A DNA stretch of 64,000 bases from Fervidicoccaceae archaeon. GTDB lineage: Archaea; Thermoproteota; Thermoprotei_A; Sulfolobales; Fervidicoccaceae. The notes below the pieces were generated by a model. The model was not told the DNA's origin. It made no database searches and saw only the letters and a list, made by a program, of their open reading frames with translations. Of this stretch, positions 1-64,000 are shown in pieces. The translations under genes and the position numbers were made by a program. The DNA lies in assembly GCA_038734945.1 (NCBI GenBank), contig JAVYOA010000009.1, positions 124,001-188,000 on the forward strand, read 5' to 3'. Every line of letters starts with the position of its first letter. The first letter of the stretch is position 1.

Positions 1-1
1 C

Positions 2-331
2 GTGAGGATAGTTAGGCTCATGTGCTCTGGTAGAGCAGATCCCCAATTCGTTCTAGAGGCAATAGCTAATGGGGCGGATGGGGTAATAGTTGCTGGGTGC
101 CATCCGCCCTCAGATTGTCACTATCAAGAAGGGAACTACAGAGCCTTTAGAAGATTCATGCTCCTCCGAAGGGTGCTGGAATCCATGGGTGTCGAGAAGG
201 AGAGATTCAGACTGGAGTGGATCTCAGCCTCGGAAGCGAGGAAGTGGGTAGAAGTAGTGAGGAGCATGACGGAGGATCTCAAGAGGCTTGGCCCGCTCAG
301 AAGGGACGAAGAGGGGATAAAGGTTGAATAA
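2..331 (+). CDS. mvhD: F420-non-reducing hydrogenase iron-sulfur subunit D, 3' part (partial)
   Basis: This is the C-terminal part of the MvhD/delta subunit, the 2Fe-2S protein that in methanogens passes electrons from the Mvh hydrogenase to heterodisulfide reductase. The family signature is visible as MCSGR near the start, then GCHPPSDCHYQEGN and LEWISASEA. The usual N-terminal segment with its cysteines is missing, so the gene almost certainly begins before the window and the GTG at position 2 is only the first possible codon. It overlaps the next gene by 8 bases, so it is translationally coupled to the hydrogenase small subunit. Family assignment is firm; the partner Hdr-type subunits are not in view. 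Confidence 0.88.
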   Translation: MRIVRLMCSGRADPQFVLEAIANGADGVIVAGCHPPSDCHYQEGNYRAFRRFMLLRRVLESMGVEKERFRLEWISASEARKWVEVVRSMTEDLKRLGPLRRDEEGIKVE

Positions 332-1343
332 ACTGAAAGTAGCATGGTATTGGTGTGCTTCATGCGGAGGCTGTGAAGAATCTTTCGTTGATCTCTCGGA
401 GGAGCTGGTGGAGTTCTTCGAATCAGCCGATCTCGTGTTTTGCCCCGTAGCAACAGATTTCAAAAAGGAAGATGTTGAGAGGCTGCCAGATGCTTCTGTT
501 GACGTTGCTCTAATAAATGGGGGAATAAGACTGAGCGAGCACGAAGAAATGGTTAAGCTATTGAGAAGAAAGTCCAAAATTGTAGTGGCATACGGAACAT
601 GTTCTAGCTGGGGAGGAATTCCAGGCCTCTCAAATTTGTACAATAAGGAAGAGATTTTAAGAGCAAAATACCTTGATCCGCCTTCCATCAACAATCCTAC
701 GCATGCAGTTCCTGCTGAGAGAACGAGGCTCACCAAGCTGGGAGCAAATCTGGAGCTTCCAGCCTTCCTAGACTCTCTCCTTCCTCTAAATGCTGTCATA
801 GATGTTGATTACTATATTCCAGGCTGCCCTCCTACACCTGAAGTCTTCAAGAATGCATTAAAGGCTCTAATAAGCGAAAAGCTGCCTCCAAAAGGAAGCA
901 TAATCGGTGCTTCAGACAAGTCGCTATGCGATGAATGTCCACTGAATTCAACCAAGCCTGAGAAGATCTTGCTGAAGGAGCTTAAAAGACCTCACGAAAC
1001 TATAGCGGATGCAAAGAAGTGCTTGCTTACCCAGGGCCTTCTCTGTCTTGGACCAGTTACAAGGGGAGGATGCGGAGCTCTATGCATTAAGGCCGCCATG
1101 CAGTGTACAGGATGCTTTGGTCCACTAGATGGAATAGCTGACTACGGAGGAAAGGCCATCTCATTCATAGGAACAATAATGGACTATTCCCCTGCTGAAG
1201 AAGAGGAGCTGGAGCGTGCTTACAGTAAAATAAAGGATTGGGTGGGAGTAGTGTACAAGTACACTCTACCTGCCTCAAAGCTGGGAGGGAGAGTGAGGAG
1301 AGAAAAGACAAAAAGGCAGGAGGAGGCCGAGATAGATGAGTAG
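324..1343 (+). CDS. mvhG: F420-non-reducing NiFe hydrogenase small subunit
   Basis: This is the small, iron-sulfur electron-transfer subunit of a cytoplasmic group 3c (Mvh-type) NiFe hydrogenase. Cluster ligands are seen at C11, C14 and C17 (WCASCGGC), C93 (GTCSSWGG) and C168 (PGCPP). A second cysteine-rich stretch at about residues 200-265 (CDECP, then CLGP, GGCGALC and CTGC) is typical of the Mvh/Vhu small subunit with extra 4Fe-4S clusters. There is no twin-arginine signal, so the enzyme is cytoplasmic. The start is TTG inside the end of mvhD, and the stop overlaps the large-subunit start by 8 bases. At 339 residues it is near family length. Confidence 0.93.
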   Translation: MNKLKVAWYWCASCGGCEESFVDLSEELVEFFESADLVFCPVATDFKKEDVERLPDASVDVALINGGIRLSEHEEMVKLLRRKSKIVVAYGTCSSWGGIPGLSNLYNKEEILRAKYLDPPSINNPTHAVPAERTRLTKLGANLELPAFLDSLLPLNAVIDVDYYIPGCPPTPEVFKNALKALISEKLPPKGSIIGASDKSLCDECPLNSTKPEKILLKELKRPHETIADAKKCLLTQGLLCLGPVTRGGCGALCIKAAMQCTGCFGPLDGIADYGGKAISFIGTIMDYSPAEEEELERAYSKIKDWVGVVYKYTLPASKLGGRVRREKTKRQEEAEIDE

Positions 1344-2802
1344 CAGAAAGATTGTGATCGATCCCATAACTAGACTAGAAGGGCACGGAAAAATAGCCAT
1401 AATTCTCGATGATGAGGGAAACTGCTTGAGAGCATATTTTCAGGTGCCGGAGCTCAGGGGATTTGAAAAGTTCCTGCAGGGAAGGCATGCTGAGGATGCG
1501 CCAATCATAACCCCAAGGATATGCGGTGTTTGTCCAACAGCTCATCATACAGCATCAGTAAAGGCTCTAGATGATCTATATAAAGCCCCTCCCCCCTCTC
1601 CAGCCCTGAAGATAAGGGAGATGTTCTACAATCTATTTATGCTTGAGGATCACGCACTTCACTTCTACGTTCTTAGCGGACCGGACTTCATAGTGGGGCC
1701 AGATGCTCCTAGGGCTGAAAGGAACATAGTTGGAGTCATGAATAAGGTCGGCAAGGAACTCGTGCTGAGGATCATAACGATCAGAAAGAGAATAAGGAAG
1801 ATGATGGAGATTATAGGAGGAAGGACCATTCACCCAGTCTTCGGTATGCCTGGAGGAATTTCGAGACCACTAAGCATTGAACAGGTAAAAGAAATTAGAG
1901 CTCTAGCAGACGAAGCTCTCAGCCTCTCCCTCATCACTCTAGAAATGTTCAAAAAGATTGTTCTGGGAAACAAAAGCTATCTACAATTGATTGAGAGTGA
2001 AGCCTATACCCACAGAACCTACTATATGGGGATGGTTGATGGGAAAAACAGGGTGAATTTTTATGATGGGCTAATAAGGGTTATTGATCCCAAGGGAAGA
2101 GAGATAGCTAAATTCCACCCCAGCAAATATCTAGAGCATATTTCAGAGCGCGTTGAGCCTTGGACGTATGTCACATTCACCTATCTGCGAAAGGTTGGGT
2201 GGAAGGGATTTATTGATGGTGAGAACAGCGGCATATATAGTGTTGCCCCCCTAGCCAGGCTCAACGCTTCTGAGGGAATGGCAACTCCTATCGCTCAGGA
2301 GGCCTTTGAGGAAATGTACGAATCACTTGGCGGAAGGCCGGTGCATTATACCCTTGCAAATCATTGGGCAAGGGTAATAGAGATGATATATGCTGCCGAG
2401 AGAGTCAAGGAGCTATCAGAGGACCCCGAAATAGAGAGCAAGGATATCAGAAACACAAATTTTTCGGAGCCAAGTGTTGGAATTGGAGCTGTGGAGGCTC
2501 CTAGAGGGACACTCATACATCATTATGAAACAGATGAAAACGGAGTTATAAAAAGAGCCAACTTGCTTGTTGCTACGCAGCACAACGCAGCTAGAATATC
2601 TCTCTCAATTGACAAAGCGGCCAGAAGCTTAATTAGAAAAGGAGAAATAAGTGACGGCCTTCTCAATATGGTTGAAATGGCCTTCAGAGCATATGATCCA
2701 TGTCTAGCATGCGCTACTCATGAGTATGGAAGCATGCCGCTTTCCTTTTATTTATATGATCAGAGAGGAAATCTGAAGAAAATATTGCACCCGAATGGAT
2801 AG
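1336..2802 (+). CDS. mvhA: F420-non-reducing NiFe hydrogenase large subunit
   Basis: This is the catalytic large subunit, which holds the Ni-Fe(CN)2CO site that activates H2. The N-terminal ligand motif RICGVC gives C63 and C66, and the C-terminal motif DPCLAC gives C456 and C459. A tail of about 26 residues follows H462; known members are processed near this His by a maturation endopeptidase after nickel insertion, so a protease should be encoded elsewhere. The ATG is preceded by AGGAGG at about 1319-1324. It is the last gene of the mvhD-G-A run, and the next gene is on the other strand. A nickel transporter and NikR at 21.5-24.3 kb probably supply its metal. Confidence 0.95.
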   Translation: MSSRKIVIDPITRLEGHGKIAIILDDEGNCLRAYFQVPELRGFEKFLQGRHAEDAPIITPRICGVCPTAHHTASVKALDDLYKAPPPSPALKIREMFYNLFMLEDHALHFYVLSGPDFIVGPDAPRAERNIVGVMNKVGKELVLRIITIRKRIRKMMEIIGGRTIHPVFGMPGGISRPLSIEQVKEIRALADEALSLSLITLEMFKKIVLGNKSYLQLIESEAYTHRTYYMGMVDGKNRVNFYDGLIRVIDPKGREIAKFHPSKYLEHISERVEPWTYVTFTYLRKVGWKGFIDGENSGIYSVAPLARLNASEGMATPIAQEAFEEMYESLGGRPVHYTLANHWARVIEMIYAAERVKELSEDPEIESKDIRNTNFSEPSVGIGAVEAPRGTLIHHYETDENGVIKRANLLVATQHNAARISLSIDKAARSLIRKGEISDGLLNMVEMAFRAYDPCLACATHEYGSMPLSFYLYDQRGNLKKILHPNG

Positions 2803-2833
2803 AAGCTAAAAATTTCCAACGAGATTCTATATC

Positions 2834-4255
2834 TCAACCGCTTTTCCCTTTTTCAGATGGATGAGCTCTGCGACCTATTCTGCTGAGGCTGAATGGTATG
2901 GCCAGCGCCATCAGAATGGCTTGGACAATAAAGGAATGTCTTATGGCGGCTCCTAGCTCGCTCAGCTCCACATTTATCAAGGAATCTCCAGGATTATAGC
3001 CTCCCAGAATGATTAGGTGCGATGCCACATTATATGGAAGCACCTGCGTCATTGTCAAAATCGCCAAGTTTAAGCTGAGAACAAAGCCCACATTGAAGGA
3101 AACATTTCTAATTGATGATGCAACACCTCTCCTCTGCGGAGAAACAGCTGTCATAACGGAGCTTGTGTTGGGAGATACGAATAGGCCAGTTCCTACACCG
3201 AGAATTACCTCTGCTGCTACTATTGGAGCTATAGTCGAGAACCTTGAGAGCAGGAAGAGGGCAAACGCTCCTGAGGAGAGTCCAGCTATCGTCACGGGGG
3301 CATATCCTATTTTATCTGAGAGCCTACCTCCCACTAGCCCGAAGATAAGGAAGCTGACCTCATATGGTACTAGGAGCATTCCAGTATAACTTGGTGAATA
3401 TCCAAGAACGCTTTGCATGTATATGGCTAGCAATGTGAGCGATGCTCCAAAGCCTATGGAATATAGAAATTGAGCTATTATTCCTCCAGTGAACTGCCAT
3501 ATCCCAAAGAGCCTGAGATCTAGAGCAGGTGCCTCATGCTTGAGCTCAACTATCACGAAGAATGCCAGAGAAACTAGAGAGACAGTGAGAAGAAAAATTG
3601 AGGTATCCCTATAACCATATCCAAACATTGTAAGAGCTACTAGAGCGAGAGTCAGAGAGACGGTGAATAGAGCAAATCCCCATGTGTCCAGTTTTTTCCC
3701 CTCTTTTGGTACGTAGAATTCCTTTAACCTGTTTCTTGACCACAGCAGAATGACAATTCCCATTGGAACCTGAACAAGAAAGATCCACTGCCACCCGAGA
3801 GCATCTATTATGAAACCACTCAACGTCAAACCTAGAAGAGCACCCACACGCCATGCTACTTGGTTTACACCTAGCCAGGTTGCAAGCCTATGGGGGGGAA
3901 CATTATCTGTCAGGATAGTTATGGAGAGGCTCATCAATATGGCTCCACCAGTCCCCTGAACTACTCTAGCAATTATGAGCATCTTTGGAACAAAGCTAAG
4001 TCCAGATAACAGAGCTCCTGCTGTGAAGATCACTATTCCCAGCAAGAACAGCTTGACTCTACCATAGAGATCTGACAGCCTTCCTATTATTAATTGAAAA
4101 ACAGTGGATCCAAGCATGAATCCCTGTATTATCCAGACCATACTCCATATGTCAGCCTTGATATCTCCTGCAATTGTGGGAAGACCTACTACAGCCAGCC
4201 TCGCATTAAATCCTGTTAGAAAGCTTGCGAGAGTTGTGACGGAGAGGATCATCAA
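2834..4255 (-). CDS. MFS transporter, EmrB/QacA-like drug exporter family
   Basis: This is a major facilitator superfamily permease of the DHA2 (EmrB/QacA) type, about 470 residues with 12-14 hydrophobic segments. The MFS loop 2-3 motif appears as GRLSDLYGRVK near residue 60, and again in weaker form as GGRLSDKIGYAP in the second half. The first helix carries the LPTIAGDI pattern common to DHA2 exporters. The start is uncertain: TTG at 4255 or ATG at 4252. The reading frame stays open and coding-like (TEEDKKR) for nine more codons upstream without a standard start. Substrate is unknown; proton-driven export of small organics is the family role. It converges with the hydrogenase operon. Confidence 0.88.
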   Translation of the reverse strand: MMILSVTTLASFLTGFNARLAVVGLPTIAGDIKADIWSMVWIIQGFMLGSTVFQLIIGRLSDLYGRVKLFLLGIVIFTAGALLSGLSFVPKMLIIARVVQGTGGAILMSLSITILTDNVPPHRLATWLGVNQVAWRVGALLGLTLSGFIIDALGWQWIFLVQVPMGIVILLWSRNRLKEFYVPKEGKKLDTWGFALFTVSLTLALVALTMFGYGYRDTSIFLLTVSLVSLAFFVIVELKHEAPALDLRLFGIWQFTGGIIAQFLYSIGFGASLTLLAIYMQSVLGYSPSYTGMLLVPYEVSFLIFGLVGGRLSDKIGYAPVTIAGLSSGAFALFLLSRFSTIAPIVAAEVILGVGTGLFVSPNTSSVMTAVSPQRRGVASSIRNVSFNVGFVLSLNLAILTMTQVLPYNVASHLIILGGYNPGDSLINVELSELGAAIRHSFIVQAILMALAIPFSLSRIGRRAHPSEKGKSG

Positions 4256-4526
4256 AATTCTTTTTTTATCTTCTTCCGTTCAATCTCCCCTCACGCACTA
4301 CTGCTCTTCATATCCTTATCATGAAGTGCAAGAAAAAGGTTCTAAACAAAATGCGCTTTTAAGATTTTTCATTTTTGCCGGATAAAAATGACCTTAGGAA
4401 AAAAGCTTAATCCTTTCTCAGCATTCTTGCATCTTCTTCCTTCCAATAAATTCTACTGGAGCCTTCAGACAACTTCTATAAACAGAGAATTCCCTTTCTC
4501 TGAATTTTCAAAAAATTAGAATAAAA

Positions 4527-4715
4527 CTACTTGAACTTATCAGAGTGGAGGACTCCCCCGCTTGCCCAGCTATCCTTTGGGACTTCATAGAAGATGATAG
4601 TAACAGCTTCTCTCGGTATGCCTTGTTCCTCTAGCACTTTCGTTATTCCCTCCGCTATTCTCCTCTTAGTATCTGCATCTCTTCCAGGCCATAACGTAAT
4701 CTGTACAATTGGCAT
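4527..4715 (-). CDS. 4-oxalocrotonate tautomerase family protein
   Basis: This is a 62-residue tautomerase-superfamily subunit. I chose the ATG at 4715 rather than the upstream ATG at 4727 because it places proline directly after methionine (MPIVQITLWPGRD), and Pro1 is the catalytic base of this family. The length of about 60 residues and the pattern KRRIAEGITKVLEE match 4-OT subunits, which form hexamers. It lies 48 bases behind the last peptide-transporter gene on the same strand, so it may be read at the end of that operon. The physiological substrate cannot be read from sequence. Confidence 0.88.
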   Translation of the reverse strand: MPIVQITLWPGRDADTKRRIAEGITKVLEEQGIPREAVTIIFYEVPKDSWASGGVLHSDKFK

Positions 4716-4763
4716 GCTCATCTCCAATTCTCTTGGTGGAAAAATGCAAATAAGAACTTTTTC

Positions 4764-5744
4764 CTACCTTTTCAATGGAAAGTGGCAAGCAACTAGGTGT
4801 CCCCTTTCTATTTCCTCTAGCATTGGCTCCTCCTTCATGCAAATGGTTCCAGCAAAGGGGCATCTGTTGCTGAACCTGCATCCTTTTGGTGGATTACGGG
4901 GATCAGGCATCTCTCCCTTCAACTCAATAGTCTTCTCAACCCTTCTTTTGCTTATGCTTGGTACGGCTTCCAGCAGTGCTTTGGTGTATGGATGTGCCGG
5001 AGATGATATTATCTGTTCAATGCTCCCCATCTCCACTATCTTTCCAAGGTACATTATGGCAACCTTTTCCGATATCAGTTTAGCAATGGATATATCATGA
5101 GTTATAAACAACATTGAGAGACCATTCTCTTTCTTGAAGCTTTCCAGAAGAGATACTATGGATGCCTTTATTGACATATCAAGCATGGACACAGCCTCAT
5201 CTGCTACCAAGAATTTTGGCCTAGTTATCATGGCCCTGGCTATAGCAACCCTCTGTCTCTGACCTCCAGAGAGGTTGTGAGGGAGCCTCTGTGCCATCTC
5301 TCTTCCAGGGAAGAGGCCGACCCTCTCAAGCATTTCAATGGCAATATTCCTCGCTTCCTCTGGGTCTGCTAGCCCAGCTATGATGAGAGGCTCTGCAACT
5401 GCATCCCCTATCCTCATCCTCGGGTTGAGGCTGGCATAGGGATCCTGAAAAACTATTTGCATGTCCTTTCTCAACTTTCTCATCTCTTCCTCCTTCAACT
5501 TCACTATTTCTCTTCCTATGAACTTAATGCTTCCAGCAGTCGGCTCAATGAGCCTCAGAACTAGCCTTCCGGTCGTTGTTTTTCCCGATCCGCTTTCTCC
5601 TATCAGCGAGAGCACCTCATTTTTTTCGATTTTGAAGCTGACTCCATCCACTGCTTTCACGAAGCCTTTCGCCTTTCCAATGAGTGAGGAGAACTCGAAG
5701 TACTTCTTGAGATCTCTGACCTCCAATATTGGCTCGCTATCCAC
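4764..5744 (-). CDS. Dipeptide/oligopeptide ABC transporter ATP-binding protein (DppF type)
   Basis: This is the second nucleotide-binding subunit of a peptide-type (PepT family) importer. Walker A is GESGSGKTT at residues 49-57, the signature is LSGGQRQR near 164, and Walker B is FLVADEAV. The C-terminal oligopeptide/dipeptide transporter extension is present, with the cysteines CRFSNRCPF...C that in relatives bind a 4Fe-4S cluster. It is the last transporter gene of the operon, 6 bases after the DppD-type gene. It acts on the cytoplasmic face together with the preceding ATPase and the two permeases. Confidence 0.94.
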   Translation of the reverse strand: MDSEPILEVRDLKKYFEFSSLIGKAKGFVKAVDGVSFKIEKNEVLSLIGESGSGKTTTGRLVLRLIEPTAGSIKFIGREIVKLKEEEMRKLRKDMQIVFQDPYASLNPRMRIGDAVAEPLIIAGLADPEEARNIAIEMLERVGLFPGREMAQRLPHNLSGGQRQRVAIARAMITRPKFLVADEAVSMLDMSIKASIVSLLESFKKENGLSMLFITHDISIAKLISEKVAIMYLGKIVEMGSIEQIISSPAHPYTKALLEAVPSISKRRVEKTIELKGEMPDPRNPPKGCRFSNRCPFAGTICMKEEPMLEEIERGHLVACHFPLKR

Positions 5745-5750
5745 GGTTTA

Positions 5751-6704
5751 TCACTTCCTCACAGCATGAAGCCAACATGAGACCTCTCTTCCATCGTGCT
5801 TCAGGAGAGGGGGTACCTCTCTTGAACATATTTCCATCGCTTTTGGACATCTTGGATGGAATCTGCATCCAGGAGGAGGGGATCTCATATCTGGAGGATT
5901 TCCCTGTATCGGTATAACCTTCTTATCACTCCACAGATCAGGAATGCTATCCAAGAGACCTCTCGTATACGGATGAAGAGGATCTTCAACTATATCGTTT
6001 GTCTTTCCCAGCTCGGAAAGCTTGCCAGCATAGAGCACCATTATTTTGTCGCTCCAAACAGATGCGAGAGAGAAGTCGTGTGTTATGAACAATATCGATG
6101 TCCCCCTGTTCTTCATCTTCTGAAGCAATTCCATTATTCCCTCCTGGACTATTACATCTAGAGCAGTTGTGGGTTCATCAGCTATCAAGAGCTTTGGTTC
6201 TAGGGACATCGCCATTCCTATTATTATCCTTTGCCTCTGCCCACCTGAGAGCTGGTGAGGATAGCTTTGCAGAACGTGGGGAGGAAGATTAACACTTCTT
6301 ACAATCTCCTCCACTCTCCTCATAGCCTCTCTCTTACTTACGCTTTCATGCTCTAATACCACTTCTATCATCTGATCTCCTACCTTTCTTAGGGGATCAA
6401 GGCTCGTCATGGGATCCTGAAACACCATTGAAATTTCCTTTCCTCTTATTCCTCTCAGCTCCTCTTTGTCGAGCGAGAGAATGTCCTTTCCATTGAAAAG
6501 GATCTCTCCACCGGTTATCTTTCCAGGAGGTGGAACAGCTCTTATAATCGCATATGCCATTGTGCTTTTTCCCGATCCACTTTCCCCAACTACACTTAAC
6601 CATTCACCTTGTTCAATAGAGAATGAGACCCCCTCTATAGCCTTCAGCTTACCTCCAAGGGTAGAATATGTGACTTCGAGGTTCTTCACTTGCAGAAGTA
6701 CCAT
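5751..6704 (-). CDS. Dipeptide/oligopeptide ABC transporter ATP-binding protein (DppD type)
   Basis: This is the first nucleotide-binding subunit of the peptide importer. Walker A reads GESGSGKST near residue 39, the signature is LSGGQRQR, and Walker B is LLIADEPT. The C-terminal peptide-transporter domain with the cysteine set CRFHPRCPKAMEIC is intact. The gene sits 6 bases after the DppC-type permease and 6 bases before the DppF-type ATPase, so the five genes form one transcription unit running from 10283 to 4764. Peptides or other oligomers are the usual substrates of this family; some archaeal members carry sugars instead. Confidence 0.94.
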   Translation of the reverse strand: MVLLQVKNLEVTYSTLGGKLKAIEGVSFSIEQGEWLSVVGESGSGKSTMAYAIIRAVPPPGKITGGEILFNGKDILSLDKEELRGIRGKEISMVFQDPMTSLDPLRKVGDQMIEVVLEHESVSKREAMRRVEEIVRSVNLPPHVLQSYPHQLSGGQRQRIIIGMAMSLEPKLLIADEPTTALDVIVQEGIMELLQKMKNRGTSILFITHDFSLASVWSDKIMVLYAGKLSELGKTNDIVEDPLHPYTRGLLDSIPDLWSDKKVIPIQGNPPDMRSPPPGCRFHPRCPKAMEICSREVPPLLKHDGREVSCWLHAVRK

Positions 6705-6710
6705 GGCCCT

Positions 6711-7577
6711 TCACCTTCCTGCCGAAGCTAGGCTGAATCTCTCACCAAGTGCCTCTCCTATCAGAGCGAAACCAAGGGCTAGCAGCATTATCATAATGCC
6801 TGGAAAGAAGCTGATCCACCAGAATCCTATTGTGAAGTATCCCTGACCCGCCCTTAAGTCATATCCCCAATCTGGAGTTGGAGGAGTCACTGATAATCCC
6901 AGGTAGCTTAGGCCTGCCTCCGTTATTATCGCATCTGCTGCGCTAAGAGTGAAAACAACTAGAACTGTTGGAAGCAAGTTTGGGAAAATATGCCTCCTCA
7001 TTATATGCCATTTGCTGGCTCCCATGCTTCTGGCTGCCTCAACAAATAACTGCTCTCTTAAGCTCAGGGTTTGACCTCTGGTCATTCTGAAATACGTTGG
7101 TATGTAGACTACTGCCAAGCTAATAGCAGTGTTCAATGGGCTTGGACCAAGAACGGAAGCAATTGCTATAGCAAGTATCAGAGATGGAAAAGCATAAATG
7201 CTGTCCATAATCATGCTCAGTACTCTATCCGCCTTTCCTCCAATGAAGCCCGAGTATATTCCAACTGGAATTCCCACAGCCATTGAAATTAGTGTAGCAC
7301 TGAAAACAACCAATAATATGATTCTGGAGCCATATATTACCCTAGAAAGGACGTCTTGGCCGATCTGGTTAGTTCCCATTGGGTGTGAAGGAGAGGGAGG
7401 AAGAAGGATCTCCGATGTAGCTTTGGTTGGATCGTACGGAGAAATCAGAGGAGCTGCAGCAGCAATGAATAATGTAGCGAGAATGATCAGGAGACCTACC
7501 TTGAACATAACGCTCTTTGGTATTACCGCACCAAGCTTCTTTAGAGCTCTGCTCAGCCCTTCTGACCAGATCTCCAC
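6711..7577 (-). CDS. Dipeptide/oligopeptide ABC transporter permease (DppC type)
   Basis: This is a 288-residue inner-membrane permease with one N-terminal helix, the DppC-type OppC_N region (SPYDPTKA...HPMGTNQIGQDVLSR) and about five further helices. The EAA loop that docks onto the ATPase is visible as EAARSMGASKWHIMRRHIFPNLLP around residue 180. The start is GTG, preceded by GGTGA at a good distance. It follows the DppB-type gene by 11 bases. It pairs with that permease to form the translocation channel. Confidence 0.93.
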   Translation of the reverse strand: MEIWSEGLSRALKKLGAVIPKSVMFKVGLLIILATLFIAAAAPLISPYDPTKATSEILLPPSPSHPMGTNQIGQDVLSRVIYGSRIILLVVFSATLISMAVGIPVGIYSGFIGGKADRVLSMIMDSIYAFPSLILAIAIASVLGPSPLNTAISLAVVYIPTYFRMTRGQTLSLREQLFVEAARSMGASKWHIMRRHIFPNLLPTVLVVFTLSAADAIITEAGLSYLGLSVTPPTPDWGYDLRAGQGYFTIGFWWISFFPGIMIMLLALGFALIGEALGERFSLASAGR

Positions 7578-7588
7578 TTTTGTTCACC

Positions 7589-8617
7589 TCAGTACCTTAT
7601 TCTGGGATCGAGGAGCGCATAGAGAGCATCAACTATGAGGCTGATCAATCCAACGATGAATGCGAAAAATATTATGGCAGCCTGTATGCTTGTATAATCT
7701 CTGTACTCCAACCTCTCCACGATGAACGTTCCCATTCCTGGCCAGCTGAAAGTGCTCTCAGTCAGCACCATCCCTCCAAGCAATATGGCAAACTGCAGGC
7801 CCATATAAGTGACAACAGGCAGGAAAGCGTTTTTCAAAGCATACCAATAAATCTTCCTTTCCCTTATTCCCCTGGAGTAATAGTTTCTAATGAAGTCTGA
7901 GCTCAGTACCTCAACCATGTTGTTTCTCAGCAGCCTTGTATAGGCTCCGCTGAGCACTATTCCAAGAGTTAAGCTGGGAAGTATCAAATGAAGGATCGAG
8001 CTCTTCAGCGCTGCCCAATTTCCTGTCAGAACGCTGTCTAGAACATAAAGCCCCGTTATAGTTCTTGGGGCCAGTCCAGGGTCTATCCTCTGAGCTATGG
8101 GAAGCCACTTGAGATACACACCAAATACGTACTGAAGAACCATTCCCAGCAGGGGAATGAATGTTACATAGGCTGCTATGCTGTAGAACTTCAATGCAGC
8201 GTCAGTTTTGGTACCTTTCCTTATAGCTGCCAATGTTCCAGTTCCAAGCCCTATCACAATGCTCACAATGAATCCTGAAATTGCGAGCTCTAGGGTTGCT
8301 GGGAATCTCTGGGCTATATATGTGGAAATTGGCACTCCACTTGGAAAGGTAATAGTTACGCCGAAATCTCCTCTCAGCACGTTAAAAAGATACTCAAAGT
8401 ACTGCACATATAGTGGCTTATCAAGTCCAGCCATCCTTCTGAGATTCTCAAGCTGATCTGGCGGTATGTTCTTTGTTCCCAAGACTGCTAAAATAGGATC
8501 TCCAGGTAGGATCCTGAGAATTATGAAGACAAGCGTGTAAAGTATTAATATGCTTGGAATTATGACAAGAGCTCTGATAATCAAATATCTTGCGAGCCCG
8601 CCCACAAGGACCACCAA
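7589..8617 (-). CDS. Dipeptide/oligopeptide ABC transporter permease (DppB type)
   Basis: This is a DppB-type permease of 342 residues with six predicted membrane helices. The family landmarks are the N-terminal helix followed by LPGDPILAVLG, and the docking loop YYSRGIRERKIYWYALKNAFLPVV in the second half. The start codon is uncertain: TTG at 8617 or GTG at 8614, both just upstream of the first helix. The gene lies 19 bases after the substrate-binding protein, the first gene of the operon. Confidence 0.92.
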   Translation of the reverse strand: MVVLVGGLARYLIIRALVIIPSILILYTLVFIILRILPGDPILAVLGTKNIPPDQLENLRRMAGLDKPLYVQYFEYLFNVLRGDFGVTITFPSGVPISTYIAQRFPATLELAISGFIVSIVIGLGTGTLAAIRKGTKTDAALKFYSIAAYVTFIPLLGMVLQYVFGVYLKWLPIAQRIDPGLAPRTITGLYVLDSVLTGNWAALKSSILHLILPSLTLGIVLSGAYTRLLRNNMVEVLSSDFIRNYYSRGIRERKIYWYALKNAFLPVVTYMGLQFAILLGGMVLTESTFSWPGMGTFIVERLEYRDYTSIQAAIIFFAFIVGLISLIVDALYALLDPRIRY

Positions 8618-8636
8618 AAAAATACTCTGAAAAAAA

Positions 8637-10283
8637 TTACTTTGTTTTCGTAATTGAGTTATACATCAATATCATTGTTGGGCTTGGGACTATTCCACTG
8701 ATTGAGCTGCTAGCAGCAATATATAGCTTTCCTTCGAACAGCGGCACGATTGGAACATCATGAGCAAGAAGGTTTTGAACTTGAGCATATATCTGATTCC
8801 TTGCTGCTTCATCCACAGTTACTTGGGCTTGCTCTAGTAGCTTGTCCATCTGAGGATTGGAGTACTGATTGCCAAGCCATTTGTTGTCCCCAGTGTGCAG
8901 GAATGGTGTTGTATAATCATCTGGATCCAAATAGTCTGGATACCATCCCAACAAATAGGCACCCATCTGGCCACTCCTTGCATTCTGCACGTATTGGCCC
9001 CACTCCGCGCTCTGCAAAGTTACAGCTATCATTCCCGTCGCCTCAAGCTCCTGCTTTATCAATGTTGCCACACTGGCTTCAGTATCGCCATAGTGCGTTG
9101 GAGTGTACCACAATGTTAGCTGTAGCTTGTTAGTTTCGCTATATCCAGCTTGTGAAAGAAGCTGTCTAGCAAGTGATAAGTTCCCATCACCGTAATATGT
9201 CAGGAAAACTGGCTTATATGCGGACATAGATGTTGGTATCAAGCTATATAGCGGTGTTCCTGCTCCCATTAGGGCCGTGCTTATTATTTGGGTTCTATTG
9301 ATGGCTGCAGCTATTGCCTGCCTTACCAAAAGGTTGTTCGTCGGACTCATGTTAACATTGAGAACAAGGTATCTTATGAACGTGCTTGGCACGCTTATTA
9401 CATTGATGCCGCTCTGCTTGCTCAGTGCAACAATATCAGCAGGAAGCAGAGTTCTCCAGGCTATATCTATCTCCCCTGATAGCAAAGCCATTCTCATAGT
9501 AGAAGCATCTTTGTAGAATCTTATGATGACTTTGCTGTTGTTGGGGGCTGGACCATAGTAATATGGATTGGGGACTAGATCCAGCTCCTGATCTCTGGTG
9601 AAGTTTGCTATTTTATATGGACCAGCTCCTCCCCACAGAGCATCGCTCACATACCTATCATTGGGATAATTCGGATTCACTGGGAAGTAGGGTGGAGTAG
9701 CCAGGACAGAAAGGAAATAGCTGCATGGTATCTTTAAGTGGAAAACGACAGTTAGATTGTCTGGTGCTTCCACATCTTTAACAAAGCTCGTTACAAGCCA
9801 GCTTGGGTCCCCGTTTATGTTTATTACTCTTTTTATACTCCTAACAACATCATTTGCTGTTAGGGGAGTTCCATCGGAGAACTTCAGGTTTGGTCTAAGC
9901 TTGAACGTCCATATTGTTCCATCTGAGCTGACGGTCCAGTTCTCAGCGAGACCTGGAACAATCTCTAGAGTTCCCGGCTTGTATTTGACAAGACCTTCCA
10001 TTGTATTGTAGAGTATTTCCCATGTGAAGAAATCATATGCATTCGCTGGATCCAGATCTGTTACCTTGTCCGTTACGCCTATTACTATTGCTGCCTTAGC
10101 TTGAGCTGTTGTTGTAGTCTGTGTGGTTGTTTGTGTTGTTGTTGGAGAAGTAGTTGTTGTAGTAGTTGTTGTGGGAGCTCCGCCTCCTCTTGTGGCTAGA
10201 TAGGCTCCAACAGCTACCACTGCCAGTATAACTACAACTATTCCAATTAGGGCTGCTGATGATATTCCCCTCTTTCGAGACAT
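8637..10283 (-). CDS. Extracellular solute-binding protein of peptide ABC transporter (family 5, DppA type)
   Basis: This is the surface receptor of the importer and the first gene of the operon. The N terminus (MSRKRGISSAALIGIVVV) looks like an archaeal class III, pilin-type signal with a charged cut site before the hydrophobic core, as known for Sulfolobus binding proteins. A threonine/glutamine-rich linker (about residues 37-62) follows, probably an O-glycosylated spacer. The mature part is a family 5 solute-binding fold with VPGLAENWTVSSDG and the FSDGTPLTANDVV signature. A TATA box lies near 10355-10362, inside a perfect inverted repeat, and a GGAGGGA ribosome-binding site lies 12 bases before the ATG. 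Confidence 0.94.
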   Translation of the reverse strand: MSRKRGISSAALIGIVVVILAVVAVGAYLATRGGGAPTTTTTTTTSPTTTQTTTQTTTTAQAKAAIVIGVTDKVTDLDPANAYDFFTWEILYNTMEGLVKYKPGTLEIVPGLAENWTVSSDGTIWTFKLRPNLKFSDGTPLTANDVVRSIKRVININGDPSWLVTSFVKDVEAPDNLTVVFHLKIPCSYFLSVLATPPYFPVNPNYPNDRYVSDALWGGAGPYKIANFTRDQELDLVPNPYYYGPAPNNSKVIIRFYKDASTMRMALLSGEIDIAWRTLLPADIVALSKQSGINVISVPSTFIRYLVLNVNMSPTNNLLVRQAIAAAINRTQIISTALMGAGTPLYSLIPTSMSAYKPVFLTYYGDGNLSLARQLLSQAGYSETNKLQLTLWYTPTHYGDTEASVATLIKQELEATGMIAVTLQSAEWGQYVQNARSGQMGAYLLGWYPDYLDPDDYTTPFLHTGDNKWLGNQYSNPQMDKLLEQAQVTVDEAARNQIYAQVQNLLAHDVPIVPLFEGKLYIAASSSISGIVPSPTMILMYNSITKTK

Positions 10284-10344
10284 TTTAATATAACTCCCTC
10301 CAAATATTCTCCTATTTTCGTGGGATTCATGTGGTTAAAGCTTT

Positions 10345-10370
10345 CAAAAGTTTTTATTTATAAACTTTTG
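10345..10370. promoter_or_regulatory. Inverted repeat around the TATA box of the peptide-transporter operon
   Basis: CAAAAGTTT (10345-10353) and AAACTTTTG (10362-10370) form a perfect 9-bp inverted repeat with an 8-base A/T spacer. On the minus strand the spacer and its edge read as a TATA box (TTTATAAATA), about 60-70 bases upstream of the operon's first ATG at 10283. A regulator bound here would block TBP. The seen part is the repeat and its position; regulation is inferred. Confidence 0.55.
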
Positions 10371-10440
10371 TCTCTATTTTTTTATTAAATAATAGTAATC
10401 AGCTTGAAAAAAATAATTTTTAAAAGTACTTTTTTGAAAA

Positions 10441-10950
10441 TTATTCAATAATTTTTAGGAAGGCCTCCATCCATTGTGGAAGATCATCAGGTATTCTTGC
10501 AGTAACGACCTTTCCATGCACTACTGTTTTCTCATCGATCCACTCGGCTCCAGCAGCCCTCAGATCATCAGCAATTCCTGGATAGCTTGTTAGCTTCATC
10601 CCTCTAGCTCTTTCTGCTGTTATCAAAAGCTGTGGTCCATGACAGATGGCTGCTACAGGCTTTCCTGAATCAATAAAATGTCTCACTATTCTGATAGCAT
10701 CCTCCCTTGCTCTCACCCTTATTCTTTCCGGCCCCCTTCCTCCTGGTATAACAAGCGCATCAAATTTTGAAGGATCAACATCCTTCATGGATATCGCCTT
10801 CAACCTGTAACCGTTTTTCCCCTCAACTTCTCCGGAAGAAGGGGCAGCAATCGTAACATCATATCCCTTCTCCAGAAGCCTATAGTATGGATATAGAGCC
10901 TCTATATCCTCGAATTCAGGACCTACAATGATTAGGATTTTCTTCCCCAT
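10441..10950 (-). CDS. DJ-1/PfpI family protein (putative deglycase/protease)
   Basis: This is a 169-residue PfpI-type protein with the class I glutamine amidotransferase-like fold. The nucleophile elbow AAICHGP gives C103 and H104, and E75 in GGRGPE corresponds to the third catalytic residue supplied across the subunit interface in Pyrococcus PfpI. I chose the ATG at 10950 (MGKKILIIVGPEFED) because it gives the family's usual start, rather than an upstream in-frame codon at 11025. Members have been described as proteases and as protein deglycases, and sequence does not decide between them. It stands alone; its T-rich 3' flank near 10405-10435 looks like a U-run terminator. Confidence 0.92.
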   Translation of the reverse strand: MGKKILIIVGPEFEDIEALYPYYRLLEKGYDVTIAAPSSGEVEGKNGYRLKAISMKDVDPSKFDALVIPGGRGPERIRVRAREDAIRIVRHFIDSGKPVAAICHGPQLLITAERARGMKLTSYPGIADDLRAAGAEWIDEKTVVHGKVVTARIPDDLPQWMEAFLKIIE

Positions 10951-11249
10951 TCTATTCACCAATTTATATTTCCAGCCGTTGAAGTAAAATTCATGATATA
11001 TGTATTTTGAGAGAGCTCTTAACAATAGTCAATCAAGCATTACCAGCACTCTTCAAATGCTATATCAAGCCGGATCTTCAATTCTAACTTCATGGAAAAA
11101 TGCAGCAGAGCATCCAAGATTGAACCGAGTATATATGCTAAGTATATGAACAATGCTCCCCGGTCTTAGCAAGTGGCCGAACCAACAAAAGAATAAAATC
11201 AAACGACTAAGTCTTCTGAAAAGTGCAAAGAAATGAGCTTTGAGCAAGC
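10951..11249. other. Intergenic stretch without a recognisable gene
   Basis: About 300 bases lie between the PfpI gene and the end of the pdx operon. A short open frame at 11065-11247 on the minus strand has no family resemblance or ribosome-binding site and I do not believe it. I see no tRNA, no C/D box pattern and no long repeat. The part nearest 10951 should hold the promoter of the PfpI gene, and the part nearest 11249 the terminator of the pdx operon. Confidence 0.5.
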
Positions 11250-12386
11250 CTAAGCGCTCTCATTTTTCAACAAAAAATAGATCTTCTTCTTCCTTTTTCC
11301 ATCCATCTTATACATTGAAGCAACCATCCCCAGCCTCTCCAAAGAAACCAGAGACTTGTACACCCCCCTAAGTGTATATTTTCCCAATCTTTCCCATACC
11401 TCATAGGCAGTGCCCTCTTTAATTTCCCTTAGAACTTCAACAATCTCATCTGTTAGTTTAGATTTTCTTGCTCCTAATGGCTTCGGTCTATTGCTAGCAG
11501 CAGTTATTATTGCTATAGATTTTCTCTCCTTCCTCTCCCTAAGAGCAGCAAGGGATGCAGCAGAAATCAGCTTAGTCTTTATTCCAGCTTTTGCTAGCTC
11601 AATCATCTCGCCAAGCGCTTTCTCTCTGCTAACATTAACTACTCTTACATCATCTATATGCTTCAATATCTCTGGCTGCTGTCCTCCCTCAAGCTGAACA
11701 GCGACTACTTCTATGTTCGAATCCACGCCAGCTTGTCTTAGATCTTCCCTTCCCTTCCAGATCGAGAGAGCTAACAATCCTGTTTCCGCTGGGACAAAGA
11801 CTTTTCCCTCACGAAATCCTCTCTCCAATAACTCAAATGTTATTGTCTTTAGACCCTCTATGGTAAGGGGGTTAGCATAGCTTAGATATCCCCCAGAAAC
11901 ATTGAAAGTGATGTTTGCTCCCAATTCTGTTAACAGTAGAACCTCATCCGGATCCACCTGCTCTGGATCTCCTAAAATTACCTCAACATCAGCAATTCCC
12001 ATCAAGTAGCTCACGAGAGAGTATGTGAAATCTCTTGAGTAGCTTATCCTCACAGCCTTTCCTGGCTCGCTTGAGAGGATATAGCTCGAAATCATCGCAG
12101 AGGACCTATCAGCATAGCTACCAGTGGGATTTCTAGTTTCAAGCTTTACTCTGACATCACCTGCTTTTCTTATCGGAGTTATTCCTTCGCCAAGGCTTAT
12201 TTTGCGCACAAAATTAGGAAGCATCGAAGAATATCTCCATATGTTAGGAACGTTCTGTGCGACTCTCCATTTCAATTCCCTTATCCTCAGAATGGGAACT
12301 CCATCGCAGTTCTCACAGCTGAGATAGATCCCTTCTCGAGTTATTCCACAAGACAGGCACTCAGTCAGAATCGAACCCTGATCCAC
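11250..12386 (-). CDS. Threonine synthase-like pseudoenzyme with C-terminal winged helix; candidate PLP-responsive regulator
   Basis: This 378-residue protein has a threonine synthase-like layout: an N-terminal zinc ribbon (C10, C13, C24, C27), then a fold-type II PLP-enzyme body. The motif that normally reads NPTGSFKDR, whose lysine binds PLP, reads NPTGSYADR here (residues 87-94), so the lysine is alanine at position 92. The SSGN loop and the glycine-rich phosphate loop are also degraded (RISYSRDFTYSL at 113-124; PAETGLLAL at 199-207). Residues about 308-378 look like a winged helix-turn-helix (YEVWERLGKYTLRGVYKSL, then a basic wing). It follows pdxT by 7 bases in the pdxS-pdxT operon. I infer a regulator that senses PLP or a related ligand without a Schiff base; a plain divergent enzyme is less likely. 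Confidence 0.8.
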   Translation of the reverse strand: MDQGSILTECLSCGITREGIYLSCENCDGVPILRIRELKWRVAQNVPNIWRYSSMLPNFVRKISLGEGITPIRKAGDVRVKLETRNPTGSYADRSSAMISSYILSSEPGKAVRISYSRDFTYSLVSYLMGIADVEVILGDPEQVDPDEVLLLTELGANITFNVSGGYLSYANPLTIEGLKTITFELLERGFREGKVFVPAETGLLALSIWKGREDLRQAGVDSNIEVVAVQLEGGQQPEILKHIDDVRVVNVSREKALGEMIELAKAGIKTKLISAASLAALRERKERKSIAIITAASNRPKPLGARKSKLTDEIVEVLREIKEGTAYEVWERLGKYTLRGVYKSLVSLERLGMVASMYKMDGKRKKKIYFLLKNESA

Positions 12387-12393
12387 TACTAGT

Positions 12394-12987
12394 TCATCTC
12401 TTCCCCAAAGTTAAAATATACCTGTGAAGGCTGTAGTCTCCCGTTATTTCTGGATGAAAGGTCACAGCAATGACATTTTTCTGAATTGCGGCAACACCCG
12501 TTCTTCCATACGGGGGGAAGTCCAAATAAGATATTATCCTAGCTGAGCCCCAAGCTTGATCTATAGCTGGGGCCCTTATGAAAGCTGCCCTCACTTTCCC
12601 AACCCCTTCCACTTCTACAGATGTTTCAAACGACTCTCTCTGTCTACCGTAAAAATTGCGCACGACCGAAATGTCCATAACGCCGAGCAAAGGCTGCTTA
12701 ACTTCTCCCACTCTTCTGTCTGTGACCCTCTTGGCTAGCAAAATTGCTCCAGCACAGGTTCCCAGCACAGGCATTCCCTCTAATGCTAGTTCTCTAACTC
12801 TCTCCTCCAATCCTGCTCTTGACAGCAATTTACCAATAGAAGTAGACTCACCCCCGGGAATTATCAAGGCGTCAATTCCCTCCAAGTCCATAGGTTTCTT
12901 CACATAAACAGGTTCACCTCCAATTTCTCTGACAATTTCTGCATGTTCAAGGAAGTCTCCTTGGACAGCTATAATTCCAATCTTCAA
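12394..12987 (-). CDS. pdxT: Pyridoxal 5'-phosphate synthase glutaminase subunit
   Basis: PdxT (Pdx2) releases ammonia from glutamine and feeds it to PdxS for PLP synthesis. The class I amidotransferase triad is complete: the nucleophile cysteine in GTCAGAILLAKR, and His and Glu in TFHPEITGD near the C terminus. The family motif GGESTSIGKLL is at about residue 46. The 197-residue length is normal. The start lies 4 bases after the pdxS stop, so the two subunits are co-expressed and should form the 12+12 complex known in the family. Confidence 0.96.
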   Translation of the reverse strand: MKIGIIAVQGDFLEHAEIVREIGGEPVYVKKPMDLEGIDALIIPGGESTSIGKLLSRAGLEERVRELALEGMPVLGTCAGAILLAKRVTDRRVGEVKQPLLGVMDISVVRNFYGRQRESFETSVEVEGVGKVRAAFIRAPAIDQAWGSARIISYLDFPPYGRTGVAAIQKNVIAVTFHPEITGDYSLHRYILTLGKR

Positions 12988-12991
12988 TTTA

Positions 12992-14008
12992 TTACACCCC
13001 CCTAACCTGCATGAGCTCTTCAGGTCTCAGCTGCTTCAAGTCTATACCTTCCAAAGCTCCTCTCTCTGAGACCATTGATTGTGCTTCTGCTACTGCTTCA
13101 GGATCATCCCAATGAGTAGTTGCTATAACTATCGCTCTCGCTCTGTTTTCAGGATCCGCGCTCTTGAATATTCCAGAACCAACGAATATTCCATCTGCCC
13201 CCAGCCACATCATTAGGGCAGCATCTGCAGGAGTGGCTATTCCACCTGCAGCAAAATTAACTACTGGGAGCCTACCAAGCTTAGCAGTGAGAAGAGCGAG
13301 CTCATAGTTTACCTGGTTTTGCCTTGAATATGACAGAATCGCCTCAAAATCTCCTGCCTGGGCATATCCTCTAAGGATGGAGATATCTCTGTTAACCAGC
13401 TTTATGTGCTTCACGGCCTCCGCAACATTTCCTGTTCCCGGCTCACCTTTCGTTCTTATCATTGCTGCTCCTTCTTCAATTCTCCTGAGGGCTTCAGGAA
13501 GATTCCTAGCCCCATTCACAAACGGCGTCCTAAACTTCCATTTATCAATGTGGGCAGACTCATCTGCTGGTGTTAGAACTTCGCTCTCGTCAATTAGATC
13601 GACACCGAGCTCCTCCAATATTCTTGCTTCCCATTCATGAGCAATTCTGCACTTGGCTGAAACGGGAATCGTTATGCTGTCCATTACCCTCTTTATAATG
13701 GAAGCATCAGCGGTCCTCGCAACTCCTCCTGCCTTTCTGACATCGTAGGGAAGCTTATCGAGGACCATCACTCCAACTGCTCCTGCATCCTCAGCAATTT
13801 CAGCTTGTCTCTCATTTGTAACATCCATTATCACCCCACCCTTCAGCATGGACACAAATCCGTAGTTAACAAGCGGAGTGGAAATTCTTAATGGGAAGAG
13901 CTCCTTTCCCTCCTCTTTTATGAGATCTCTCTGTTCAAGAAGGGAATAGATGAGCTCCTTCAATCTATCCAAATAGACATACGAATCTATGAGTTTCAAT
14001 TCCCTCAC
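12992..14008 (-). CDS. pdxS: Pyridoxal 5'-phosphate synthase lyase subunit
   Basis: PdxS (Pdx1) makes PLP directly from ribose 5-phosphate, glyceraldehyde 3-phosphate and ammonia. The TIM-barrel landmarks are clear: [44 protein letters not shown], and [34 protein letters not shown]; the two catalytic lysines fall in MVLDK and [10 protein letters not shown]. The start is GTG at 14008, with a TATA box at 14034-14041, so the message is nearly leaderless. It is the first gene of the pdxS-pdxT-regulator operon. A perfect palindrome sits just upstream of the TATA box. Confidence 0.97.
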
Positions 14009-14060
14009 TGATTAAGAGGTAAATTGAAGAAAATAAATATACTTAATTGAACGTTCAATT
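13995..14060. promoter_or_regulatory. pdxS promoter with 16-bp palindrome and repeated TTCAATT half sites
   Basis: The perfect palindrome AATTGAACGTTCAATT lies at 14045-14060. On the minus strand it is followed directly by a TATA box (TATATTTA, 14034-14041) and then by the GTG start of pdxS at 14008. Two more half sites are present: AATTGAA at 14022-14028 and TTCAATT at 13995-14001. The palindrome covers the BRE side of the promoter, a common operator position in archaea, and also lies between the divergent gene starting at 14102 and pdxS. Binding by the winged-helix protein encoded in the operon is inferred. Confidence 0.65.
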
Positions 14061-14101
14061 TCTTCTGAGAAACTCTTTTATTCCTTGTTGCGTAAAAAGC
14101 A

Positions 14102-14479
14102 ATGGGGTATACTAGTTTGGACGGCTCCACGGTTATACAGTACATGGCATACATTATGGCTGCCATGTCTGTAGTCACTATAGCTTATGCAGTGGTCAAC
14201 TACAAGCAGCAGACTAAGGCGCTTAAGCTGTATGCCGAATATATAAGAATGACTCTCGATCTCCCAGAGGTCAAGAAGTTCACGGAAACTAGAAAGCGAC
14301 CCAAAATAGATGTCGGTGAAGATAGAGAGGGTAAGAAGGTCCTGGTAAGGTATTATGTGAGGGAAATGGACAGAGATCATCCCAGCGTTACCATTTCAAT
14401 AGATAAAGCTACCAAGAGAATTCTCAAAACAGAGGTAAAGGGAGAAAGCGAAGGGAAGAAAGGTGAGCAGAGAAAGTAG
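14102..14479 (+). CDS. Conserved small protein with one N-terminal membrane segment, function unknown
   Basis: This 125-residue protein has a hydrophobic segment at about residues 12-32 (VIQYMAYIMAAMSVVTIAYAV in context) followed by a charged cytoplasmic part with the pattern VRYYVREMDRDHPSVTISID. I do not recognise a family. A TATA-like CTTTTATT near 14075 places the transcript start close to the ATG, so it may be leaderless. It overlaps the following GTPase gene by 17 bases, which suggests they form one operon with the ribosome-biogenesis genes. Confidence 0.72.
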   Translation: MGYTSLDGSTVIQYMAYIMAAMSVVTIAYAVVNYKQQTKALKLYAEYIRMTLDLPEVKKFTETRKRPKIDVGEDREGKKVLVRYYVREMDRDHPSVTISIDKATKRILKTEVKGESEGKKGEQRK

Positions 14480-15536
14480 CACGAATAAGAACTTGCCTGC
14501 TGATGCAGAGCTCAGGAGGCTACATCTTTCCCCATACGAGGAAATATATGAGAAGATTTACAGGAGAATAGGGAAACTGATAGAGAAGCAGAAAAAAGGA
14601 GAAGCGAAGGACAGCATGGATGAGGCACTGGAAATAGTGAACACGACCTTTAACATAATTCACGAGAAGTTAAAATCATATGAAAAATTTTATAGAATAG
14701 TTTCAAAGAGAGATGACCTGAGGGCATACATCTCCATAGTTCTCGGTGAGCAGGCTCTAAATAGTATTGAGCGGGCTGCAAGGCTAGATGGCAAAGTAAG
14801 ACAGCTCTATTCTACTTTAAAGAATGAGCTTCTCTCTGGGGATAGGAGAAATCTTAGGAATAAGGCTCTAGAGATATCTTCTCGATTGATATCTATAGTT
14901 AGGAGGAACAGAAAGCTTCTCTCCGAGGTTCTCGAGATAAAGAAAGAAGCTCTCCTATTTCCAGATATCTCGAGCAAGGTAACTATTGTCATAGCAGGTG
15001 CTCCAAATTCAGGAAAGAGCACTCTTGCTTCGAGAATATCTAATGCAAGGACAGAGATAGCTGAATATCCATTTTCCACAAAGATAGCTGTACCAGGAAG
15101 GTTTCTCGCTGAGGACATCCTGGACATAGCAGTCCTTGATACTCCAGGAATAATACATGAGAGCCTCAGCGAAATGAGCCTTTTCGAGAGAAGGGCAGTA
15201 GCAGTTCTAAGAATGTCAAGAGGGATCCTACTATTTCTTATTGATCCAACGGACTCCGCAGCTTTATCTCTGGATGAGCAGATCAAGATTCTCTCCAGAT
15301 TTAGAGAAGAAGTAGCTGAGCTCATGGTGATTGTGAACAAGGTGGACGCAGTAAATGAAGAAAAGCTCTCCATCGTTAGAGATGAGATCAAAAAATATAT
15401 TGGAAATGAGAGCGTTTATTTTATAAGTGCGACAGAGAGAATTGGACTGGAGCCTCTGATAAAGGCTCTGCAGAACAGAGCTAGAGAGATAATGTTGAGA
15501 GGATTAGATAGGAGAGGTGCTGAATTTGGAAATTGA
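14463..15536 (+). CDS. NOG1-like GTPase, ribosome biogenesis
   Basis: This 357-residue protein has a helical N-terminal domain of about 160 residues followed by a GTPase of the OBG/NOG1 group. G1 is GAPNSGKSTL near residue 180, G3 is DTPGI, G4 is NKVD, and a SATE-like G5 (SATERIG) follows. The order and the N-terminal helical domain match archaeal Nog1, a factor in large-subunit assembly. The start is GTG at 14463 behind an AAAGG-type site. Its 3' end overlaps the aIF2-beta gene, consistent with a translation-related operon. Confidence 0.87.
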   Translation: MSRESSTNKNLPADAELRRLHLSPYEEIYEKIYRRIGKLIEKQKKGEAKDSMDEALEIVNTTFNIIHEKLKSYEKFYRIVSKRDDLRAYISIVLGEQALNSIERAARLDGKVRQLYSTLKNELLSGDRRNLRNKALEISSRLISIVRRNRKLLSEVLEIKKEALLFPDISSKVTIVIAGAPNSGKSTLASRISNARTEIAEYPFSTKIAVPGRFLAEDILDIAVLDTPGIIHESLSEMSLFERRAVAVLRMSRGILLFLIDPTDSAALSLDEQIKILSRFREEVAELMVIVNKVDAVNEEKLSIVRDEIKKYIGNESVYFISATERIGLEPLIKALQNRAREIMLRGLDRRGAEFGN

Positions 15537-15960
15537 TGAGAAAATGTTCTACGACTATGATTCATTGCTTCAAAGGCTATACCAGAAAGTTCCAAAGCCT
15601 GCAAGCAGTGGAGAGAGATTTGAGCTTCCTAAGTTCCAACTGCACTACGTTGGAAATCAGACAATTATCAGGAACTTTAAGGAGGTTGCAGATCTGCTCA
15701 GGAGAGAGCCAGAAATGCTCCAGAGATATTTGCTGAGAGAACTGGCCACGGCGGGAAACTATGATCCCAACAGCGGAATTTTGACGATAAACACAAAGAT
15801 AAGCTCTTCGACCCTAACCCAGATCCTTGAGAGGTTCGTTGCTAACTATCTCATATGCCCCACATGCGGTAGACCTGATACGAGAATATTGAGAAAAGGA
15901 AAAATGTGGACGCTCAAATGCGATGCTTGCGGAGCCGAGCAGCCAGTTAAGCCTTTCTGA
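15517..15960 (+). CDS. Translation initiation factor aIF2 subunit beta
   Basis: This is the beta subunit of the aIF2 trimer that carries Met-tRNAi to the small ribosomal subunit. The eIF5/eIF2-beta core reads GNQTIIRNFKEVADLLRREPEMLQRYLLRELAT, and the C-terminal zinc ribbon has CPTCGRPD and CDACGAEQ. The start is GTG at 15517 or a later codon; ATG at 15544 would give 138 residues, closer to the common archaeal length. It overlaps the end of the Nog1-like gene by 20 bases if the GTG is used. Confidence 0.95.
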   Translation: MLNLEIDEKMFYDYDSLLQRLYQKVPKPASSGERFELPKFQLHYVGNQTIIRNFKEVADLLRREPEMLQRYLLRELATAGNYDPNSGILTINTKISSSTLTQILERFVANYLICPTCGRPDTRILRKGKMWTLKCDACGAEQPVKPF

Positions 15961-15978
15961 GCAGAGGAAGGCTGAATA

Positions 15979-16287
15979 ATGGAAGAGATCTTTTCGCTTA
16001 AGGTAATAAAGACTGAAGAGATGAAAACAGTTCTAGTATGCGATGCGGAACTCCTGGGAAAAAAATTCATAGATGGGAAAAAAATTCTTGATATTAATGA
16101 AGAATATTATGGCGGAGAAATGGTTGATGAAGAAGAAGCAATGCGGAGCATTCTTGATGCAGACTATATATCACTGATAGGAGAAAAATCGGTGAAACTT
16201 GGTATTAAGATGGGCTTAGTTCATCCTGAAGCTGTGCTGAAAGTGTCCGGCGTTCCATATGCAATATACATAAACACGTTAATTTAA
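15979..16287 (+). CDS. DUF424 family protein
   Basis: This 102-residue protein matches the archaeal DUF424 family: it starts with a short beta stretch (FSLKVIKTEEMKTVLVCD), then the invariant-looking LLGKKF and EYYGGEMVDEEEA, and ends with GLVHPEAVLKVSGVPYAIYI. The family is usually found between translation genes, as here between aIF2-beta and the Nmd3-like gene, but its function is unknown. It lies 18 bases after aIF2-beta and 2 bases before the next start. Confidence 0.9.
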   Translation: MEEIFSLKVIKTEEMKTVLVCDAELLGKKFIDGKKILDINEEYYGGEMVDEEEAMRSILDADYISLIGEKSVKLGIKMGLVHPEAVLKVSGVPYAIYINTLI

Positions 16288-16289
16288 GG

Positions 16290-17315
16290 TTGAACGAAAT
16301 GATCAGATGTCCCATATGTGGGAAGGAAAAAAGCGCACTGCTCCCCTTCATAGAAGGCATCTGCATATCATGCTACCTCGAAAAGAATCCAGTAGAGCCA
16401 ATTACGATCAAAATAAAAACATGCAAATCCTGCGGTGCAATTTTCTTGAAGGGGAAATGGGAGCCTGAAGGTGGGAGAAAGCTGAACAGCATCATTATAC
16501 GGGAAGCAGAGAAAATCCTGCGAAAGAAATTCGGGCCTTATGGCTTCGAGGTATTTGTATCTAGCACAGGAGATAGCTTCAAGGCACAGGTCTTTGGAAA
16601 AGAGGGGAGCTATTCTTTCCCTATAAAAGTTGAAATCGTGGAAGAGAAGAGCATATGTCCCCTCTGCTTGGCCAAGAGATCTGGTGTTTATGAAGCAAAG
16701 ATACAGGTCAGAAGCAATGAGGGAAAAATAGATAAGGCAGTTTTCAACGAAGTCATGAGAATCATCTCTTCACTTCCTCTCGAGCTGAGAGAGAACGTTG
16801 TCAGTATAGATGAGCTCAGGGAAGGCTTCGATATAAATCTCAAAGATAAAGCAAGCGCTAAGATTTTAGCAACTGCTATTTCAAACAAGCTCGGAGGAAA
16901 CATGAAGCTGACACACAAGCTTATATCTGAAAGAGGAGGAGAGAAGAGAACAAGATTGTCAATCTCGCTCAGAATTCCAATTTCAAGAAAAGGAGGCATC
17001 TTCGAGATCTATGGGGAGCCGGCAATCTTAATGCATAAAACGGGGGAGCCACTGAGGTTGTATTTGCTAAATAGGAAAAGAGAGATCAGGTTGAATAAAG
17101 TAGAGCAGTCCAATTTGAAGCCGTTCAGTGGAGCACTTCATGAAGTAACAGTTCAGGCGGTGCTCCCAGAGAGAGTGATCGTTCTTCTTGAAGACTTCTC
17201 CACCGATGAGATTCCAATATCCTCTATTCTCGGTAAGCTTGAAACAGGAGAGAAATGCATCCTCATAGAACACAAGAAAGGGAAATTCCTGGTAAAGAAA
17301 GAGCTAATTACATGA
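16290..17315 (+). CDS. Nmd3-like protein (archaeal NMD3 N-terminal zinc domain family)
   Basis: This 341-residue protein starts with a zinc-binding region typical of NMD3: CPICGKE, CISCYLEKNP, CKSCGAIFLKG and, after an insert, CPLCLAKRSG. In eukaryotes NMD3 accompanies the 60S subunit out of the nucleus; the archaeal homologue is thought to act in large-subunit maturation. The start is TTG at 16290 or ATG at 16299, both just before the first zinc motif. It is the last gene of the 14463-17315 run; a 185-base gap follows. Confidence 0.88.
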   Translation: MNEMIRCPICGKEKSALLPFIEGICISCYLEKNPVEPITIKIKTCKSCGAIFLKGKWEPEGGRKLNSIIIREAEKILRKKFGPYGFEVFVSSTGDSFKAQVFGKEGSYSFPIKVEIVEEKSICPLCLAKRSGVYEAKIQVRSNEGKIDKAVFNEVMRIISSLPLELRENVVSIDELREGFDINLKDKASAKILATAISNKLGGNMKLTHKLISERGGEKRTRLSISLRIPISRKGGIFEIYGEPAILMHKTGEPLRLYLLNRKREIRLNKVEQSNLKPFSGALHEVTVQAVLPERVIVLLEDFSTDEIPISSILGKLETGEKCILIEHKKGKFLVKKELIT

Positions 17316-17500
17316 TATCCAGGTCTTCAAGAACCATCTATTAGCATACAGATTTCCTTAAGAATGTTGGAAGCCAAGAGTTTAAGAAATCATGAAGAAG
17401 ATTTCAGAGAGAAAAGATATCCAAGCTGTAAATCTTTATTACAGGCGGTTACCCATCCTTTCTAGAAGAAGAATCATTCTTGAAAAGAGAGTGTGATTGA

Positions 17501-17815
17501 ATGGTAAAGAAAGAGGAAGAGCAAGAAGGGGAAATGCCGCTTCCAGGAAATGACACAGTTATATGTGTCGTTGAGAAAATTCTAGGAGGAGACCATTTTG
17601 TTGCCAGATGTGCTGATGGAATAAGGAGAATGACCAGAATTCCTGGTAGGCTTAGAAGAAGAATGTGGATAAGGGAGGGAGATATAGTGCTTGTAGCACC
17701 CTGGGAAATGCAGGCAGATAAGAGGGGAGATCTTGTATACAAATATGCAAGCAGTGAAGTAAGGAAGCTTGCCCAAAAAAATCTAATTCCTCCCGATCTG
17801 TTGGAGGGTGTCTAG
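17501..17815 (+). CDS. Translation initiation factor aIF1A
   Basis: This 104-residue protein has the S1/OB fold of eIF1A: VEKILGGDHFVARCADGIRRMTRIPGRLRRRMWIREGDIVLVAPW. The charged N-terminal tail (KKEEEQEGEMPLP) is normal for the archaeal form. It binds the decoding site of the 30S subunit during initiation. It overlaps the Rio1 gene by 8 bases, so the two are translationally coupled. No separate start doubt: ATG at 17501. Confidence 0.96.
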   Translation: MVKKEEEQEGEMPLPGNDTVICVVEKILGGDHFVARCADGIRRMTRIPGRLRRRMWIREGDIVLVAPWEMQADKRGDLVYKYASSEVRKLAQKNLIPPDLLEGV

Positions 17816-18668
17816 GTCTTTGGAAGAGGAAGACATGGAGAGGAGAATTGATAGAGAGCTTTACGATGAAGAAAAGCGAGAGAAGGATTATGATCTTCTA
17901 AAAACTGTTGAAGAGGTTTTTGACTCATTCACAATCAGATCTCTATACGAGCTGGCAAGAAAGGTCAATATAAGAAAAATAACTGGAGTTATAAGCTCAG
18001 GAAAGGAAGCTAGAATCTATAGAGGTATAGATAGAGAAGGTCAGGAGCTGGCAATAAAAATATACCTTACCTTTTCCGCTGAGTTCAAAAAAAGCATAAG
18101 CAAATACATAGTTGGAGACGAGAGATTTGAGAAAGCTAAGATAACAAGCACAAGGAAACTCATGTCTCTATGGGCAAAGAAGGAATATTCAAACCTGAAG
18201 AAGATGTTCTCCTCAGGAGTTAGAGTGCCGAAGCCAATTGCACAGAGGGACAACATTGTTGTGATGGAGTTCATAGGAAAGGACGGGAACAGAGCACCGC
18301 TTCTAAAAGAAATCGGCGGGAATCTGGAGGATCCTCAAAGGATATATGAGGAAATATTGGAAAATGTGAAGAAGATGGTTTGTAAAGGAGAGCTAGTTCA
18401 CGCTGATCTGAGCGAATATAACATAATGATATTCGAAGGAACCCCAGTAATAATCGATGTATCACAGTCAGTGTTGCTTTCTCATCCCAACGCTGAAGAA
18501 TTTCTGAAAAAGGATATAATGAACATTGACAGGTTCTTTAAGAGAACACATGGTATAAAACCTATTGGAGAGACCATCCTGGAGGAGGAACTGCTGGAAT
18601 GTCTGAAGAAAGAGAGAGAAGAGCTGTACCTTTCAAAATATTCGAACAGATCCCACCAGAGAGAATAG
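17808..18668 (+). CDS. Rio1 family serine/threonine protein kinase
   Basis: This 286-residue kinase shows the RIO1 layout: the STGKEA-like loop as VISSGKEARIYRG, the ATP-binding lysine in LAIKIY, the catalytic loop HADLSEYNIM and the metal-binding IIDVSQSV. Rio1 acts in the last steps of small-subunit maturation. The start is GTG at 17808, inside the end of the aIF1A gene. Its last 70 bases overlap the next gene in another frame, an unusually long overlap that ties Rio1 to the Pno1-like KH protein. Confidence 0.95.
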   Translation: MSRSLEEEDMERRIDRELYDEEKREKDYDLLKTVEEVFDSFTIRSLYELARKVNIRKITGVISSGKEARIYRGIDREGQELAIKIYLTFSAEFKKSISKYIVGDERFEKAKITSTRKLMSLWAKKEYSNLKKMFSSGVRVPKPIAQRDNIVVMEFIGKDGNRAPLLKEIGGNLEDPQRIYEEILENVKKMVCKGELVHADLSEYNIMIFEGTPVIIDVSQSVLLSHPNAEEFLKKDIMNIDRFFKRTHGIKPIGETILEEELLECLKKEREELYLSKYSNRSHQRE

Positions 18669-19186
18669 GAGCATTGATAGGCTCGGGTGGAAGCATCAAG
18701 GAGAAGATAGAAGTATCCACGGGAACAATGATAACAATAGATAGCAATACTGGAACTGTTGTTATAGAGCCAGGTACCAAGAATCTTCCCCCCGACTCCT
18801 TACTCAAGGCCAGGGATATAGTTAGGGCAATATCCATCGGCTTTCCTCCTGAAAAGGCATTCCGCCTTTTGGAAGATGACCAGATTCTACTCCTCATAGA
18901 TCTCAGCATGATTATTGAGGGCGAGAATCATCTCAGAAGAATAAAGGCAAGAATTATAGGGGAAGAGGGAAAGGCGAGAAAAATTTTGGAGGAAACAACT
19001 GGGACAGATATAGTGATAGGGGAAAAGAGCATAGGAATAATTGGAGATTTCGAGCAGGTCAGAATCGCTGAGGAGGCCATCAGGATGCTAATTGATGGCA
19101 AGCCTCATGCTTCAGTATATTCATTTTTAGAGAGGGAAGCTAGAAGAATGAAGAGAAAGAAAATAACTGACTTGTGGAAGAGCTAA
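18599..19186 (+). CDS. KH-domain protein, Pno1/Dim2 homologue
   Basis: This 195-residue protein has two KH domains: the first with the GxxG loop in IGALIGSGGSIKEKIE (about residues 22-37), the second around IGEEGKARKILEETTG. In eukaryotes Dim2/Pno1 binds the 3' end of pre-18S rRNA and works with Rio1 and Nob1; an archaeal homologue beside Rio1 and aIF1A fits this. The start within Rio1 is supported because the KH fold begins only about 12 residues later and no later start would keep it. Confidence 0.93.
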   Translation: MSEERERRAVPFKIFEQIPPERIGALIGSGGSIKEKIEVSTGTMITIDSNTGTVVIEPGTKNLPPDSLLKARDIVRAISIGFPPEKAFRLLEDDQILLLIDLSMIIEGENHLRRIKARIIGEEGKARKILEETTGTDIVIGEKSIGIIGDFEQVRIAEEAIRMLIDGKPHASVYSFLEREARRMKRKKITDLWKS

Positions 19187-19189
19187 AAG

Positions 19190-19261
19190 GAAGGCGATGA
19201 TGTTTGGTGACGGCACCGAAACTATAGAAAATGTGGTTGCAATGTGAATAGCTGAGCCTTC
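19190..19261 (+). ncRNA. Candidate C/D box sRNA
   Basis: Between the KH gene and the ABCE1 gene, GAAGGC (19190-19195) and GCCTTC (19256-19261) form a perfect 6-bp terminal stem. Just inside it are a near-consensus C box ATGATGT (19197-19203, consensus RUGAUGA) and a perfect D box CTGA (19252-19255). Internal C'/D' boxes are poor. The layout is that of an archaeal 2'-O-methylation guide RNA, but at about 72 nt it is longer than most. Targets were not checked. Confidence 0.45.
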
Positions 19262-19275
19262 TCAGGTGAGAAGTA

Positions 19276-21108
19276 TTGAGAGTAGCAGTAATAGATCAAA
19301 CCCTATGTAGACCTGACAAATGTAGCTTGGAGTGCATAAGGTTTTGCCCTGTGAACAGGGGAAGAAGGGGAGTGAAGGCTATAGAGATGAGCACAGAGAC
19401 AGGAAAGCCGATAATATATGAAAGCACATGCATAGGATGCGGGATATGCGTAAAGAAATGCCCATTTTCAGCAATAAGTGTGGAGAACATTCCTGATGAG
19501 TTAGAAAAAAGGACTCTACATAGGTTCGGAAGGAATGGGTTTAAGCTTTTTGGCCTTCCAGTTCCAAAGGAAGGGGAGCTAATTGGCATTCTCGGAAAGA
19601 ACGGTACAGGCAAGACAACAAGCATTAGAATTTTGGCAGGGGAAATCATACCAAATTTCGGAAATCCTGACTCTAAACCTTCCCCGAAGGATGTTCTAGC
19701 GCGGCTTAGAGGAACAGAAATATATCAATATTTTTCTAAGCTCTATGATGGCAAGCTAAAAGTCGCTCATAAAATCCAGAACATCGAGATAGTTTCAAAA
19801 AGGCTGAAGGGAAAAGTCGGAGAACTTTTGGAAAGAGCCGATGAAAGAGGAGTATGGAAGGATCTGGCAAAGCAATTCAACTTATCTAGCATCCTGGATA
19901 GAGAAGTAGAGAAGCTCAGTGGAGGAGAACTCCAAAAACTCCTTATAACAGCAGTTCTTTCCAAGAAGGCCGATGTCTATATTTTCGACGAACCCAGCAG
20001 CTTTCTCGATGTAAGGGAGAGGATAAATGCTGCTAGGCTCATAAGAGAGATGATTCCCAAGGAGTCCTATGGTTTTGTTATAGAGCACGATCTGGCAATT
20101 TTGGACTACATTTCCGATTCTCTCGTCTTGATGTTCGGTGAGCCTGGAGTTTATGGAATTGTTTCCAAAGTATATTCTTCGAGATCAGGAATAAACAACT
20201 TTCTCGATGGATATCTGCCTGCTGAGAACATGAGAGTGAGAAAAGAATCAATTCGCTTCCATCTTTCCGATCGTCCTATACAGCTATCTCTAGCTACTGA
20301 AATTTATTTCAACTGGGGGCCTTTCTCCGTAGATCTCGGAAGCTTCAAGCTTGAAGCCGAAGGAGGAGAGATCAGGAGAGGAGAGGTAATAGGAATACTT
20401 GGTTCTAATGGAATAGGAAAGACTACATTTGTTGGAAAGATAGCACAGATGCTTGGTGAGAAATTGGGAGCAGAAGCAGGTGGGATAACCTTTAGCTATA
20501 AGCCCCAATACGTCAGTTCGGAAAGCTTCGAAAGAAGCACGGTGGCAGAGAATTTACTCCAAGCAAATGCCTCATCTATGACTCCAGACAGCTGGATATT
20601 TGAGGAAATCGTAAGGCCCTTTGGCCTCTATAAACTCAGAGACAGAGATGTTCATGAACTGAGTGGAGGGGAACTTCAAAAACTAGCTGTAGCTGTCACG
20701 CTGGCAAGAGAATCCCAAATATATCTGCTCGATGAGCCGAGTGCATATCTGGACGTTGAGGAGAGGCTGGCTGTAGCAAAAACCATAAGAAGACTAACTG
20801 AGGCAAGGGGTATAGCTGCCTTCGTAGTTGAGCACGATCTCTCTATTGTTGACTACATTTGCTCTAGAATTATTGTCTTTGATGGAAAACCTGGAATATA
20901 TGGGAAAGCAAATAAGCCAATGGGGCTCAGGGATGGAATGAATAAGTTTCTGAGAGATCTGCAGATAACATTCAGAAGAGATCCAGTCACGGGCAGGCCA
21001 AGGATAAATAAAGAAGGAAGCTACATGGATAGAGAACAGAAGAGAATTGGAGAATATTATTATCTTCCTGCGGAAGGAACAATTATTAGCAGGGAAGAAG
21101 AAGAATAA
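19276..21108 (+). CDS. Ribosome recycling ATPase ABCE1 (Rli1)
   Basis: This 610-residue protein carries two 4Fe-4S clusters at the N terminus (CRPDKC...C...CP and CIGCGICVKKCP) followed by two ABC ATPase domains. The first has Walker A GKNGTGKTT and signature LSGGELQKL; the second has GSNGIGKTT and again LSGGELQKL; both have the EHD switch (VIEHDLAILDYISD and VVEHDLSIVDYICS). ABCE1 splits ribosomes after termination. The start is TTG at 19276 with GGTGAG six bases upstream. The length is the family norm. Confidence 0.97.
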   Translation: MRVAVIDQTLCRPDKCSLECIRFCPVNRGRRGVKAIEMSTETGKPIIYESTCIGCGICVKKCPFSAISVENIPDELEKRTLHRFGRNGFKLFGLPVPKEGELIGILGKNGTGKTTSIRILAGEIIPNFGNPDSKPSPKDVLARLRGTEIYQYFSKLYDGKLKVAHKIQNIEIVSKRLKGKVGELLERADERGVWKDLAKQFNLSSILDREVEKLSGGELQKLLITAVLSKKADVYIFDEPSSFLDVRERINAARLIREMIPKESYGFVIEHDLAILDYISDSLVLMFGEPGVYGIVSKVYSSRSGINNFLDGYLPAENMRVRKESIRFHLSDRPIQLSLATEIYFNWGPFSVDLGSFKLEAEGGEIRRGEVIGILGSNGIGKTTFVGKIAQMLGEKLGAEAGGITFSYKPQYVSSESFERSTVAENLLQANASSMTPDSWIFEEIVRPFGLYKLRDRDVHELSGGELQKLAVAVTLARESQIYLLDEPSAYLDVEERLAVAKTIRRLTEARGIAAFVVEHDLSIVDYICSRIIVFDGKPGIYGKANKPMGLRDGMNKFLRDLQITFRRDPVTGRPRINKEGSYMDREQKRIGEYYYLPAEGTIISREEEE

Positions 21109-21111
21109 AAT

Positions 21112-21438
21112 GGGAGCCGGACACCGCTAGCGGCTGACGGGGTTCAAGCCCTGAGGAAACACCGTCCTCCCGGCGGCAGTGGGGCTCCTGAATGGAGCGG
21201 GGAGAGATTCCCCGGCAACGGAACAGAAACGAGACGGCTCCGAGATATATGAAGATGAGGCTCATAAGCGCAGCGGCGACGCTGCGGGGAGCCTATGAAT
21301 CTCGGATGACCGATGAAACGGCCGACCCCCACGGAGCAAGGAGCTCTGTCGATGAGCTGCCGCCTGAGACAGAGCTGATCCGCTTAGCCGAATGCCGCTG
21401 AAACTACAGAAGACGGGTTACAGCGGGATCCGGCTCCC
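21112..21438 (+). ncRNA. rnpB: RNase P RNA
   Basis: This GC-rich segment of about 327 nt is framed by a perfect 10-bp P1 helix: GGGAGCCGGA at 21112-21121 and TCCGGCTCCC at 21429-21438. Inside are the conserved core pieces of archaeal RNase P RNA: GAGGAAAC soon after the 5' stem, AACAGAAAC in the middle, and ACAGAAGACGGGTTA close to the 3' end. It starts 4 bases after the ABCE1 stop, so it may be transcribed with that gene or from a promoter inside it. It contrasts strongly with the A+T-rich surroundings, as expected for a structured RNA in a hyperthermophile. Confidence 0.93.
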
Positions 21439-21529
21439 AAACATTCATTCTCGAATTGTTTGGCTTGGAAAAAGATATATAGGTCAGGTGTGAAAAAAAT
21501 AGAAAAAAGTAATACATTGGCGGCTTATC

Positions 21530-22183
21530 ATGCATATACCCGATGGATATCTAAGTGTAGATGTTTGGGTTGCTTGCTATCTCATCTCCCTTCCAATTAT
21601 TGCTTACTCATATGTTAAGCTCAGGAAAAAGCTGAAGGAAAGCAGTTCTAGCATACCTATGTTCGGCGTACTGACAGCGACTGTTTTTGCTCTCCAGATG
21701 GTCAACTATCCGCTTGGCCCAGGAGGTACAACTGGGCACCTCATTGGAACACCTCTCCTCTCAATAATATTCGGTCCAGAAGCAGGCATAGTAGGCCTCT
21801 CTATAGTGCTCCTTATCCAAGCCCTACTATTTGGGGATGGAGGGATCACCACCTTTGGAGCAAATGCCCTAAATATGGCAATTATTGCCTCGCTTATCTC
21901 ATTTTATACATATATCCTGCTCAGGAAGTTCTTGAAGAAAGAAAGTGAAATAATTGTTTCTGGTGCTATTTCTGGATGGCTAGCAATAGTTGCAGCGGCT
22001 CTTGCATGCGGTCTTGAGCTCGGATTATCTCAGAGCACTTTCGGGTATAGTCTGCAAATTACCTTGCCAGTGATGGGCATTTCCCATGCTGTTCTTGGAA
22101 TTGTTGAGGGAGCAATTACTGGTTTTGGAGTCTATGCCTTCAGCAAATATAAGCCAGAAGTCTTTGTGAGGCGAGACTCATGA
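21530..22183 (+). CDS. Nickel/cobalt ECF transporter substrate-binding membrane protein (CbiM/NikM)
   Basis: This 217-residue membrane protein begins MHIPDGYLS; in CbiM/NikM the N-terminal Met-His pair forms the metal site, so the start is certain. Six hydrophobic segments follow, with the family stretches FALQMVNYPLGPGGTTGHLIGTPLL and LFGDGGITTFGANALNMAI. The adjacent NikR gene makes nickel the likely metal. A TATA box (AGATATATAG) lies at about 21473-21482. It overlaps the next gene by 4 bases. Confidence 0.93.
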   Translation: MHIPDGYLSVDVWVACYLISLPIIAYSYVKLRKKLKESSSSIPMFGVLTATVFALQMVNYPLGPGGTTGHLIGTPLLSIIFGPEAGIVGLSIVLLIQALLFGDGGITTFGANALNMAIIASLISFYTYILLRKFLKKESEIIVSGAISGWLAIVAAALACGLELGLSQSTFGYSLQITLPVMGISHAVLGIVEGAITGFGVYAFSKYKPEVFVRRDS

Positions 22184-22464
22184 GGAGAGATAGGCAAGTA
22201 CTAATCATCTTAGCCTTTGCTGCCATAATAACCGGATCCACCATGCTTTCCTTCTCATATGAGCCTCTAGACGTCGTTTCAGAGAGGCTGAACCTTGCAC
22301 AGGAAAGCCTCTTTCAATCCCTATTTCCCGACTACACTGTTCCAGGTCTACCTCAATGGCTTGGAGGTATAATAGCTGGAGCAATAGGAATGCTAACTGT
22401 CTTAATCATTACGCTCCTTCTGATGAGGGTAGGCAAGCATGGAGGTAGTAAAGAAGCTCAGTGA
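22180..22464 (+). CDS. CbiN/PDGLE-type accessory membrane protein of the nickel ECF transporter
   Basis: This 94-residue protein has a hydrophobic segment at each end (about residues 8-24 and 60-82) with a soluble loop between them, the layout of CbiN/NikN and PDGLE-domain proteins. The loop begins PLDVVSERLNLA, which resembles a degenerate PDGLE motif. In known systems this small subunit is needed for metal loading of the M component. It overlaps cbiM and cbiQ, so its place in the operon is certain even though its sequence is weakly conserved. Confidence 0.8.
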   Translation: MRRDRQVLIILAFAAIITGSTMLSFSYEPLDVVSERLNLAQESLFQSLFPDYTVPGLPQWLGGIIAGAIGMLTVLIITLLLMRVGKHGGSKEAQ

Positions 22465-23161
22465 GCTTATTGAGCTCATGTACCTCTGCGAAAGACCGAA
22501 GAGAAGAATATTCAGCGAGGTCGAGTCAGCTCTGCTTGCTATAGTTTCACCAGTTTTGGTTGTGCTCTCCAAAGGAGCAGCATTTCCTCTGTTGATAATT
22601 CTGCTTTCAATAGCTCTCTCTATCATGGTAGGAGAAAAGTTTCTCAGGTTCTTGAAGAGCACACTCTTCTTCATTCCTCTCTTCTCTCTGGCAATAGCAA
22701 TACCTAGAGCATTTCTCGAGCCATCATATGGTCTATCCGGGGCAGCCATATTCACATTGAGGGTCTGGGCCGCACTATCTATTCCCACACTCATAGCTAG
22801 AAGCTACGGGATTCCATACATTTCCATAGGACTTGCTTCATTAGGCCTTCCGAAAGACCTCGCCATGCTCATTTCAATATCTTCCATTGATATCATAACC
22901 TCGGCGAGAATAATCTGGAATTCAGCTCTTGCCTTAGCTTCAAGAGGGGCTCCAAAGCTTGGAATCAGAGAGCTGGGATACTTTGCTGGATATCAGCTAG
23001 TGAGAGGATATGAGAGAGGAGAAAGAGTTAACATGGCCTTCATCATGAGAGGAGGAGAGGAAACAGTGAGGAAATCTGTGCTTTCCATAAAATTCACTCT
23101 GTTAATGTTATTACTTCTTTTCTCTTTCATTGTTCTTGGTGTCATATTTCCTGTATTCTAA
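22439..23161 (+). CDS. ECF transporter transmembrane component (CbiQ/NikQ, EcfT family)
   Basis: This 240-residue T component has about five or six hydrophobic segments. The cytoplasmic coupling helices appear as ARIIWNSALALASRGAPK and ERVNMAFIMRGGEE, where the Ala-Arg-Gly signatures of EcfT proteins lie. It links the substrate-binding membrane protein to the ATPase. The gene overlaps the CbiN-like gene by 26 bases. Confidence 0.9.
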   Translation: MEVVKKLSELIELMYLCERPKRRIFSEVESALLAIVSPVLVVLSKGAAFPLLIILLSIALSIMVGEKFLRFLKSTLFFIPLFSLAIAIPRAFLEPSYGLSGAAIFTLRVWAALSIPTLIARSYGIPYISIGLASLGLPKDLAMLISISSIDIITSARIIWNSALALASRGAPKLGIRELGYFAGYQLVRGYERGERVNMAFIMRGGEETVRKSVLSIKFTLLMLLLLFSFIVLGVIFPVF

Positions 23162-23180
23162 ACCAGAAGAGCTGAGAACC

Positions 23181-23858
23181 ATGGAGTTGATTGCAGAGCT
23201 GAGAGACATATACTATTCATATCCAGATGGAACAAGAGCCCTCAATGGAGTGTCACTTGAGATTAGAAATGGTTCTCGCCTCTGTTTAACAGGTCCGAAC
23301 GGCGCGGGGAAGAGCACACTGCTTTTCGTTCTAGCATCCTTGATTTTCCCCCAAGCAGGTGAGCTCAGAATCTTTGGAGAAAAAGTTGAAAGGAACAATG
23401 CAGGGAGCATCAGAAAAAAGATAGCCCTCCTCTTTCAAAATCCCGATGATATGCTTTTCAATCCAAGTGTTCTTGAGGAGGTAGCCTTTGGTTTGATAGC
23501 AAGAGGAATGGAGAGAGAGGAGGCCCTCAGCAGAGCGGAAACTGAGCTGAAGAGACTAGGAATTGATAATCTCAAAGATAGAATTCCCCACAGACTCAGT
23601 TTTGGCCAGAGAAGGCTTGTATCGCTGGCATCCGTTCTTGTTCTAGAACCAACCCTTCTTCTTCTTGATGAGCCAACCAGCAATCTCGATGAGAAAAACA
23701 AAGCAAAGATGATAGAACGAATAAATGGATTTTTGAGAGAGAAAAGGGAAGGCAATTGGGCAGTTGTTATAGCAACACAGGACAAAGAAATCACTGAGAT
23801 ATGCAATGAAAGAGCATATATGGAGGATGGAAAAATATTATATATTGAGGGTCATTGA
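23181..23858 (+). CDS. ECF transporter ATP-binding protein (CbiO/NikO)
   Basis: This ABC ATPase powers the nickel transporter. Walker A is GPNGAGKST, the Q loop is LLFQNPDDMLFN, the signature is the degenerate but family-typical LSFGQRRLV, and Walker B is LLLLDEPT. I place the start at ATG 23181 (MELIAELRDIYYSYPDG), which gives 225 residues and the normal N terminus; an in-frame upstream codon at 23130 would lie inside cbiQ. The stop at 23858 is 2 bases before the nikR ATG. Confidence 0.93.
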   Translation: MELIAELRDIYYSYPDGTRALNGVSLEIRNGSRLCLTGPNGAGKSTLLFVLASLIFPQAGELRIFGEKVERNNAGSIRKKIALLFQNPDDMLFNPSVLEEVAFGLIARGMEREEALSRAETELKRLGIDNLKDRIPHRLSFGQRRLVSLASVLVLEPTLLLLDEPTSNLDEKNKAKMIERINGFLREKREGNWAVVIATQDKEITEICNERAYMEDGKILYIEGH

Positions 23859-23860
23859 CT

Positions 23861-24262
23861 ATGTCCCGCAGATTTTCAGTATCTTTCCCGGAAGGCTTGC
23901 TAGAGGAGCTCGAGAGAGTTTCTGAGTCTGAAGGAATAAGCAGGTCAGCAGCTCTTCAGAGGTCGGCTGAAATGTATATAGCCTCTAGGAAGTGGATGAC
24001 AGCTGAGGGAAAGATAGCAGGCGTTACTGTAATACACTACGATCATGAGGCAGGAGGGATAGAGGAGAAGCTCACAGACATCCAGCACGACTTCATGGAT
24101 GTAATAATTTCTGCCTTGCACATTCATTTGACGAAGAACGAGTGCATGCTCATCATAGCTGTGAGGGGGAATTCAAACAGAATAAGAGAATTCGTCGATG
24201 GCATCTCCAAGCTGCACGGGATCAAGAATTCACAGTTCTTCCCCGTTGCCCCACTTTCCTGA
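23861..24262 (+). CDS. nikR: Nickel-responsive transcriptional regulator NikR
   Basis: This 133-residue protein has an N-terminal ribbon-helix-helix DNA-binding domain (RRFSVSFPEGLLEELERV) and a C-terminal ACT-like metal domain. With ATG 23861 as start, the nickel ligands fall at H76, H87, H89 and C95, exactly the E. coli NikR numbering, which supports this start over the TTG at 23855. As the last gene of the NikMNQO operon it probably represses that operon when nickel is plentiful; I did not find a convincing operator upstream of cbiM. Its 3' end overlaps the convergent gene by 41 bases. Confidence 0.95.
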   Translation: MSRRFSVSFPEGLLEELERVSESEGISRSAALQRSAEMYIASRKWMTAEGKIAGVTVIHYDHEAGGIEEKLTDIQHDFMDVIISALHIHLTKNECMLIIAVRGNSNRIREFVDGISKLHGIKNSQFFPVAPLS

Positions 24263-25103
24263 TATCCCAGAGATCCTCATATTCCAGCAAAATTTTCGGC
24301 AGAGCAGATTTTACCTCATAAAGGCACTCAAACAAGCAATTCCTAGAATCATTGTCAAGAAAAGACATGAAAGATATATTAGGATCTCCTCCCCCTCCTG
24401 CTTCCCAGTTTAATCTTCCAAACAAAAAGCTTTCTGCTTCAACAAGATCCTTACCCAAGAGCGGTGATTTTTTGAAACAGGGATGTTCTCTCCACAATCC
24501 TCTTAACTGCTCTCTAAGATAAGCAACATTTCCTCCTCTATCGCTTTTCTTTCCCCTTCTTAATATTCCCGTTGAAAAGAGAAATATCAATAGAAAGACT
24601 AGGTCGCTCATCTTGTTTTTCTCTGAGATGAAGTGCTGGACGGCGATGATTCTCTCAGCTGCCGATCCATTCTTCAACATCTTCTCTGCTATTTCCTCAA
24701 TGCTCCTTGAGGTAAGTGAAAAAAGCATAACTCTTCTGAAGGGTGTGGGAAGGAGAAGAGAGAGGAATGGCAAAATGCAAACCTTAGTTTCCGAAGGACA
24801 CTTCTGCTTTTGTATTATTTCCAGTATTGGAAGCAGCTTCACTTCTATTGCTCTTATCCCTCTCAAAAATGGTGAATGGACTTCAACTGGTTCTATGAGT
24901 CCCATCCACTGCAGGGTTCTCACCCACAGCATAGCTCTGGAGTACCCATACGAGCCCTCCAGCATTTTTAGAAAATCTTCAGTTGAGACAAGGAGCGAGG
25001 AGCTTAATCCCATGAAATCCCTGAAAGGAAGAATCTGCAGTGCAGGGGATCTAGGGAGCTTGCCGCCCCTAACTTCAGGTGAGCGCAACGGAGGAAGAAG
25101 CAA
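24222..25103 (-). CDS. Unrecognised protein in operon with a beta-CASP/MBL protein
   Basis: This 293-residue protein has no family I can name. The N-terminal third contains EVKLLPILEIIQKQKC and two strongly hydrophobic-aromatic stretches; the middle has FLLIFLFSTGI, possibly a buried helix rather than a membrane span; and a glycine run (EAGGGGDPN) precedes the last 60 residues. The start is TTG at 25103 with GGAGGA six to seven bases upstream. It begins 1 base after the MBL gene stop, so the pair is an operon, and its function is probably linked to that nuclease-like protein. Codon use looks like that of the neighbours. Confidence 0.75.
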   Translation of the reverse strand: MLLPPLRSPEVRGGKLPRSPALQILPFRDFMGLSSSLLVSTEDFLKMLEGSYGYSRAMLWVRTLQWMGLIEPVEVHSPFLRGIRAIEVKLLPILEIIQKQKCPSETKVCILPFLSLLLPTPFRRVMLFSLTSRSIEEIAEKMLKNGSAAERIIAVQHFISEKNKMSDLVFLLIFLFSTGILRRGKKSDRGGNVAYLREQLRGLWREHPCFKKSPLLGKDLVEAESFLFGRLNWEAGGGGDPNISFMSFLDNDSRNCLFECLYEVKSALPKILLEYEDLWDIRKVGQRGRTVNS

Positions 25104-25104
25104 T

Positions 25105-26166
25105 TCAGTCCTCCTCTTTGGTTCCCTGCATTTTGGGCATAACAGCTGCCTCTAATCCTAACCTTCTCTTTACAGCCCTAGCGAAGGACTCAGCTATCTC
25201 AACTGATGTCCTATATCCATCAATTATTAGAGATTTAGGTCTTGCCTCCTCCACGTAATACATTGTATCCTCAAAGTCAGCATGGTCGCTCAGCGCTACT
25301 ATCCATTTCTCGCCTCTGCTGTTCTCATAGATTTTCTTGAGGGGAGAGAGGAAGAACCAGCCAGTGAGTGTGATCTCAGAATGATTGGGAAGCATAACTC
25401 TCCTTGAATTGCTGTGCATCATGTAAATAAACCAGCCATCCCTCAACAGCTCTTTTCCCTCAATCGAGTTCTCCGAGAAATAATTTCCAATCCTCATTCC
25501 AAATTTTTCTGCCATTTTTGTGAGCCCGTATACCTTCTCCGGCATTATGAAAGGAGCCTCAATTCCAAATTTTCTAAGTATGTGCATGGCCTCCTGCAGC
25601 TTTCCATGATAGCCCCTAACCACTAGGGGCCTTCCTTTCGATAAAAGATCCAGAACTAAATCGCTGAAAAGAAGATCTACTTCGTTCTTGAATGGCCTTA
25701 CCATGCTTTCACTCCCATATGTGGCATCGATGATTAGAGCATCGAGCTCGCTCATTATCTTAGTACCAGGAAATTTGAAGTCGCTCGTGTAGCCAACCCT
25801 CCTCCCATCAGATGTCTCAACGAGAATTTGCGCACTTCCCAGAACATGAGAGGATTTTACAAGCGTAAGCGCTTCATCGCCGAACCTAATAGTCCTACCA
25901 TAATCAACAGGAAGAAGCTTCTCATCATGAAGCGAATGTCCCATCAAGATAAGAGCCTCAATCGTTGGGGGAGTAGCAACTATATGGGAAGCGAACTTCT
26001 TGCTTTTAGAAAGGTTAAGCGCATGATCACTGTGGAAGTGAGATACAACTCTGATCGCCCTCCATGCGAAGGAGTCCACTTCAAACATTTTTCCGAGCAA
26101 TATTGCTCCGGTCTCGCTTACTTCGGCATCAGCAGTTGTCCTTAGTTCAACCAAAAGAGCTCCCAA
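25105..26166 (-). CDS. MBL-fold beta-CASP-like nuclease (mRNA 3'-end processing/exonuclease family)
   Basis: This 353-residue protein has the metallo-beta-lactamase motif HFHSDH (about residues 43-48), followed by the later metal ligands in SSHVLGSAQ and TSDFKFPG, a DATYGSE segment and a C-terminal SDHADFEDT, the order found in Snm1/CPSF73-like proteins that act on DNA or RNA. The start is TTG at 26166; a TATA-like TTATAATC about 24 bases upstream suggests a leaderless message. The downstream partner gene is unknown. Whether the substrate is RNA or DNA cannot be told from the sequence. Confidence 0.85.
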   Translation of the reverse strand: MGALLVELRTTADAEVSETGAILLGKMFEVDSFAWRAIRVVSHFHSDHALNLSKSKKFASHIVATPPTIEALILMGHSLHDEKLLPVDYGRTIRFGDEALTLVKSSHVLGSAQILVETSDGRRVGYTSDFKFPGTKIMSELDALIIDATYGSESMVRPFKNEVDLLFSDLVLDLLSKGRPLVVRGYHGKLQEAMHILRKFGIEAPFIMPEKVYGLTKMAEKFGMRIGNYFSENSIEGKELLRDGWFIYMMHSNSRRVMLPNHSEITLTGWFFLSPLKKIYENSRGEKWIVALSDHADFEDTMYYVEEARPKSLIIDGYRTSVEIAESFARAVKRRLGLEAAVMPKMQGTKEED

Positions 26167-26281
26167 ACTTTTTCATTATCACTGAAACTTATAATCTTAT
26201 ACGCCCATTGATCTCTTGTTAACATTTTAGAACTTTCTACTTTGGAACACCTATTTTCAGCATTTCTGCATTTTTACCAAA

Positions 26282-26318
26282 CTGAAAGCCTCGTCCTTTA
26301 GGGCAAGGAGGAGGTCAG
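26282..26318 (+). repeat. Solo IS200/IS605-type terminal hairpin, copy 1
   Basis: A 37-nt unit begins CTGAAAGCCTC and ends GGAGGAGGTCAG, with a stem formed by GTCC and GGGC around a TTTA loop. The same unit, at the same length, recurs at 42506 and 49558. The pattern resembles the right end, and the 3' end of the omega/reRNA, of archaeal IS605-family tnpB elements. No tnpA or tnpB is nearby. It sits in the 165-base gap between the MBL gene and the end of an ABC ATPase gene. Confidence 0.65.
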
Positions 26319-26331
26319 ATGGAGCATTTGC

Positions 26332-27069
26332 TTAGCTGATTTTATCCATTGGTATGAGAATCTTTTTGTCATCTACATATAGGGTCTTGAAAACCACTCT
26401 GTAAAGCTCCTGCAATAAGTTTTCATTCAAAATTTCATCGATTCTCATTGGTCCCAGAACAGCTTTCTTTCCCATCAAAATTCCATAATCACAAATAAGA
26501 GAAGCATCCCAGATATCGTGAAGGCTCAATACGATGAGCTTCCTAGCTTTCTCCTCTCTGAGAATCCTGTAGAGAGAGAACCTAGCTCCTATGTCAAGAT
26601 GGCCATTAGGCTCATCGAGGAAGAGGTATGGAGCATCTGAAGCTATGGATGATGCTAGCAGAATCTTCATTTTCTCACCAGTGCTAAACTGCTCAAACTC
26701 TCTCTCTAGATCCACATCTGATTCCAGTTCTCTGAGCAGGTTGGAAACCCTATCCAGAATTTCCCGCTTCCATTCTCCGTACAGCAGTCTCCTCTCATTA
26801 GCAGCTAGAAGAGAGAGAGCAGCATCTCCTCCACGCATTCCTGGAATGCTCGGAGGATCTGGAGGAACATATAGAGACTTTGCAGGGGGGTCTTTTTCTA
26901 CTGACCCAGAAAGGAGGGGGAGCGATCCTGATAGAGACTTCAAAATTGTGGTTTTTCCTGAGCCATTTGGTCCAAGAACACAGTAGATTCTACCACCCTT
27001 CAGCTGCATTTCCAAGTTTCTATAGATGGGAAAAGAATAGCCAATGCTTCCTTTCAGAGAAATCAGCAT
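26332..27069 (-). CDS. ABC transporter ATP-binding protein (FecE/BtuD type), first metal/cobalamin operon
   Basis: This 245-residue ATPase has Walker A GPNGSGKTT, Walker B YLFLDEPNGHLD and a degenerate signature FSTGEKMKIL in place of LSGGQ. It is the third gene of an operon with a FecCD-type permease (8 bases upstream) and a binding protein, so it should drive import of an iron chelate, haem or cobalamin. The altered signature may only mark an unusual family branch, since Walker A, Walker B and the H loop (VLSLHD) are intact. Confidence 0.9.
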   Translation of the reverse strand: MLISLKGSIGYSFPIYRNLEMQLKGGRIYCVLGPNGSGKTTILKSLSGSLPLLSGSVEKDPPAKSLYVPPDPPSIPGMRGGDAALSLLAANERRLLYGEWKREILDRVSNLLRELESDVDLEREFEQFSTGEKMKILLASSIASDAPYLFLDEPNGHLDIGARFSLYRILREEKARKLIVLSLHDIWDASLICDYGILMGKKAVLGPMRIDEILNENLLQELYRVVFKTLYVDDKKILIPMDKIS

Positions 27070-27077
27070 TTTTCAGA

Positions 27078-28082
27078 TCACCCTCTCATGCTCCTTACGA
27101 GGAGGAATAGGAAAAAAGGAGCTCCTAAAATGCTCATTGCAATCCCAACTGGAAGTTCCGAGGGCATGAAGGCAATTCTCGATGCTACATCAGCAGATAT
27201 GAGGAGGAGGGGTCCCAGCAAAAATGATAGAGTTGAAACAGCTCCTGGGTCCCCACCAACAATTATCCTCGAAACATGTGGGATTATTAGTCCAACAAAT
27301 CCAATCGGTCCAACAGCAAGAGTAACCAATGAAATGCTTATGCTGGAGACAACAATGCTCTCTTTCCTCACATTCCTCACGTTTATGCCAGAGGAGAGAG
27401 CAAGATCTTCTCCTATCATCAACTTTCTAAGGGCGCCGACTCTCAAATAGATATACGAAGCTATTATGACAAGGCTAACCAGGCTCAAAAGGACAGTTTT
27501 TTCATCGGAAAATTGAAGCGAACCGAGAACGAAGGCAATCCCACCTCTAGAAAGAGCCGGTTCCATGAGGAGTATTATATATGAAATCGAAGTCATCATG
27601 GTTGAGATCATTACTCCGGAGAGGGCTATGATGAGAATTCTGAACCCTCCTAGCTTGCTGATCCCATAGATGAGTCCGGCAGCAAACAATGAGAAGATAA
27701 AGGAGAGAGCAGGAGCTACATACATCCCAATTTCCATTGATACTATGTAGCCCAAAAGGGTTCCAAGCATTGCTCCAGATGAAATTCCAAGTATACTTGA
27801 GTCCACCAGCGGATTAACAAGTATAGTCTGCAGGATCAGACCATTGAGGGAGAGCACTGAAGCGGATAGAAAAGCCGTTATTGTTCTGTATATTCTAAGC
27901 TCAAAAATAGGATCAGTAGTTTTCCATCTACTTATTGGGAGAATTCCCGAAGATCCTACTAATATGCTCATGAATAAAACTGGGATCAGAAGGAAGAATG
28001 AAATTGCCAAAAAAATAAACAGCCTTCTTTTCTTATCCCTCAAATACTCAAAAAGGGATTTCTCCAATTGGTATACCCTCAC
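27078..28082 (-). CDS. FecCD-family ABC permease, first metal/cobalamin operon
   Basis: This 334-residue permease has about nine or ten membrane helices and the FecCD landmarks LNGLILQTILVNPLVDSSILGISSGA and AVGPIGFVGLIIPHVSRIIVGGD. It forms the homodimeric channel for an iron-siderophore or cobalamin-type importer. It overlaps the upstream binding-protein gene by 4 bases. The second operon at 29.4-32.2 kb encodes a paralogue, so the cell has at least two such systems next to each other. Confidence 0.93.
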   Translation of the reverse strand: MRVYQLEKSLFEYLRDKKRRLFIFLAISFFLLIPVLFMSILVGSSGILPISRWKTTDPIFELRIYRTITAFLSASVLSLNGLILQTILVNPLVDSSILGISSGAMLGTLLGYIVSMEIGMYVAPALSFIFSLFAAGLIYGISKLGGFRILIIALSGVMISTMMTSISYIILLMEPALSRGGIAFVLGSLQFSDEKTVLLSLVSLVIIASYIYLRVGALRKLMIGEDLALSSGINVRNVRKESIVVSSISISLVTLAVGPIGFVGLIIPHVSRIIVGGDPGAVSTLSFLLGPLLLISADVASRIAFMPSELPVGIAMSILGAPFFLFLLVRSMRG

Positions 28083-29284
28083 TTTGCCGAAGTCATATTG
28101 ATGACCATTTCAAGCGTTAAATCGTTAGGTACTGCAGTGACGTTGTATAAATCGGGATGGAGAATTAGAGATAGTGCTAGTTGAAGCTCAGCAATTCTGG
28201 GACCTGGCCTTGAGGCAATGTCATTAAGCTCTCCATGAAGCATATAAACTTTGCCATCCTTTACAGCTTTGATGCTTTCTCCCCCAGGCTGAGTTCTGGC
28301 CCAGCTCAGAAATTGGGAAGCATTGGAGAAGCCGCCAGCATATTCGGAGAGAACAATGACATCTGGATTTGCTTTGATGACCTCCTCCCAAGAAATCATG
28401 GGCCAGGCTTGCGATATATTTTCCAGAGCATTTCTTCCACCAGAAAGTCCTATAATGTCATTCCAAAAACTTCCTCCTCCAGCAGCAAAGATTGGATTGA
28501 TCCAAACAACATACATGATACTTGGCCTAGTAGTAGTTTTCGATGCAACTAAACTATATTGTCCCAAAATTCTCTGTTTCAATTCATTCACGAGATTGAG
28601 AGCATCTTGGAAGTGGTTGGTTATCTTGCCCAAAAGAAGTGTTGCTGAGAATATGTCATCAATGCTCTCTGTCCTGAGGGAAATTGAAGTGATGCCCATC
28701 TGAGATAGCTGATATATGAATTTATACTGGACTCCCGTGGTTCCTATGACTAAATCTGGCTTTAAGGAAATGACTTTTTCCAAACTTATGTCTGAGAATC
28801 CTCCTACCCTCTCTATTGTTCCATTCTTCACCAGATCACCTATAATTGGAGGATAGTTCGAGTAATCATCAACTCCAACAATATATGAACTAGCATTGAT
28901 TGCGAAGAGAATTTCCGTTATGCTTGGTGCTATTGAGACAATTCTTTGTGGTTGTTGTGTTATGAAAACTGTTCTGTTCAAAGCATCATAGACTTGAATT
29001 GGATATTTTAAGCTAGATACCTCGCTTGATAGTTGATCAATTTTCTGGGTGAGGCTCAGGTTCAGGCTCTGAATAGTAGAGCTCAAGCTCTGTATTGCTG
29101 ATACGGAATTGCTTGCCGATGAGAGCTGGGAGGATATATTGAAAAGCTGCTTTTCAAACGAGTCCAAGGCATTTCTTATGGAATTGCTTGAGGCATAAGA
29201 CTCGTAAGCAAGAAATACAGAGATTCCAGAGAGCAAGAGAGCCAGTATGAGTATGGAAACAATAATCTTGTTTTGCGTGTTCAA
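28079..29284 (-). CDS. Substrate-binding protein (FecB/BtuF type) with N-terminal anchor and coiled coil
   Basis: This 401-residue protein starts with a membrane anchor (residues about 7-27), then a serine-rich heptad stretch of about 70 residues that should form a coiled-coil stalk, and then the class III periplasmic-binding fold (RIVSIAPSITEILFAI, KPDLVIGTTG, ANPDVIVLSEY). The long coiled coil is not part of the standard BtuF fold and probably lifts the receptor off the membrane. The start is TTG at 29284 after a GGGATC site; a TATA box lies near 29315-29325. It is the first gene of the operon. Confidence 0.92.
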   Translation of the reverse strand: MNTQNKIIVSILILALLLSGISVFLAYESYASSNSIRNALDSFEKQLFNISSQLSSASNSVSAIQSLSSTIQSLNLSLTQKIDQLSSEVSSLKYPIQVYDALNRTVFITQQPQRIVSIAPSITEILFAINASSYIVGVDDYSNYPPIIGDLVKNGTIERVGGFSDISLEKVISLKPDLVIGTTGVQYKFIYQLSQMGITSISLRTESIDDIFSATLLLGKITNHFQDALNLVNELKQRILGQYSLVASKTTTRPSIMYVVWINPIFAAGGGSFWNDIIGLSGGRNALENISQAWPMISWEEVIKANPDVIVLSEYAGGFSNASQFLSWARTQPGGESIKAVKDGKVYMLHGELNDIASRPGPRIAELQLALSLILHPDLYNVTAVPNDLTLEMVINMTSAK

Positions 29285-29408
29285 GCTTGATCCCTGGTTT
29301 CAATAACCATATACATATATTTAAATTTTTTTCCAAATACAAGAAAACCACAAGAATTTAGCCATCTTCAATTAAAACCTGGAAAAATTCCAGCAGTTAG
29401 CCTTTCTG

Positions 29409-30185
29409 TTAAACAGAAGGTGCTACAAAAGCCTTTCCATCTGTCCTTATCATTTTAACATGAATCCCGTAAACTTTCTCCAGAAGATCTTCGTTCAGCA
29501 TATCCTTTGGAGATCCATTGGCAACGATCTCCCCCATTGACATAACGATAGCTCTATCGGCAATTTCAATTGCCTCATTTGGATCATGTGTAGTGAAAAG
29601 TATTCCTTTACCTTCCGATGCTAATTCTTTCATCATCTTGAGAACAACAAGCTTGTTTCTGAAGTCCAAATATGCTGTTGGTTCATCGAGAACTATGAAT
29701 GGAGTTCCCTGTGCATAGGCTCTCGCAATACTGATCATCCTCCTTTCCCCTCCACTCAGCTGAGAGAAGTATCTATTTGATAGTCTCTCAAGACCAAACC
29801 TAGAGATAGCTTCCTCAGCAATTTCCTCATCTTCTCTTGAAGGCAGTTTAAGCGGGGAAACATGCGGCATTCTCCCCAGCAAGACATAGTCCTTTACCCT
29901 GAGGGGGACATTTCTCATTATTTCCTGTGGAACCCATGCTATCATCTTAGCTCTCTCTCTATCGCTGATCTCAAACACATTCTTTCCATTTATGAATACC
30001 CTGGGGGGAGAAGGTCTAATCACACCAAGCGCTATTTTTGTCAATGTTGTTTTCCCGGAGCCGTTCGGCCCCAAAAGGGCTAAAACCTCCCCTCCCCTCA
30101 AGGATAAGCTCACATTTCTAAGAGAGAAGCCCGTTTCCAAATATGTATAGCTAACATCGTTGATTTTCAGCTCAGCTCCAGCCAT
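29409..30185 (-). CDS. ABC transporter ATP-binding protein (FecE/BtuD type), second operon
   Basis: This ATPase of about 258 residues has Walker A GPNGSGKTT, the signature LSGGERRMI, Walker B FIVLDEPTAYLD and the H loop FTTHD. I chose the ATG at 30185 (MAGAELKINDV), which has GAGGAG eight to ten bases upstream and overlaps the permease stop by 14 bases; an in-frame codon at 30215 would lie further inside the permease gene. It is the last gene of the second iron/cobalamin-type operon. Confidence 0.94.
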   Translation of the reverse strand: MAGAELKINDVSYTYLETGFSLRNVSLSLRGGEVLALLGPNGSGKTTLTKIALGVIRPSPPRVFINGKNVFEISDRERAKMIAWVPQEIMRNVPLRVKDYVLLGRMPHVSPLKLPSREDEEIAEEAISRFGLERLSNRYFSQLSGGERRMISIARAYAQGTPFIVLDEPTAYLDFRNKLVVLKMMKELASEGKGILFTTHDPNEAIEIADRAIVMSMGEIVANGSPKDMLNEDLLEKVYGIHVKMIRTDGKAFVAPSV

Positions 30186-31191
30186 GATATATCCTCCTCT
30201 TGAGAAGATAGGCAAAGAAAGGAACCCCTACGAATGATGTGAGCACCTCAAGCGGGAGCTCACTAGGCAGTACAGCTCTCGATATTGTGTCAACTATAAG
30301 AAGGAAAGCGGATCCTATAACAGCGGATCCGGGTATTGTGAACTTGTTTGATTCTCCGAAAAGCATTCTCGATATATGTGGGATTACTAGACCTATCCAT
30401 CCAATTAGTCCGGCAACAACGGTGCTTGCTGCAGCGGGAAGCGTTGAAAGGACAATTATGATTGCCTTGTAAACTTCAACTCTTATTCCAAGAGCCTTTG
30501 CCTCCTCCTCTCCTACAACAAATGCGTCAAGCCTCCATCTCAGGAAATAGAGAAGAATGATTGATGGAACGGAAATAACTGTCAGAATCTCAACATCTCT
30601 CCAAGTCACAGAAGCCAAACCTCCCATGAGCCAATACGTTATTTGAGGAAGCTTAGACTCTGGATCAGCAACGAATTTTACTAGGCTTATAAGGCTCTTG
30701 AAAAGGCTCCCCACAATGATTCCCGAGAGAACCAGATCAACTATTCTCGTCCCTCCCCCTCTCCATGCTATTAAATATGAGGACCCAAGAGCAACAAGGC
30801 CTATGCCAAAAGCTATTGCCTGAACCAATGGTAGGGGAAAATCGAGAAGTATTCCAATTGAAGCTCCAAAGCCAGCTCCGGCCAATACACCCAAAATATC
30901 AGGGCTTACAAGCGGATTTCTGAAGAGTGCTTGAAATCCTGCTCCTGAAACAGATAGAGAGGCTCCAATCAGCAATGCGGCTAAAATTCTGGGTAGCCTT
31001 ATTTGAATGACAACGTTGTAGAGAGGACTCTGATTTGCCCCTCCGCCCAAGATTGAGCTTACAAGCACTCTCATGGACTGTACGGGAGCGAAGCCATAGC
31101 TTCCCATTCCAAGTGAAACTAGGAAAATAAAAAACAAAATTGCTGCAGCAATGGCAATTTTCTTGTTACCACCTAGCACTATTATATCCAC
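30172..31191 (-). CDS. FecCD-family ABC permease, second operon
   Basis: This permease of about 339 residues has the FecCD signatures GAGFQALFRNPLVSPDILGVLAGAG and GLIGWIGLVIPHISRMLFG and about ten helices. Two starts are possible: GTG at 31191, 11 bases after the binding-protein gene, or GTG at 31179, which has AGGTGG at a better distance. It works with the ATPase at 29409 and the binding protein at 31205. Confidence 0.93.
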   Translation of the reverse strand: MDIIVLGGNKKIAIAAAILFFIFLVSLGMGSYGFAPVQSMRVLVSSILGGGANQSPLYNVVIQIRLPRILAALLIGASLSVSGAGFQALFRNPLVSPDILGVLAGAGFGASIGILLDFPLPLVQAIAFGIGLVALGSSYLIAWRGGGTRIVDLVLSGIIVGSLFKSLISLVKFVADPESKLPQITYWLMGGLASVTWRDVEILTVISVPSIILLYFLRWRLDAFVVGEEEAKALGIRVEVYKAIIIVLSTLPAAASTVVAGLIGWIGLVIPHISRMLFGESNKFTIPGSAVIGSAFLLIVDTISRAVLPSELPLEVLTSFVGVPFFAYLLKRRIYHGWS

Positions 31192-31204
31192 CTAACGCAG
31201 AATC

Positions 31205-32218
31205 CTATTTAATCTGAGAGATCTCGGTGGCATTCAGTCCATATATATTCGTATATAATTGCATTCTTAGCTCAGTTATATTCAGTCCAGCGGTCTCCTC
31301 CGGATGTATTATTTTTGCCAAGTAAGCAAGGAGAAGGACAAATCTAGGACTGGTTGGAGTGTACTCTCTGGGTACTTTGAAGACCATTCCGTTTTTCACA
31401 GCATTTACGCTTTGCAGCCTCGGATCATTCAAAATATCGCTCGCATTTTGAGATACTCTATAGCTTAGCACTATTATGTCTGGATTCATTTTAACCACAT
31501 CTTCATAATTTATGAATATGGTGCTCGTGTTGCTTGAGAGACCCTCACTCAAGCTGATCCCTCCTGCATAGCTTATGAGCTGATTTTCTATTCCCTGCGT
31601 AACTACTTGAATTCCATTTGTACCTATGCTTCTTATGAAGAGGACTCTTGGATGGGTTGTGGATTTTGATACCATTGACGATATGTTCATTACTGTGCTG
31701 TTGAGATAGGAGATAACATAATTCGCTCTTTGCTCCCTATTGAGAGCCTTCCCGATAATAGCTATAGTATTGTAGAGATCTTGTATGCTGTTTGTCCAGG
31801 GAACTCCGATAACTGTTAGATTGTGAGCTTCGTAGCTTTGGAGCTCCTGCTGACTTCTTATATATGTAATTATGAGATCTGGAGAGAGAGAAATTAGCTT
31901 TTCAAGATCCACGCCGTTTGTGTAGGTTAGCGGTGTGGCGTTTAGGATACTCGGTGGAAAGTTCATTGTATCAAGCCTACCCACAATCAATGATCCTGCT
32001 CCCAGGGAGTAGACGATCTCAGCTGACCCTTGATCTAGTACAACTAATCTAGTAACATTCAGCGGAACAGTAACATTCCTTCCCAAACCATCGGTCACAA
32101 CCACATACTTGCTCTGCTGAGATCCGCTTTGACTTGGATTATGCTGCATTAGCATGTATCCAGCAAATGCAGCAACTATAATTATAAGTACTATCCCTGC
32201 AGCCAGAGAACTTTTCAA
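31205..32218 (-). CDS. Substrate-binding protein (FecB/BtuF type), second operon
   Basis: This 337-residue surface protein has a signal-anchor at residues about 4-22 and then the class III binding fold: RLVVLDQGSAEIVYSLGAG, SLSPDLIITYIRS, and MNPDIIVLSYR. It has no coiled-coil stalk, unlike its paralogue at 28079. It is the first gene of the operon, with GGTGAT just upstream of the start. Two copies of AAATTGTGATA in opposite orientation lie in its promoter region. The ligand (iron chelate, haem or corrinoid) is not decidable. Confidence 0.92.
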   Translation of the reverse strand: MKSSLAAGIVLIIIVAAFAGYMLMQHNPSQSGSQQSKYVVVTDGLGRNVTVPLNVTRLVVLDQGSAEIVYSLGAGSLIVGRLDTMNFPPSILNATPLTYTNGVDLEKLISLSPDLIITYIRSQQELQSYEAHNLTVIGVPWTNSIQDLYNTIAIIGKALNREQRANYVISYLNSTVMNISSMVSKSTTHPRVLFIRSIGTNGIQVVTQGIENQLISYAGGISLSEGLSSNTSTIFINYEDVVKMNPDIIVLSYRVSQNASDILNDPRLQSVNAVKNGMVFKVPREYTPTSPRFVLLLAYLAKIIHPEETAGLNITELRMQLYTNIYGLNATEISQIK

Positions 32219-32228
32219 TCAAATCACC

Positions 32229-32319
32229 AAATTGTGATATTAGATAGCATAATAAAAATTTTTTGTCCAGAATCTATTCCCATTCTTTTTCCCACAATTT
32301 ACAAAAATTATCACAATTT
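32229..32319. promoter_or_regulatory. Inverted AAATTGTGATA boxes upstream of the second iron/cobalamin operon
   Basis: AAATTGTGATA at 32229-32239 and its exact complement TATCACAATTT at 32309-32319 flank the promoter region between the binding-protein gene (minus strand) and the pyrophosphatase gene (plus strand). The boxes are 69 bases apart. They may be operator half sites for a metal-responsive regulator; the A+T-rich setting makes chance a real possibility. Confidence 0.35.
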
Positions 32320-32404
32320 ATCATTTAAAGTAAAAAATAAAAGAGTTGTTAGAGATAGCGTGAAAAGAAGCTGAAAATTTCATTTTCCGCTTGAGGGGAT
32401 TGGG

Positions 32405-34705
32405 TTGGTCTCTGCTGCAGTTTTGGGAGCTATAGGAGGAGGGCTTGGCTTTGCCTCAGCTATCTTTGTATACCTGGTTTTAACGAAGCAGGAAATGGGC
32501 AATGAGAGAATGATTGAGATTTGGAAAGCAATTAGAGAGGGTTCTTCTGCTTACATGAGGAGGCAAACCAAAACCATTCTACTATTCTCAGTATTCATAT
32601 CCGCAGTAGTTTTCCTAGCAGTTTACCTCGGATACAGGGCTAAGCTGCTTTCAGCATACCCGCAGCTGGAAGGCGAAGTTCTAAAGGAATCTGCTCTAGT
32701 GGGATTCTCGGTCTTTTTAGGCTCACTTTCCTCCATAATAGCGGCATTCTTCAGTATGGATGCCTCTACGAAAGCCAACGTGAGGACTGCAGCGGCAGCT
32801 ATCAAAAGCCCTCTGAATGCTTTAAAAATTTCTGTTCTTGGCGGATCCATTCTCGGTCTCTCTGTTCCTTCTCTCTCTCTTCTCGCAATATCTGCTTTGT
32901 ATATAGCATATTCGGCACTCTTCAATGCCTCCATCTATAACCCCCTATCAATTAGGTTTGTCCTCGATAGTCTTGTTGGATTTGCATTTGGTGCCAGCCT
33001 CTCAGCCCTTTTCGCACAGCTTGGAGGAGGCATCTATACTAAGGCCGCTGATATAGGGGCAGATATAGTGGGGAAAATAGAAGCCTCCATCCCAGAAGAC
33101 GATCCTAGAAATCCTGCTGTAATAGCTGACCAAGTTGGAGATAATGTAGGAGATTGTGCAGGAAGAGGAGCAGACATATTTGAAAGCGTCACAGCTGAAA
33201 CAATAGGAGCCATGATGATCGGGTGGGTGATTTTCTTCATCTTGACTAGTGCCGGGGTGAGCTACGAATACGCGTCAAGATTCATGTTTCTTCCACTTCT
33301 GATATCCCTTGTTGGAATAGTATCTACCCTTCCGGGACTACTTACAATAATTCTCCATCGAAAGTACAGGGAACCTATAGAGCCTCTGAGAAATGGAGTG
33401 ATCGTTTCATCGATAGTCGCGCTGATTCTTTTACCAATTCTCTACAAATATATTCTCCCGGATCTTTGGTTGAACCTATACATAGCCTCTATTGTAGGGA
33501 TAGCAACAGGAATAGTGATGGTTCTAGTAACCAATTATTATACTGGACTGAGGTCTAAGTCTGTTATAGAGATCGCAGAAAGCAGTCAAAGCGGTCCTGC
33601 ATTGACTTTTCTTTCAGGACTTAGCGTAGGCATGAGATCTACATTAATTCCCATCATAACCATATCCATTGCTATACTATCTTCCTTCTTCGCGCTATAT
33701 TCATCATCACTTCCCTTAGCACTCCAGGTGAGCATAGGAGGAGTAAACTTATCAAAGTTCATATATGGCATATACGGTAGTGCCATAGCAACAATGGGCA
33801 TGATCACTCTCGCTGGGATAATAATGACCTTGGATGGTTCAGGCCCTATAGCTGACAATGCTGGAGGAATAGCTGAGATGAGCGGGATGGAGGAAAGAGT
33901 TAGAAAAAGTCTTGAGCCTCTCGATGCTCTAGGGAATGTAACTAAAGCCCTCACTAAAGGCTATGCTATGGGCAGCGCAGCTTTAGCAGCACTTTTACTA
34001 TTCCAGGCTTTTGTACAGGACTATGTCGCTAGAGATCCCTCAGTTCTCACACAACTTCCAGCATTCTCTTCTTTGACCTTGAACATATCTGGCTTTGCTG
34101 AGGCACTGAAGAACTTCTTGGGAGGTCTTGTGATAACTAAGCCTGTAATACTGATATCAATCCTCATAGGCGCAATGCTGCCATACTTCTTCACATCAAT
34201 GGGTCTGAAAGCTGTTACGAGAGCAGCCTATATGATGGTCGAGGAAGTCAGAAGGCAGTTCAGAGAGAGACCAGGGATACTTGAAGGAAAAGAGAAACCA
34301 GACTATTACAGGGCAGTAGATATCAGCACTCAATATGCCATAAGGAACATGATTGCCCCTTCTCTCTCCATAATAATCACTCCTCTTATTCTCGGTACTC
34401 TCTTTGGAGGACAGGCTGTTGGTGCACTAGTTGTGGGAGCAACGGCTAGTTCAGTTGTGCTAGGAATAATGATGATGTGGGGTGGGGCTGCCTGGGACAA
34501 CGCAAAGAAGTATGTCGAGGAGGGTAACCTTGGAGGAAAGGGCTCTCCAGTTCATGCGGCCACAGTGGTTGGAGATACTGTCGGAGATCCTCTCAAAGAT
34601 ACCGTTGGACCCTCTCTGCATATATTGATAAAGTTGCTTAACACAATATCGCTGGTGTTCATTCCTCTCTACATGCTATACTTAATGCAGTCGATTTTTC
34701 CATAA
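32405..34705 (+). CDS. hppA: Membrane-bound proton-translocating pyrophosphatase, K+-independent type
   Basis: This 766-residue membrane pump hydrolyses pyrophosphate and moves protons outward. The substrate site is seen in KAADIGADIVGKIEASIPEDDPRNPAVIADQVGDNVGD (shown in part: DIGADIVGK and DNVGD), in DNAGGIAEM, and in the C-terminal DTVGDPLKDT. At about residue 513 the segment GNVTKALTKG has lysine where K+-dependent enzymes have alanine, which marks the K+-independent class. The start is TTG at 32405 behind GAGGGG. It stands alone, transcribed away from the transporter operons. Confidence 0.96.
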   Translation: MVSAAVLGAIGGGLGFASAIFVYLVLTKQEMGNERMIEIWKAIREGSSAYMRRQTKTILLFSVFISAVVFLAVYLGYRAKLLSAYPQLEGEVLKESALVGFSVFLGSLSSIIAAFFSMDASTKANVRTAAAAIKSPLNALKISVLGGSILGLSVPSLSLLAISALYIAYSALFNASIYNPLSIRFVLDSLVGFAFGASLSALFAQLGGGIYTKAADIGADIVGKIEASIPEDDPRNPAVIADQVGDNVGDCAGRGADIFESVTAETIGAMMIGWVIFFILTSAGVSYEYASRFMFLPLLISLVGIVSTLPGLLTIILHRKYREPIEPLRNGVIVSSIVALILLPILYKYILPDLWLNLYIASIVGIATGIVMVLVTNYYTGLRSKSVIEIAESSQSGPALTFLSGLSVGMRSTLIPIITISIAILSSFFALYSSSLPLALQVSIGGVNLSKFIYGIYGSAIATMGMITLAGIIMTLDGSGPIADNAGGIAEMSGMEERVRKSLEPLDALGNVTKALTKGYAMGSAALAALLLFQAFVQDYVARDPSVLTQLPAFSSLTLNISGFAEALKNFLGGLVITKPVILISILIGAMLPYFFTSMGLKAVTRAAYMMVEEVRRQFRERPGILEGKEKPDYYRAVDISTQYAIRNMIAPSLSIIITPLILGTLFGGQAVGALVVGATASSVVLGIMMMWGGAAWDNAKKYVEEGNLGGKGSPVHAATVVGDTVGDPLKDTVGPSLHILIKLLNTISLVFIPLYMLYLMQSIFP

Positions 34706-34756
34706 AACCAAGAAATTTTTTAATATAAAACTCACTTCAAGGAATTTAGATGGGAA

Positions 34757-35413
34757 ATGAGGCAATTCCTTGCTCTGATCTTAATTTTTACAACTATAAC
34801 TACAATTCCAATCGAGGGTACATCTCAACAAGGCAACATAACTTACTACTATGCCCTGCTTATATACCCAGAAACAGGCAGCTTCTCAACAGGAAGCTCT
34901 CTAGCTAACATTACAGTTATCTTAAAGCAATCTCCATCACCACATGTTGAGCTCCAAGGGGCATTTCCTAGCATTCCTACTAGCGATCTCGTTTCCATAA
35001 TAGAGGCTCCTGACCCAAGTCATTTTGTTCTGACAACACAGGACGTTTCCCAACTAGTCAGGACAGGCAAGCTGATAAAAAATGAATGGAACCTCACATA
35101 TGCGGGGAGAAGTGCTTTCCAGCTATCCAATGGAGCATTTGTTGATGGAATTCAGGCAACTATTACTTTTAACTATGGTTCAAAAATCGCCATGTACGAT
35201 TCATCAAGCGGAGTGCTCGTATGGGAGAGCTTCTATGTATCAATATCTCCGACCAAAGGATACGCTCTATTTCTGGAACTGCTTCCCAGCAGCTCTATTC
35301 ACGGTGCTCCTCTACCAATTAACAATCTGAGAGTTGTCGAGATCATTTCGGCCATCATAGTAATAACGGCCTTCTACAGCCTTGCCAGCAGAAAAAGATA
35401 TAGGATTCTATGA
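34757..35413 (+). CDS. Secreted or surface-anchored protein of unknown function
   Basis: This 218-residue protein has a signal peptide (residues about 3-18, ending near IEGTSQQ), an extracellular domain rich in Ser, Thr and beta-type segments, and a C-terminal membrane anchor (VVEIISAIIVITAFYSL) followed by a basic cytoplasmic end (SRKRYRIL). I recognise no domain. It follows the pyrophosphatase gene by about 50 bases on the same strand. Confidence 0.7.
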   Translation: MRQFLALILIFTTITTIPIEGTSQQGNITYYYALLIYPETGSFSTGSSLANITVILKQSPSPHVELQGAFPSIPTSDLVSIIEAPDPSHFVLTTQDVSQLVRTGKLIKNEWNLTYAGRSAFQLSNGAFVDGIQATITFNYGSKIAMYDSSSGVLVWESFYVSISPTKGYALFLELLPSSSIHGAPLPINNLRVVEIISAIIVITAFYSLASRKRYRIL

Positions 35414-35543
35414 AATACTAAATGAAACAAACTCGCTCGGAGGAGTGACTTGATCCTTTACAGAAACAAGAGAAATTAATCCAAGGGAAGCGGAAAGGAA
35501 GGAAGCAGTTTTTTCCATTCTGGTAAACCTTCTAATTTTTGCC

Positions 35544-36344
35544 ATGAGATTAATTGCAGGTCTGATGATAAGGAGTAGCGCCCTAATAGCAGACTCTGTT
35601 CACGGCCTAAGCGATAGCATCACTTCAATAGGAGTCCTAGCATCATCAAAAATAGCTGCTAAGCCAGCAGATAGGGAACATCCATTTGGACACGGGAAAG
35701 CAGCAGATCTCGGATCCCTCTTAATAGGAGTGGTCCTTTTCATAATTGGTGGGCTCTTTTTCCTAAATGGAATTGATGCTCTTCTCAGTCCATCGCCACT
35801 GAATACTGATTTTTTTGTGGAAGCTATCGCAGTAACTCTGCTCACAGTCGCCATAAAGTACTACAACTACATGTATGCTAAAAACCTGGCTACTTTAGGC
35901 AAGTCCAACCTCTGCATGGCTGATGCTCTTCATCACAAATTGGATGCTCTAATAACTCTTGGTGCCTCAGTTGGAATAACAATAGAAGCCCTCACCGGCA
36001 TTTCCAGATTGGATGGTATCCTGACAATTATCATATCGGCTTTTGTTCTTTACGAGGGAGGAGAGCTGATAACCAAGATACTTGGTCCACTAATGGATAG
36101 AAATGTCGAGGATGTTGCCGAGAGAGTCAGAAGCTTAGCTCTCTCGGTCAACGGTGTTAGAGATGTTGTTGACGTAAAAGTCAGAGAATCTGGAGGAGAA
36201 TTCCTAATAGAGCTAGTCCTGAAAATGGATGGAGGGATACCCCTAACTGAAGCTCACGCAGTAACGGAAAAAGTCGAGATGGAAATAAGGGAAAAAATTC
36301 CCAGAGTGATCGAAGTTCATATACATGAAGAGCCCTCTGTTTGA
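35544..36344 (+). CDS. Cation diffusion facilitator (CDF) family metal transporter, 5' end unclear
   Basis: This CDF exporter has the metal-site pattern DSVHGLSDS (HxxxD) in helix 2 and DALHHKLDALITLG in helix 5, and a C-terminal cytoplasmic ferredoxin-like domain. From the ATG at 35544 it has 266 residues and lacks the start of helix 1. The frame is clearly coding upstream (PREAERKEAVFSILVNLLIF) back to a TGA at 35451, but contains no ATG, GTG or TTG. A TTG at 35450 with a perfect GGAGGAG site opens a one-base-shifted frame that stops after nine codons. So the gene has either a frameshift, a non-standard start, or a true short start. Confidence 0.85.
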   Translation: MRLIAGLMIRSSALIADSVHGLSDSITSIGVLASSKIAAKPADREHPFGHGKAADLGSLLIGVVLFIIGGLFFLNGIDALLSPSPLNTDFFVEAIAVTLLTVAIKYYNYMYAKNLATLGKSNLCMADALHHKLDALITLGASVGITIEALTGISRLDGILTIIISAFVLYEGGELITKILGPLMDRNVEDVAERVRSLALSVNGVRDVVDVKVRESGGEFLIELVLKMDGGIPLTEAHAVTEKVEMEIREKIPRVIEVHIHEEPSV

Positions 36345-36405
36345 AGGTCAGACCTGCGCGGGACTGTCATCGTCTAAGCTCCATCCTTTCGAGCAACATC
36401 ATCCC
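36345..36405 (-). ncRNA. Candidate C/D box sRNA
   Basis: On the minus strand this segment reads C box ATGATGT (36402-36396), a 17-nt spacer, a D'-like CTTA (36378-36375), a C'-like CGATGAC (36372-36366), a 14-nt spacer and a perfect D box CTGA (36351-36348). Spacers of 14 and 17 nt are right for guide regions. A TATA box (GTTTATATTC, 36437-36428) lies about 26 bases upstream of the C box. The terminal stem is short. Guide targets in rRNA or tRNA were not checked. Confidence 0.5.
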
Positions 36406-36427
36406 AAACCTTTAAAATGATTACATA

Positions 36428-36437
36428 GAATATAAAC
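36428..36437. promoter_or_regulatory. Two-way TATA element between candidate sRNA and M29 peptidase
   Basis: GAATATAAAC reads as a TATA box on both strands. To the right it is about 25 bases from the TTG start of the peptidase at 36456; to the left it is about 26 bases from the C box of the candidate sRNA. Confidence 0.4.
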
Positions 36438-36455
36438 ACTGCTGGGTGAATAAAG

Positions 36456-37568
36456 TTGTCCTTTGGAAGCTTAGAAGAAAAATTTGCTACTCTTCTTGTC
36501 AATTACTGCATTGGAGTGAAGCCTGTATCTGAAATATCAATTTCATCGACTATAGCTGCTATGCCACTTATTACTGAGGTATATAAGAAGATAGTAGATG
36601 CAGGAGGTTACCCTAGAATAGTAATAACCAGCGAAGAACTAGTAGAGTATTTTTATAAAAAGGCCCCCATACAGCTTATTGAGTATCTCTCACCAATAGA
36701 TAAATTCATGGTGGAAAATATAAGCGGGATGATTAGAATAATTGCTCCAACACACACAAAACCCCTCTCTGGGGTGGATCCCGAGAGAATAAAAAAGGTA
36801 GCAACCACCAGTAAAGTGCTCAACGATATAATTTTTAAAAGGGATGCTCTTGGTACACTTAGATGGACAGTAACAGCCTATCCAACAAACGCGATGGCAC
36901 AGGAAGCGGGTTTTTCTCCCCTTGAGTGGAGGGACTTTGTATTCAGAGCAATGAAACTTTTCTCTGAGGATCCGATTGAGGAGTGGAAAAAGCAGGCAAG
37001 CTTACAGCAAAAAATAGCGGACTTCCTGAAAAAGGTTAAAGAACTGAGAGTTTTAGCGGAAGACACAGATCTCATTCTCAGATTTGACAACAGAATATGG
37101 GTAAACGATGATGGTAAGAACAATATGCCTGGAGGAGAAGTTTTCAGCTCCCCCATTGAAGATTCAGCAGATGGACAGATAACTTTCACATATCCTGCAA
37201 TATGGAAGGGAGTTGAAGTAAAGGGAGTTAGGCTAAAATTCAGAAAAGGGGAAGTTGTTGAGGCATCGGCTGAGAAGGGCGAGGAATTTCTCAATAAAAT
37301 GATAACTGCTGATGATGGGGCAAAAAGGCTTGGTGAATTCGCTTTTGGCCTGAACTATGACATAAAGAGCTTCACAAAGGAAATCCTGTTCGATGAGAAA
37401 ATAGGAGGGACAATCCATTTAGCGCTTGGTTCAGCGTATTTGCAAACTGGAGGGAAGAACATCTCATCAATTCACTGGGACATGATAAAGGATATGAGAA
37501 AGGGAAAGGTATTTGCTGATGGAGATCTAGTATATGAAAATGGACAGTTCATAAAAAGCATTATCTAG
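36456..37568 (+). CDS. M29 family thermophilic aminopeptidase
   Basis: This 370-residue metallo-aminopeptidase belongs to MEROPS family M29 (aminopeptidase T, AmpS). The metal ligands are visible in order: Glu in GGEVFSSP, Glu in LGEFAFGLN, His in GTIHLALG, and His and Asp in SIHWDMI; a Tyr follows the third site (GSAYL). The length is slightly below the usual 400. The start is TTG at 36456 with GGGTGA upstream. It is cytoplasmic and probably feeds amino acids from imported peptides, in line with the peptide ABC transporter at 4.8-10.3 kb. Confidence 0.93.
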   Translation: MSFGSLEEKFATLLVNYCIGVKPVSEISISSTIAAMPLITEVYKKIVDAGGYPRIVITSEELVEYFYKKAPIQLIEYLSPIDKFMVENISGMIRIIAPTHTKPLSGVDPERIKKVATTSKVLNDIIFKRDALGTLRWTVTAYPTNAMAQEAGFSPLEWRDFVFRAMKLFSEDPIEEWKKQASLQQKIADFLKKVKELRVLAEDTDLILRFDNRIWVNDDGKNNMPGGEVFSSPIEDSADGQITFTYPAIWKGVEVKGVRLKFRKGEVVEASAEKGEEFLNKMITADDGAKRLGEFAFGLNYDIKSFTKEILFDEKIGGTIHLALGSAYLQTGGKNISSIHWDMIKDMRKGKVFADGDLVYENGQFIKSII

Positions 37569-39063
37569 AGTATTTTTCCTCTATGTATTTTATATAATAC
37601 GAAGGATTGATATCCTCTCCCAATGATTTTACTAGCAGCTCTCTTGGAGCATATGTAGCTCCATACTTGTGTATTTTCTCTCTTAGCCATTCTCTAATAG
37701 CAGCGAAGTCCCTCTTTTCAATGATTTCATCCATTTTTCTGGTTTCATCCTCCATTTTTGCCTTTACTTGAGCTGCTATCACTGTGCCCAAGCTATAGGA
37801 TGGGAAATATCCAAAGGATCCCTGGCTCCAGTGGATGTCTTGAAGAAATCCTTCAGAGTATTTCCTTGGTCTTATTCCGAGAAGCTCATCCATGAGGTTA
37901 TTCCATAGTTCTGGAACCTCAGCTGTTTTCACCTCTCCAGCTATCAGCATCCGCTCTATGTTGAATCTCAAGGCTATGTGAAAATTGTAGGTAAGTTCAT
38001 CTGCATCCACCCTTATGAAGCTCGGCCTGACCAGATTAACATATCTATATATTTCTTCATCGTCGTAGGCTTTCAGCTCCGGAAGCTCCTCTCTCAGGAT
38101 CCCCCCTATAATAGAGGAAAACGCCCTGCTTCTTCCAACAATATTTTCCCAGAATCTGGATTGGCTCTCATGCACTCCCATGCTAACTCCAGTTCCAATA
38201 GGTGTGCCGGACAGAGCTTCATCAATTTGAAGCTCATACAATGCATGTCCATATTCATGTATAGTAGAGAGAATAGTCCTCCTTATGTCGTGTCCTTCAT
38301 ACCTGGTAGTTATCCTAACATCCTTTTGACCCATATTTATAGTAAATGGGTGCGGAGAAACATCAATTCTTGCTCTCCTGCGGGGGAAGCTCAGAACTTC
38401 CAGGACCCTTTCATTTACTTTCTTGGCTCTTTCTACATCATAGCGGTAGCTCTCTAGGTAATGACAGCGAGGAAAGTAGTCATCACCCATAACTTTTTCA
38501 AGAGCTCTCTTCAGATTTGGAATTATGGCATCAAACATCTCTTTTCCTTTTCTAGTAGTGAATCCTTCCTCGAAATAGTCAATGAGAGCATCGTATGGAT
38601 GTTCCTCGTACCCTAACTTTTCTGCCATTTCTCTCTCCAAGGAAACAATTCGGTCAAGATAGCTGAGGAACGGCTCAGCCTCGCTCCTCTCCCTGGAGAT
38701 GAGCCATGCTTCATGTGCTTTCGTTGTCACTTCTCTTAGCTCTGCTATAAGCTTCTCTGGAAGCTTCTTTGCTCTCTCAATTTCCCTATCAAGCACTCTC
38801 ACAACACCCTTTTCTTGATCCGTCAATCCTTCTCTGCCCTTCGCTTTCTCAACAAGATTCTGAAGGTCCGGAGAAAGCAAGAGCCTATGCTGAAGAACAG
38901 CGAGGTGTGAGTATGCTTTTCCTCTTTCCTCAATTCCCTCTGGTGGCATATATGTTTCCATGTCCCACTGTATCAATGATATGGCATAGTTTATACTCCA
39001 AATCGGCTTGTAGTTCTCAAGTATTTCTATTATTAACGGATCTGAGAAATACTTTTTCTCCAT
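37561..39063 (-). CDS. M32 family carboxypeptidase (carboxypeptidase Taq type)
   Basis: This 500-residue zinc carboxypeptidase has HEYGHALYE as its HExxH site (about residues 268-272), with the third ligand Glu in the downstream helix (GVHESQSRFWE). The family-specific stretches HPFTINMG and IRVDADELTYNFHI are present. It overlaps the convergent M29 gene by 8 bases at the stop. Together the two enzymes give a cytoplasmic pair that trims peptides from both ends. Confidence 0.96.
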   Translation of the reverse strand: MEKKYFSDPLIIEILENYKPIWSINYAISLIQWDMETYMPPEGIEERGKAYSHLAVLQHRLLLSPDLQNLVEKAKGREGLTDQEKGVVRVLDREIERAKKLPEKLIAELREVTTKAHEAWLISRERSEAEPFLSYLDRIVSLEREMAEKLGYEEHPYDALIDYFEEGFTTRKGKEMFDAIIPNLKRALEKVMGDDYFPRCHYLESYRYDVERAKKVNERVLEVLSFPRRRARIDVSPHPFTINMGQKDVRITTRYEGHDIRRTILSTIHEYGHALYELQIDEALSGTPIGTGVSMGVHESQSRFWENIVGRSRAFSSIIGGILREELPELKAYDDEEIYRYVNLVRPSFIRVDADELTYNFHIALRFNIERMLIAGEVKTAEVPELWNNLMDELLGIRPRKYSEGFLQDIHWSQGSFGYFPSYSLGTVIAAQVKAKMEDETRKMDEIIEKRDFAAIREWLREKIHKYGATYAPRELLVKSLGEDINPSYYIKYIEEKYSR

Positions 39064-39165
39064 TTTTTATGACCTCTCTCCAGTGTTAATAAGTAATAAA
39101 ATGAAATTAAATTTTCTAATAATAAGTTAATCCATATACAGCTAAATGATTTTTTGAAAATCGAG

Positions 39166-39906
39166 CTAGATAAAATTGAATTCTCTATCTAGATTTTCCG
39201 CATTTATCTTCTTGTATCTTTCCAAGCTTCCAACATCGTACCAAATGCCATCATAAACATAGGCATATACTCTCCTCTCCTTCTTCAAAATCAGAGGAAC
39301 CATATCACCCATTAGATCGAAGCTCTTTCCAAGCTCCTCTACAACATTACTGCTGAAAACTTCAGTTTCCATTAAAGCAACCCCTATTGTAGCATTTATA
39401 TCAAGTTCGGGCTTTTCAGTCATCTTTCTGACTCTTTTCTCTTCGTCAAGCTCTACGATCCCCACGGGCACAGAATATTTATTGGAAACCACTAGAGTAA
39501 GTTCTGAAGCATTTCTCTCGTGAAATGCAATCAAATCATTCAAATCAATTTTTGCCAATATGTCTCCATACCAGATAAGAGCTCTTTTTTTCACAAGTCC
39601 CTCGCTTATTGCTTTATAGATAGCTCCTCCTGTGTTCGTGTAGCCATCTGGATCATCAATTGAATACTTAATGTTAGCTCCAAATCTTTCTCCAGCATTG
39701 AAATAATTCTTAATATATCGCCACCTATGGTTTAGAAGCATAACTATGTCTCTGATTTCAAATCTGGTCAGCCATCTCACTATGAACTCAAGGACAGGCC
39801 TTTCCTCCATCCCTATTGGAATCATTGGTTTAGGGATGAGCTCCGTATAAGGATGAAATCTTGTCCCCTTTCCTCCAGCCAGGACTAAGGCAGTTATATC
39901 TTTCAT
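39166..39906 (-). CDS. Sugar-phosphate nucleotidyltransferase (NTP_transferase family)
   Basis: This 246-residue enzyme has the nucleotide-binding signature LVLAGGKGTRFHPYTELIPKPM at the N terminus and the NTP-transferase fold (GDILAKIDLNDL, KPELDINATIGV). It should make an NDP-sugar from NTP and sugar 1-phosphate for glycan synthesis. It is short and has no C-terminal left-handed beta-helix, so it is a stand-alone catalytic domain. No other glycan genes are nearby; the exact sugar is unknown. Confidence 0.9.
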   Translation of the reverse strand: MKDITALVLAGGKGTRFHPYTELIPKPMIPIGMEERPVLEFIVRWLTRFEIRDIVMLLNHRWRYIKNYFNAGERFGANIKYSIDDPDGYTNTGGAIYKAISEGLVKKRALIWYGDILAKIDLNDLIAFHERNASELTLVVSNKYSVPVGIVELDEEKRVRKMTEKPELDINATIGVALMETEVFSSNVVEELGKSFDLMGDMVPLILKKERRVYAYVYDGIWYDVGSLERYKKINAENLDREFNFI

Positions 39907-40037
39907 GCCTTTTCACAAGTCTAAAATTCTTAAATGTAAATATAAAAATTTTTAATAATAAAAATTACTGGATTGAAGTCTCTCGCTTCAACCCTAAATC
40001 AACCTGCAATAACTCTACTAAATATCTCGGAAATACC

Positions 40038-40742
40038 TCAGGTATAATTCTTTAAAATTGACACTGCTTTCCTCGCATTTTCCAGCATCCAATGATCGTT
40101 ATTGAAAAAAATGTAGATTTTTTCTGGAGAAAGATTGAGAGCGCTTTCTATGAGCTCTCTTAGCTCACTTTCGTCGTAGTCATAGAAGTACCAGGATTCT
40201 CTTCCATGGAGTCTTAGATACACACTCTTTCCACTTTTTACAATCCAGGTAATTTCTGGTGAATCAACTGAGACAAGAGTGATCCCCTCTTTCTTCCCCC
40301 ATTCTAAGATTTTTTCATTATAGCAGGTCTCATTTCTGAATTCCACAGCCATTCTCTCTCCCAACCTAGTTTGTTCTCTAAATCGAGACAGCTTCCTGAG
40401 AGCTTCCTCTTTGCATTGAAAATTTGGAGAAAGCTGGAAGAGATAGAAATCAATTTTATAATCCAATGGATTGAATATGCTTTTGAATTTCTCCCAAATC
40501 GGAAAGGAGCTTTCATTCATCTTCCTTAAGTGCGTTATTAGTCTGTGAACTTTTACTGCCCATCTGATTTCCTTACTTTTGGTAACCCATCCTTTTATTT
40601 GGTTGGGGAATGGAAATCTGTAGAAGCTTGAATTAAGCTCAATAGCATTCAGTCCTGAATTCTGCTCATACCACTCAAGGCTTTTCCCCAAATTCCAGTC
40701 GTATAACCAACCGCTCGTTCCAACGTAAGCCTTCACTTTCAT
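40038..40742 (-). CDS. DUF72 family protein
   Basis: This 234-residue protein has the DUF72 pattern: YVGTSGWLYDWN at the start, NAIELNSSFYRFP, WAVKVHRLITHLRK, MAVEFRNETCYNEKILEW and the C-terminal YIFFNNDHWMLENARK. DUF72 proteins adopt a TIM-barrel and their function is not established. The gene is flanked by 131 and 59 bases without genes and has no obvious operon partner. Confidence 0.93.
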   Translation of the reverse strand: MKVKAYVGTSGWLYDWNLGKSLEWYEQNSGLNAIELNSSFYRFPFPNQIKGWVTKSKEIRWAVKVHRLITHLRKMNESSFPIWEKFKSIFNPLDYKIDFYLFQLSPNFQCKEEALRKLSRFREQTRLGERMAVEFRNETCYNEKILEWGKKEGITLVSVDSPEITWIVKSGKSVYLRLHGRESWYFYDYDESELRELIESALNLSPEKIYIFFNNDHWMLENARKAVSILKNYT

Positions 40743-40801
40743 TTACCAGACATTTTTTCTCTGCTTATCCTTAAATTAATTAAGTTAAGACAAGGGGGAT
40801 T

Positions 40802-41575
40802 CTAAGCGGTCTCTTCGTTCTTCTCCACAACCAACATTTTTGCTACTTCTGGCAGGATCTCCCCAGCCTTCCTTCTAACTACTAACTCAGCTTTCCCATC
40901 AATGGGTGTAGGGGAATCGTTTATGACCACTGCTTTTGCTCCAGTGCGAATTGCTTCTTGCGGTATCAAAGCTGCAGGATAGACAGCTAGACTTGTGCCT
41001 ATGATAATTAACAATGAGGAGCTTCTAGCCATAGATAAAGCGTCCAATAGTTCTTTTTCTGGAAGGGGTTCCCCAAAGTAAACAACAGCTGGCTTTAGTA
41101 TCGAACTACATCTAGGACATCTGGGAGCTTTCTCACTCTTTTTCACCTCTTCCACAAACTTCTTCAAATCTCCTCTGAAGCTGCATCTCAAGCATTGGAC
41201 CTCATCAAATCTACCGTGTAGCTCTATCACATTTCTACTCCCAGCCTTCTGATGAAGCCTATCGATATTTTGCGTGATAACTCCTTTAACTAAACCCCCA
41301 GCTTCCAACTTTGCTGCAGCATAATGAGCAGAGTTTGGAGAAGCTCTAGAAATTGGCACATAAACTTCCTCTAGATACTTTTTCCAGGAAAAATCAGGAT
41401 CTTCCTGGAAGAACTCAATGCTAAAGATCTCTGGAGAAATCCTTTTCCAAAGACCCTTTGGACCTCGGAAATCTGGGATCCCACTCTCTGTGCTTATTCC
41501 CGCTCCTGTAAAGAGGACAACATTTCCTCTCGAACTAGCAATAAGCTCAGCAACTTTCACGATTTCGCTTGACAA
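40802..41575 (-). CDS. Sir2-family NAD-dependent protein deacylase
   Basis: This sirtuin has GAGISTESGIPDFRG, TQNIDRLHQKAG, the catalytic His in IELHGRF and two zinc CxxC pairs (CLRC and CPRC). In crenarchaea a Sir2 protein deacetylates Alba, and two Alba genes are in this window. I place the start at TTG 41575, which gives the usual short N terminus and a TATA-like CTTAAAAA about 26 bases upstream. An in-frame ATG at 41644 would add 23 unusual hydrophobic residues and lie only 6 bases from the divergent gene. Confidence 0.93.
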   Translation of the reverse strand: MSSEIVKVAELIASSRGNVVLFTGAGISTESGIPDFRGPKGLWKRISPEIFSIEFFQEDPDFSWKKYLEEVYVPISRASPNSAHYAAAKLEAGGLVKGVITQNIDRLHQKAGSRNVIELHGRFDEVQCLRCSFRGDLKKFVEEVKKSEKAPRCPRCSSILKPAVVYFGEPLPEKELLDALSMARSSSLLIIIGTSLAVYPAALIPQEAIRTGAKAVVINDSPTPIDGKAELVVRRKAGEILPEVAKMLVVEKNEETA

Positions 41576-41613
41576 GGAACAAAATCCCCCAATTTCTTTT
41601 TTTAAGAAAACCA

Positions 41614-41628
41614 ATGTATTAAATACAT
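41614..41628. promoter_or_regulatory. Palindromic TATA region between sirtuin and divergent gene
   Basis: ATGTATT and AATACAT form a perfect 7-bp palindrome around a single A. Its centre, ATTAAATA, is a TATA box for the gene starting at 41651, about 27 bases downstream, and can be read the same way on the other strand. Confidence 0.4.
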
Positions 41629-41650
41629 CAACGAATACAGTCATGTAGGG

Positions 41651-42442
41651 ATGGAAATGAGGGCTACGGCAACTTTGAATGAGATAAGGCTCAGCCGATT
41701 AAAGGCTGGAGAATCCGACATTCTCATAGTATACAGCGTAGAATCTAAAGAGTTCACGGCAACTGCTATAGAAAGGAATGGAATGGTTGATCTCGATCTG
41801 GAGTGCCCATGCTCACAGAAAAAAGAAGAATTGATCAATCACCTCTCAGAAGCTGCTATCGAGGTAGGCAGAATAAGCATTAAGGCAGGATACAATGGAG
41901 GAGAGGAGTGTCTCTCTTGCACGGTGGCAGCAATCTTGACTTCAGCTTATGCTCTAGCTAAAACCATTAATGTCATGGAAGACATCGAAGCTTCACAGGA
42001 AATGAGGGCTATTCTGGCTTCATCCCTTCTCGGAGGAATCAATATCTATTCCTTTGGGAGCAGAACACCTGCTCTTCTCAGGTATTTCTATCCATCCGAG
42101 TTCATCAAAGCAATTACCATCCAATCTCAGCAATATAGGAAAAATATGGTAGTTTCAAGGGATACAATCTTCAGTATAATTGAGGGCCTCTCCTTAATAT
42201 ATGCAGGAGAAAATGAGCAGGGCACAAAGATTCTCTTGAAGGCATCTAATTCGTTCTATTCTGGTTCAGAGCTACCCATAATTCCCCTAACAACTGGGGA
42301 TATAATTCTGCTACCCTCATCAACATCTTGCAGTTCATTCCTAATGAGTCTTGGGAGCAAGATTGCGGATTATCTTAAAGACAGAGGAAATATGGCGAGA
42401 ATTTCCAGGTTGGGAAGAGGAGCAACTGTTTTGATAGATTAA
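41651..42442 (+). CDS. Unrecognised cytoplasmic protein
   Basis: This 263-residue protein has no family I can name. It has no clear membrane segment. A CPCSQKKEE stretch at about residue 53 and ECLSC at about residue 86 give four cysteines that might bind a metal. The middle part (DIEASQEMRAILASSLLGG) is helical. The start is ATG at 41651 or 41657, probably leaderless from the palindromic TATA at 41614-41628. It converges with the PolB2 gene, whose end is formed by an IS605-type hairpin. Confidence 0.75.
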   Translation: MEMRATATLNEIRLSRLKAGESDILIVYSVESKEFTATAIERNGMVDLDLECPCSQKKEELINHLSEAAIEVGRISIKAGYNGGEECLSCTVAAILTSAYALAKTINVMEDIEASQEMRAILASSLLGGINIYSFGSRTPALLRYFYPSEFIKAITIQSQQYRKNMVVSRDTIFSIIEGLSLIYAGENEQGTKILLKASNSFYSGSELPIIPLTTGDIILLPSSTSCSSFLMSLGSKIADYLKDRGNMARISRLGRGATVLID

Positions 42443-42505
42443 AGCACAATGTACAAATCACACTGCTCTGAGTTATAGCTTAAACAGTCTTAGGATTTAC
42501 CTCAC

Positions 42506-42542
42506 CTGAAAGCCTCTTCCTTTAGAGCTAGGAGGAGGTCAG
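42506..42542 (+). repeat. Solo IS200/IS605-type terminal hairpin, copy 2 (overlaps PolB2 3' end)
   Basis: This 37-nt unit starts CTGAAAGCCTC and ends GGAGGAGGTCAG, like the copies at 26282 and 49558. Its centre (TTCCTTTAGAGCTA) has diverged so that the inner stem is weakened. The last codons and the stop of the PolB2 gene on the minus strand lie inside it, so the unit supplies the polymerase's final five residues. Confidence 0.62.
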
Positions 42543-44168
42543 GAAAGATAACTGCGGGCAAAGCCTCCTAGGATGATTGTTTGAGAGAAGGATGCTTATA
42601 ACTTTCTGCTCAATTCCTGGATGCACTTCTACCCCTTCTAGTTCTGGGCATCTAACACCCTTTATAACTAGTCTTCCCTCGTCAGTTATTCCGTAGTATC
42701 TATTCGGCGCACCGCTATGTGCAATATTATTAGTTCTTGGAATAACTAAGTATTTGTACAGGGCTTCAATTTTTAACTTCATACCAGTCTCAGCTTCTAT
42801 TTTCTTTCTCAGCATCTGAGCTTCCTGATAGTCTATTCTATCTCCGGATTTCCAGAGAAAGAGGCTATCTACAATGAAGTGTATCACTTTATAGCCCATT
42901 TCCGATGCTACACTCATGGCCATTCTCATTATCTCTCTGGAGATTGAAACAACACTCTCATATGCAAGGACGCTCCCAAACCTCGCATTGCGATAGCCCA
43001 GATACCCAAAGCTTGCGACCATTATCCACTTCAATGCCTTTTCTCTTTCAGAATCTATCCATTTTCCGGTTGCTTTCAGCAATTCCCTTCTCTCGACAAG
43101 CTTACTGAGCACCTGAGAAACAATGCCAACTCTATCTAGGCATACGCTGTGAAGCGAACCAAGGGGAATTGTCTTCTTGGAGCATCCTGGTCTCTCCACA
43201 GTTTCCGGAGATATGTTAAATTTCGCTATAATTGCTGGATATAAGCTTGAGAAATCCAGCTGAAGAGCATTTCTGTACAGGCCAGGCCTTGGCAGTCCCA
43301 CGAGCCCACCATTATCAGCTCTCAGTATTTCCTCAACACTTCTCCACCCTCCTACTCCCGATCTCACTTTTGGAATCAGCATCTTTCTTTGAAAAGCCTC
43401 CAAGGCCTCTATTTCGGTGAGTATCTGACCTATGCTTCTTCTCGCAGTATCTCTCAGGTTTGTAAAGGATATTCTCGATAGCTCAATTAGTCCTATGATA
43501 CTATCAACAGGATTTCTCCTTTCTTCGATGCATATAGGAGATCCAAGGCTTCTGCAATCTAAGCTTTTACTCTCAATAAGTGATATATGATGTTCCCTTC
43601 CAATGCTGGCTACATCCTCATTAAGGAGGCTTTTCCTGTTCATATTGATTCTTCTTTCAACAATTTCTCCTTCCTTCCTCAGCACTGAAGAGAAGAGCAC
43701 AATTTTCTCGCCAGTTTCCTTCACACGTAGAATTCTGAGCGACGGAATATCTAGCACTAGATCCCATGGATCTTTCCCTTCCCACTGAAGTAATGGTATG
43801 CCCTTTCTCATTAGCACCAGTGACTTTGCAGATGGCTGCACGTTTACTCTCTCTATCCCAAGATCTTCCAGCCTTTCGATAAGCTTTAAAAAGCTCTGAT
43901 AGCAGTCAACTTCAACTCTGACAACTTCTCCCGAGACTTCATACCAAGGAGGTAAAAACCACTCCTCTATAGCAACTTCTCTAACAAATGGAATCCTTTT
44001 AAGAGAATTCGCAACTTCTTCGCTTTTAAATCGATGCGGTATTAGGTAGAAGGGATAGCTGCTATTGATCTCTCTTTCGAGCAACTCACCTTCATTTGTA
44101 AGCTGAAGCAGTCTTATTTTTCCTCTCAAAAACTCAGCCTTTAGGTTCCATTTTTCCCCCAATTTCAT
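42528..44168 (-). CDS. PolB2-type (Dpo2-like) degenerate family B DNA polymerase
   Basis: This 546-residue protein is far shorter than replicative PolB (about 780) and matches the crenarchaeal PolB2/Dpo2 group. Motif A is intact (DFSSLYPAII, residues 305-314). Motif B reads KWIMVASFGYLGYR (380-393) in place of the usual KxxxNSxYGY. Motif C, normally YGDTDS, reads HFIVDS (430-435), losing the first catalytic Asp but keeping D434. No 3'-5' exonuclease motifs are visible. Its last residues come from an IS605-like hairpin. It overlaps an 84-residue partner gene, itself overlapping a RadA-like gene. In Sulfolobus a similar cluster is DNA-damage inducible and Dpo2 has weak activity. Confidence 0.88.
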   Translation of the reverse strand: MKLGEKWNLKAEFLRGKIRLLQLTNEGELLEREINSSYPFYLIPHRFKSEEVANSLKRIPFVREVAIEEWFLPPWYEVSGEVVRVEVDCYQSFLKLIERLEDLGIERVNVQPSAKSLVLMRKGIPLLQWEGKDPWDLVLDIPSLRILRVKETGEKIVLFSSVLRKEGEIVERRINMNRKSLLNEDVASIGREHHISLIESKSLDCRSLGSPICIEERRNPVDSIIGLIELSRISFTNLRDTARRSIGQILTEIEALEAFQRKMLIPKVRSGVGGWRSVEEILRADNGGLVGLPRPGLYRNALQLDFSSLYPAIIAKFNISPETVERPGCSKKTIPLGSLHSVCLDRVGIVSQVLSKLVERRELLKATGKWIDSEREKALKWIMVASFGYLGYRNARFGSVLAYESVVSISREIMRMAMSVASEMGYKVIHFIVDSLFLWKSGDRIDYQEAQMLRKKIEAETGMKLKIEALYKYLVIPRTNNIAHSGAPNRYYGITDEGRLVIKGVRCPELEGVEVHPGIEQKVISILLSNNHPRRLCPQLSFLTSS

Positions 44169-44388
44169 CTATCCTCTTCAAGGCTCTTATCAATCCAGCT
44201 AACAGCACGGCATATTCTTTGTCATATGGAGGCACAGCCTTGAAAATAGGAGCAAGATCTATGTATCCATCGAGGATCTCCTCAAACGCCTTCTTTACTT
44301 CAGGGTCATGAGCATACTCCATCATTTTCTTCAATCTCTCTATTTCAACTTCTAGAGCCATTCTAGCAGAAGGTATTGTCCTTCCCAT
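44134..44388 (-). CDS. Small protein of the PolB2 operon
   Basis: This 84-residue acidic-helical protein (VEIERLKKMMEYAHDPEVKKAFEEILDGY) has no named family. It overlaps the RadA-like gene by 37 bases and the PolB2 gene by 35, so it is clearly part of that operon; a small gene at this place is also reported in Sulfolobus dpo2 clusters, as I recall. ATG 44388 and ATG 44361 are both possible starts. It may be an adaptor between the two larger proteins. Confidence 0.78.
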   Translation of the reverse strand: MGRTIPSARMALEVEIERLKKMMEYAHDPEVKKAFEEILDGYIDLAPIFKAVPPYDKEYAVLLAGLIRALKRIDEIGGKMEPKG

Positions 44389-45056
44389 TCTCTCCTTACC
44401 TCGTTAAGCTCTCTTATAGCTCCTAGAGCTGAGGACTCTGGCCTAGAGGGGTGCTTAATTAAGATTGCTCTATAGCTTCTGCTCCCTCTTCTCTCAATCT
44501 TGACTAGTATGCTAGCTGAATGATGATGCATCTTTCCTCCTTCAGGAAGATACCTTCCAAATTTCGTTATTCGATTGAAGAGAACTATTCTCTTTCCTTT
44601 AGCTATAGCTTCTCTGAACGATGCTGTAAGGGGAGTCAGCTTCCAATATTCCCTAGGATATTTGGGAGAGTGGACATAGGGATCTATTATGACAATTGTG
44701 CCAAGTTTCAGCGATATAGCTTCTCTTATCATGCCTATGGCGTCTTCGAGCCTGAAGGCTCTCGAGATCAGGAGGCCATCTTCTGAGCATCCAAGCGCTC
44801 TAAGCATCATTCTCAACATATAGATATCATAGTTCATCGCTCTTTCCTGCACTATGCCTAGTGCAGCTCCACCGTTGCAATGAAAGTTTGCTGTTGCTAT
44901 ATAGGATGCCCGAAGGACTAGATCCAGTTCCTCCCCATAAATTTCAGCAATCGCTCCAGTTGGTATGCAACCTATGATCTGATCTATTGTAGGGATCCCC
45001 GTCTCAATGCAGCTATTTCTGGAGAGCTTATCGCATGTACTCATGTTCCTTTCCAA
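44352..45056 (-). CDS. RadA/RecA-like paralogue with degenerate P-loop, PolB2 operon
   Basis: This 234-residue protein has the RecA-fold order of archaeal RadC/Rad55-like paralogues: ETGIPTIDQIIGCIPTGAIAEIYGEE, then a Walker B-like TIVIIDPYVHSP and RIVLFNRITKFG. The Walker A region reads GEELDLVLRAS instead of GxxxxGKT, so ATP binding is probably lost. It is the first gene of the RadA-like/small protein/PolB2 operon and may load or place the polymerase at damaged DNA. ATG 45056 or 45044 is the start. Confidence 0.82.
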   Translation of the reverse strand: MERNMSTCDKLSRNSCIETGIPTIDQIIGCIPTGAIAEIYGEELDLVLRASYIATANFHCNGGAALGIVQERAMNYDIYMLRMMLRALGCSEDGLLISRAFRLEDAIGMIREAISLKLGTIVIIDPYVHSPKYPREYWKLTPLTASFREAIAKGKRIVLFNRITKFGRYLPEGGKMHHHSASILVKIERRGSRSYRAILIKHPSRPESSALGAIRELNEVRREWEGQYLLLEWL

Positions 45057-45248
45057 GCCCCAGGAGCTTTAACTCGATATTTTCTTTCAGAATTTCTTGG
45101 TAGAAAAGCATAAATGAACGAACTGTAGAGAGAGGGAGGTGATCGAAAGTATTTAACAAAAGGAAGCTTGGCCTCCTTTCCTTTTCCTGCTAAAAAACGA
45201 ACCTTTCCCTTTGTCAGTTCATTCATATGTATTTTGCATTTCCGGTGC

Positions 45249-45257
45249 AAAAAAAAA
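45249..45257 (-). terminator. T-run terminator after the Get3-associated genes
   Basis: On the minus strand nine consecutive T residues lie about 60-70 bases after the stop at 45316, followed by a small TTTGCA/TGCAAA hairpin-like repeat. U-rich runs are the usual crenarchaeal termination signal. Confidence 0.45.
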
Positions 45258-45315
45258 GCAGGGACCTCTTGCTATGAATACATATAAGGAGCAAGCCCTC
45301 ATGCGAGGTAACTTT

Positions 45316-45990
45316 TTATTTAATGCTCTCTGTTAGGCCCTTGCTGAGAACTCTCAAGGATTCAACAATTTCATGTACTACTCCATGTTCAGCTCTGGAG
45401 ACAATTTCAACAGCATTAATTTGCTTATATGCTGAAATCTTGCGAATAGGGGCATAACTAGAATTAATTATTCCTGCTAGCAGTTCAACATCTGCAGCGC
45501 TCTCATAGAATAATTCAAATTTTCCTTGTTTTGTTTGAATGGAAGTTGTGTTCAGCCTATCCATTCGACTACCCAGATCTCTAGAGAGAGTTCTCAGCAA
45601 TCTGCTCTCGCTCTTTTTCACAGCATGAGCATCTCTCAAAATCTTTTTACCTGCCAATTCAATCATTATTGTTACCCTATCTTCATGCTTTAAGACTTTA
45701 GCTATTGGATAGTAGAAAAGGGAGTGCTTTGGAGTTGTAGTTAGTAGGACAAATGCCCTCCTTCCATCACCTAGCTTATATTTTGCTCTATATCCAACCA
45801 AATATCCTAGAAGCATATACTCTTTATCCTTTGGTCTGAACTCCCTTTCAAGTTCATCTGTGAAATCCTTCATGAACTTTAGAATTTTCTTCCTCATTTT
45901 AAAATACCAAAAAACGGAAGCAACTGAAATTATCATGAGAGCAGATAATCCAATAACCTCAAGTAAGAAAACAATTTCCAAGCTTATCAT
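45316..45990 (-). CDS. Membrane-anchored protein of unknown function linked to a Get3/ArsA ATPase
   Basis: This 224-residue protein has one N-terminal membrane segment (residues about 5-28), a basic stop-transfer (KMRKKILKF) and a cytoplasmic domain with no family that I recognise (YMLLGYLVGYRAKYKLGDGRRAFVLLTT). It overlaps the ATPase gene by 4 bases. A membrane partner would suit a Get3-like targeting ATPase, as Get3 hands tail-anchored proteins to a membrane receptor, but this is an inference from context alone. Confidence 0.78.
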   Translation of the reverse strand: MISLEIVFLLEVIGLSALMIISVASVFWYFKMRKKILKFMKDFTDELEREFRPKDKEYMLLGYLVGYRAKYKLGDGRRAFVLLTTTPKHSLFYYPIAKVLKHEDRVTIMIELAGKKILRDAHAVKKSESRLLRTLSRDLGSRMDRLNTTSIQTKQGKFELFYESAADVELLAGIINSSYAPIRKISAYKQINAVEIVSRAEHGVVHEIVESLRVLSKGLTESIK

Positions 45991-46946
45991 CCTCTTATAA
46001 CGATAAATGAGTCTTTCAGCTTCACAATATCTTCAAGCTTTGATGGATGTATCCCCAAATGGGGGATCATTATCGATTTAATGGGAATTGAGCTAAATTC
46101 TTCAATTATGTTGTTTTGCTCTTCAATCGTTCCAAGCTTTTCAGCTATGTCCTTCGGGAGCACTCTGTTCATTACTAGCAGCTTTGGCTGAACACTCAGC
46201 TCACTTTCCAGGAAATTCAAGATCTCCCTCAACTCGAACATTGGAAGCGATTCCGGATTTGTGACTACAACATAGGAGGTCCTAGAAGGATTGCTCAAAG
46301 CCTCCCTTACCTCTCGATACGTTTCTTTCATTTCATATAGTTTCTCAAGAGCTGGATCGTTAAGCTTTACTTCTCTACCAAGCGTCTTGGATATCACATA
46401 TCTCAAGGAAACTATTCTCTCTCTTATTTCAATTAATTTATCTAACCAGATCAAATACAACTTTGGAAGGGCGAGAGTTCTCAGCGAGATTCCAGTGGGT
46501 GGCGTATCAATGACTATATACTTGAATTCCATCTTTTTATACATCTCTGATAGTTGTCTCAGAAAAACTTCTTCCTCGACTCCAGGAGCGTGTTTCATCA
46601 CTTTGACTATATCCTCTATGTTTAATACTGAGAGGGAAGGGAAGAGTTCTGCCAAAAGGTCTGAATATTTTGAGGTCAGTTCCTTGGCAGAAGCCTCGAT
46701 GTCTAGCTGAGATGCAAATAAATTCTTAAAGACCTGAACAGCTTCCATTGTTTTCTGCAAATTGAGGTACTTCAATATATGCTTTGCCGGATCGAAGCTC
46801 ACAATCAGTGTTTTTCCATAGCTGCTAAGCTCATAAGCAATCATAATCGATACAGAAGTCTTTCCTACTCCTCCTTTACCAAGAACAACAACAACGTGGG
46901 GTTCTCCCTCGAGTGGACTCAGCAATTCAGCTATTTTACTCACCAT
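45987..46946 (-). CDS. Get3/ArsA-family ATPase
   Basis: This 319-residue single-domain ATPase has the deviant P-loop GKGGVGKTSVSI at about residues 24-35, the switch II segment IDTPPTGISLRTL and a helical middle region of the type that holds hydrophobic clients in Get3. In archaea the homologue binds tail-anchored membrane proteins. There is no arsenite-system gene nearby, which favours the Get3 role over ArsA. It lies between a membrane protein and a small helical protein, all in one operon. Confidence 0.92.
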   Translation of the reverse strand: MVSKIAELLSPLEGEPHVVVVLGKGGVGKTSVSIMIAYELSSYGKTLIVSFDPAKHILKYLNLQKTMEAVQVFKNLFASQLDIEASAKELTSKYSDLLAELFPSLSVLNIEDIVKVMKHAPGVEEEVFLRQLSEMYKKMEFKYIVIDTPPTGISLRTLALPKLYLIWLDKLIEIRERIVSLRYVISKTLGREVKLNDPALEKLYEMKETYREVREALSNPSRTSYVVVTNPESLPMFELREILNFLESELSVQPKLLVMNRVLPKDIAEKLGTIEEQNNIIEEFSSIPIKSIMIPHLGIHPSKLEDIVKLKDSFIVIRG

Positions 46947-47242
46947 TCACCACCGAGGGAGGACATGAGATCTCCTAAAACATCATCCCCTCTCACAGCT
47001 CTGGACTCAAGAACCTTTATTTCATCCTTGAGGGCTTCCAGAAGCTCCATGCTTAGAATGGGAGAGACTGTTTTTACCCCAACCAATGGACCCAGGACAA
47101 TTGTCACGAAAGTTGCTAGCATTTCACTATACTCTAATTGCAAAGCACTCACGCTATCCTCGAGAACAGCTCTGTTCATTCCCTTCATGAAGAGAACAAG
47201 TTCCCTCAACAATTGCTTCATTGATTTAATCAACTTTGGCAC
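46940..47242 (-). CDS. Small helical protein upstream of Get3/ArsA gene
   Basis: This protein of 100 residues is mostly helical (KQLLRELVLFMKGM, LEYSEMLATFVTIVLGPLVG, ELLEALKDEIKVLESRA) and of unknown family. The open frame reaches up to 47446, but I start it at GTG 47242 because a strong TATA box (TTAATATATATTAA, 47262-47275) lies 26 bases upstream, giving a leaderless message, and because the longer N terminus would run through the end of cstA. It overlaps the Get3-like gene by 7 bases and is the first gene of that operon. Confidence 0.68.
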   Translation of the reverse strand: MPKLIKSMKQLLRELVLFMKGMNRAVLEDSVSALQLEYSEMLATFVTIVLGPLVGVKTVSPILSMELLEALKDEIKVLESRAVRGDDVLGDLMSSLGGEW

Positions 47243-47261
47243 CAGAGAGTCTCCAAGTTTG

Positions 47262-47275
47262 TTAATATATATTAA
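47262..47275 (-). promoter_or_regulatory. TATA box of the Get3/ArsA operon
   Basis: TTAATATATATTAA lies 26 bases (centre to start) upstream of GTG 47242, the spacing of a leaderless crenarchaeal promoter. Confidence 0.55.
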
Positions 47276-48303
47276 AAAAATTAGCTTTTTGCCCTCCTTA
47301 ATCCGTTTATGAAGAGGGCTATTAACAATATGTCCAGAATGACAGAGATTATCACTATTGTTCCTGCTCCAGCTTGATATAATGCTGGCAATCCAGGTAG
47401 CACTGCTAAGAGCCACCAGATTAGAGCAGTTGTCACTGTAACCCACAGGAACAGAGCTGGGATTATCAAAAGCAGCGATGTTTTCCCCTCACCTTCAATA
47501 TGGCATATGCCCATAGAGACGTTGTGAGAAGAGCAATGGCAGCTAGGAGCTGATTTGTCCCCGAAAATGCCGGCCATATTATATTATAGGCATAGACCGT
47601 CATAGTTCTTGTGGTTCCTGGTATGGTGACAACCATTTTAGGATATGCTAGGATTGCTCCTATTATGACAGGTAGAGCTGATGCAAACCATCTATTTGTT
47701 ATTATCTTGTGAGCTTTCTGGTTTCTTGGCTTGAGCCAATCAAAGAATTCCACCCATGCAAATCTGGCCAGCCTGTCTGCAGCATCCAGGGTTGTCATAA
47801 CGAAACCCGTTAGAGCCCAAGCGGCGAACGTTTTGAAGCCCAGGAAAGTTGAAGCAAAAACACCTGACCCAAAAATTCTCGACCAGGCTGTTGCTTGTTC
47901 CAACCCGTAACCCACTAAGAATCTGTCAATGGCTCCAAGAGAAGTTATTATTGGAGTAGCAGTTGTGTTTATTCCAATACTCTGGAGAGTGCTTTCTACG
48001 GGAAGCCCAGTCATTGAGCCAAGCTGAGCGAAATTCCATGCTAGAGCTATGGGCGTAATTACAGCCAATGAAGATACTGCTCCCTCAGTTAGCATTCCTC
48101 CATATCCAACAAGGAGTGCATCCAGCTCGTTGGAGAGCTGCTTGGATGTTGTACCAGAGCCAACTACTGAGTGGAAACCAGATAGGGCACCACATGCGAT
48201 GACAAGAGGGACGGTTGGCCAGAAATATGCAATTAGGGCGCTTCCGGTTGGAGTACCGGGAATTGCACCTATTACTGTACCTGGGCTGTTTTCTTTTTGA
48301 TAT

Positions 48304-48530
48304 TCATTTGGGTTGTTTATGCGCTTTGTAGCTGTTCATGATTTCCGTCTTGAATGTATTGAGGTACGCTGATGCTGTGTGCCTGTCCAAGCCACGCTTC
48401 TTCATCACGACGCTGTGCATGGGTGAGCTTGTGATTCCTCGGGGATCGACTAGAACTGGTTTTAACCCGTACTTCAGGCTCATGACTACCGTGTGATTTA
48501 GTAGTACTCCTCGGGCAAACCACCACCATT
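48304..48530 (-). pseudogene. tnpB-like (IS605 OrfB) C-terminal fragment inside cstA
   Basis: On the minus strand an in-frame piece reads YGLKPVLVDPRGITSS and then GLDRHTASAYL. It resembles the RuvC-type end of TnpB proteins: VDPRGTSS before the zinc ribbon and the last catalytic Asp in a DRH/DRD segment. Here the zinc-ribbon cysteines are absent and only 12 residues separate the two parts, a form I associate with some crenarchaeal TnpB-like proteins. It is cut at both sides: it runs into a TGA at the cstA junction, and upstream there is no TnpB body. It is more G+C-rich than cstA. Confidence 0.55.
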
Positions 48531-48579
48531 GTAAACTACTGCAGAAAAGCTTAAAATTTTTACGTAAATAATAGTATTG

Positions 48580-48745
48580 AAGTAAGGATGAACTCGATGA
48601 GCATGGCGAGGAGGACACCTCGTGCACTCTGCTTCGCTGCAGGGAGCTGGGTGAACCGCGGGCAACTGCTGGAGACAAGCTCCCGTAGGCGGGGCTGGGG
48701 AAGAACAAGCCGTTGAGAGGTGGACGGCTGAGAGGCTTAACATAA
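48580..48745 (+). other. GC-rich structured segment within the cstA insertion, possible ncRNA
   Basis: This stretch is much richer in G+C than the rest of the region and holds three neat helices: CGAGG/CCTCG (48607-48611 with 48618-48622), GGGAGCT/AGCTCCC (48642-48648 with 48678-48684) and AGCCGT/ACGGCT (48708-48713 with 48724-48729). On the plus strand a TATA-like CTTAAAATT lies at about 48550-48558, 25 or so bases before it. It could be an omega-RNA relic of the inserted element, an element end, or another RNA. Orientation is not certain. Confidence 0.4.
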
Positions 48746-49557
48746 AAGAGCATAGAAGCCAATGAACAACCATCCACCAAGAAACGGCAGCAAATCCAGT
48801 ATATACAGGTCCTGTTAGAAGTAGGTCAGGTATTATCAAGGCTGCGAGGATAGCTAGCCCAGCAAATACCCACAGCAAATATGCATTCAGATAGTCTCTT
48901 GGTTGTAACAGATACCAGACTGGAAGAGCAGCTGCCAGCATGGAATATAGCGTAAGAACAACTATCCATGCCTCATATGTTAGATAGAGTGGTGTTCTCA
49001 TTGAATAGAAGAATGCTATGACGAGAATAATCAAAGCTATACCTGTTGCTAGCTTAACGCTCAGCCCTGTTCTGTAGACTAGAATTCCAAACAATAGAGC
49101 GAGCGGCATGAATATGATTGCTATTGTGGCTGCTGTAGGTGTGCTGACAAAAGTAGATGAGGCCACGCTCAAAAAGGCAGCAAGGACGAGCACGAGAGCA
49201 AACCAAACATAGGTTAGGAAAATATACTTGGCTTTTCTCCCCATAATGTTTTCACTCACGCTCATCACAGATAATCCGCCATGCCTAACGCTTGCCATGA
49301 TTGCCATATAGTCATGAACAGCTCCAATCAAGATGTTGCCTGCGAGAACCCATAGAAGCGGGAGACCCCAGCCCCATACCATTGCGATTGCTGGACCTGT
49401 AATGGGCCCTGCTCCTGCTATTGCTGCGAAGTGATGTCCATAGAGTACATACTTGTTCGCTGGAGCATAATCTATTCCATCGAATTTTTCATAGGCTGGT
49501 GTGAGCCTATCTGGGCTCGCCTTCACAACTCTTTTCTCAAGAATTTTTTTTACAATC

Positions 49558-49594
49558 CCGAAAGCCTCGCCCCTTAGGGCGGGGAGGAGGTCAG
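49558..49594 (+). repeat. Solo IS200/IS605-type terminal hairpin, copy 3 (within cstA 5' end)
   Basis: This best-preserved copy of the 37-nt unit begins CCGAAAGCCTC and ends GGAGGAGGTCAG, with a perfect inner stem CGCCC/GGGCG around CTTA. It lies inside the cstA reading frame on the minus strand, where it encodes LLPALRGEAF and takes the place of the usual first membrane helix. No transposase gene is attached. Confidence 0.68.
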
Positions 49595-49784
49595 CGCGCC
49601 AATAGCTTCCTTTATTTTCATTGATATCCACCTTTTAAGATGGATATATGTATTTGTGATTTTAAACGATCATATTTAAATTTTTTAAAAAATTAAAAAT
49701 GAAAGATATAGAGACTAGCAAGTTCCAGCAAGTTCTACATAACAGAAAAGCCACAAATAGATGTTAAAACAATGAAATTATAAG

Positions 49785-50750
49785 TTATATCATTAAAATT
49801 CTGAGCAGATACCATATATATCCCAATATACCGAGAGGTGCTGTTACACCGAAATATCCGAACCAGATAGCAACGGATTCAATAGGAGAAACAATAAGAG
49901 CAATTTCGATAGCAGCAGTTGAGGCACGATCGAGGGTATACGCTCCTAGAGCCATGGCAAGTCCTGGATAGAAAGTTCCATAGAGTGCCTTCTCACCCAC
50001 AATCGCGCTTATTCCCTCATCGTCTCTGTTTTTTATTATAAAGAGCAATCCAACAATGGACTCAGGTACAACAGTAGCTAATGGAACGATTAAGACTGAG
50101 AGGGCAGTTTCACTCAATTGAACGATTTTTCCCAGCTGCACTATGCCTCCAATCATCATTTCTCCTCCAAAATAGAGGACAAAAACTGAGGTAACTATCT
50201 GCAGGAGGGGCATTCTCAGTTTTAAGAGAGGTTCCTCCTTCAGCGATGTTTTTCCTCTCATCATAAAATATGAATAGATGAAGTATATTGCTATCAATCC
50301 AATTCCATAAATCCTCCCATAAATTCCATGAGTTTCTGGATGAAGAAACAATATAGGGATGAGAGGAATCGTAAAAGCAATTAGAGGAACTGCTACAAAC
50401 CTGTGAACTCTTATGGTCCTAGTTGTCCTTCTCCTCAGATAATAAGCAGCTATAGCTACAGCTACCACAGTTGGATAAATAATTGTGCTCGCCATAAATG
50501 GCTGGGCAACTATGGTCCCCCAAGCAACATTTTTCTCACCTCTTAACAAAGCTAATGAGAAAATAGCCATTTCAGGCGCGGAAGTGAAAATCGGAGCGAG
50601 AATCATTGCTATGCTGGCACTTGATCTGTTTATTTTCCATGAAAGCCAATCTACCAACTCCTCTATTAGAATCCCAGAAAAAACTACTAGCCCTATGCCC
50701 AGAAAAATCTCAAGAAAAGCTTCAAGCAGGGTCATCGCCTTCAACTCCAT
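49785..50750 (-). CDS. Sodium/calcium exchanger family membrane protein (CaCA superfamily)
   Basis: This 321-residue protein has about ten hydrophobic segments in two repeats of the CaCA type. The alpha-repeat signatures show as APIFTSAPEMAIFSLAL in the first half and VPLATVVPESIVGLLFI in the second, close to the GNxxPE/GTSLPE patterns of exchangers. It should exchange Ca2+ or another cation for Na+ or H+. The ATG at 50750 overlaps the upstream permease by 10 bases; ATG 50735 with GGAG upstream is an alternative start. Confidence 0.86.
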   Translation of the reverse strand: MELKAMTLLEAFLEIFLGIGLVVFSGILIEELVDWLSWKINRSSASIAMILAPIFTSAPEMAIFSLALLRGEKNVAWGTIVAQPFMASTIIYPTVVAVAIAAYYLRRRTTRTIRVHRFVAVPLIAFTIPLIPILFLHPETHGIYGRIYGIGLIAIYFIYSYFMMRGKTSLKEEPLLKLRMPLLQIVTSVFVLYFGGEMMIGGIVQLGKIVQLSETALSVLIVPLATVVPESIVGLLFIIKNRDDEGISAIVGEKALYGTFYPGLAMALGAYTLDRASTAAIEIALIVSPIESVAIWFGYFGVTAPLGILGYIWYLLRILMI

Positions 50751-52873
50751 CCATGGAAAATCGATTTAAACTCCTCAACTGAGAAGGAACCTCTTTTGAA
50801 AACAAAAAACGGGAGGAAGATCCTCCTTCTAAATCTCTTAATGGATTCCCAGATAGTGTAGCTGAATACTACTACTCCGACTTCTCCCTCGGTTTTTCTC
50901 AGTTCTTCGAGCTTAGCAAGTATTTCCTTTCTATTTCTTGGATCAACAACCGTTACAGAAACCTCCTTATCTGGGAAAATTTCTTTCAATCTGTCAGCTA
51001 TGTTTGTTTCGTTCTCACTAGCAAGCACTATTAGGCTCTTCGCTTTATTGTAGGAAACGAATGGATATTCTGTATTGACAAGAATTAGATCGCAACCAGA
51101 AATGGGCACTCCTGAAATACCGCCCGAGGGGAGAGTTAGTCTTGTAACAACTCTTCTCTCATCTTCAACGTCAGCAATCAAGAGGTCAATTTTCTCCTGC
51201 TCAGTTGATGCCAGAAGAGCATCAGGTATTGAATGCGTAACCCTTATAATGAACCTGCTAGGTATTCCTATATCGTTTAAGTGATCTGTTATATCCTTAA
51301 GCGGTTTAGCATCCCTCTCCATTAGCTTCGTTCCAAAGACGAGGGGGGTTTGTTCAGGCATCTTTATCAGATGAAGAATATTTATTTCACCGTTCTTTTC
51401 CTTAGCTATCTGCGCCGCTATCTGTATTATTCCCATTTTCCTCGTTGCAGGATGAAGAACCATTATTCTATAATCTCTTCTGAGAAGGCTTCCATGTCCC
51501 ATTATCAATGGAAGTTCGTGCTCGACTTCATATTTGAAAATAAAACCTTTGTATAGGAAAATGCCTAATGCTACAAGCCCCAGTGTTATTAGAGTTGCTA
51601 TCGGGCTCAAAACTAGGGCAGCAAAGAAGAAAAAAAGCTTCACTAATAGTCCTGCAAGAGGTATGAATGGGAAAAACGGCGTTTTGAAACCGTAGTTCAG
51701 CTTGTTTTGGTACATGAGCCTTAGCTTTATGCCAGAGTAATTCACAATGATAAAAAGCAAATTGAAGAGTATTCCTACGATAAAAGCTGAGATAACAACA
51801 TCCATGAAGAAGGACATCACTGACATAGCTATGGAGGAAAAAAGGATAGCGTTGGCAGGAGTTCTATGTTTCTCATGTATTTCAGCGAAGAACTTCGGGA
51901 ATTCTCCAGCTCTTGCCATTGCTAGTAGGACTCTCGATGAGGAAAACATAGTAGAGTTTATAGAAGAGAGGACAGTCGCTAAACCCCCAAATGCTATTAT
52001 TGGGGCACCAAAGCTGAAAAGTAAGGAGGCTGCCTGCATAACTGTTCTATCGCTGTGCTTGAGCGAAAAAGGATAAGCATTTTTCCCAAGGATACCCAAA
52101 GTGGCTATTGTTACAAGCAGATAGAGAAATGTAGCAAAAAGTAGGGTAAGCAGAATAGCTCTTGGAAGGCTCTTGAGAGGTGACTTTGCCTCTTCTGCTG
52201 TTTGAGCCAGTATCTCATATCCTTCAAAAGCAATGACCACTGTTATCATGGCAATGAATATAGATGGAATATTTGTAAACCGAATACTATCAAAAATCGC
52301 TGAGCTCAGGTCCCCCGTAGCTATTCCTCTGTAGGTTCCGAGAATTCCGTATGTGAGAATGATTGCTGTAAAAAACAATCCAATTGATACTGAGAACCAC
52401 CCAACTCTAGAAGTTCCACTATAATTCAAATAGGAAAATACAAATATCAATAGTATGGAAACCAATCGTTCAAACAAATATGGATTTAGAGCTAACGGTA
52501 TGCCCATACTCTGGAGAAATTGAGCGAGCATAACAGCGAAGGATAAAGCATAAAACGTTCCAGCCATTGTATGCGCCAACCAATTTATCCATCCAGCAAA
52601 GAAGGGAATAGGCCTGGGAGTTGTAAGCTTTGCCCAAAGATAACCTCCTCCTACTTCTGGGATAGCAGAAGTTATTTCAGTATAAACGAGGGCCGTAAGA
52701 AGAGCAATTAAGGAACTGAAGCACAAAGTTAGAATTGCTCCAAGCGTGCCGCTCATGGCTATTGTGGGACCTATAAGCACTACTATTGATCCTCCTATAA
52801 TAGCGCCCAGACCAATAAAGAATGTGTGCAGGAAGCCCAAAGAGCGAAGCAATCTGTATCGTTTCTTTGACAA
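50741..52873 (-). CDS. Amino-acid permease (APC superfamily) with C-terminal USP-like domain
   Basis: This 710-residue protein has about 12 membrane helices in the first 430 residues with the APC landmarks FFIGLGAIIGGSIVVLIG, EVGGGYLWAK and FEGYEILAQTAEEAK. Residues about 460-710 are soluble and look like universal-stress-protein domains (YRIMVLHPATRKMGIIQIAAQIAKE, then DLLIADVEDE). The fusion is known in archaeal permeases, where the USP part may sense nucleotides. It overlaps the cation exchanger, so the two are co-transcribed. Confidence 0.93.
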   Translation of the reverse strand: MSKKRYRLLRSLGFLHTFFIGLGAIIGGSIVVLIGPTIAMSGTLGAILTLCFSSLIALLTALVYTEITSAIPEVGGGYLWAKLTTPRPIPFFAGWINWLAHTMAGTFYALSFAVMLAQFLQSMGIPLALNPYLFERLVSILLIFVFSYLNYSGTSRVGWFSVSIGLFFTAIILTYGILGTYRGIATGDLSSAIFDSIRFTNIPSIFIAMITVVIAFEGYEILAQTAEEAKSPLKSLPRAILLTLLFATFLYLLVTIATLGILGKNAYPFSLKHSDRTVMQAASLLFSFGAPIIAFGGLATVLSSINSTMFSSSRVLLAMARAGEFPKFFAEIHEKHRTPANAILFSSIAMSVMSFFMDVVISAFIVGILFNLLFIIVNYSGIKLRLMYQNKLNYGFKTPFFPFIPLAGLLVKLFFFFAALVLSPIATLITLGLVALGIFLYKGFIFKYEVEHELPLIMGHGSLLRRDYRIMVLHPATRKMGIIQIAAQIAKEKNGEINILHLIKMPEQTPLVFGTKLMERDAKPLKDITDHLNDIGIPSRFIIRVTHSIPDALLASTEQEKIDLLIADVEDERRVVTRLTLPSGGISGVPISGCDLILVNTEYPFVSYNKAKSLIVLASENETNIADRLKEIFPDKEVSVTVVDPRNRKEILAKLEELRKTEGEVGVVVFSYTIWESIKRFRRRIFLPFFVFKRGSFSVEEFKSIFHGWS

Positions 52874-53090
52874 CTGTCTTGTTCACCTCAATTAGATAAC
52901 CACAACTTTATTTTTCTCATTTCTTCAACTTCGACAAACTAACAATTTTAGTTATTTAACATGGACAGCTAAATAACCTTTTCATTTTTTTCTTAAGAAT
53001 AAAGTTCTTTTTTCTACTGAAACGAATTAATTTCAATTATAATTCATATCATTAAAATATTTGTTGTACTGATATATTAAAAGAAGAAAG

Positions 53091-53100
53091 TTATAAATAT
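53091..53100 (+). promoter_or_regulatory. TATA box of glutamate dehydrogenase
   Basis: AGAAAG followed by TTATAAATAT lies about 45 bases before the gdhA ATG; with a start of transcription near 53120 it leaves a short leader containing AAAGTGATG as a ribosome-binding site. Confidence 0.5.
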
Positions 53101-53138
53101 CGGTTTATACTTTTTTATTATGTAGAAAGTGATGAAAT

Positions 53139-54407
53139 ATGTCAACATATCTTCAATGGATGTCACAGGTTCTCAGAGAGGCAATATCTATAGCAAACCT
53201 TCCATCAGAGCTTCACGACTTAATATTCAAACCAGAAAGAGTAATTTCGGTTAAGATACCTGTAAAGATGGATAGTGGAAAAATTGTTGTTTTCGAGGGA
53301 TATAGAGTTCAGCACAACAGCGTCTTGGGCCCATACAAAGGAGGCATAAGATTTCATCCGGAGGTGACGCTGGAAACAGACATGGCATTGGCCTTGGGAA
53401 TGACCCTGAAGAACAGCTTAGCTAATATACCGTACGGAGGTGGAAAGGGAGCAGTAAAGGTCGATCCTACAAAGTTAAGCCAAAGAGAGCTCGAGGAGCT
53501 CAGCAGGGGTTATGTAAGGGCTCTTCACCCCTTCATTGGTCCCGAAATAGATATACCAGCCCCAGATGTCAATACAAATCCTCAGGTAATGGCTTGGATG
53601 GTGGACGAATATAGCAAAATAACGGGTAGAAACGTACCGGGAGTCTTCACCGGCAAACCTCCAGAGCTTTGGGGCAACCAGGCAAGAATATATTCAACGG
53701 GCTTTGGAGTCGCTGTTATAGCTAAATCAGCCATGGACGAGATGATGGGAGGAATTGAGGGTAAAAAAGTCGCCGTTCACGGTTTTGGAAACGTTGGAAG
53801 TTATGCCGCCTATTGGCTAGCAAAGGAGGGTGCCAAAGTTGTAGCAATTTCAAATATATATGGAAGCGTATATGATCCGCAAGGTATAGATATAGAACTA
53901 GCAATGAGCAGACCGGAAGTTCTGAGAGATGTGAGATATTACCCAAGAGGGGAAAAGTTCAATGATACAGATGTCCCTCTCTATGCTGATGCTGACATTC
54001 TAGTGCCTGCCTCGCTGGAGAACGTAATAACTCCGGAAAAGGTTCCAAGGATTAAAGCAAGGCTGATTGTTGAGGGAGCCAATGGACCAACTATGCCAGA
54101 GGCAGAGAAACTCCTATATTCACGAAAGGACTTTCTAGCAGTGATCCCAGATATACTTGCTAATTCTGGTGGAGTGATAGCTTCCTATCTGGAATGGGTG
54201 CAGAATCTTAGCTGGTTAAACTGGAGCGAAGAAGAAACAAGAGAAAGGCTTAGAGCAATAATGCTCGACAATTTCAAGAGAGTTATGAACGCATGGAAAA
54301 GGTTCAGAGAAAGCAATCCAGACAAACTGGTAACAATGAGAGATGCTTCGTTTGCTCTATCTGTTGAAAGGCTGTATAAAGTGATGAAGCTTAGGGGTCA
54401 TATTTAA
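53139..54407 (+). CDS. gdhA: Glutamate dehydrogenase
   Basis: This 422-residue enzyme links glutamate to 2-oxoglutarate and ammonia. The glutamate-binding region GPYKGGIRFHPEV and the catalytic-lysine segment YGGGKGAVKVDP are present, and the NAD(P)-binding turn is HGFGNVGSYAAYWLAKEG. The length is typical of hexameric archaeal GDH. It is transcribed alone from a clear TATA box. In a peptide-using heterotroph it would take the amino groups released by the peptidases and aminotransferases. Confidence 0.97.
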   Translation: MSTYLQWMSQVLREAISIANLPSELHDLIFKPERVISVKIPVKMDSGKIVVFEGYRVQHNSVLGPYKGGIRFHPEVTLETDMALALGMTLKNSLANIPYGGGKGAVKVDPTKLSQRELEELSRGYVRALHPFIGPEIDIPAPDVNTNPQVMAWMVDEYSKITGRNVPGVFTGKPPELWGNQARIYSTGFGVAVIAKSAMDEMMGGIEGKKVAVHGFGNVGSYAAYWLAKEGAKVVAISNIYGSVYDPQGIDIELAMSRPEVLRDVRYYPRGEKFNDTDVPLYADADILVPASLENVITPEKVPRIKARLIVEGANGPTMPEAEKLLYSRKDFLAVIPDILANSGGVIASYLEWVQNLSWLNWSEEETRERLRAIMLDNFKRVMNAWKRFRESNPDKLVTMRDASFALSVERLYKVMKLRGHI

Positions 54408-54625
54408 TACTGAATAAGCTGAGATTTTCTCTTGAAAACTAAGATAGACCGAATCCTCTTTTTCTGTTTTAAAGCGATTTAAAACGGAGCCTTTTTTATA
54501 AAAAGAGAAGTTCAGATAAGAATTGAGAAGTTATTCGGAGTGGTTGCCAGTCCACGAACTTTTATATACTTTCTTGGTTATGCTCTATATCTATGAGCAG
54601 TTTGACAATGAATTGGTGATCTGAG

Positions 54626-55831
54626 ATGAGAACAGAGACTGGGCTATTACTTGCTATTATTTTGGCTATCCAACTTCTCGCTTTGCCCATAGTGACTTTA
54701 GCAGCTCCTGCAGTGCCTTCGGAAGTAACCTTTTATGAATTTGGTCAAAGCACATGCCCCCATTGCACTGCACTTCTCAATCTCTTCGCTCAGAATTTTC
54801 CCAACAATACATACTTTTGCGATATAGCGACTAGTCAGTCCTGCTTAGTAAGATTTTACTCTTGGACCAACTTTTCCGGCTTTCCCCTCAGCGTTCCTCA
54901 AACATTTGTTATATACAACAATACTTATATTCTCGGCATAGTTCTCGGAGAAGTTGAAAATGTGACATTTTGGAGCAACATAGCAAATTCCAAGCCAAGT
55001 GAAACCCAATTCCCAGTTTACATCGGGGATACGCTTTGGGGGTATATAAATGGCTCTTCCGTTGCTCAGAAGTTTATCATCGATACGTTTCTGTATCCTG
55101 CTCACTCAGTGACTACCACGCAACCTCCCTCAAGCACAACAGCCCAAACAGGAGAAGGCATCAGCTATAGAAGCTTTCTAGCGACACTTGCTTCTCTTGC
55201 TGTCACTGATGCTGTAAATATCTGTGTGATATCAATCTATACACTTCTACTGATAACTATAGCTACAAGGAAATCCAAGACGAAGGCAGCTCTATCAGGA
55301 CTCATGTTTACCCTTGGAGTTTTCTTTGGTTATATTTTGCTAGGACTTGGGCTGCTCAAGGTGATTTCCTCCTTTGGAGGAGTACCATCACAAATAATGA
55401 GATATATTCTCATTGCATACGGCTTCCTTCTCTTGGCAACTTCAATATATTCTCAGATTAGAAAAATGAAATGCAAAGTGTGCAGGGAGGAAGAAGGATT
55501 TCTTGGAAAATTGTTTTCAGTTGGAAGATGGGCAGAGAAATCTCCAGCTCTTCACTTCATATTTGGTCTAATTCTCTCAATTGCTCTTATTCCATGTTCT
55601 GCAGGCCCATATGTGGTATTTCTTGCCATGCTTTCCAGCATATCAGGAGTGGCTAAGCTACTCTACCTTTTAGCATATGTAATGATTTTTGTCGCTCCTC
55701 TGTTTATTTTCCTTGAAATCGTTGTGCTAACGATGAGAGCAATACCTCAGGAAAAAGTTTCTCTCGTTCGTAACATAGTTGCTCTAATAGCAGGGATCCT
55801 TCTAATTATAGTTGCTCTTGGACTCATTTAA
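54626..55831 (+). CDS. Thioredoxin-like / CcdA (DsbD) fusion membrane protein
   Basis: This 401-residue protein has a signal sequence (residues about 7-27), an external thioredoxin-like domain with CPHC at about residues 45-48, a Ser/Thr/Pro linker (TTTQPPSSTTAQT, near residue 165) and a CcdA-like part with six helices. The two CcdA redox cysteines appear in DAVNICV and ALIPCSAGPY. The likely role is to pass reducing power across the membrane to extracellular disulfides. The promoter is near 54560 (TTTTATATACT). It precedes the aminotransferase gene by 21 bases. Confidence 0.87.
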   Translation: MRTETGLLLAIILAIQLLALPIVTLAAPAVPSEVTFYEFGQSTCPHCTALLNLFAQNFPNNTYFCDIATSQSCLVRFYSWTNFSGFPLSVPQTFVIYNNTYILGIVLGEVENVTFWSNIANSKPSETQFPVYIGDTLWGYINGSSVAQKFIIDTFLYPAHSVTTTQPPSSTTAQTGEGISYRSFLATLASLAVTDAVNICVISIYTLLLITIATRKSKTKAALSGLMFTLGVFFGYILLGLGLLKVISSFGGVPSQIMRYILIAYGFLLLATSIYSQIRKMKCKVCREEEGFLGKLFSVGRWAEKSPALHFIFGLILSIALIPCSAGPYVVFLAMLSSISGVAKLLYLLAYVMIFVAPLFIFLEIVVLTMRAIPQEKVSLVRNIVALIAGILLIIVALGLI

Positions 55832-55852
55832 ACACTCGAGAGGAGGTAGAGA

Positions 55853-56869
55853 ATGGAAATCAACCTCAAATTGAACGAGTCCCCTTTTCCTCCTTCGCCT
55901 CTGTCAATTCAAATGGCTATGAACTATATCAGCAGCTCAAACAGATATGAAATAGAGGAGCTGAGAGAAAATCTTATTGAAGAGCTAGCAAAGTACAGCG
56001 GCGTAGATAAAGAAATGATAGAAATTTTTCCTGGTTCATCCTATCAGCTACTTCTTTCACTTATCTATGCTAAGGTCAACACATTACAATTCATTGCACC
56101 TTTTCCCACTTTTCATGTTATGTATGATTTGGCTGAGGTCTACAAGGTTGATATGAAGGATGTGGAACTCGAGGGAGAAAACTATACATTGCCGGTGGAG
56201 AGACTAATAGAGAATTCGAAGGGTTCAATCGTATACATATCCAATCCAAATAATCCAACATCCAACATTCTTTTGGAGGATGAAGGGATTGTAAGGAAGC
56301 TGAGCAAGTACGCAAAACTTCTAATACTTGATGAAGCGTATTATGAGTTCTCTAGATTGACTTTTTCTCAATTGGCTTACGAATTAGAAAACATCATGAT
56401 CGTTAGAACACTCTCAAAAGCCTTCAGCATTGCTGGTGCCAGAATAGGATATACTATTTCTAATAAGCATGTTAAGGAAACGATAAACAGCATGAGAGTA
56501 GGATATGAAGTCCCCATTGTCTCACAGGCAATGGCACTTGGAGCCCTGAGGGACTTGGAGTATATGAGGAAAAACGTTGACTCGATAATTTCAACTAGAG
56601 ACTTTATCAGAGAAAAGCTCTTGGAGAGGGGGATTTGGTCTCCAAAGAGCTATACCAACTTTTTGCTTATTGACTTGCCCTTTGAATGCAGCACTGTGGA
56701 AAGAGAACTGAAGAGAAGCGGAATAGAAGTTCTATGTCTATCAGATGTAAAGAAATTCAGAGCAAAGTTCTCAAAAAAGATGAGAGTCACGGTAGGAAGC
56801 AGAGAAGAAATGGAAATATTTCTAGAAAAAATAACTGAGATTACTTCAAACAGGAACGGAAGGCTGTGA
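55853..56869 (+). CDS. Class I/II aminotransferase, histidinol-phosphate aminotransferase-like
   Basis: This 338-residue PLP enzyme has the HisC-type start INLKLNESPFPPSP, the YISNPNNPTSN and ILDEAYYEF segments that hold the cofactor, and the lysine motif RTLSKAFSIAGARIGY. GAGGAGGT just before the ATG is a strong ribosome-binding site. No other histidine gene is nearby, so the substrate could also be another amino acid. Its end overlaps the convergent DUF996 gene by 24 bases. Confidence 0.91.
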   Translation: MEINLKLNESPFPPSPLSIQMAMNYISSSNRYEIEELRENLIEELAKYSGVDKEMIEIFPGSSYQLLLSLIYAKVNTLQFIAPFPTFHVMYDLAEVYKVDMKDVELEGENYTLPVERLIENSKGSIVYISNPNNPTSNILLEDEGIVRKLSKYAKLLILDEAYYEFSRLTFSQLAYELENIMIVRTLSKAFSIAGARIGYTISNKHVKETINSMRVGYEVPIVSQAMALGALRDLEYMRKNVDSIISTRDFIREKLLERGIWSPKSYTNFLLIDLPFECSTVERELKRSGIEVLCLSDVKKFRAKFSKKMRVTVGSREEMEIFLEKITEITSNRNGRL

Positions 56870-57403
56870 TGGCATCTGTGGAGAGCTCTTTGGAGGACTT
56901 AAGGAGAAGAAAGCAATTACAGTCAGGATCAGTGCTACGAATATTATCAACAATCCAATAAAGATTATGAGAAGAATAGCACCAATAAAATATAGCTTTC
57001 CAGCAGTCGAAAACATGGAGTTCCCAGTTTTTGTTGCTACTAATTCAAAGCTTCTCCTCAAAAATATGCTCGATACAATTGAGACTATCCAGAAAATGAT
57101 CAGCAGTGCGAGTATGCTGAGTATAATTGCCAGCTTTCCTATGAACATAGCTTGAAAAAAAGATGCCAATCCTATTATTGAGCCAATTATTAAACCTACA
57201 ATTGAAACGACTAGGAAATATAAAAAGTTGTTGAATATTGCTGGTTCCCTCACTTCATCGGAAATATATTTAATTGCGATGGCCATCATTATTAGACCTA
57301 CGATGGAGAACAATGAGAACTTTCCAAGAGCCCCCATTCCCCCCAGGAGAAACAGAAGAGACCCAATACCACCAATTATTTTAGCATCTTCAATTTTGCC
57401 CAT
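56846..57403 (-). CDS. DUF996-like integral membrane protein
   Basis: This 185-residue protein has about five hydrophobic segments. The N terminus (KIEDAKIIGGIGSLLFLLGG) and the overall spacing match the archaeal DUF996 family, for which no function is known. The C terminus is proline-rich (SPPKSSPQMPSQPSVPV). It lies alone, converging with the aminotransferase gene. Confidence 0.82.
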   Translation of the reverse strand: MGKIEDAKIIGGIGSLLFLLGGMGALGKFSLFSIVGLIMMAIAIKYISDEVREPAIFNNFLYFLVVSIVGLIIGSIIGLASFFQAMFIGKLAIILSILALLIIFWIVSIVSSIFLRRSFELVATKTGNSMFSTAGKLYFIGAILLIIFIGLLIIFVALILTVIAFFSLSPPKSSPQMPSQPSVPV

Positions 57404-57513
57404 ATACTTTACCCAACAAATTAATTATATTCAAATAAATATTATCTTTGCGCTTTTGTTCTCTTTGTTGAAAAGAAAAAACTTATTGGCATTGCCCGGA
57501 ATCAGTAATAGCT

Positions 57514-57813
57514 TTACTGCTTTCTTCCGAGCTTTAGGGTTATCTCTATTGTACTGACTCTGCTAGTTCTATCCTGGCCCTGGACTACTTGGCTGCCGAT
57601 CTTTATGTCCTTGACTTCCACTTTTTCAGCCAGCAGCTTGTTTCTTATTATTTCGACCGCATCCACAGCCTTGCTTATAGCCCTTCCTCTTGCCTTCACT
57701 ACGACCTCATCAACTCCTTGGTTGAGGAGGGCCAGGACGGCCATCACGTAGTTCATTACAGGTTTCTTTCCAACAAGGATGACATTACTCGGGGTTGGAC
57801 CTTGTGCTGCCAT
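57514..57813 (-). CDS. albA: DNA/RNA-binding protein Alba (Alba1 type)
   Basis: This 99-residue protein has the full Alba pattern: [46 protein letters not shown] and [18 protein letters not shown]. The conserved lysine in VGKKP is the acetylated and deacetylated residue in Sulfolobus Alba; a sirtuin is encoded at 40.8 kb. I take ATG 57813, with GGTGAG seven bases upstream, over the in-frame GTG at 57828. The TATA box is at 57868-57875. It is divergent from the reverse gyrase gene. Confidence 0.96.
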
Positions 57814-57867
57814 TTTTGTTCTCACCACAGTTTTTCGTTTTATCCAGTATAAGGAGATAAAACACGG

Positions 57868-57875
57868 TATTTAAA
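57868..57875 (-). promoter_or_regulatory. TATA box of the Alba gene
   Basis: TTTAAATA on the minus strand lies about 55-60 bases before the Alba ATG, implying a short leader of about 35 nt with GGTGAG as ribosome-binding site. Confidence 0.45.
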
Positions 57876-57986
57876 ACTTCCTTCCCTTTCAGCGCTGCTA
57901 TGTATTAAGAAAATTACCTCGATCTTTTCCTTTAAAACGTTGCTCTTCTTTGAAAAGAGAAGCGATAGGATCGGAGAAAACTGACG

Positions 57987-60900
57987 TTGGGTGCTGAAGT
58001 TTTGGTTAAGGCTGTATATGCAAATTCATGTCCAAATTGTGGTGGCCCCATTTCATCAGTTAGACTTGCTATGGGACTGCCATGCTCTTCTTGCCTTCCA
58101 AGTATTGGGGAGGAAGAAGCGAAACATATATCCTTTCTTACTCCTGGAGAAAGATTCAAGCTTATTTCGAAGAAGATCTCGAGTACAGCGGAAGGAAGCT
58201 ATTCAATGCTTGCTGAACTCCATGAGGAGCTTGATCGCTTTGAAAGATTCTTCAAAAGGTGTGTTGGAAAAGAATTCTGGAGCCTTCAGAGAACTTGGGC
58301 ATACAGGATACTATCAGGAGACAGCTTTGCTATAACAGCACCCACTGGAGTAGGAAAAACCACCCTCCTACTTGTATACTCACTTTATGAAGCTTCCGAG
58401 GGAACAAGAGTCCTCATTTTGGTTCCAACAGAATCCTTGCTGAGGCAGTCACTTGAGAGGCTCCATACATTTTCAAGAACATTGGGCGCAGAGCTCAGAA
58501 TATTGGGTTATCTGAGTAAAGCTTCCAAGAGAGAAAAAGAAGAAAATATCAGGAAAATTGAAAGTGGAGACTTTGACATATTGATCACAACCACTAGCTT
58601 CCTTTCAAGAAAGTTCAACATACTTAAGAACAAACTTTTTGGTCTCATAGTGGTAGATGATGCAGATTCTCTACTCAAAGATTCTCTCAATGTAAACAGG
58701 GTTCTTGAACTCTCAGGTTTCAAGAGCGAGGAAATTGAAGCAGCGATGAGAGCAATAAAGCTTCGGAATGAGCTATATTTCCTCAAAGCAGCGGGAAGAG
58801 GCAGTGAGAAAATTGAGCAGATGGAGAGAGAGCTCGAGGAGCTCGAAATTCTCATTGCTAGGGCCAAAGGAGAAAGAGCTAGAGGGCAACTCCTAATATC
58901 CAGTGCTACTGGAAGACAATCAGGAATTAGACCTAAACTCTTCAAAGAGCTCCTAGGTTTTGAAATAGGAGGAATTCATGCCTATATGAGAAATGTGATT
59001 GATAGCTACGAGATCCAAGCAAGTAAAGAGAGCATGAAAAAGAGAATTCTGGATCTTGTTAGGGCTCTTGGGAGCGGAGGGCTAATTTTCATATCAAAGG
59101 ATGCAGGAACTTCTGAGGCCAAAGAATTAGCAAACTACCTCTTATCTAATGGAATAAAGGCTGATCTAGCGATTGCTGGAAAAAGCTCCATAGAAAAGCT
59201 AAGGAAGGGAGACGTCGACATACTTATTGGCATCTCGAGCTACTATGGAGTAGCTGTTAGAGGAGTGGATATTCCCGATAAAATCAAGTATGCTATATTT
59301 GTTGGAGTCCCTAAGAATAGAGTTCCACTGCGAAGCTCCCTGATTAGCCCAAGGAGGCTCCTTCAGGTTATCGCCTATTTATCAGACATAGATTCATCTA
59401 TAAAGGAATCATATATCAGTCTAGCACAGAGGCTTGCTAAGCTGACACCATCAGAAATAAATGTCCTAAGAATATCCCTCATGAATGGAAGCATAGATGC
59501 TTTAGGAGGATGGCTAAAGGAAATCGCTGAAGAAATAATGAAGGGAATTGAGAGTGTTGAGAAAGTCCTGAAAAACGTTATGAAAGTGGGAGATTACTTG
59601 AGCGTGGGAACTGCAATTATATTCAGAGAGAGCAGTGATGATTTTTACATGATAAATCCTGATCCCCTTACTTATATTCAGGCTAGTGGAAGAACCAGCA
59701 GATTTCTCGATGAAAAGATGACGTTGGGACTCAGCATAATACTAGAATCCGATATCAGGGTTCTAGAGGCTTTTCAGAGAAAAATGTCAATATTCTCCAG
59801 GTCCTTTGTCTTATCTCCTTTGAGCAAGCTTGACCTGGAAAAAATAAAAGAGCTTCTCGAGGAATCGAGAAAAGGAGGAAAAGGGATAAAGAGCTTTAGA
59901 CCGGCTAAATCTCTGCTCATGATAGTAGAATCACCCAACAAGGCAAGAACTATTGCCTGGTATTTCGGCAGACCATCAAGAAGAAAATTTGGAAGAATTA
60001 CTGCCTACGAAGTTCCAATAATCGATGAAGAAACCCTTGACACTTATCTGGTGACAATAGTAGCAACGAAGGGACATGTTTTCGATCTTCCAGTAAACGA
60101 TGGAATTGGGGCTTACGGAGTTATAGTGAAAGATGCAGATTTCGTTCCTGTCTATGCTCCAATAACCTTTTGCCTTTCCTGCAAAAAATCATTCTCCAGC
60201 ATTGAGCTGTCATGTCCTTATTGTGGAGAAAAGAACAAGTTAGTAAGATCGACTGAGATCATACAAGTATTGAGAAAGCTTTCCCTTGAAGCGGAGGAGG
60301 TGGTGATAGCAACAGATCCAGATGTCGAGGGTGAAAAAATAGCCTGGGACGTTTATCTGATGCTTAAGCCCTTCTCCAAGAAAATAAGCAGAGCTGAGTT
60401 TCATGAGATAACCCCGGATGCTATATTGAGATCTCTTAGGAATCTCAGAGAAGTAAATATCAGTAGAGTTTCTGCTCAGATAATGAGAAGGATAACCGAT
60501 AGGTGGATAGGCTTCCCCCTTTCTTCAATTTTAAAAGAAAAATATGGAAAGCCATGGCTGGGAGCAGGGAGAGTGCAGACCCCAGTACTTGGGTGGACAA
60601 TAAGCAGATATGCTGAGTGGAAAAGAGATAGGGGGTTCTTCATTAGAGCTAAAGGAGAAGCTGGTATAGAAGTTTCCTTCTTTAGAAAGAATAAAGAAGA
60701 AGCGGAAAATTTAGCAGCACTCATTGAAAGAAATGGGTATCTCGAAATAATTTCATGTGATAAAAAAACAGAGCAGATAAACCCCTTGCCTCCCTACACA
60801 ACTGATTCTCTCCTCTTCGATGCCAGCAGATCATTGGGATTGAGCTCAACAACGGCAATGAAGATACTACAGGATCTCTTCGAGGCAGGCCTAATTACTT

Positions 60901-61754
60901 ATCACAGAACGGACAGCACTCATATTTCTAATAAAGGCATATCAGTAGCAAAGGAATATTTCGAGAAAGTTCTAAAGAAGCCGGAACTATTTTACCCCAG
61001 AACTTGGGGAGAGGAGGGAGCACATGAGGCCATAAGGCCAACTAGACCCCTTGGAATCGATGATCTGAGAAAGGGGATACTGGATGGAACCCTTAAAATA
61101 CCAATAAACCTGACAAAAGCCCATCTAGAACTTTACGATTTAATCTTCAAAAGATTCATAGCCAGTCAAGCAAGAGCATCTATTGTCGAAAAAATCATAA
61201 TGAAAATAGCATCACCAAATGGAGATTATGATGAGAAGGAAATCTTACTTAGAGAAATATCCGAGGGATTCGCATCCATAATTGCTCTGCCGTTCTCTCC
61301 AGAAGCCATAAAAATATCCTCGCTTGGAAGATTAAAAATTTTCGAGAAAGGGGTTTCTATATATAAATCTTCTCTAACTCCGCTTCATTCCGAAGGAACT
61401 CTCGTTAAAATGATGAAGGAAAGGAGATTAGGCAGGCCAAGCACTTATGCCAAAATCATAGACAGCCTCAGAAGACATGGCTACATCGTGATTTCCAAGA
61501 AAAGAAGCTTTGTCATACCAACCTCAATTGGAATCGAAGTTCACACATTCTTGACTGAGAGTTTCCCAGATCTCATTATGGAAGAAGCAACAAAAAAGCT
61601 TGAAGAGAGAATGGATTCTATAGAAAGTGGACAGAGTACCTATGAAGATGTTCTAAAAGAGCTGTACAACAAATTGAACTCAATAGGAGTTCTGGATAGA
61701 AAATCTATCTCGACTTCATTGTCGAGAGGATTCGTTGAAGAGGCTCTGGCCTAA
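57987..61754 (+). CDS. rgy: Reverse gyrase
   Basis: This 1255-residue enzyme adds positive supercoils to DNA and marks hyperthermophiles. The N-terminal zinc finger has C15, C18, C33 and C36. The helicase-like half has Walker A APTGVGKTTLL near residue 118 and VVDDAD as the DEAD-box motif. The type IA topoisomerase half begins near residue 644 with VESPNKARTIAWYF, includes a second zinc finger (CLSCKKSF, CPYCGEKN) and the metal site DPDVEGEKIAWD, and has its catalytic Tyr in GLITYHRTDSTH at about residue 971. The start is TTG at 57987. The stop is 4 bases from the end of the convergent Alba2 gene. Confidence 0.98.
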   Translation: MGAEVLVKAVYANSCPNCGGPISSVRLAMGLPCSSCLPSIGEEEAKHISFLTPGERFKLISKKISSTAEGSYSMLAELHEELDRFERFFKRCVGKEFWSLQRTWAYRILSGDSFAITAPTGVGKTTLLLVYSLYEASEGTRVLILVPTESLLRQSLERLHTFSRTLGAELRILGYLSKASKREKEENIRKIESGDFDILITTTSFLSRKFNILKNKLFGLIVVDDADSLLKDSLNVNRVLELSGFKSEEIEAAMRAIKLRNELYFLKAAGRGSEKIEQMERELEELEILIARAKGERARGQLLISSATGRQSGIRPKLFKELLGFEIGGIHAYMRNVIDSYEIQASKESMKKRILDLVRALGSGGLIFISKDAGTSEAKELANYLLSNGIKADLAIAGKSSIEKLRKGDVDILIGISSYYGVAVRGVDIPDKIKYAIFVGVPKNRVPLRSSLISPRRLLQVIAYLSDIDSSIKESYISLAQRLAKLTPSEINVLRISLMNGSIDALGGWLKEIAEEIMKGIESVEKVLKNVMKVGDYLSVGTAIIFRESSDDFYMINPDPLTYIQASGRTSRFLDEKMTLGLSIILESDIRVLEAFQRKMSIFSRSFVLSPLSKLDLEKIKELLEESRKGGKGIKSFRPAKSLLMIVESPNKARTIAWYFGRPSRRKFGRITAYEVPIIDEETLDTYLVTIVATKGHVFDLPVNDGIGAYGVIVKDADFVPVYAPITFCLSCKKSFSSIELSCPYCGEKNKLVRSTEIIQVLRKLSLEAEEVVIATDPDVEGEKIAWDVYLMLKPFSKKISRAEFHEITPDAILRSLRNLREVNISRVSAQIMRRITDRWIGFPLSSILKEKYGKPWLGAGRVQTPVLGWTISRYAEWKRDRGFFIRAKGEAGIEVSFFRKNKEEAENLAALIERNGYLEIISCDKKTEQINPLPPYTTDSLLFDASRSLGLSSTTAMKILQDLFEAGLITYHRTDSTHISNKGISVAKEYFEKVLKKPELFYPRTWGEEGAHEAIRPTRPLGIDDLRKGILDGTLKIPINLTKAHLELYDLIFKRFIASQARASIVEKIIMKIASPNGDYDEKEILLREISEGFASIIALPFSPEAIKISSLGRLKIFEKGVSIYKSSLTPLHSEGTLVKMMKERRLGRPSTYAKIIDSLRRHGYIVISKKRSFVIPTSIGIEVHTFLTESFPDLIMEEATKKLEERMDSIESGQSTYEDVLKELYNKLNSIGVLDRKSISTSLSRGFVEEALA

Positions 61755-61758
61755 TCTC

Positions 61759-62028
61759 TCAGATTTTTACCCTTATTTCAATGTAGGGAAGAATTCGTCT
61801 CCCTACTTTCTCCGATCCTATGCTTACTTTCACAAGCTTGAGAGAATCCCCCATCCTCATCTTCATCTCATTGTAAACATCTATTGCCTTCTCGATGAAA
61901 TCCCCCCTTCCTTTAATTACAACAACCTCCCTCTCCCCAAGCCCTCTGAGTGAGACAATTGCCCTCAGCGCATATTCGCTCACATCACCAGAGCTGACGA
62001 TGATGAGATCTCCAACTTTTTCCCCCAC
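61759..62028 (-). CDS. Alba-family protein, second paralogue (Alba2 type)
   Basis: This 89-residue protein keeps the Alba fold pattern: DLIIVSSGDVSEYALRAIVSLRGLGEREVVVIKGRGDFIEKAIDVYNEM and a C-terminal RRILPYIEIRVKI. The KKP loop of Alba1 is replaced by SGDVSEY, so there is no acetylation-type lysine there, as in the Alba2 paralogues that form heterodimers with Alba1. It is convergent with reverse gyrase, which is thus flanked by both Alba genes. Confidence 0.86.
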   Translation of the reverse strand: MGEKVGDLIIVSSGDVSEYALRAIVSLRGLGEREVVVIKGRGDFIEKAIDVYNEMKMRMGDSLKLVKVSIGSEKVGRRILPYIEIRVKI

Positions 62029-62093
62029 TCACATTACACCTCGTTCTTTATACTGCACGCATGAGATTATTAAGGATAATATCTTTTCAGCAG

Positions 62094-63425
62094 CTATCCA
62101 TATAAATACACGAGAATGGAGTAGATTCCCAGCACGACAGCTGGGGGAATTGAGCACAATATCACAATTTCAACATCTTCTTTTTTCCTGGATGAAACTA
62201 ACGCATAAATTATTTTGTTCGCAATAGCTGCTGATATGGAGAGAAGCGATCCTGTGCTGATTATTCTCATGTCAACAGTGTTGCCCAATGATAGAAGGGA
62301 GAGGACTGTTGCCAAAGCATTGACAAGACCCCCCATGAATGATGTTATAAATATAGCATAGCTACCGAAAAACATTGCCACCAGCTTCACTACTATGAGT
62401 ATAAACACGTATAATGAGACTCCAACCAGGGCAAGCTTCATATTGAGGGGGCTTGTTATTTTCATTTCTCTATCACTACCATTTCCATCTCTCAGTCTGC
62501 GTGAAATGAAATACGCTAGTGAGAAAAGAATTGCTAGACTAAGCATAACTCCAATTAGGACAACTGAGGCAAACCGCACATAGTCCTTTGGTCCTAGAAA
62601 CGCAAGGGCGCTTACAAGAACTGTTATTCCAACTCTTATTATCATGGCAGCATTATCTACAGCCACAACTGGCACAAGTATTTTTTCTGTCAAATTCATT
62701 TTTAGCAAGTTCATCAATGTCGCTTCACTGTTTATTAGACCTCCTAGGAAGGAGACAATGGGAAGAGACTTTGAGCCAATGATTTTGTACGTCATATAGC
62801 TCAAATAAGAAATGGCAAGCACTAAAGCAAAGAATATGTACAGACCCTTGAGACTTAGACCCCAAATAACATAGTTAGTACCAAATGCTAGGGGTCCAAG
62901 TATGAACACTATAAATCCAAGTTCAAGTCCGGCCGATAAATCCTCATAGCTCAATTTCTCTACCGAAGCTGTTACAGCTTTCTTTATAGCAAGAATGCCG
63001 GCAATTAGGAAAGTCAAGCTCATGGAAATAATATAGAACCCATAGCCTGTTAGAAATCCAACAACGAAAGTCAATATGAAGACAAAGTAGCTCGTCAAGC
63101 CAGTCATTCCGGATACAAACATTCTATAGCGTATGTAGAAAGCGAGAACCAGCCCAATGAATACCAGACTGAGAGCAGAGAGAAAGAGACCTGAGTATTG
63201 AGAGACCTGAATCTTTCCACTGAGTACGAGAGCAATTACTGTTCCAAGCAAGCTCATTAGTCCATATGTCCTCACGCCTGGGATTTCTTCTCCAACTTTT
63301 TCCTTTTCAATATGTTCTAGCCTAACTTTATACCTCTCCAGGCCAAGTAGACCCCCTTCCAGAAATGAAATCAGAAGAGTTATTATCACATCGATATCAG
63401 TCTCGGTGACTTGGAAGGAAATCAA
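62094..63425 (-). CDS. MgtC/SapB and DUF4010 family membrane protein
   Basis: This 443-residue protein has about a dozen hydrophobic segments. The N-terminal part (FLEGGLLGLERYK, then IPGVRTYGLMSLLGTVIAL) is the MgtC/SapB signature, and the rest, with SFLGGLINSEATLMNLLKMN and GGLVNALATVLSLLSLGN, is the DUF4010 extension. Its function is not known; MgtC relatives are tied to magnesium limitation. The region just upstream holds a weak C/D box sRNA candidate on the same strand. Confidence 0.88.
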   Translation of the reverse strand: MISFQVTETDIDVIITLLISFLEGGLLGLERYKVRLEHIEKEKVGEEIPGVRTYGLMSLLGTVIALVLSGKIQVSQYSGLFLSALSLVFIGLVLAFYIRYRMFVSGMTGLTSYFVFILTFVVGFLTGYGFYIISMSLTFLIAGILAIKKAVTASVEKLSYEDLSAGLELGFIVFILGPLAFGTNYVIWGLSLKGLYIFFALVLAISYLSYMTYKIIGSKSLPIVSFLGGLINSEATLMNLLKMNLTEKILVPVVAVDNAAMIIRVGITVLVSALAFLGPKDYVRFASVVLIGVMLSLAILFSLAYFISRRLRDGNGSDREMKITSPLNMKLALVGVSLYVFILIVVKLVAMFFGSYAIFITSFMGGLVNALATVLSLLSLGNTVDMRIISTGSLLSISAAIANKIIYALVSSRKKEDVEIVILCSIPPAVVLGIYSILVYLYG

Positions 63426-63435
63426 TTCTTATCCC

Positions 63436-63492
63436 TCAGCTGGGATTCTTGGACTCATCCGCATATTGCGTCATAGATAGGGCAATCATCAT
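63436..63492 (-). ncRNA. Weak candidate C/D box sRNA upstream of the MgtC-like gene
   Basis: On the minus strand a perfect C box ATGATGA (63492-63486) and a perfect D box CTGA (63439-63436) are 46 nt apart, with a C'-like GGATGAG between them 14 nt before the D box. There is no terminal stem and no good D' box. A TATA-like CTTATAATT lies about 30 bases upstream of the C box but could equally serve the MgtC-like gene. Confidence 0.25.
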
Positions 63493-63543
63493 TTTAAAGC
63501 TTCTCTACTAACTAAATAGAATTATAAGTTTTACTAAATATAT

Positions 63544-64000
63544 TTAGCTTTCTTTAGAAGAGGCTTCGCTTAGCTTTCTGACTTCTCTCTCGATTTCTGG
63601 AAGCAGTCTAAGAAGAGTGGAAAGGGGGAAAACGAAGAAGCTCTCTGGAATGGAGAGAGTTTGGTGGAACTTATTATTTGTATTTAAATGCATCTTCTTC
63701 TCGATTCTGAATGGAAGAACTCTGATCTTAATCTCTTTCTCAGACCTCTTCGCAACAAAAAAGGAAAAAATATTATCAGTCTCTATAAATGCTCCGGTTT
63801 GCAGTTTTCCAGCCTCCTTCCCCCAGCACTTTATATCTATTAATGAGTAGCCCTCGAGCGTGTTCTGAAGAATTTTGCCTAAAAGCTCCTCTACCCTCTC
63901 GCATTGTACATTGAATCTCACGCTTAGCAGCTTATCATCATGATAAAAATTTAAACCAGCTTCGGATAGCTTCTCTATGATCAGGGAATGAGAGAGAAAG
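63544..64000 (-). CDS. Unrecognised protein, 5' end outside the window
   Basis: The minus-strand frame ending at 63544 stays open to the edge of the window. The part before the GTG at 63921 reads LIIEKLSEAGLNFYHDDKLLSV, which looks like coding sequence continuous with RFNVQCERVEELLGKIL, so I treat the gene as incomplete at its 5' end, with at least 152 codons. The domain looks like a small alpha/beta fold with no family I can name. It ends with a helical, charged tail (LPEIEREVRKLSEASSKES). Confidence 0.72.
   Translation of the reverse strand, partial: FLSHSLIIEKLSEAGLNFYHDDKLLSVRFNVQCERVEELLGKILQNTLEGYSLIDIKCWGKEAGKLQTGAFIETDNIFSFFVAKRSEKEIKIRVLPFRIEKKMHLNTNNKFHQTLSIPESFFVFPLSTLLRLLPEIEREVRKLSEASSKES

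Follow-up and report, generated by a model that had tools for sequence, protein, structure and literature searches.

Regulators derived from PLP enzymes are known from Bacteria, where PdxR/MocR proteins fuse a GntR winged helix to a fold type I aminotransferase domain. These control pdxST and/or the PF07155 transporter gene pdxU, and MocR regulators were stated to be absent from Archaea (PMC5320631). PF07155 includes the vitamin B6 transporters PdxU and PdxU2/HmpT, and prokaryotic B6 transporters are mostly unknown (PMC9997740). Archaeal regulators that bind upstream of the BRE/TATA usually activate while overlapping ones repress (PMC4706686, PMC5937170).

The window, a whole stretch of 64,000 nucleotides, contains a pdxS-pdxT operon whose third gene, on the same strand and after a gap of 7 bp, encodes a dead threonine synthase-winged helix protein (DTS). 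The features of the locus were as follows.

11250..12386, minus strand: DTS, 378 aa, GTG start
11271..11459, minus strand: predicted C-terminal winged helix, residues 310-372 (AlphaFold; A327, Y328, W331, L339 and Y343 invariant)
11487..12386, minus strand: threonine-synthase-like fold type II body including the zinc ribbon, about residues 1-300 (AlphaFold, Foldseek, PF00291)
12111..12113, minus strand: codon 92 (Ala), position of the threonine synthase Schiff-base lysine (A, S, T, V or M in 40 homologues)
12306..12359, minus strand: N-terminal zinc-ribbon cysteines C10, C13, C24 and C27 (C10 and C27 invariant, C13 and C24 above 90%)
12394..12987, minus strand: pdxT, PLP synthase glutaminase subunit (TIGR03800, E 4e-54; Pfam and NCBIfam agree)
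12992..14008, minus strand: pdxS, PLP synthase lyase subunit (NF003215, E 1e-135; Pfam and NCBIfam agree)
14034..14041, minus strand: TATA-like element TATATTTA, at conserved spacing from the putative operator
14047..14058, no strand assigned: putative operator palindrome TTGAACGTTCAA (extended form in the window AATTGAACGTTCAATT), 38 bp upstream of the pdxS start and the only exact copy in the genome

The PALP domain PF00291 was matched in DTS by Pfam (E 1e-17), and the threonine synthase matches returned by NCBIfam were all sub-threshold. An AlphaFold model made with 40 homologues from related genomes as input (pLDDT 91, pTM 0.88) had threonine synthases as its best Foldseek matches in the PDB (6nmx, E 3.5e-14, probability 1.00), in agreement with the fold type II body of these enzymes. 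The C-terminus was predicted to form helices at 310-322, 327-334 and 339-351 and strands at 355-362 and 365-372, a winged helix with weak sequence similarity to those of Fur and PadR. The Schiff-base lysine motif of threonine synthase, NPTGSFKDR, was replaced by NPTGSYADR, and residue 92 was Ala in 24, Ser in eleven, Thr in two, Val in two and Met in one of the 40 aligned homologues and Lys in none. In place of the SSGN/STGN pyridine-binding loop the alignment had (E/S)(E/R)DF(T/A), and the region that covers the substrate was shorter by about 40 residues. Residues N86, P87, Y91, D93, R94, S96, E177, G178, K180, T181 and G203 were invariant (n=40) and Thr295, at the position of the pyridine-N1 contact, was T or S in 40/40. 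Since residue 92 was never lysine while many other residues were invariant, DTS is maintained and not decaying. An active enzyme and a lone decay of the window gene were each considered and rejected, as no homologue had the lysine, whereas winged helix and linkage were conserved. The same genome has a further homologue of threonine synthase in which the lysine is intact (L074), so DTS is not the ThrC of the cell.

The sequence-only reading had proposed a threonine synthase-like body with a zinc ribbon downstream of pdxS-pdxT, the altered lysine motif, the loss of the SSGN loop and a winged helix at residues 308-378. The model, Foldseek, the cysteine conservation and the alignment bear these points out, with the winged helix predicted at 310-372. 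It had also listed the phosphate loop as lost, which was overstated: the loop is partly kept, with Gly203 invariant and residue 202 T or S in 36 of the 40 homologues, while the loss of SSGN stands.

Homologues of DTS were found in 42 of the 147 genomes of the order, and a class-wide search of 229 genomes recovered no DTS proper outside it. DTS adjoined pdxT and/or pdxS in 26 of the 41 cases with readable flanks, mostly in the order pdxS-pdxT-DTS and in some as DTS-pdxS-pdxT. Twelve DTS-bearing genomes, several of which were judged 97-99% complete, had no pdxS detectable in a pdxS search, and a strict dependence of DTS on pdxST was rejected on this ground. The locus of two members of the window's own genus likewise retained DTS with pdxST absent. 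Because DTS occurs without pdxST, it must do more than regulate these genes. Two irregular loci were also seen. G079 carries a second, broken pdxT-DTS locus (L091:5519-7479) besides an intact orphan DTS, and in G044 (L090:6706-8441) DTS and pdxT are each split across two frames through decay or sequencing error.

A palindrome of consensus TATTGAACGTTCAATA was found from the upstream regions of pdxS, for which 0.13 exact copies per genome are expected by chance, and it was exact at window positions 14047-14058. The core TTGAACGTTCAA was located with 0-2 mismatches upstream of pdxS in 31/31 promoters of DTS-bearing genomes, in most cases at a distance of about 40-60 bp from the start codon; the automatic start calls for pdxS in L053 and L090 fall upstream of it. 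Where DTS was first in the operon, the palindrome lay between DTS and pdxS. None of the 17 pdxS promoters of genomes lacking DTS carried it at two mismatches or fewer, the best match having three. The column at +19 from the start of the palindrome was T in 23/23 aligned pdxS promoters and marks the beginning of the TATA-like element.

The exact core was present in 25 of the 147 genomes (20/42 with DTS, 5/105 without). The 21 exact sites in DTS-bearing genomes included thirteen before pdxS, three before the gene for an ECF substrate component (ECF-S), one before DTS itself and one before an ABC transporter, while those in G026 and G068 and the second one in G029 were not in a target-like position. 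Exact sites in four genomes without DTS (G006, G017, G113, G135) were at chance level with no B6 gene downstream and were set aside. An apparent exception, G111, with the operator and pdxS and no DTS, was also dismissed, as its pdxS breaks off at residue 142 and continues as an unrelated ATPase gene. In this contig (L190 around 5240-5340), likely a misassembly or contaminant, the initial half of a pdxS of the DTS type is fused, together with its operator, to an AAA ATPase gene. A scan of genome contigs with the single DTS protein gave one short, unrelated-looking match only. On the plus strand of the window (14102-14479) a divergent gene of 125 aa with a membrane-like start has the operator palindrome 43 bp before it and could be a second target in the genus.

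In most of the more complete DTS-bearing genomes without pdxS the palindrome was located before transporter genes. G009 and G040, which have DTS and no pdxS, carried their sole exact palindrome 37-43 bp before the ECF-S start, an exact copy also preceded ECF-S in G141, and near matches did so in G030 (one mismatch) and G041 (two mismatches). TAA stood at +19 in 5/5 ECF-S promoters, as at pdxS, and recurred in the G072 and G079 promoters described below. The ECF-S genes of five other DTS-bearing genomes (G024, G073, G076, G078, G094) were without the palindrome, and G008 had a degenerate one only. In G008 a palindrome with one mismatch was also seen 35 bp before a radical SAM gene (L257:1501-2522) just after the ECF transporter genes.

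DTS-bearing genomes with neither pdxS nor ECF-S had the palindrome before other transporters of the ABC, APC and MFS types, at the following loci.

L189:4157-7322; L281:3374-4765; L282:3489-4877, no strand given: orthologous ABC solute-binding protein (PF01547), palindrome upstream, in three genomes that we take to be Acidilobus-like
L245, L246, L247 (about 1550-2940), plus strand; L253, L254 (about 1556-2770), plus strand; L278:150-1367, minus strand: APC and MFS loci with the palindrome upstream, in genomes that are presumably Caldisphaera-like
L279:2409-5492, plus strand (G079); L280:3828-8135, minus strand (G072): shared ABC operon, palindrome upstream

The first of these palindromes was exact in G037 and degenerate in the same place in G046 and G062, and paralogues of the solute-binding protein were without it. 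The divergent neighbour of the solute-binding protein in G037 is a fused ABC permease. In the Caldisphaera-like genomes G054, G166 and G080, DTS was present and no match to pdxS or ECF-S was found; the palindrome lay 37-46 bp ahead of genes for an APC permease and an MFS transporter, each in three genomes. These APC and MFS proteins are candidate importers of B6 vitamers, a role to which neither type has so far been linked. The operon shared by G072 and G079, which belong to different families, encodes a binding protein and a permease, with an ATPase seen in G072. The binding protein is similar to ferric-binding proteins and to P5PA, which binds PLP; for that of G079 the matches comprised the PLP-binding protein 6wce (2.7e-8) alongside ferric-binding proteins. 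We predict B6 vitamers as the substrates of the transporters at the palindrome-bearing genes. With 12 DTS-bearing genomes lacking pdxS and the palindrome there mostly before transporters, DTS is not only a pdxST regulator.

Two sister groups of longer fusions (about 435-460 aa) share the domain pair of DTS: in an Arg clade the motif reads NPTGSFRDR, or VFDR/LYDR, and in an Ile/Met clade NPTGSFIDR. DTS and the Arg clade were aligned over both domains by hhalign (E 6.6e-63), and in the model of an Arg-clade member (pLDDT 83) the C-terminus likewise forms a predicted winged helix. Erosion has gone less far in the Arg clade than in DTS: the usual PLP contacts, namely SDGN, TGxGLK and the phosphate loop, are retained. 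The Arg-clade gene was at an ECF transporter locus in 13 of the 17 Arg-clade genomes of the order, ten Ile/Met-clade genes were directly upstream of such a locus, and the pattern of the sister clades continues outside the order. Before its ECF-S gene the Arg clade has a conserved inverted repeat of its own, located as follows.

L096, L097, L099, L104, L105, L108-L110, L153, L155, no strand given: ECF-S upstream regions with TTAAAG-N6-CTTTAA

In G076 (L147:4003-4260) an N-terminal remnant of an Arg-clade gene lies upstream of ECF-S and an intact DTS accompanies pdxST, an apparent loss of a second regulator. The Schiff-base lysine was present in no fusion examined, and the inspected synthases with an intact lysine were without a winged helix. 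The tree supports each clade and allows for more than one root and more than one number of lysine losses.

The outcome for the broader claims of the sequence-only reading was mixed. The linkage to pdxST was conserved in the 26 of 41 homologue genes mentioned above, and no close homologue retained the lysine, which with the winged helix missing would have counted against it. Its proposal of a pdxST regulator gains support from the conserved operator as regards a role at B6 genes, while pdxST as the only target gives way to what appears to be a wider regulon. The architecture extends over a broad superfamily of three lysine-less clades, part of which was already in NCBIfam as PRK05638 'threonine synthase'.

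Our main reading, to which we give a probability of about 0.8, is that DTS is a one-component regulator of vitamin B6 supply acting through the palindrome TTGAACGTTCAA. A duplicated threonine synthase would have lost its Schiff-base lysine and gained the C-terminal winged helix. DTS, probably as a dimer, would bind TTGAACGTTCAA abutting the BRE/TATA of its target promoters and control pdxST where present and a B6-vitamer transporter where pdxST is absent, thereby matching supply to need. The signal would most likely be PLP, or else a different B6 vitamer, occupying the old active site without a covalent bond, and B6 shortage would raise target expression. The fixed spacing between operator and TATA just upstream of the promoter would fit an activator switched off by PLP, by analogy with PdxR. 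As the palindrome borders on the BRE and reaches slightly into it, a repressor role is allowed as well as an activator, and the constant spacing leans to activation.

That the ligand is PLP is fairly probable from the ancestry and the targets of DTS. It is possible, if distinctly less likely, that DTS controls the B6 genes through the palindrome and senses another signal such as an amino acid, O-phosphohomoserine or another B6 vitamer. The pocket has lost the lysine and may no longer fit PLP, given that the SSGN loop and some 40 residues of the active-site cover are gone. The body derives from an enzyme that binds O-phosphohomoserine, and some of the targets are amino-acid-permease-like. Every inferred target fits B6 supply, however, and the usual PLP contacts persist in the Arg clade.

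The ECF-S genes bear on which vitamin is served. ECF-S was assigned to PF07155 and its sole PDB sequence match was 4hzu_S, HmpT, a protein reported to take pyridoxamine as its substrate (PMC4860826). In the 104 genomes with a completeness of 90% or more, pdxS occurred alone in 43, ECF-S alone in 33, both in 17 and neither in 11, and the two genes were anti-correlated (Fisher P 3e-6; 0.0066 without family f11), although the genomes are phylogenetically non-independent and shared ancestry weakens these P values. The control tests against ECF-S without f11 gave P 0.21 for thiC and 0.11 for DMRL synthase. A NUDIX hydrolase gene recurs beside or near the ECF-S gene (L124-L129, L131, L144-L146, L156, L163). 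It is improbable that the linked regulon serves another vitamin, thiamine/HMP or riboflavin, as the names of PF07155 (after riboflavin) and HmpT (after HMP) and the weak anti-correlation of ECF-S with thiC and DMRL synthase when f11 is included might suggest, since 31 promoters carry the same palindrome before pdxS itself, pdxS shows the strongest anti-correlation of the genes compared and the closest solved relative is the pyridoxamine-linked HmpT.

Slightly less probable again is that the palindrome belongs to another, unlinked regulator and that DTS, simply co-transcribed in most operons, is just a neighbour. This is hard to reconcile with the division of the pdxS promoters (31/31 with DTS, 0/17 without), with the move of the palindrome alongside DTS to new targets when pdxST is absent, and with the different palindrome of the sister Arg clade beside its own linked ECF-S. 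Co-occurrence and re-targeting thus argue strongly for DTS as the protein that binds the palindrome. A role as an accessory to PLP synthase outside regulation, for instance in carrying PLP or as a PdxST scaffold, would suit the conserved operon and a PLP-enzyme scaffold able to accept PLP, but is very unlikely given that DTS persists in genomes where no pdxS was found, that the winged helix is conserved and that a sister clade is linked to a transporter.

The best reading of the regulator of B6 supply proposed here is as part of a family of B6-responsive regulators in Thermoproteota, functionally like bacterial PdxR and unrelated to it in descent. A PALP body without the Schiff-base lysine, followed by a C-terminal winged helix, and linkage to pdxST or a PF07155 ECF-S gene would mark such a superfamily, and both were found for DTS. 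We lean towards a wider view, in which PLP-sensing regulators across Thermoproteota form a superfamily descended from fold type II PLP enzymes and comprise at least three lysine-less clades with two different operators. This superfamily would be the counterpart of PdxR in Archaea, and its control would extend from de novo PLP synthesis to several candidate B6 transporters, among them APC, MFS and ABC types for which no link to B6 has so far been made. If true, a PLP enzyme would have become a gene switch a second time, by convergence and on an unrelated fold. It offers a testable archaeal B6 regulator with an exact putative operator and predicted targets, four of which are transporter families. 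To our knowledge the DTS regulon is the first B6 regulon proposed for Archaea. The sequence-only reading knew of no earlier description, and none of a threonine synthase-derived regulator or a threonine synthase-HTH fusion was found in the open-access literature.

Compared with ThrC (PDB 1uim, 6cgq, 2c2g), DTS shares the fold, the zinc ribbon, which is also in other archaeal ThrC, and the NPTGS.xDR and EGxKT motifs, and differs in its lack of the Schiff-base lysine and SSGN, its shorter body and the added winged helix. The archaeal TFB-RF1 and TrmBL1 systems likewise have a palindrome beside the BRE/TATA, where binding upstream of the BRE activates (PMC4706686, PMC5937170), and their sensor parts are without homology to that of DTS. 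PRK05638 (NF004170), of 442 aa, has the same two-domain architecture as DTS over its full length, carries Arg (Tyr/Phe in a few) for Lys in every member inspected and adjoins a PF07155 ECF-S gene. DTS scored 115 bits against its curated cut-off of 421, and this Arg clade differs from DTS in the retained SDGN and full body and in its palindrome. As all inspected members (L094-L110, L261-L273) were without the catalytic lysine and had a winged helix, the equivalog name 'threonine synthase' is probably wrong, and many archaeal proteins so annotated probably have no such activity.

PdxR/MocR and DTS are alike in fusing a PLP-enzyme-derived part to a winged helix. Neither the N-terminal GntR winged helix nor the fold type I aminotransferase domain was found in DTS, whose fold type II body, C-terminal winged helix, missing lysine and archaeal host set it apart, the domains being unrelated. 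The control of pdxST/pdxU through repeat operators has a putative parallel in the operator and targets detected for DTS by sequence. Regulators derived from PLP enzymes and PdxR regulons with pdxST and pdxU were already known (PMC5320631), and what is new is the sensor fold of DTS.
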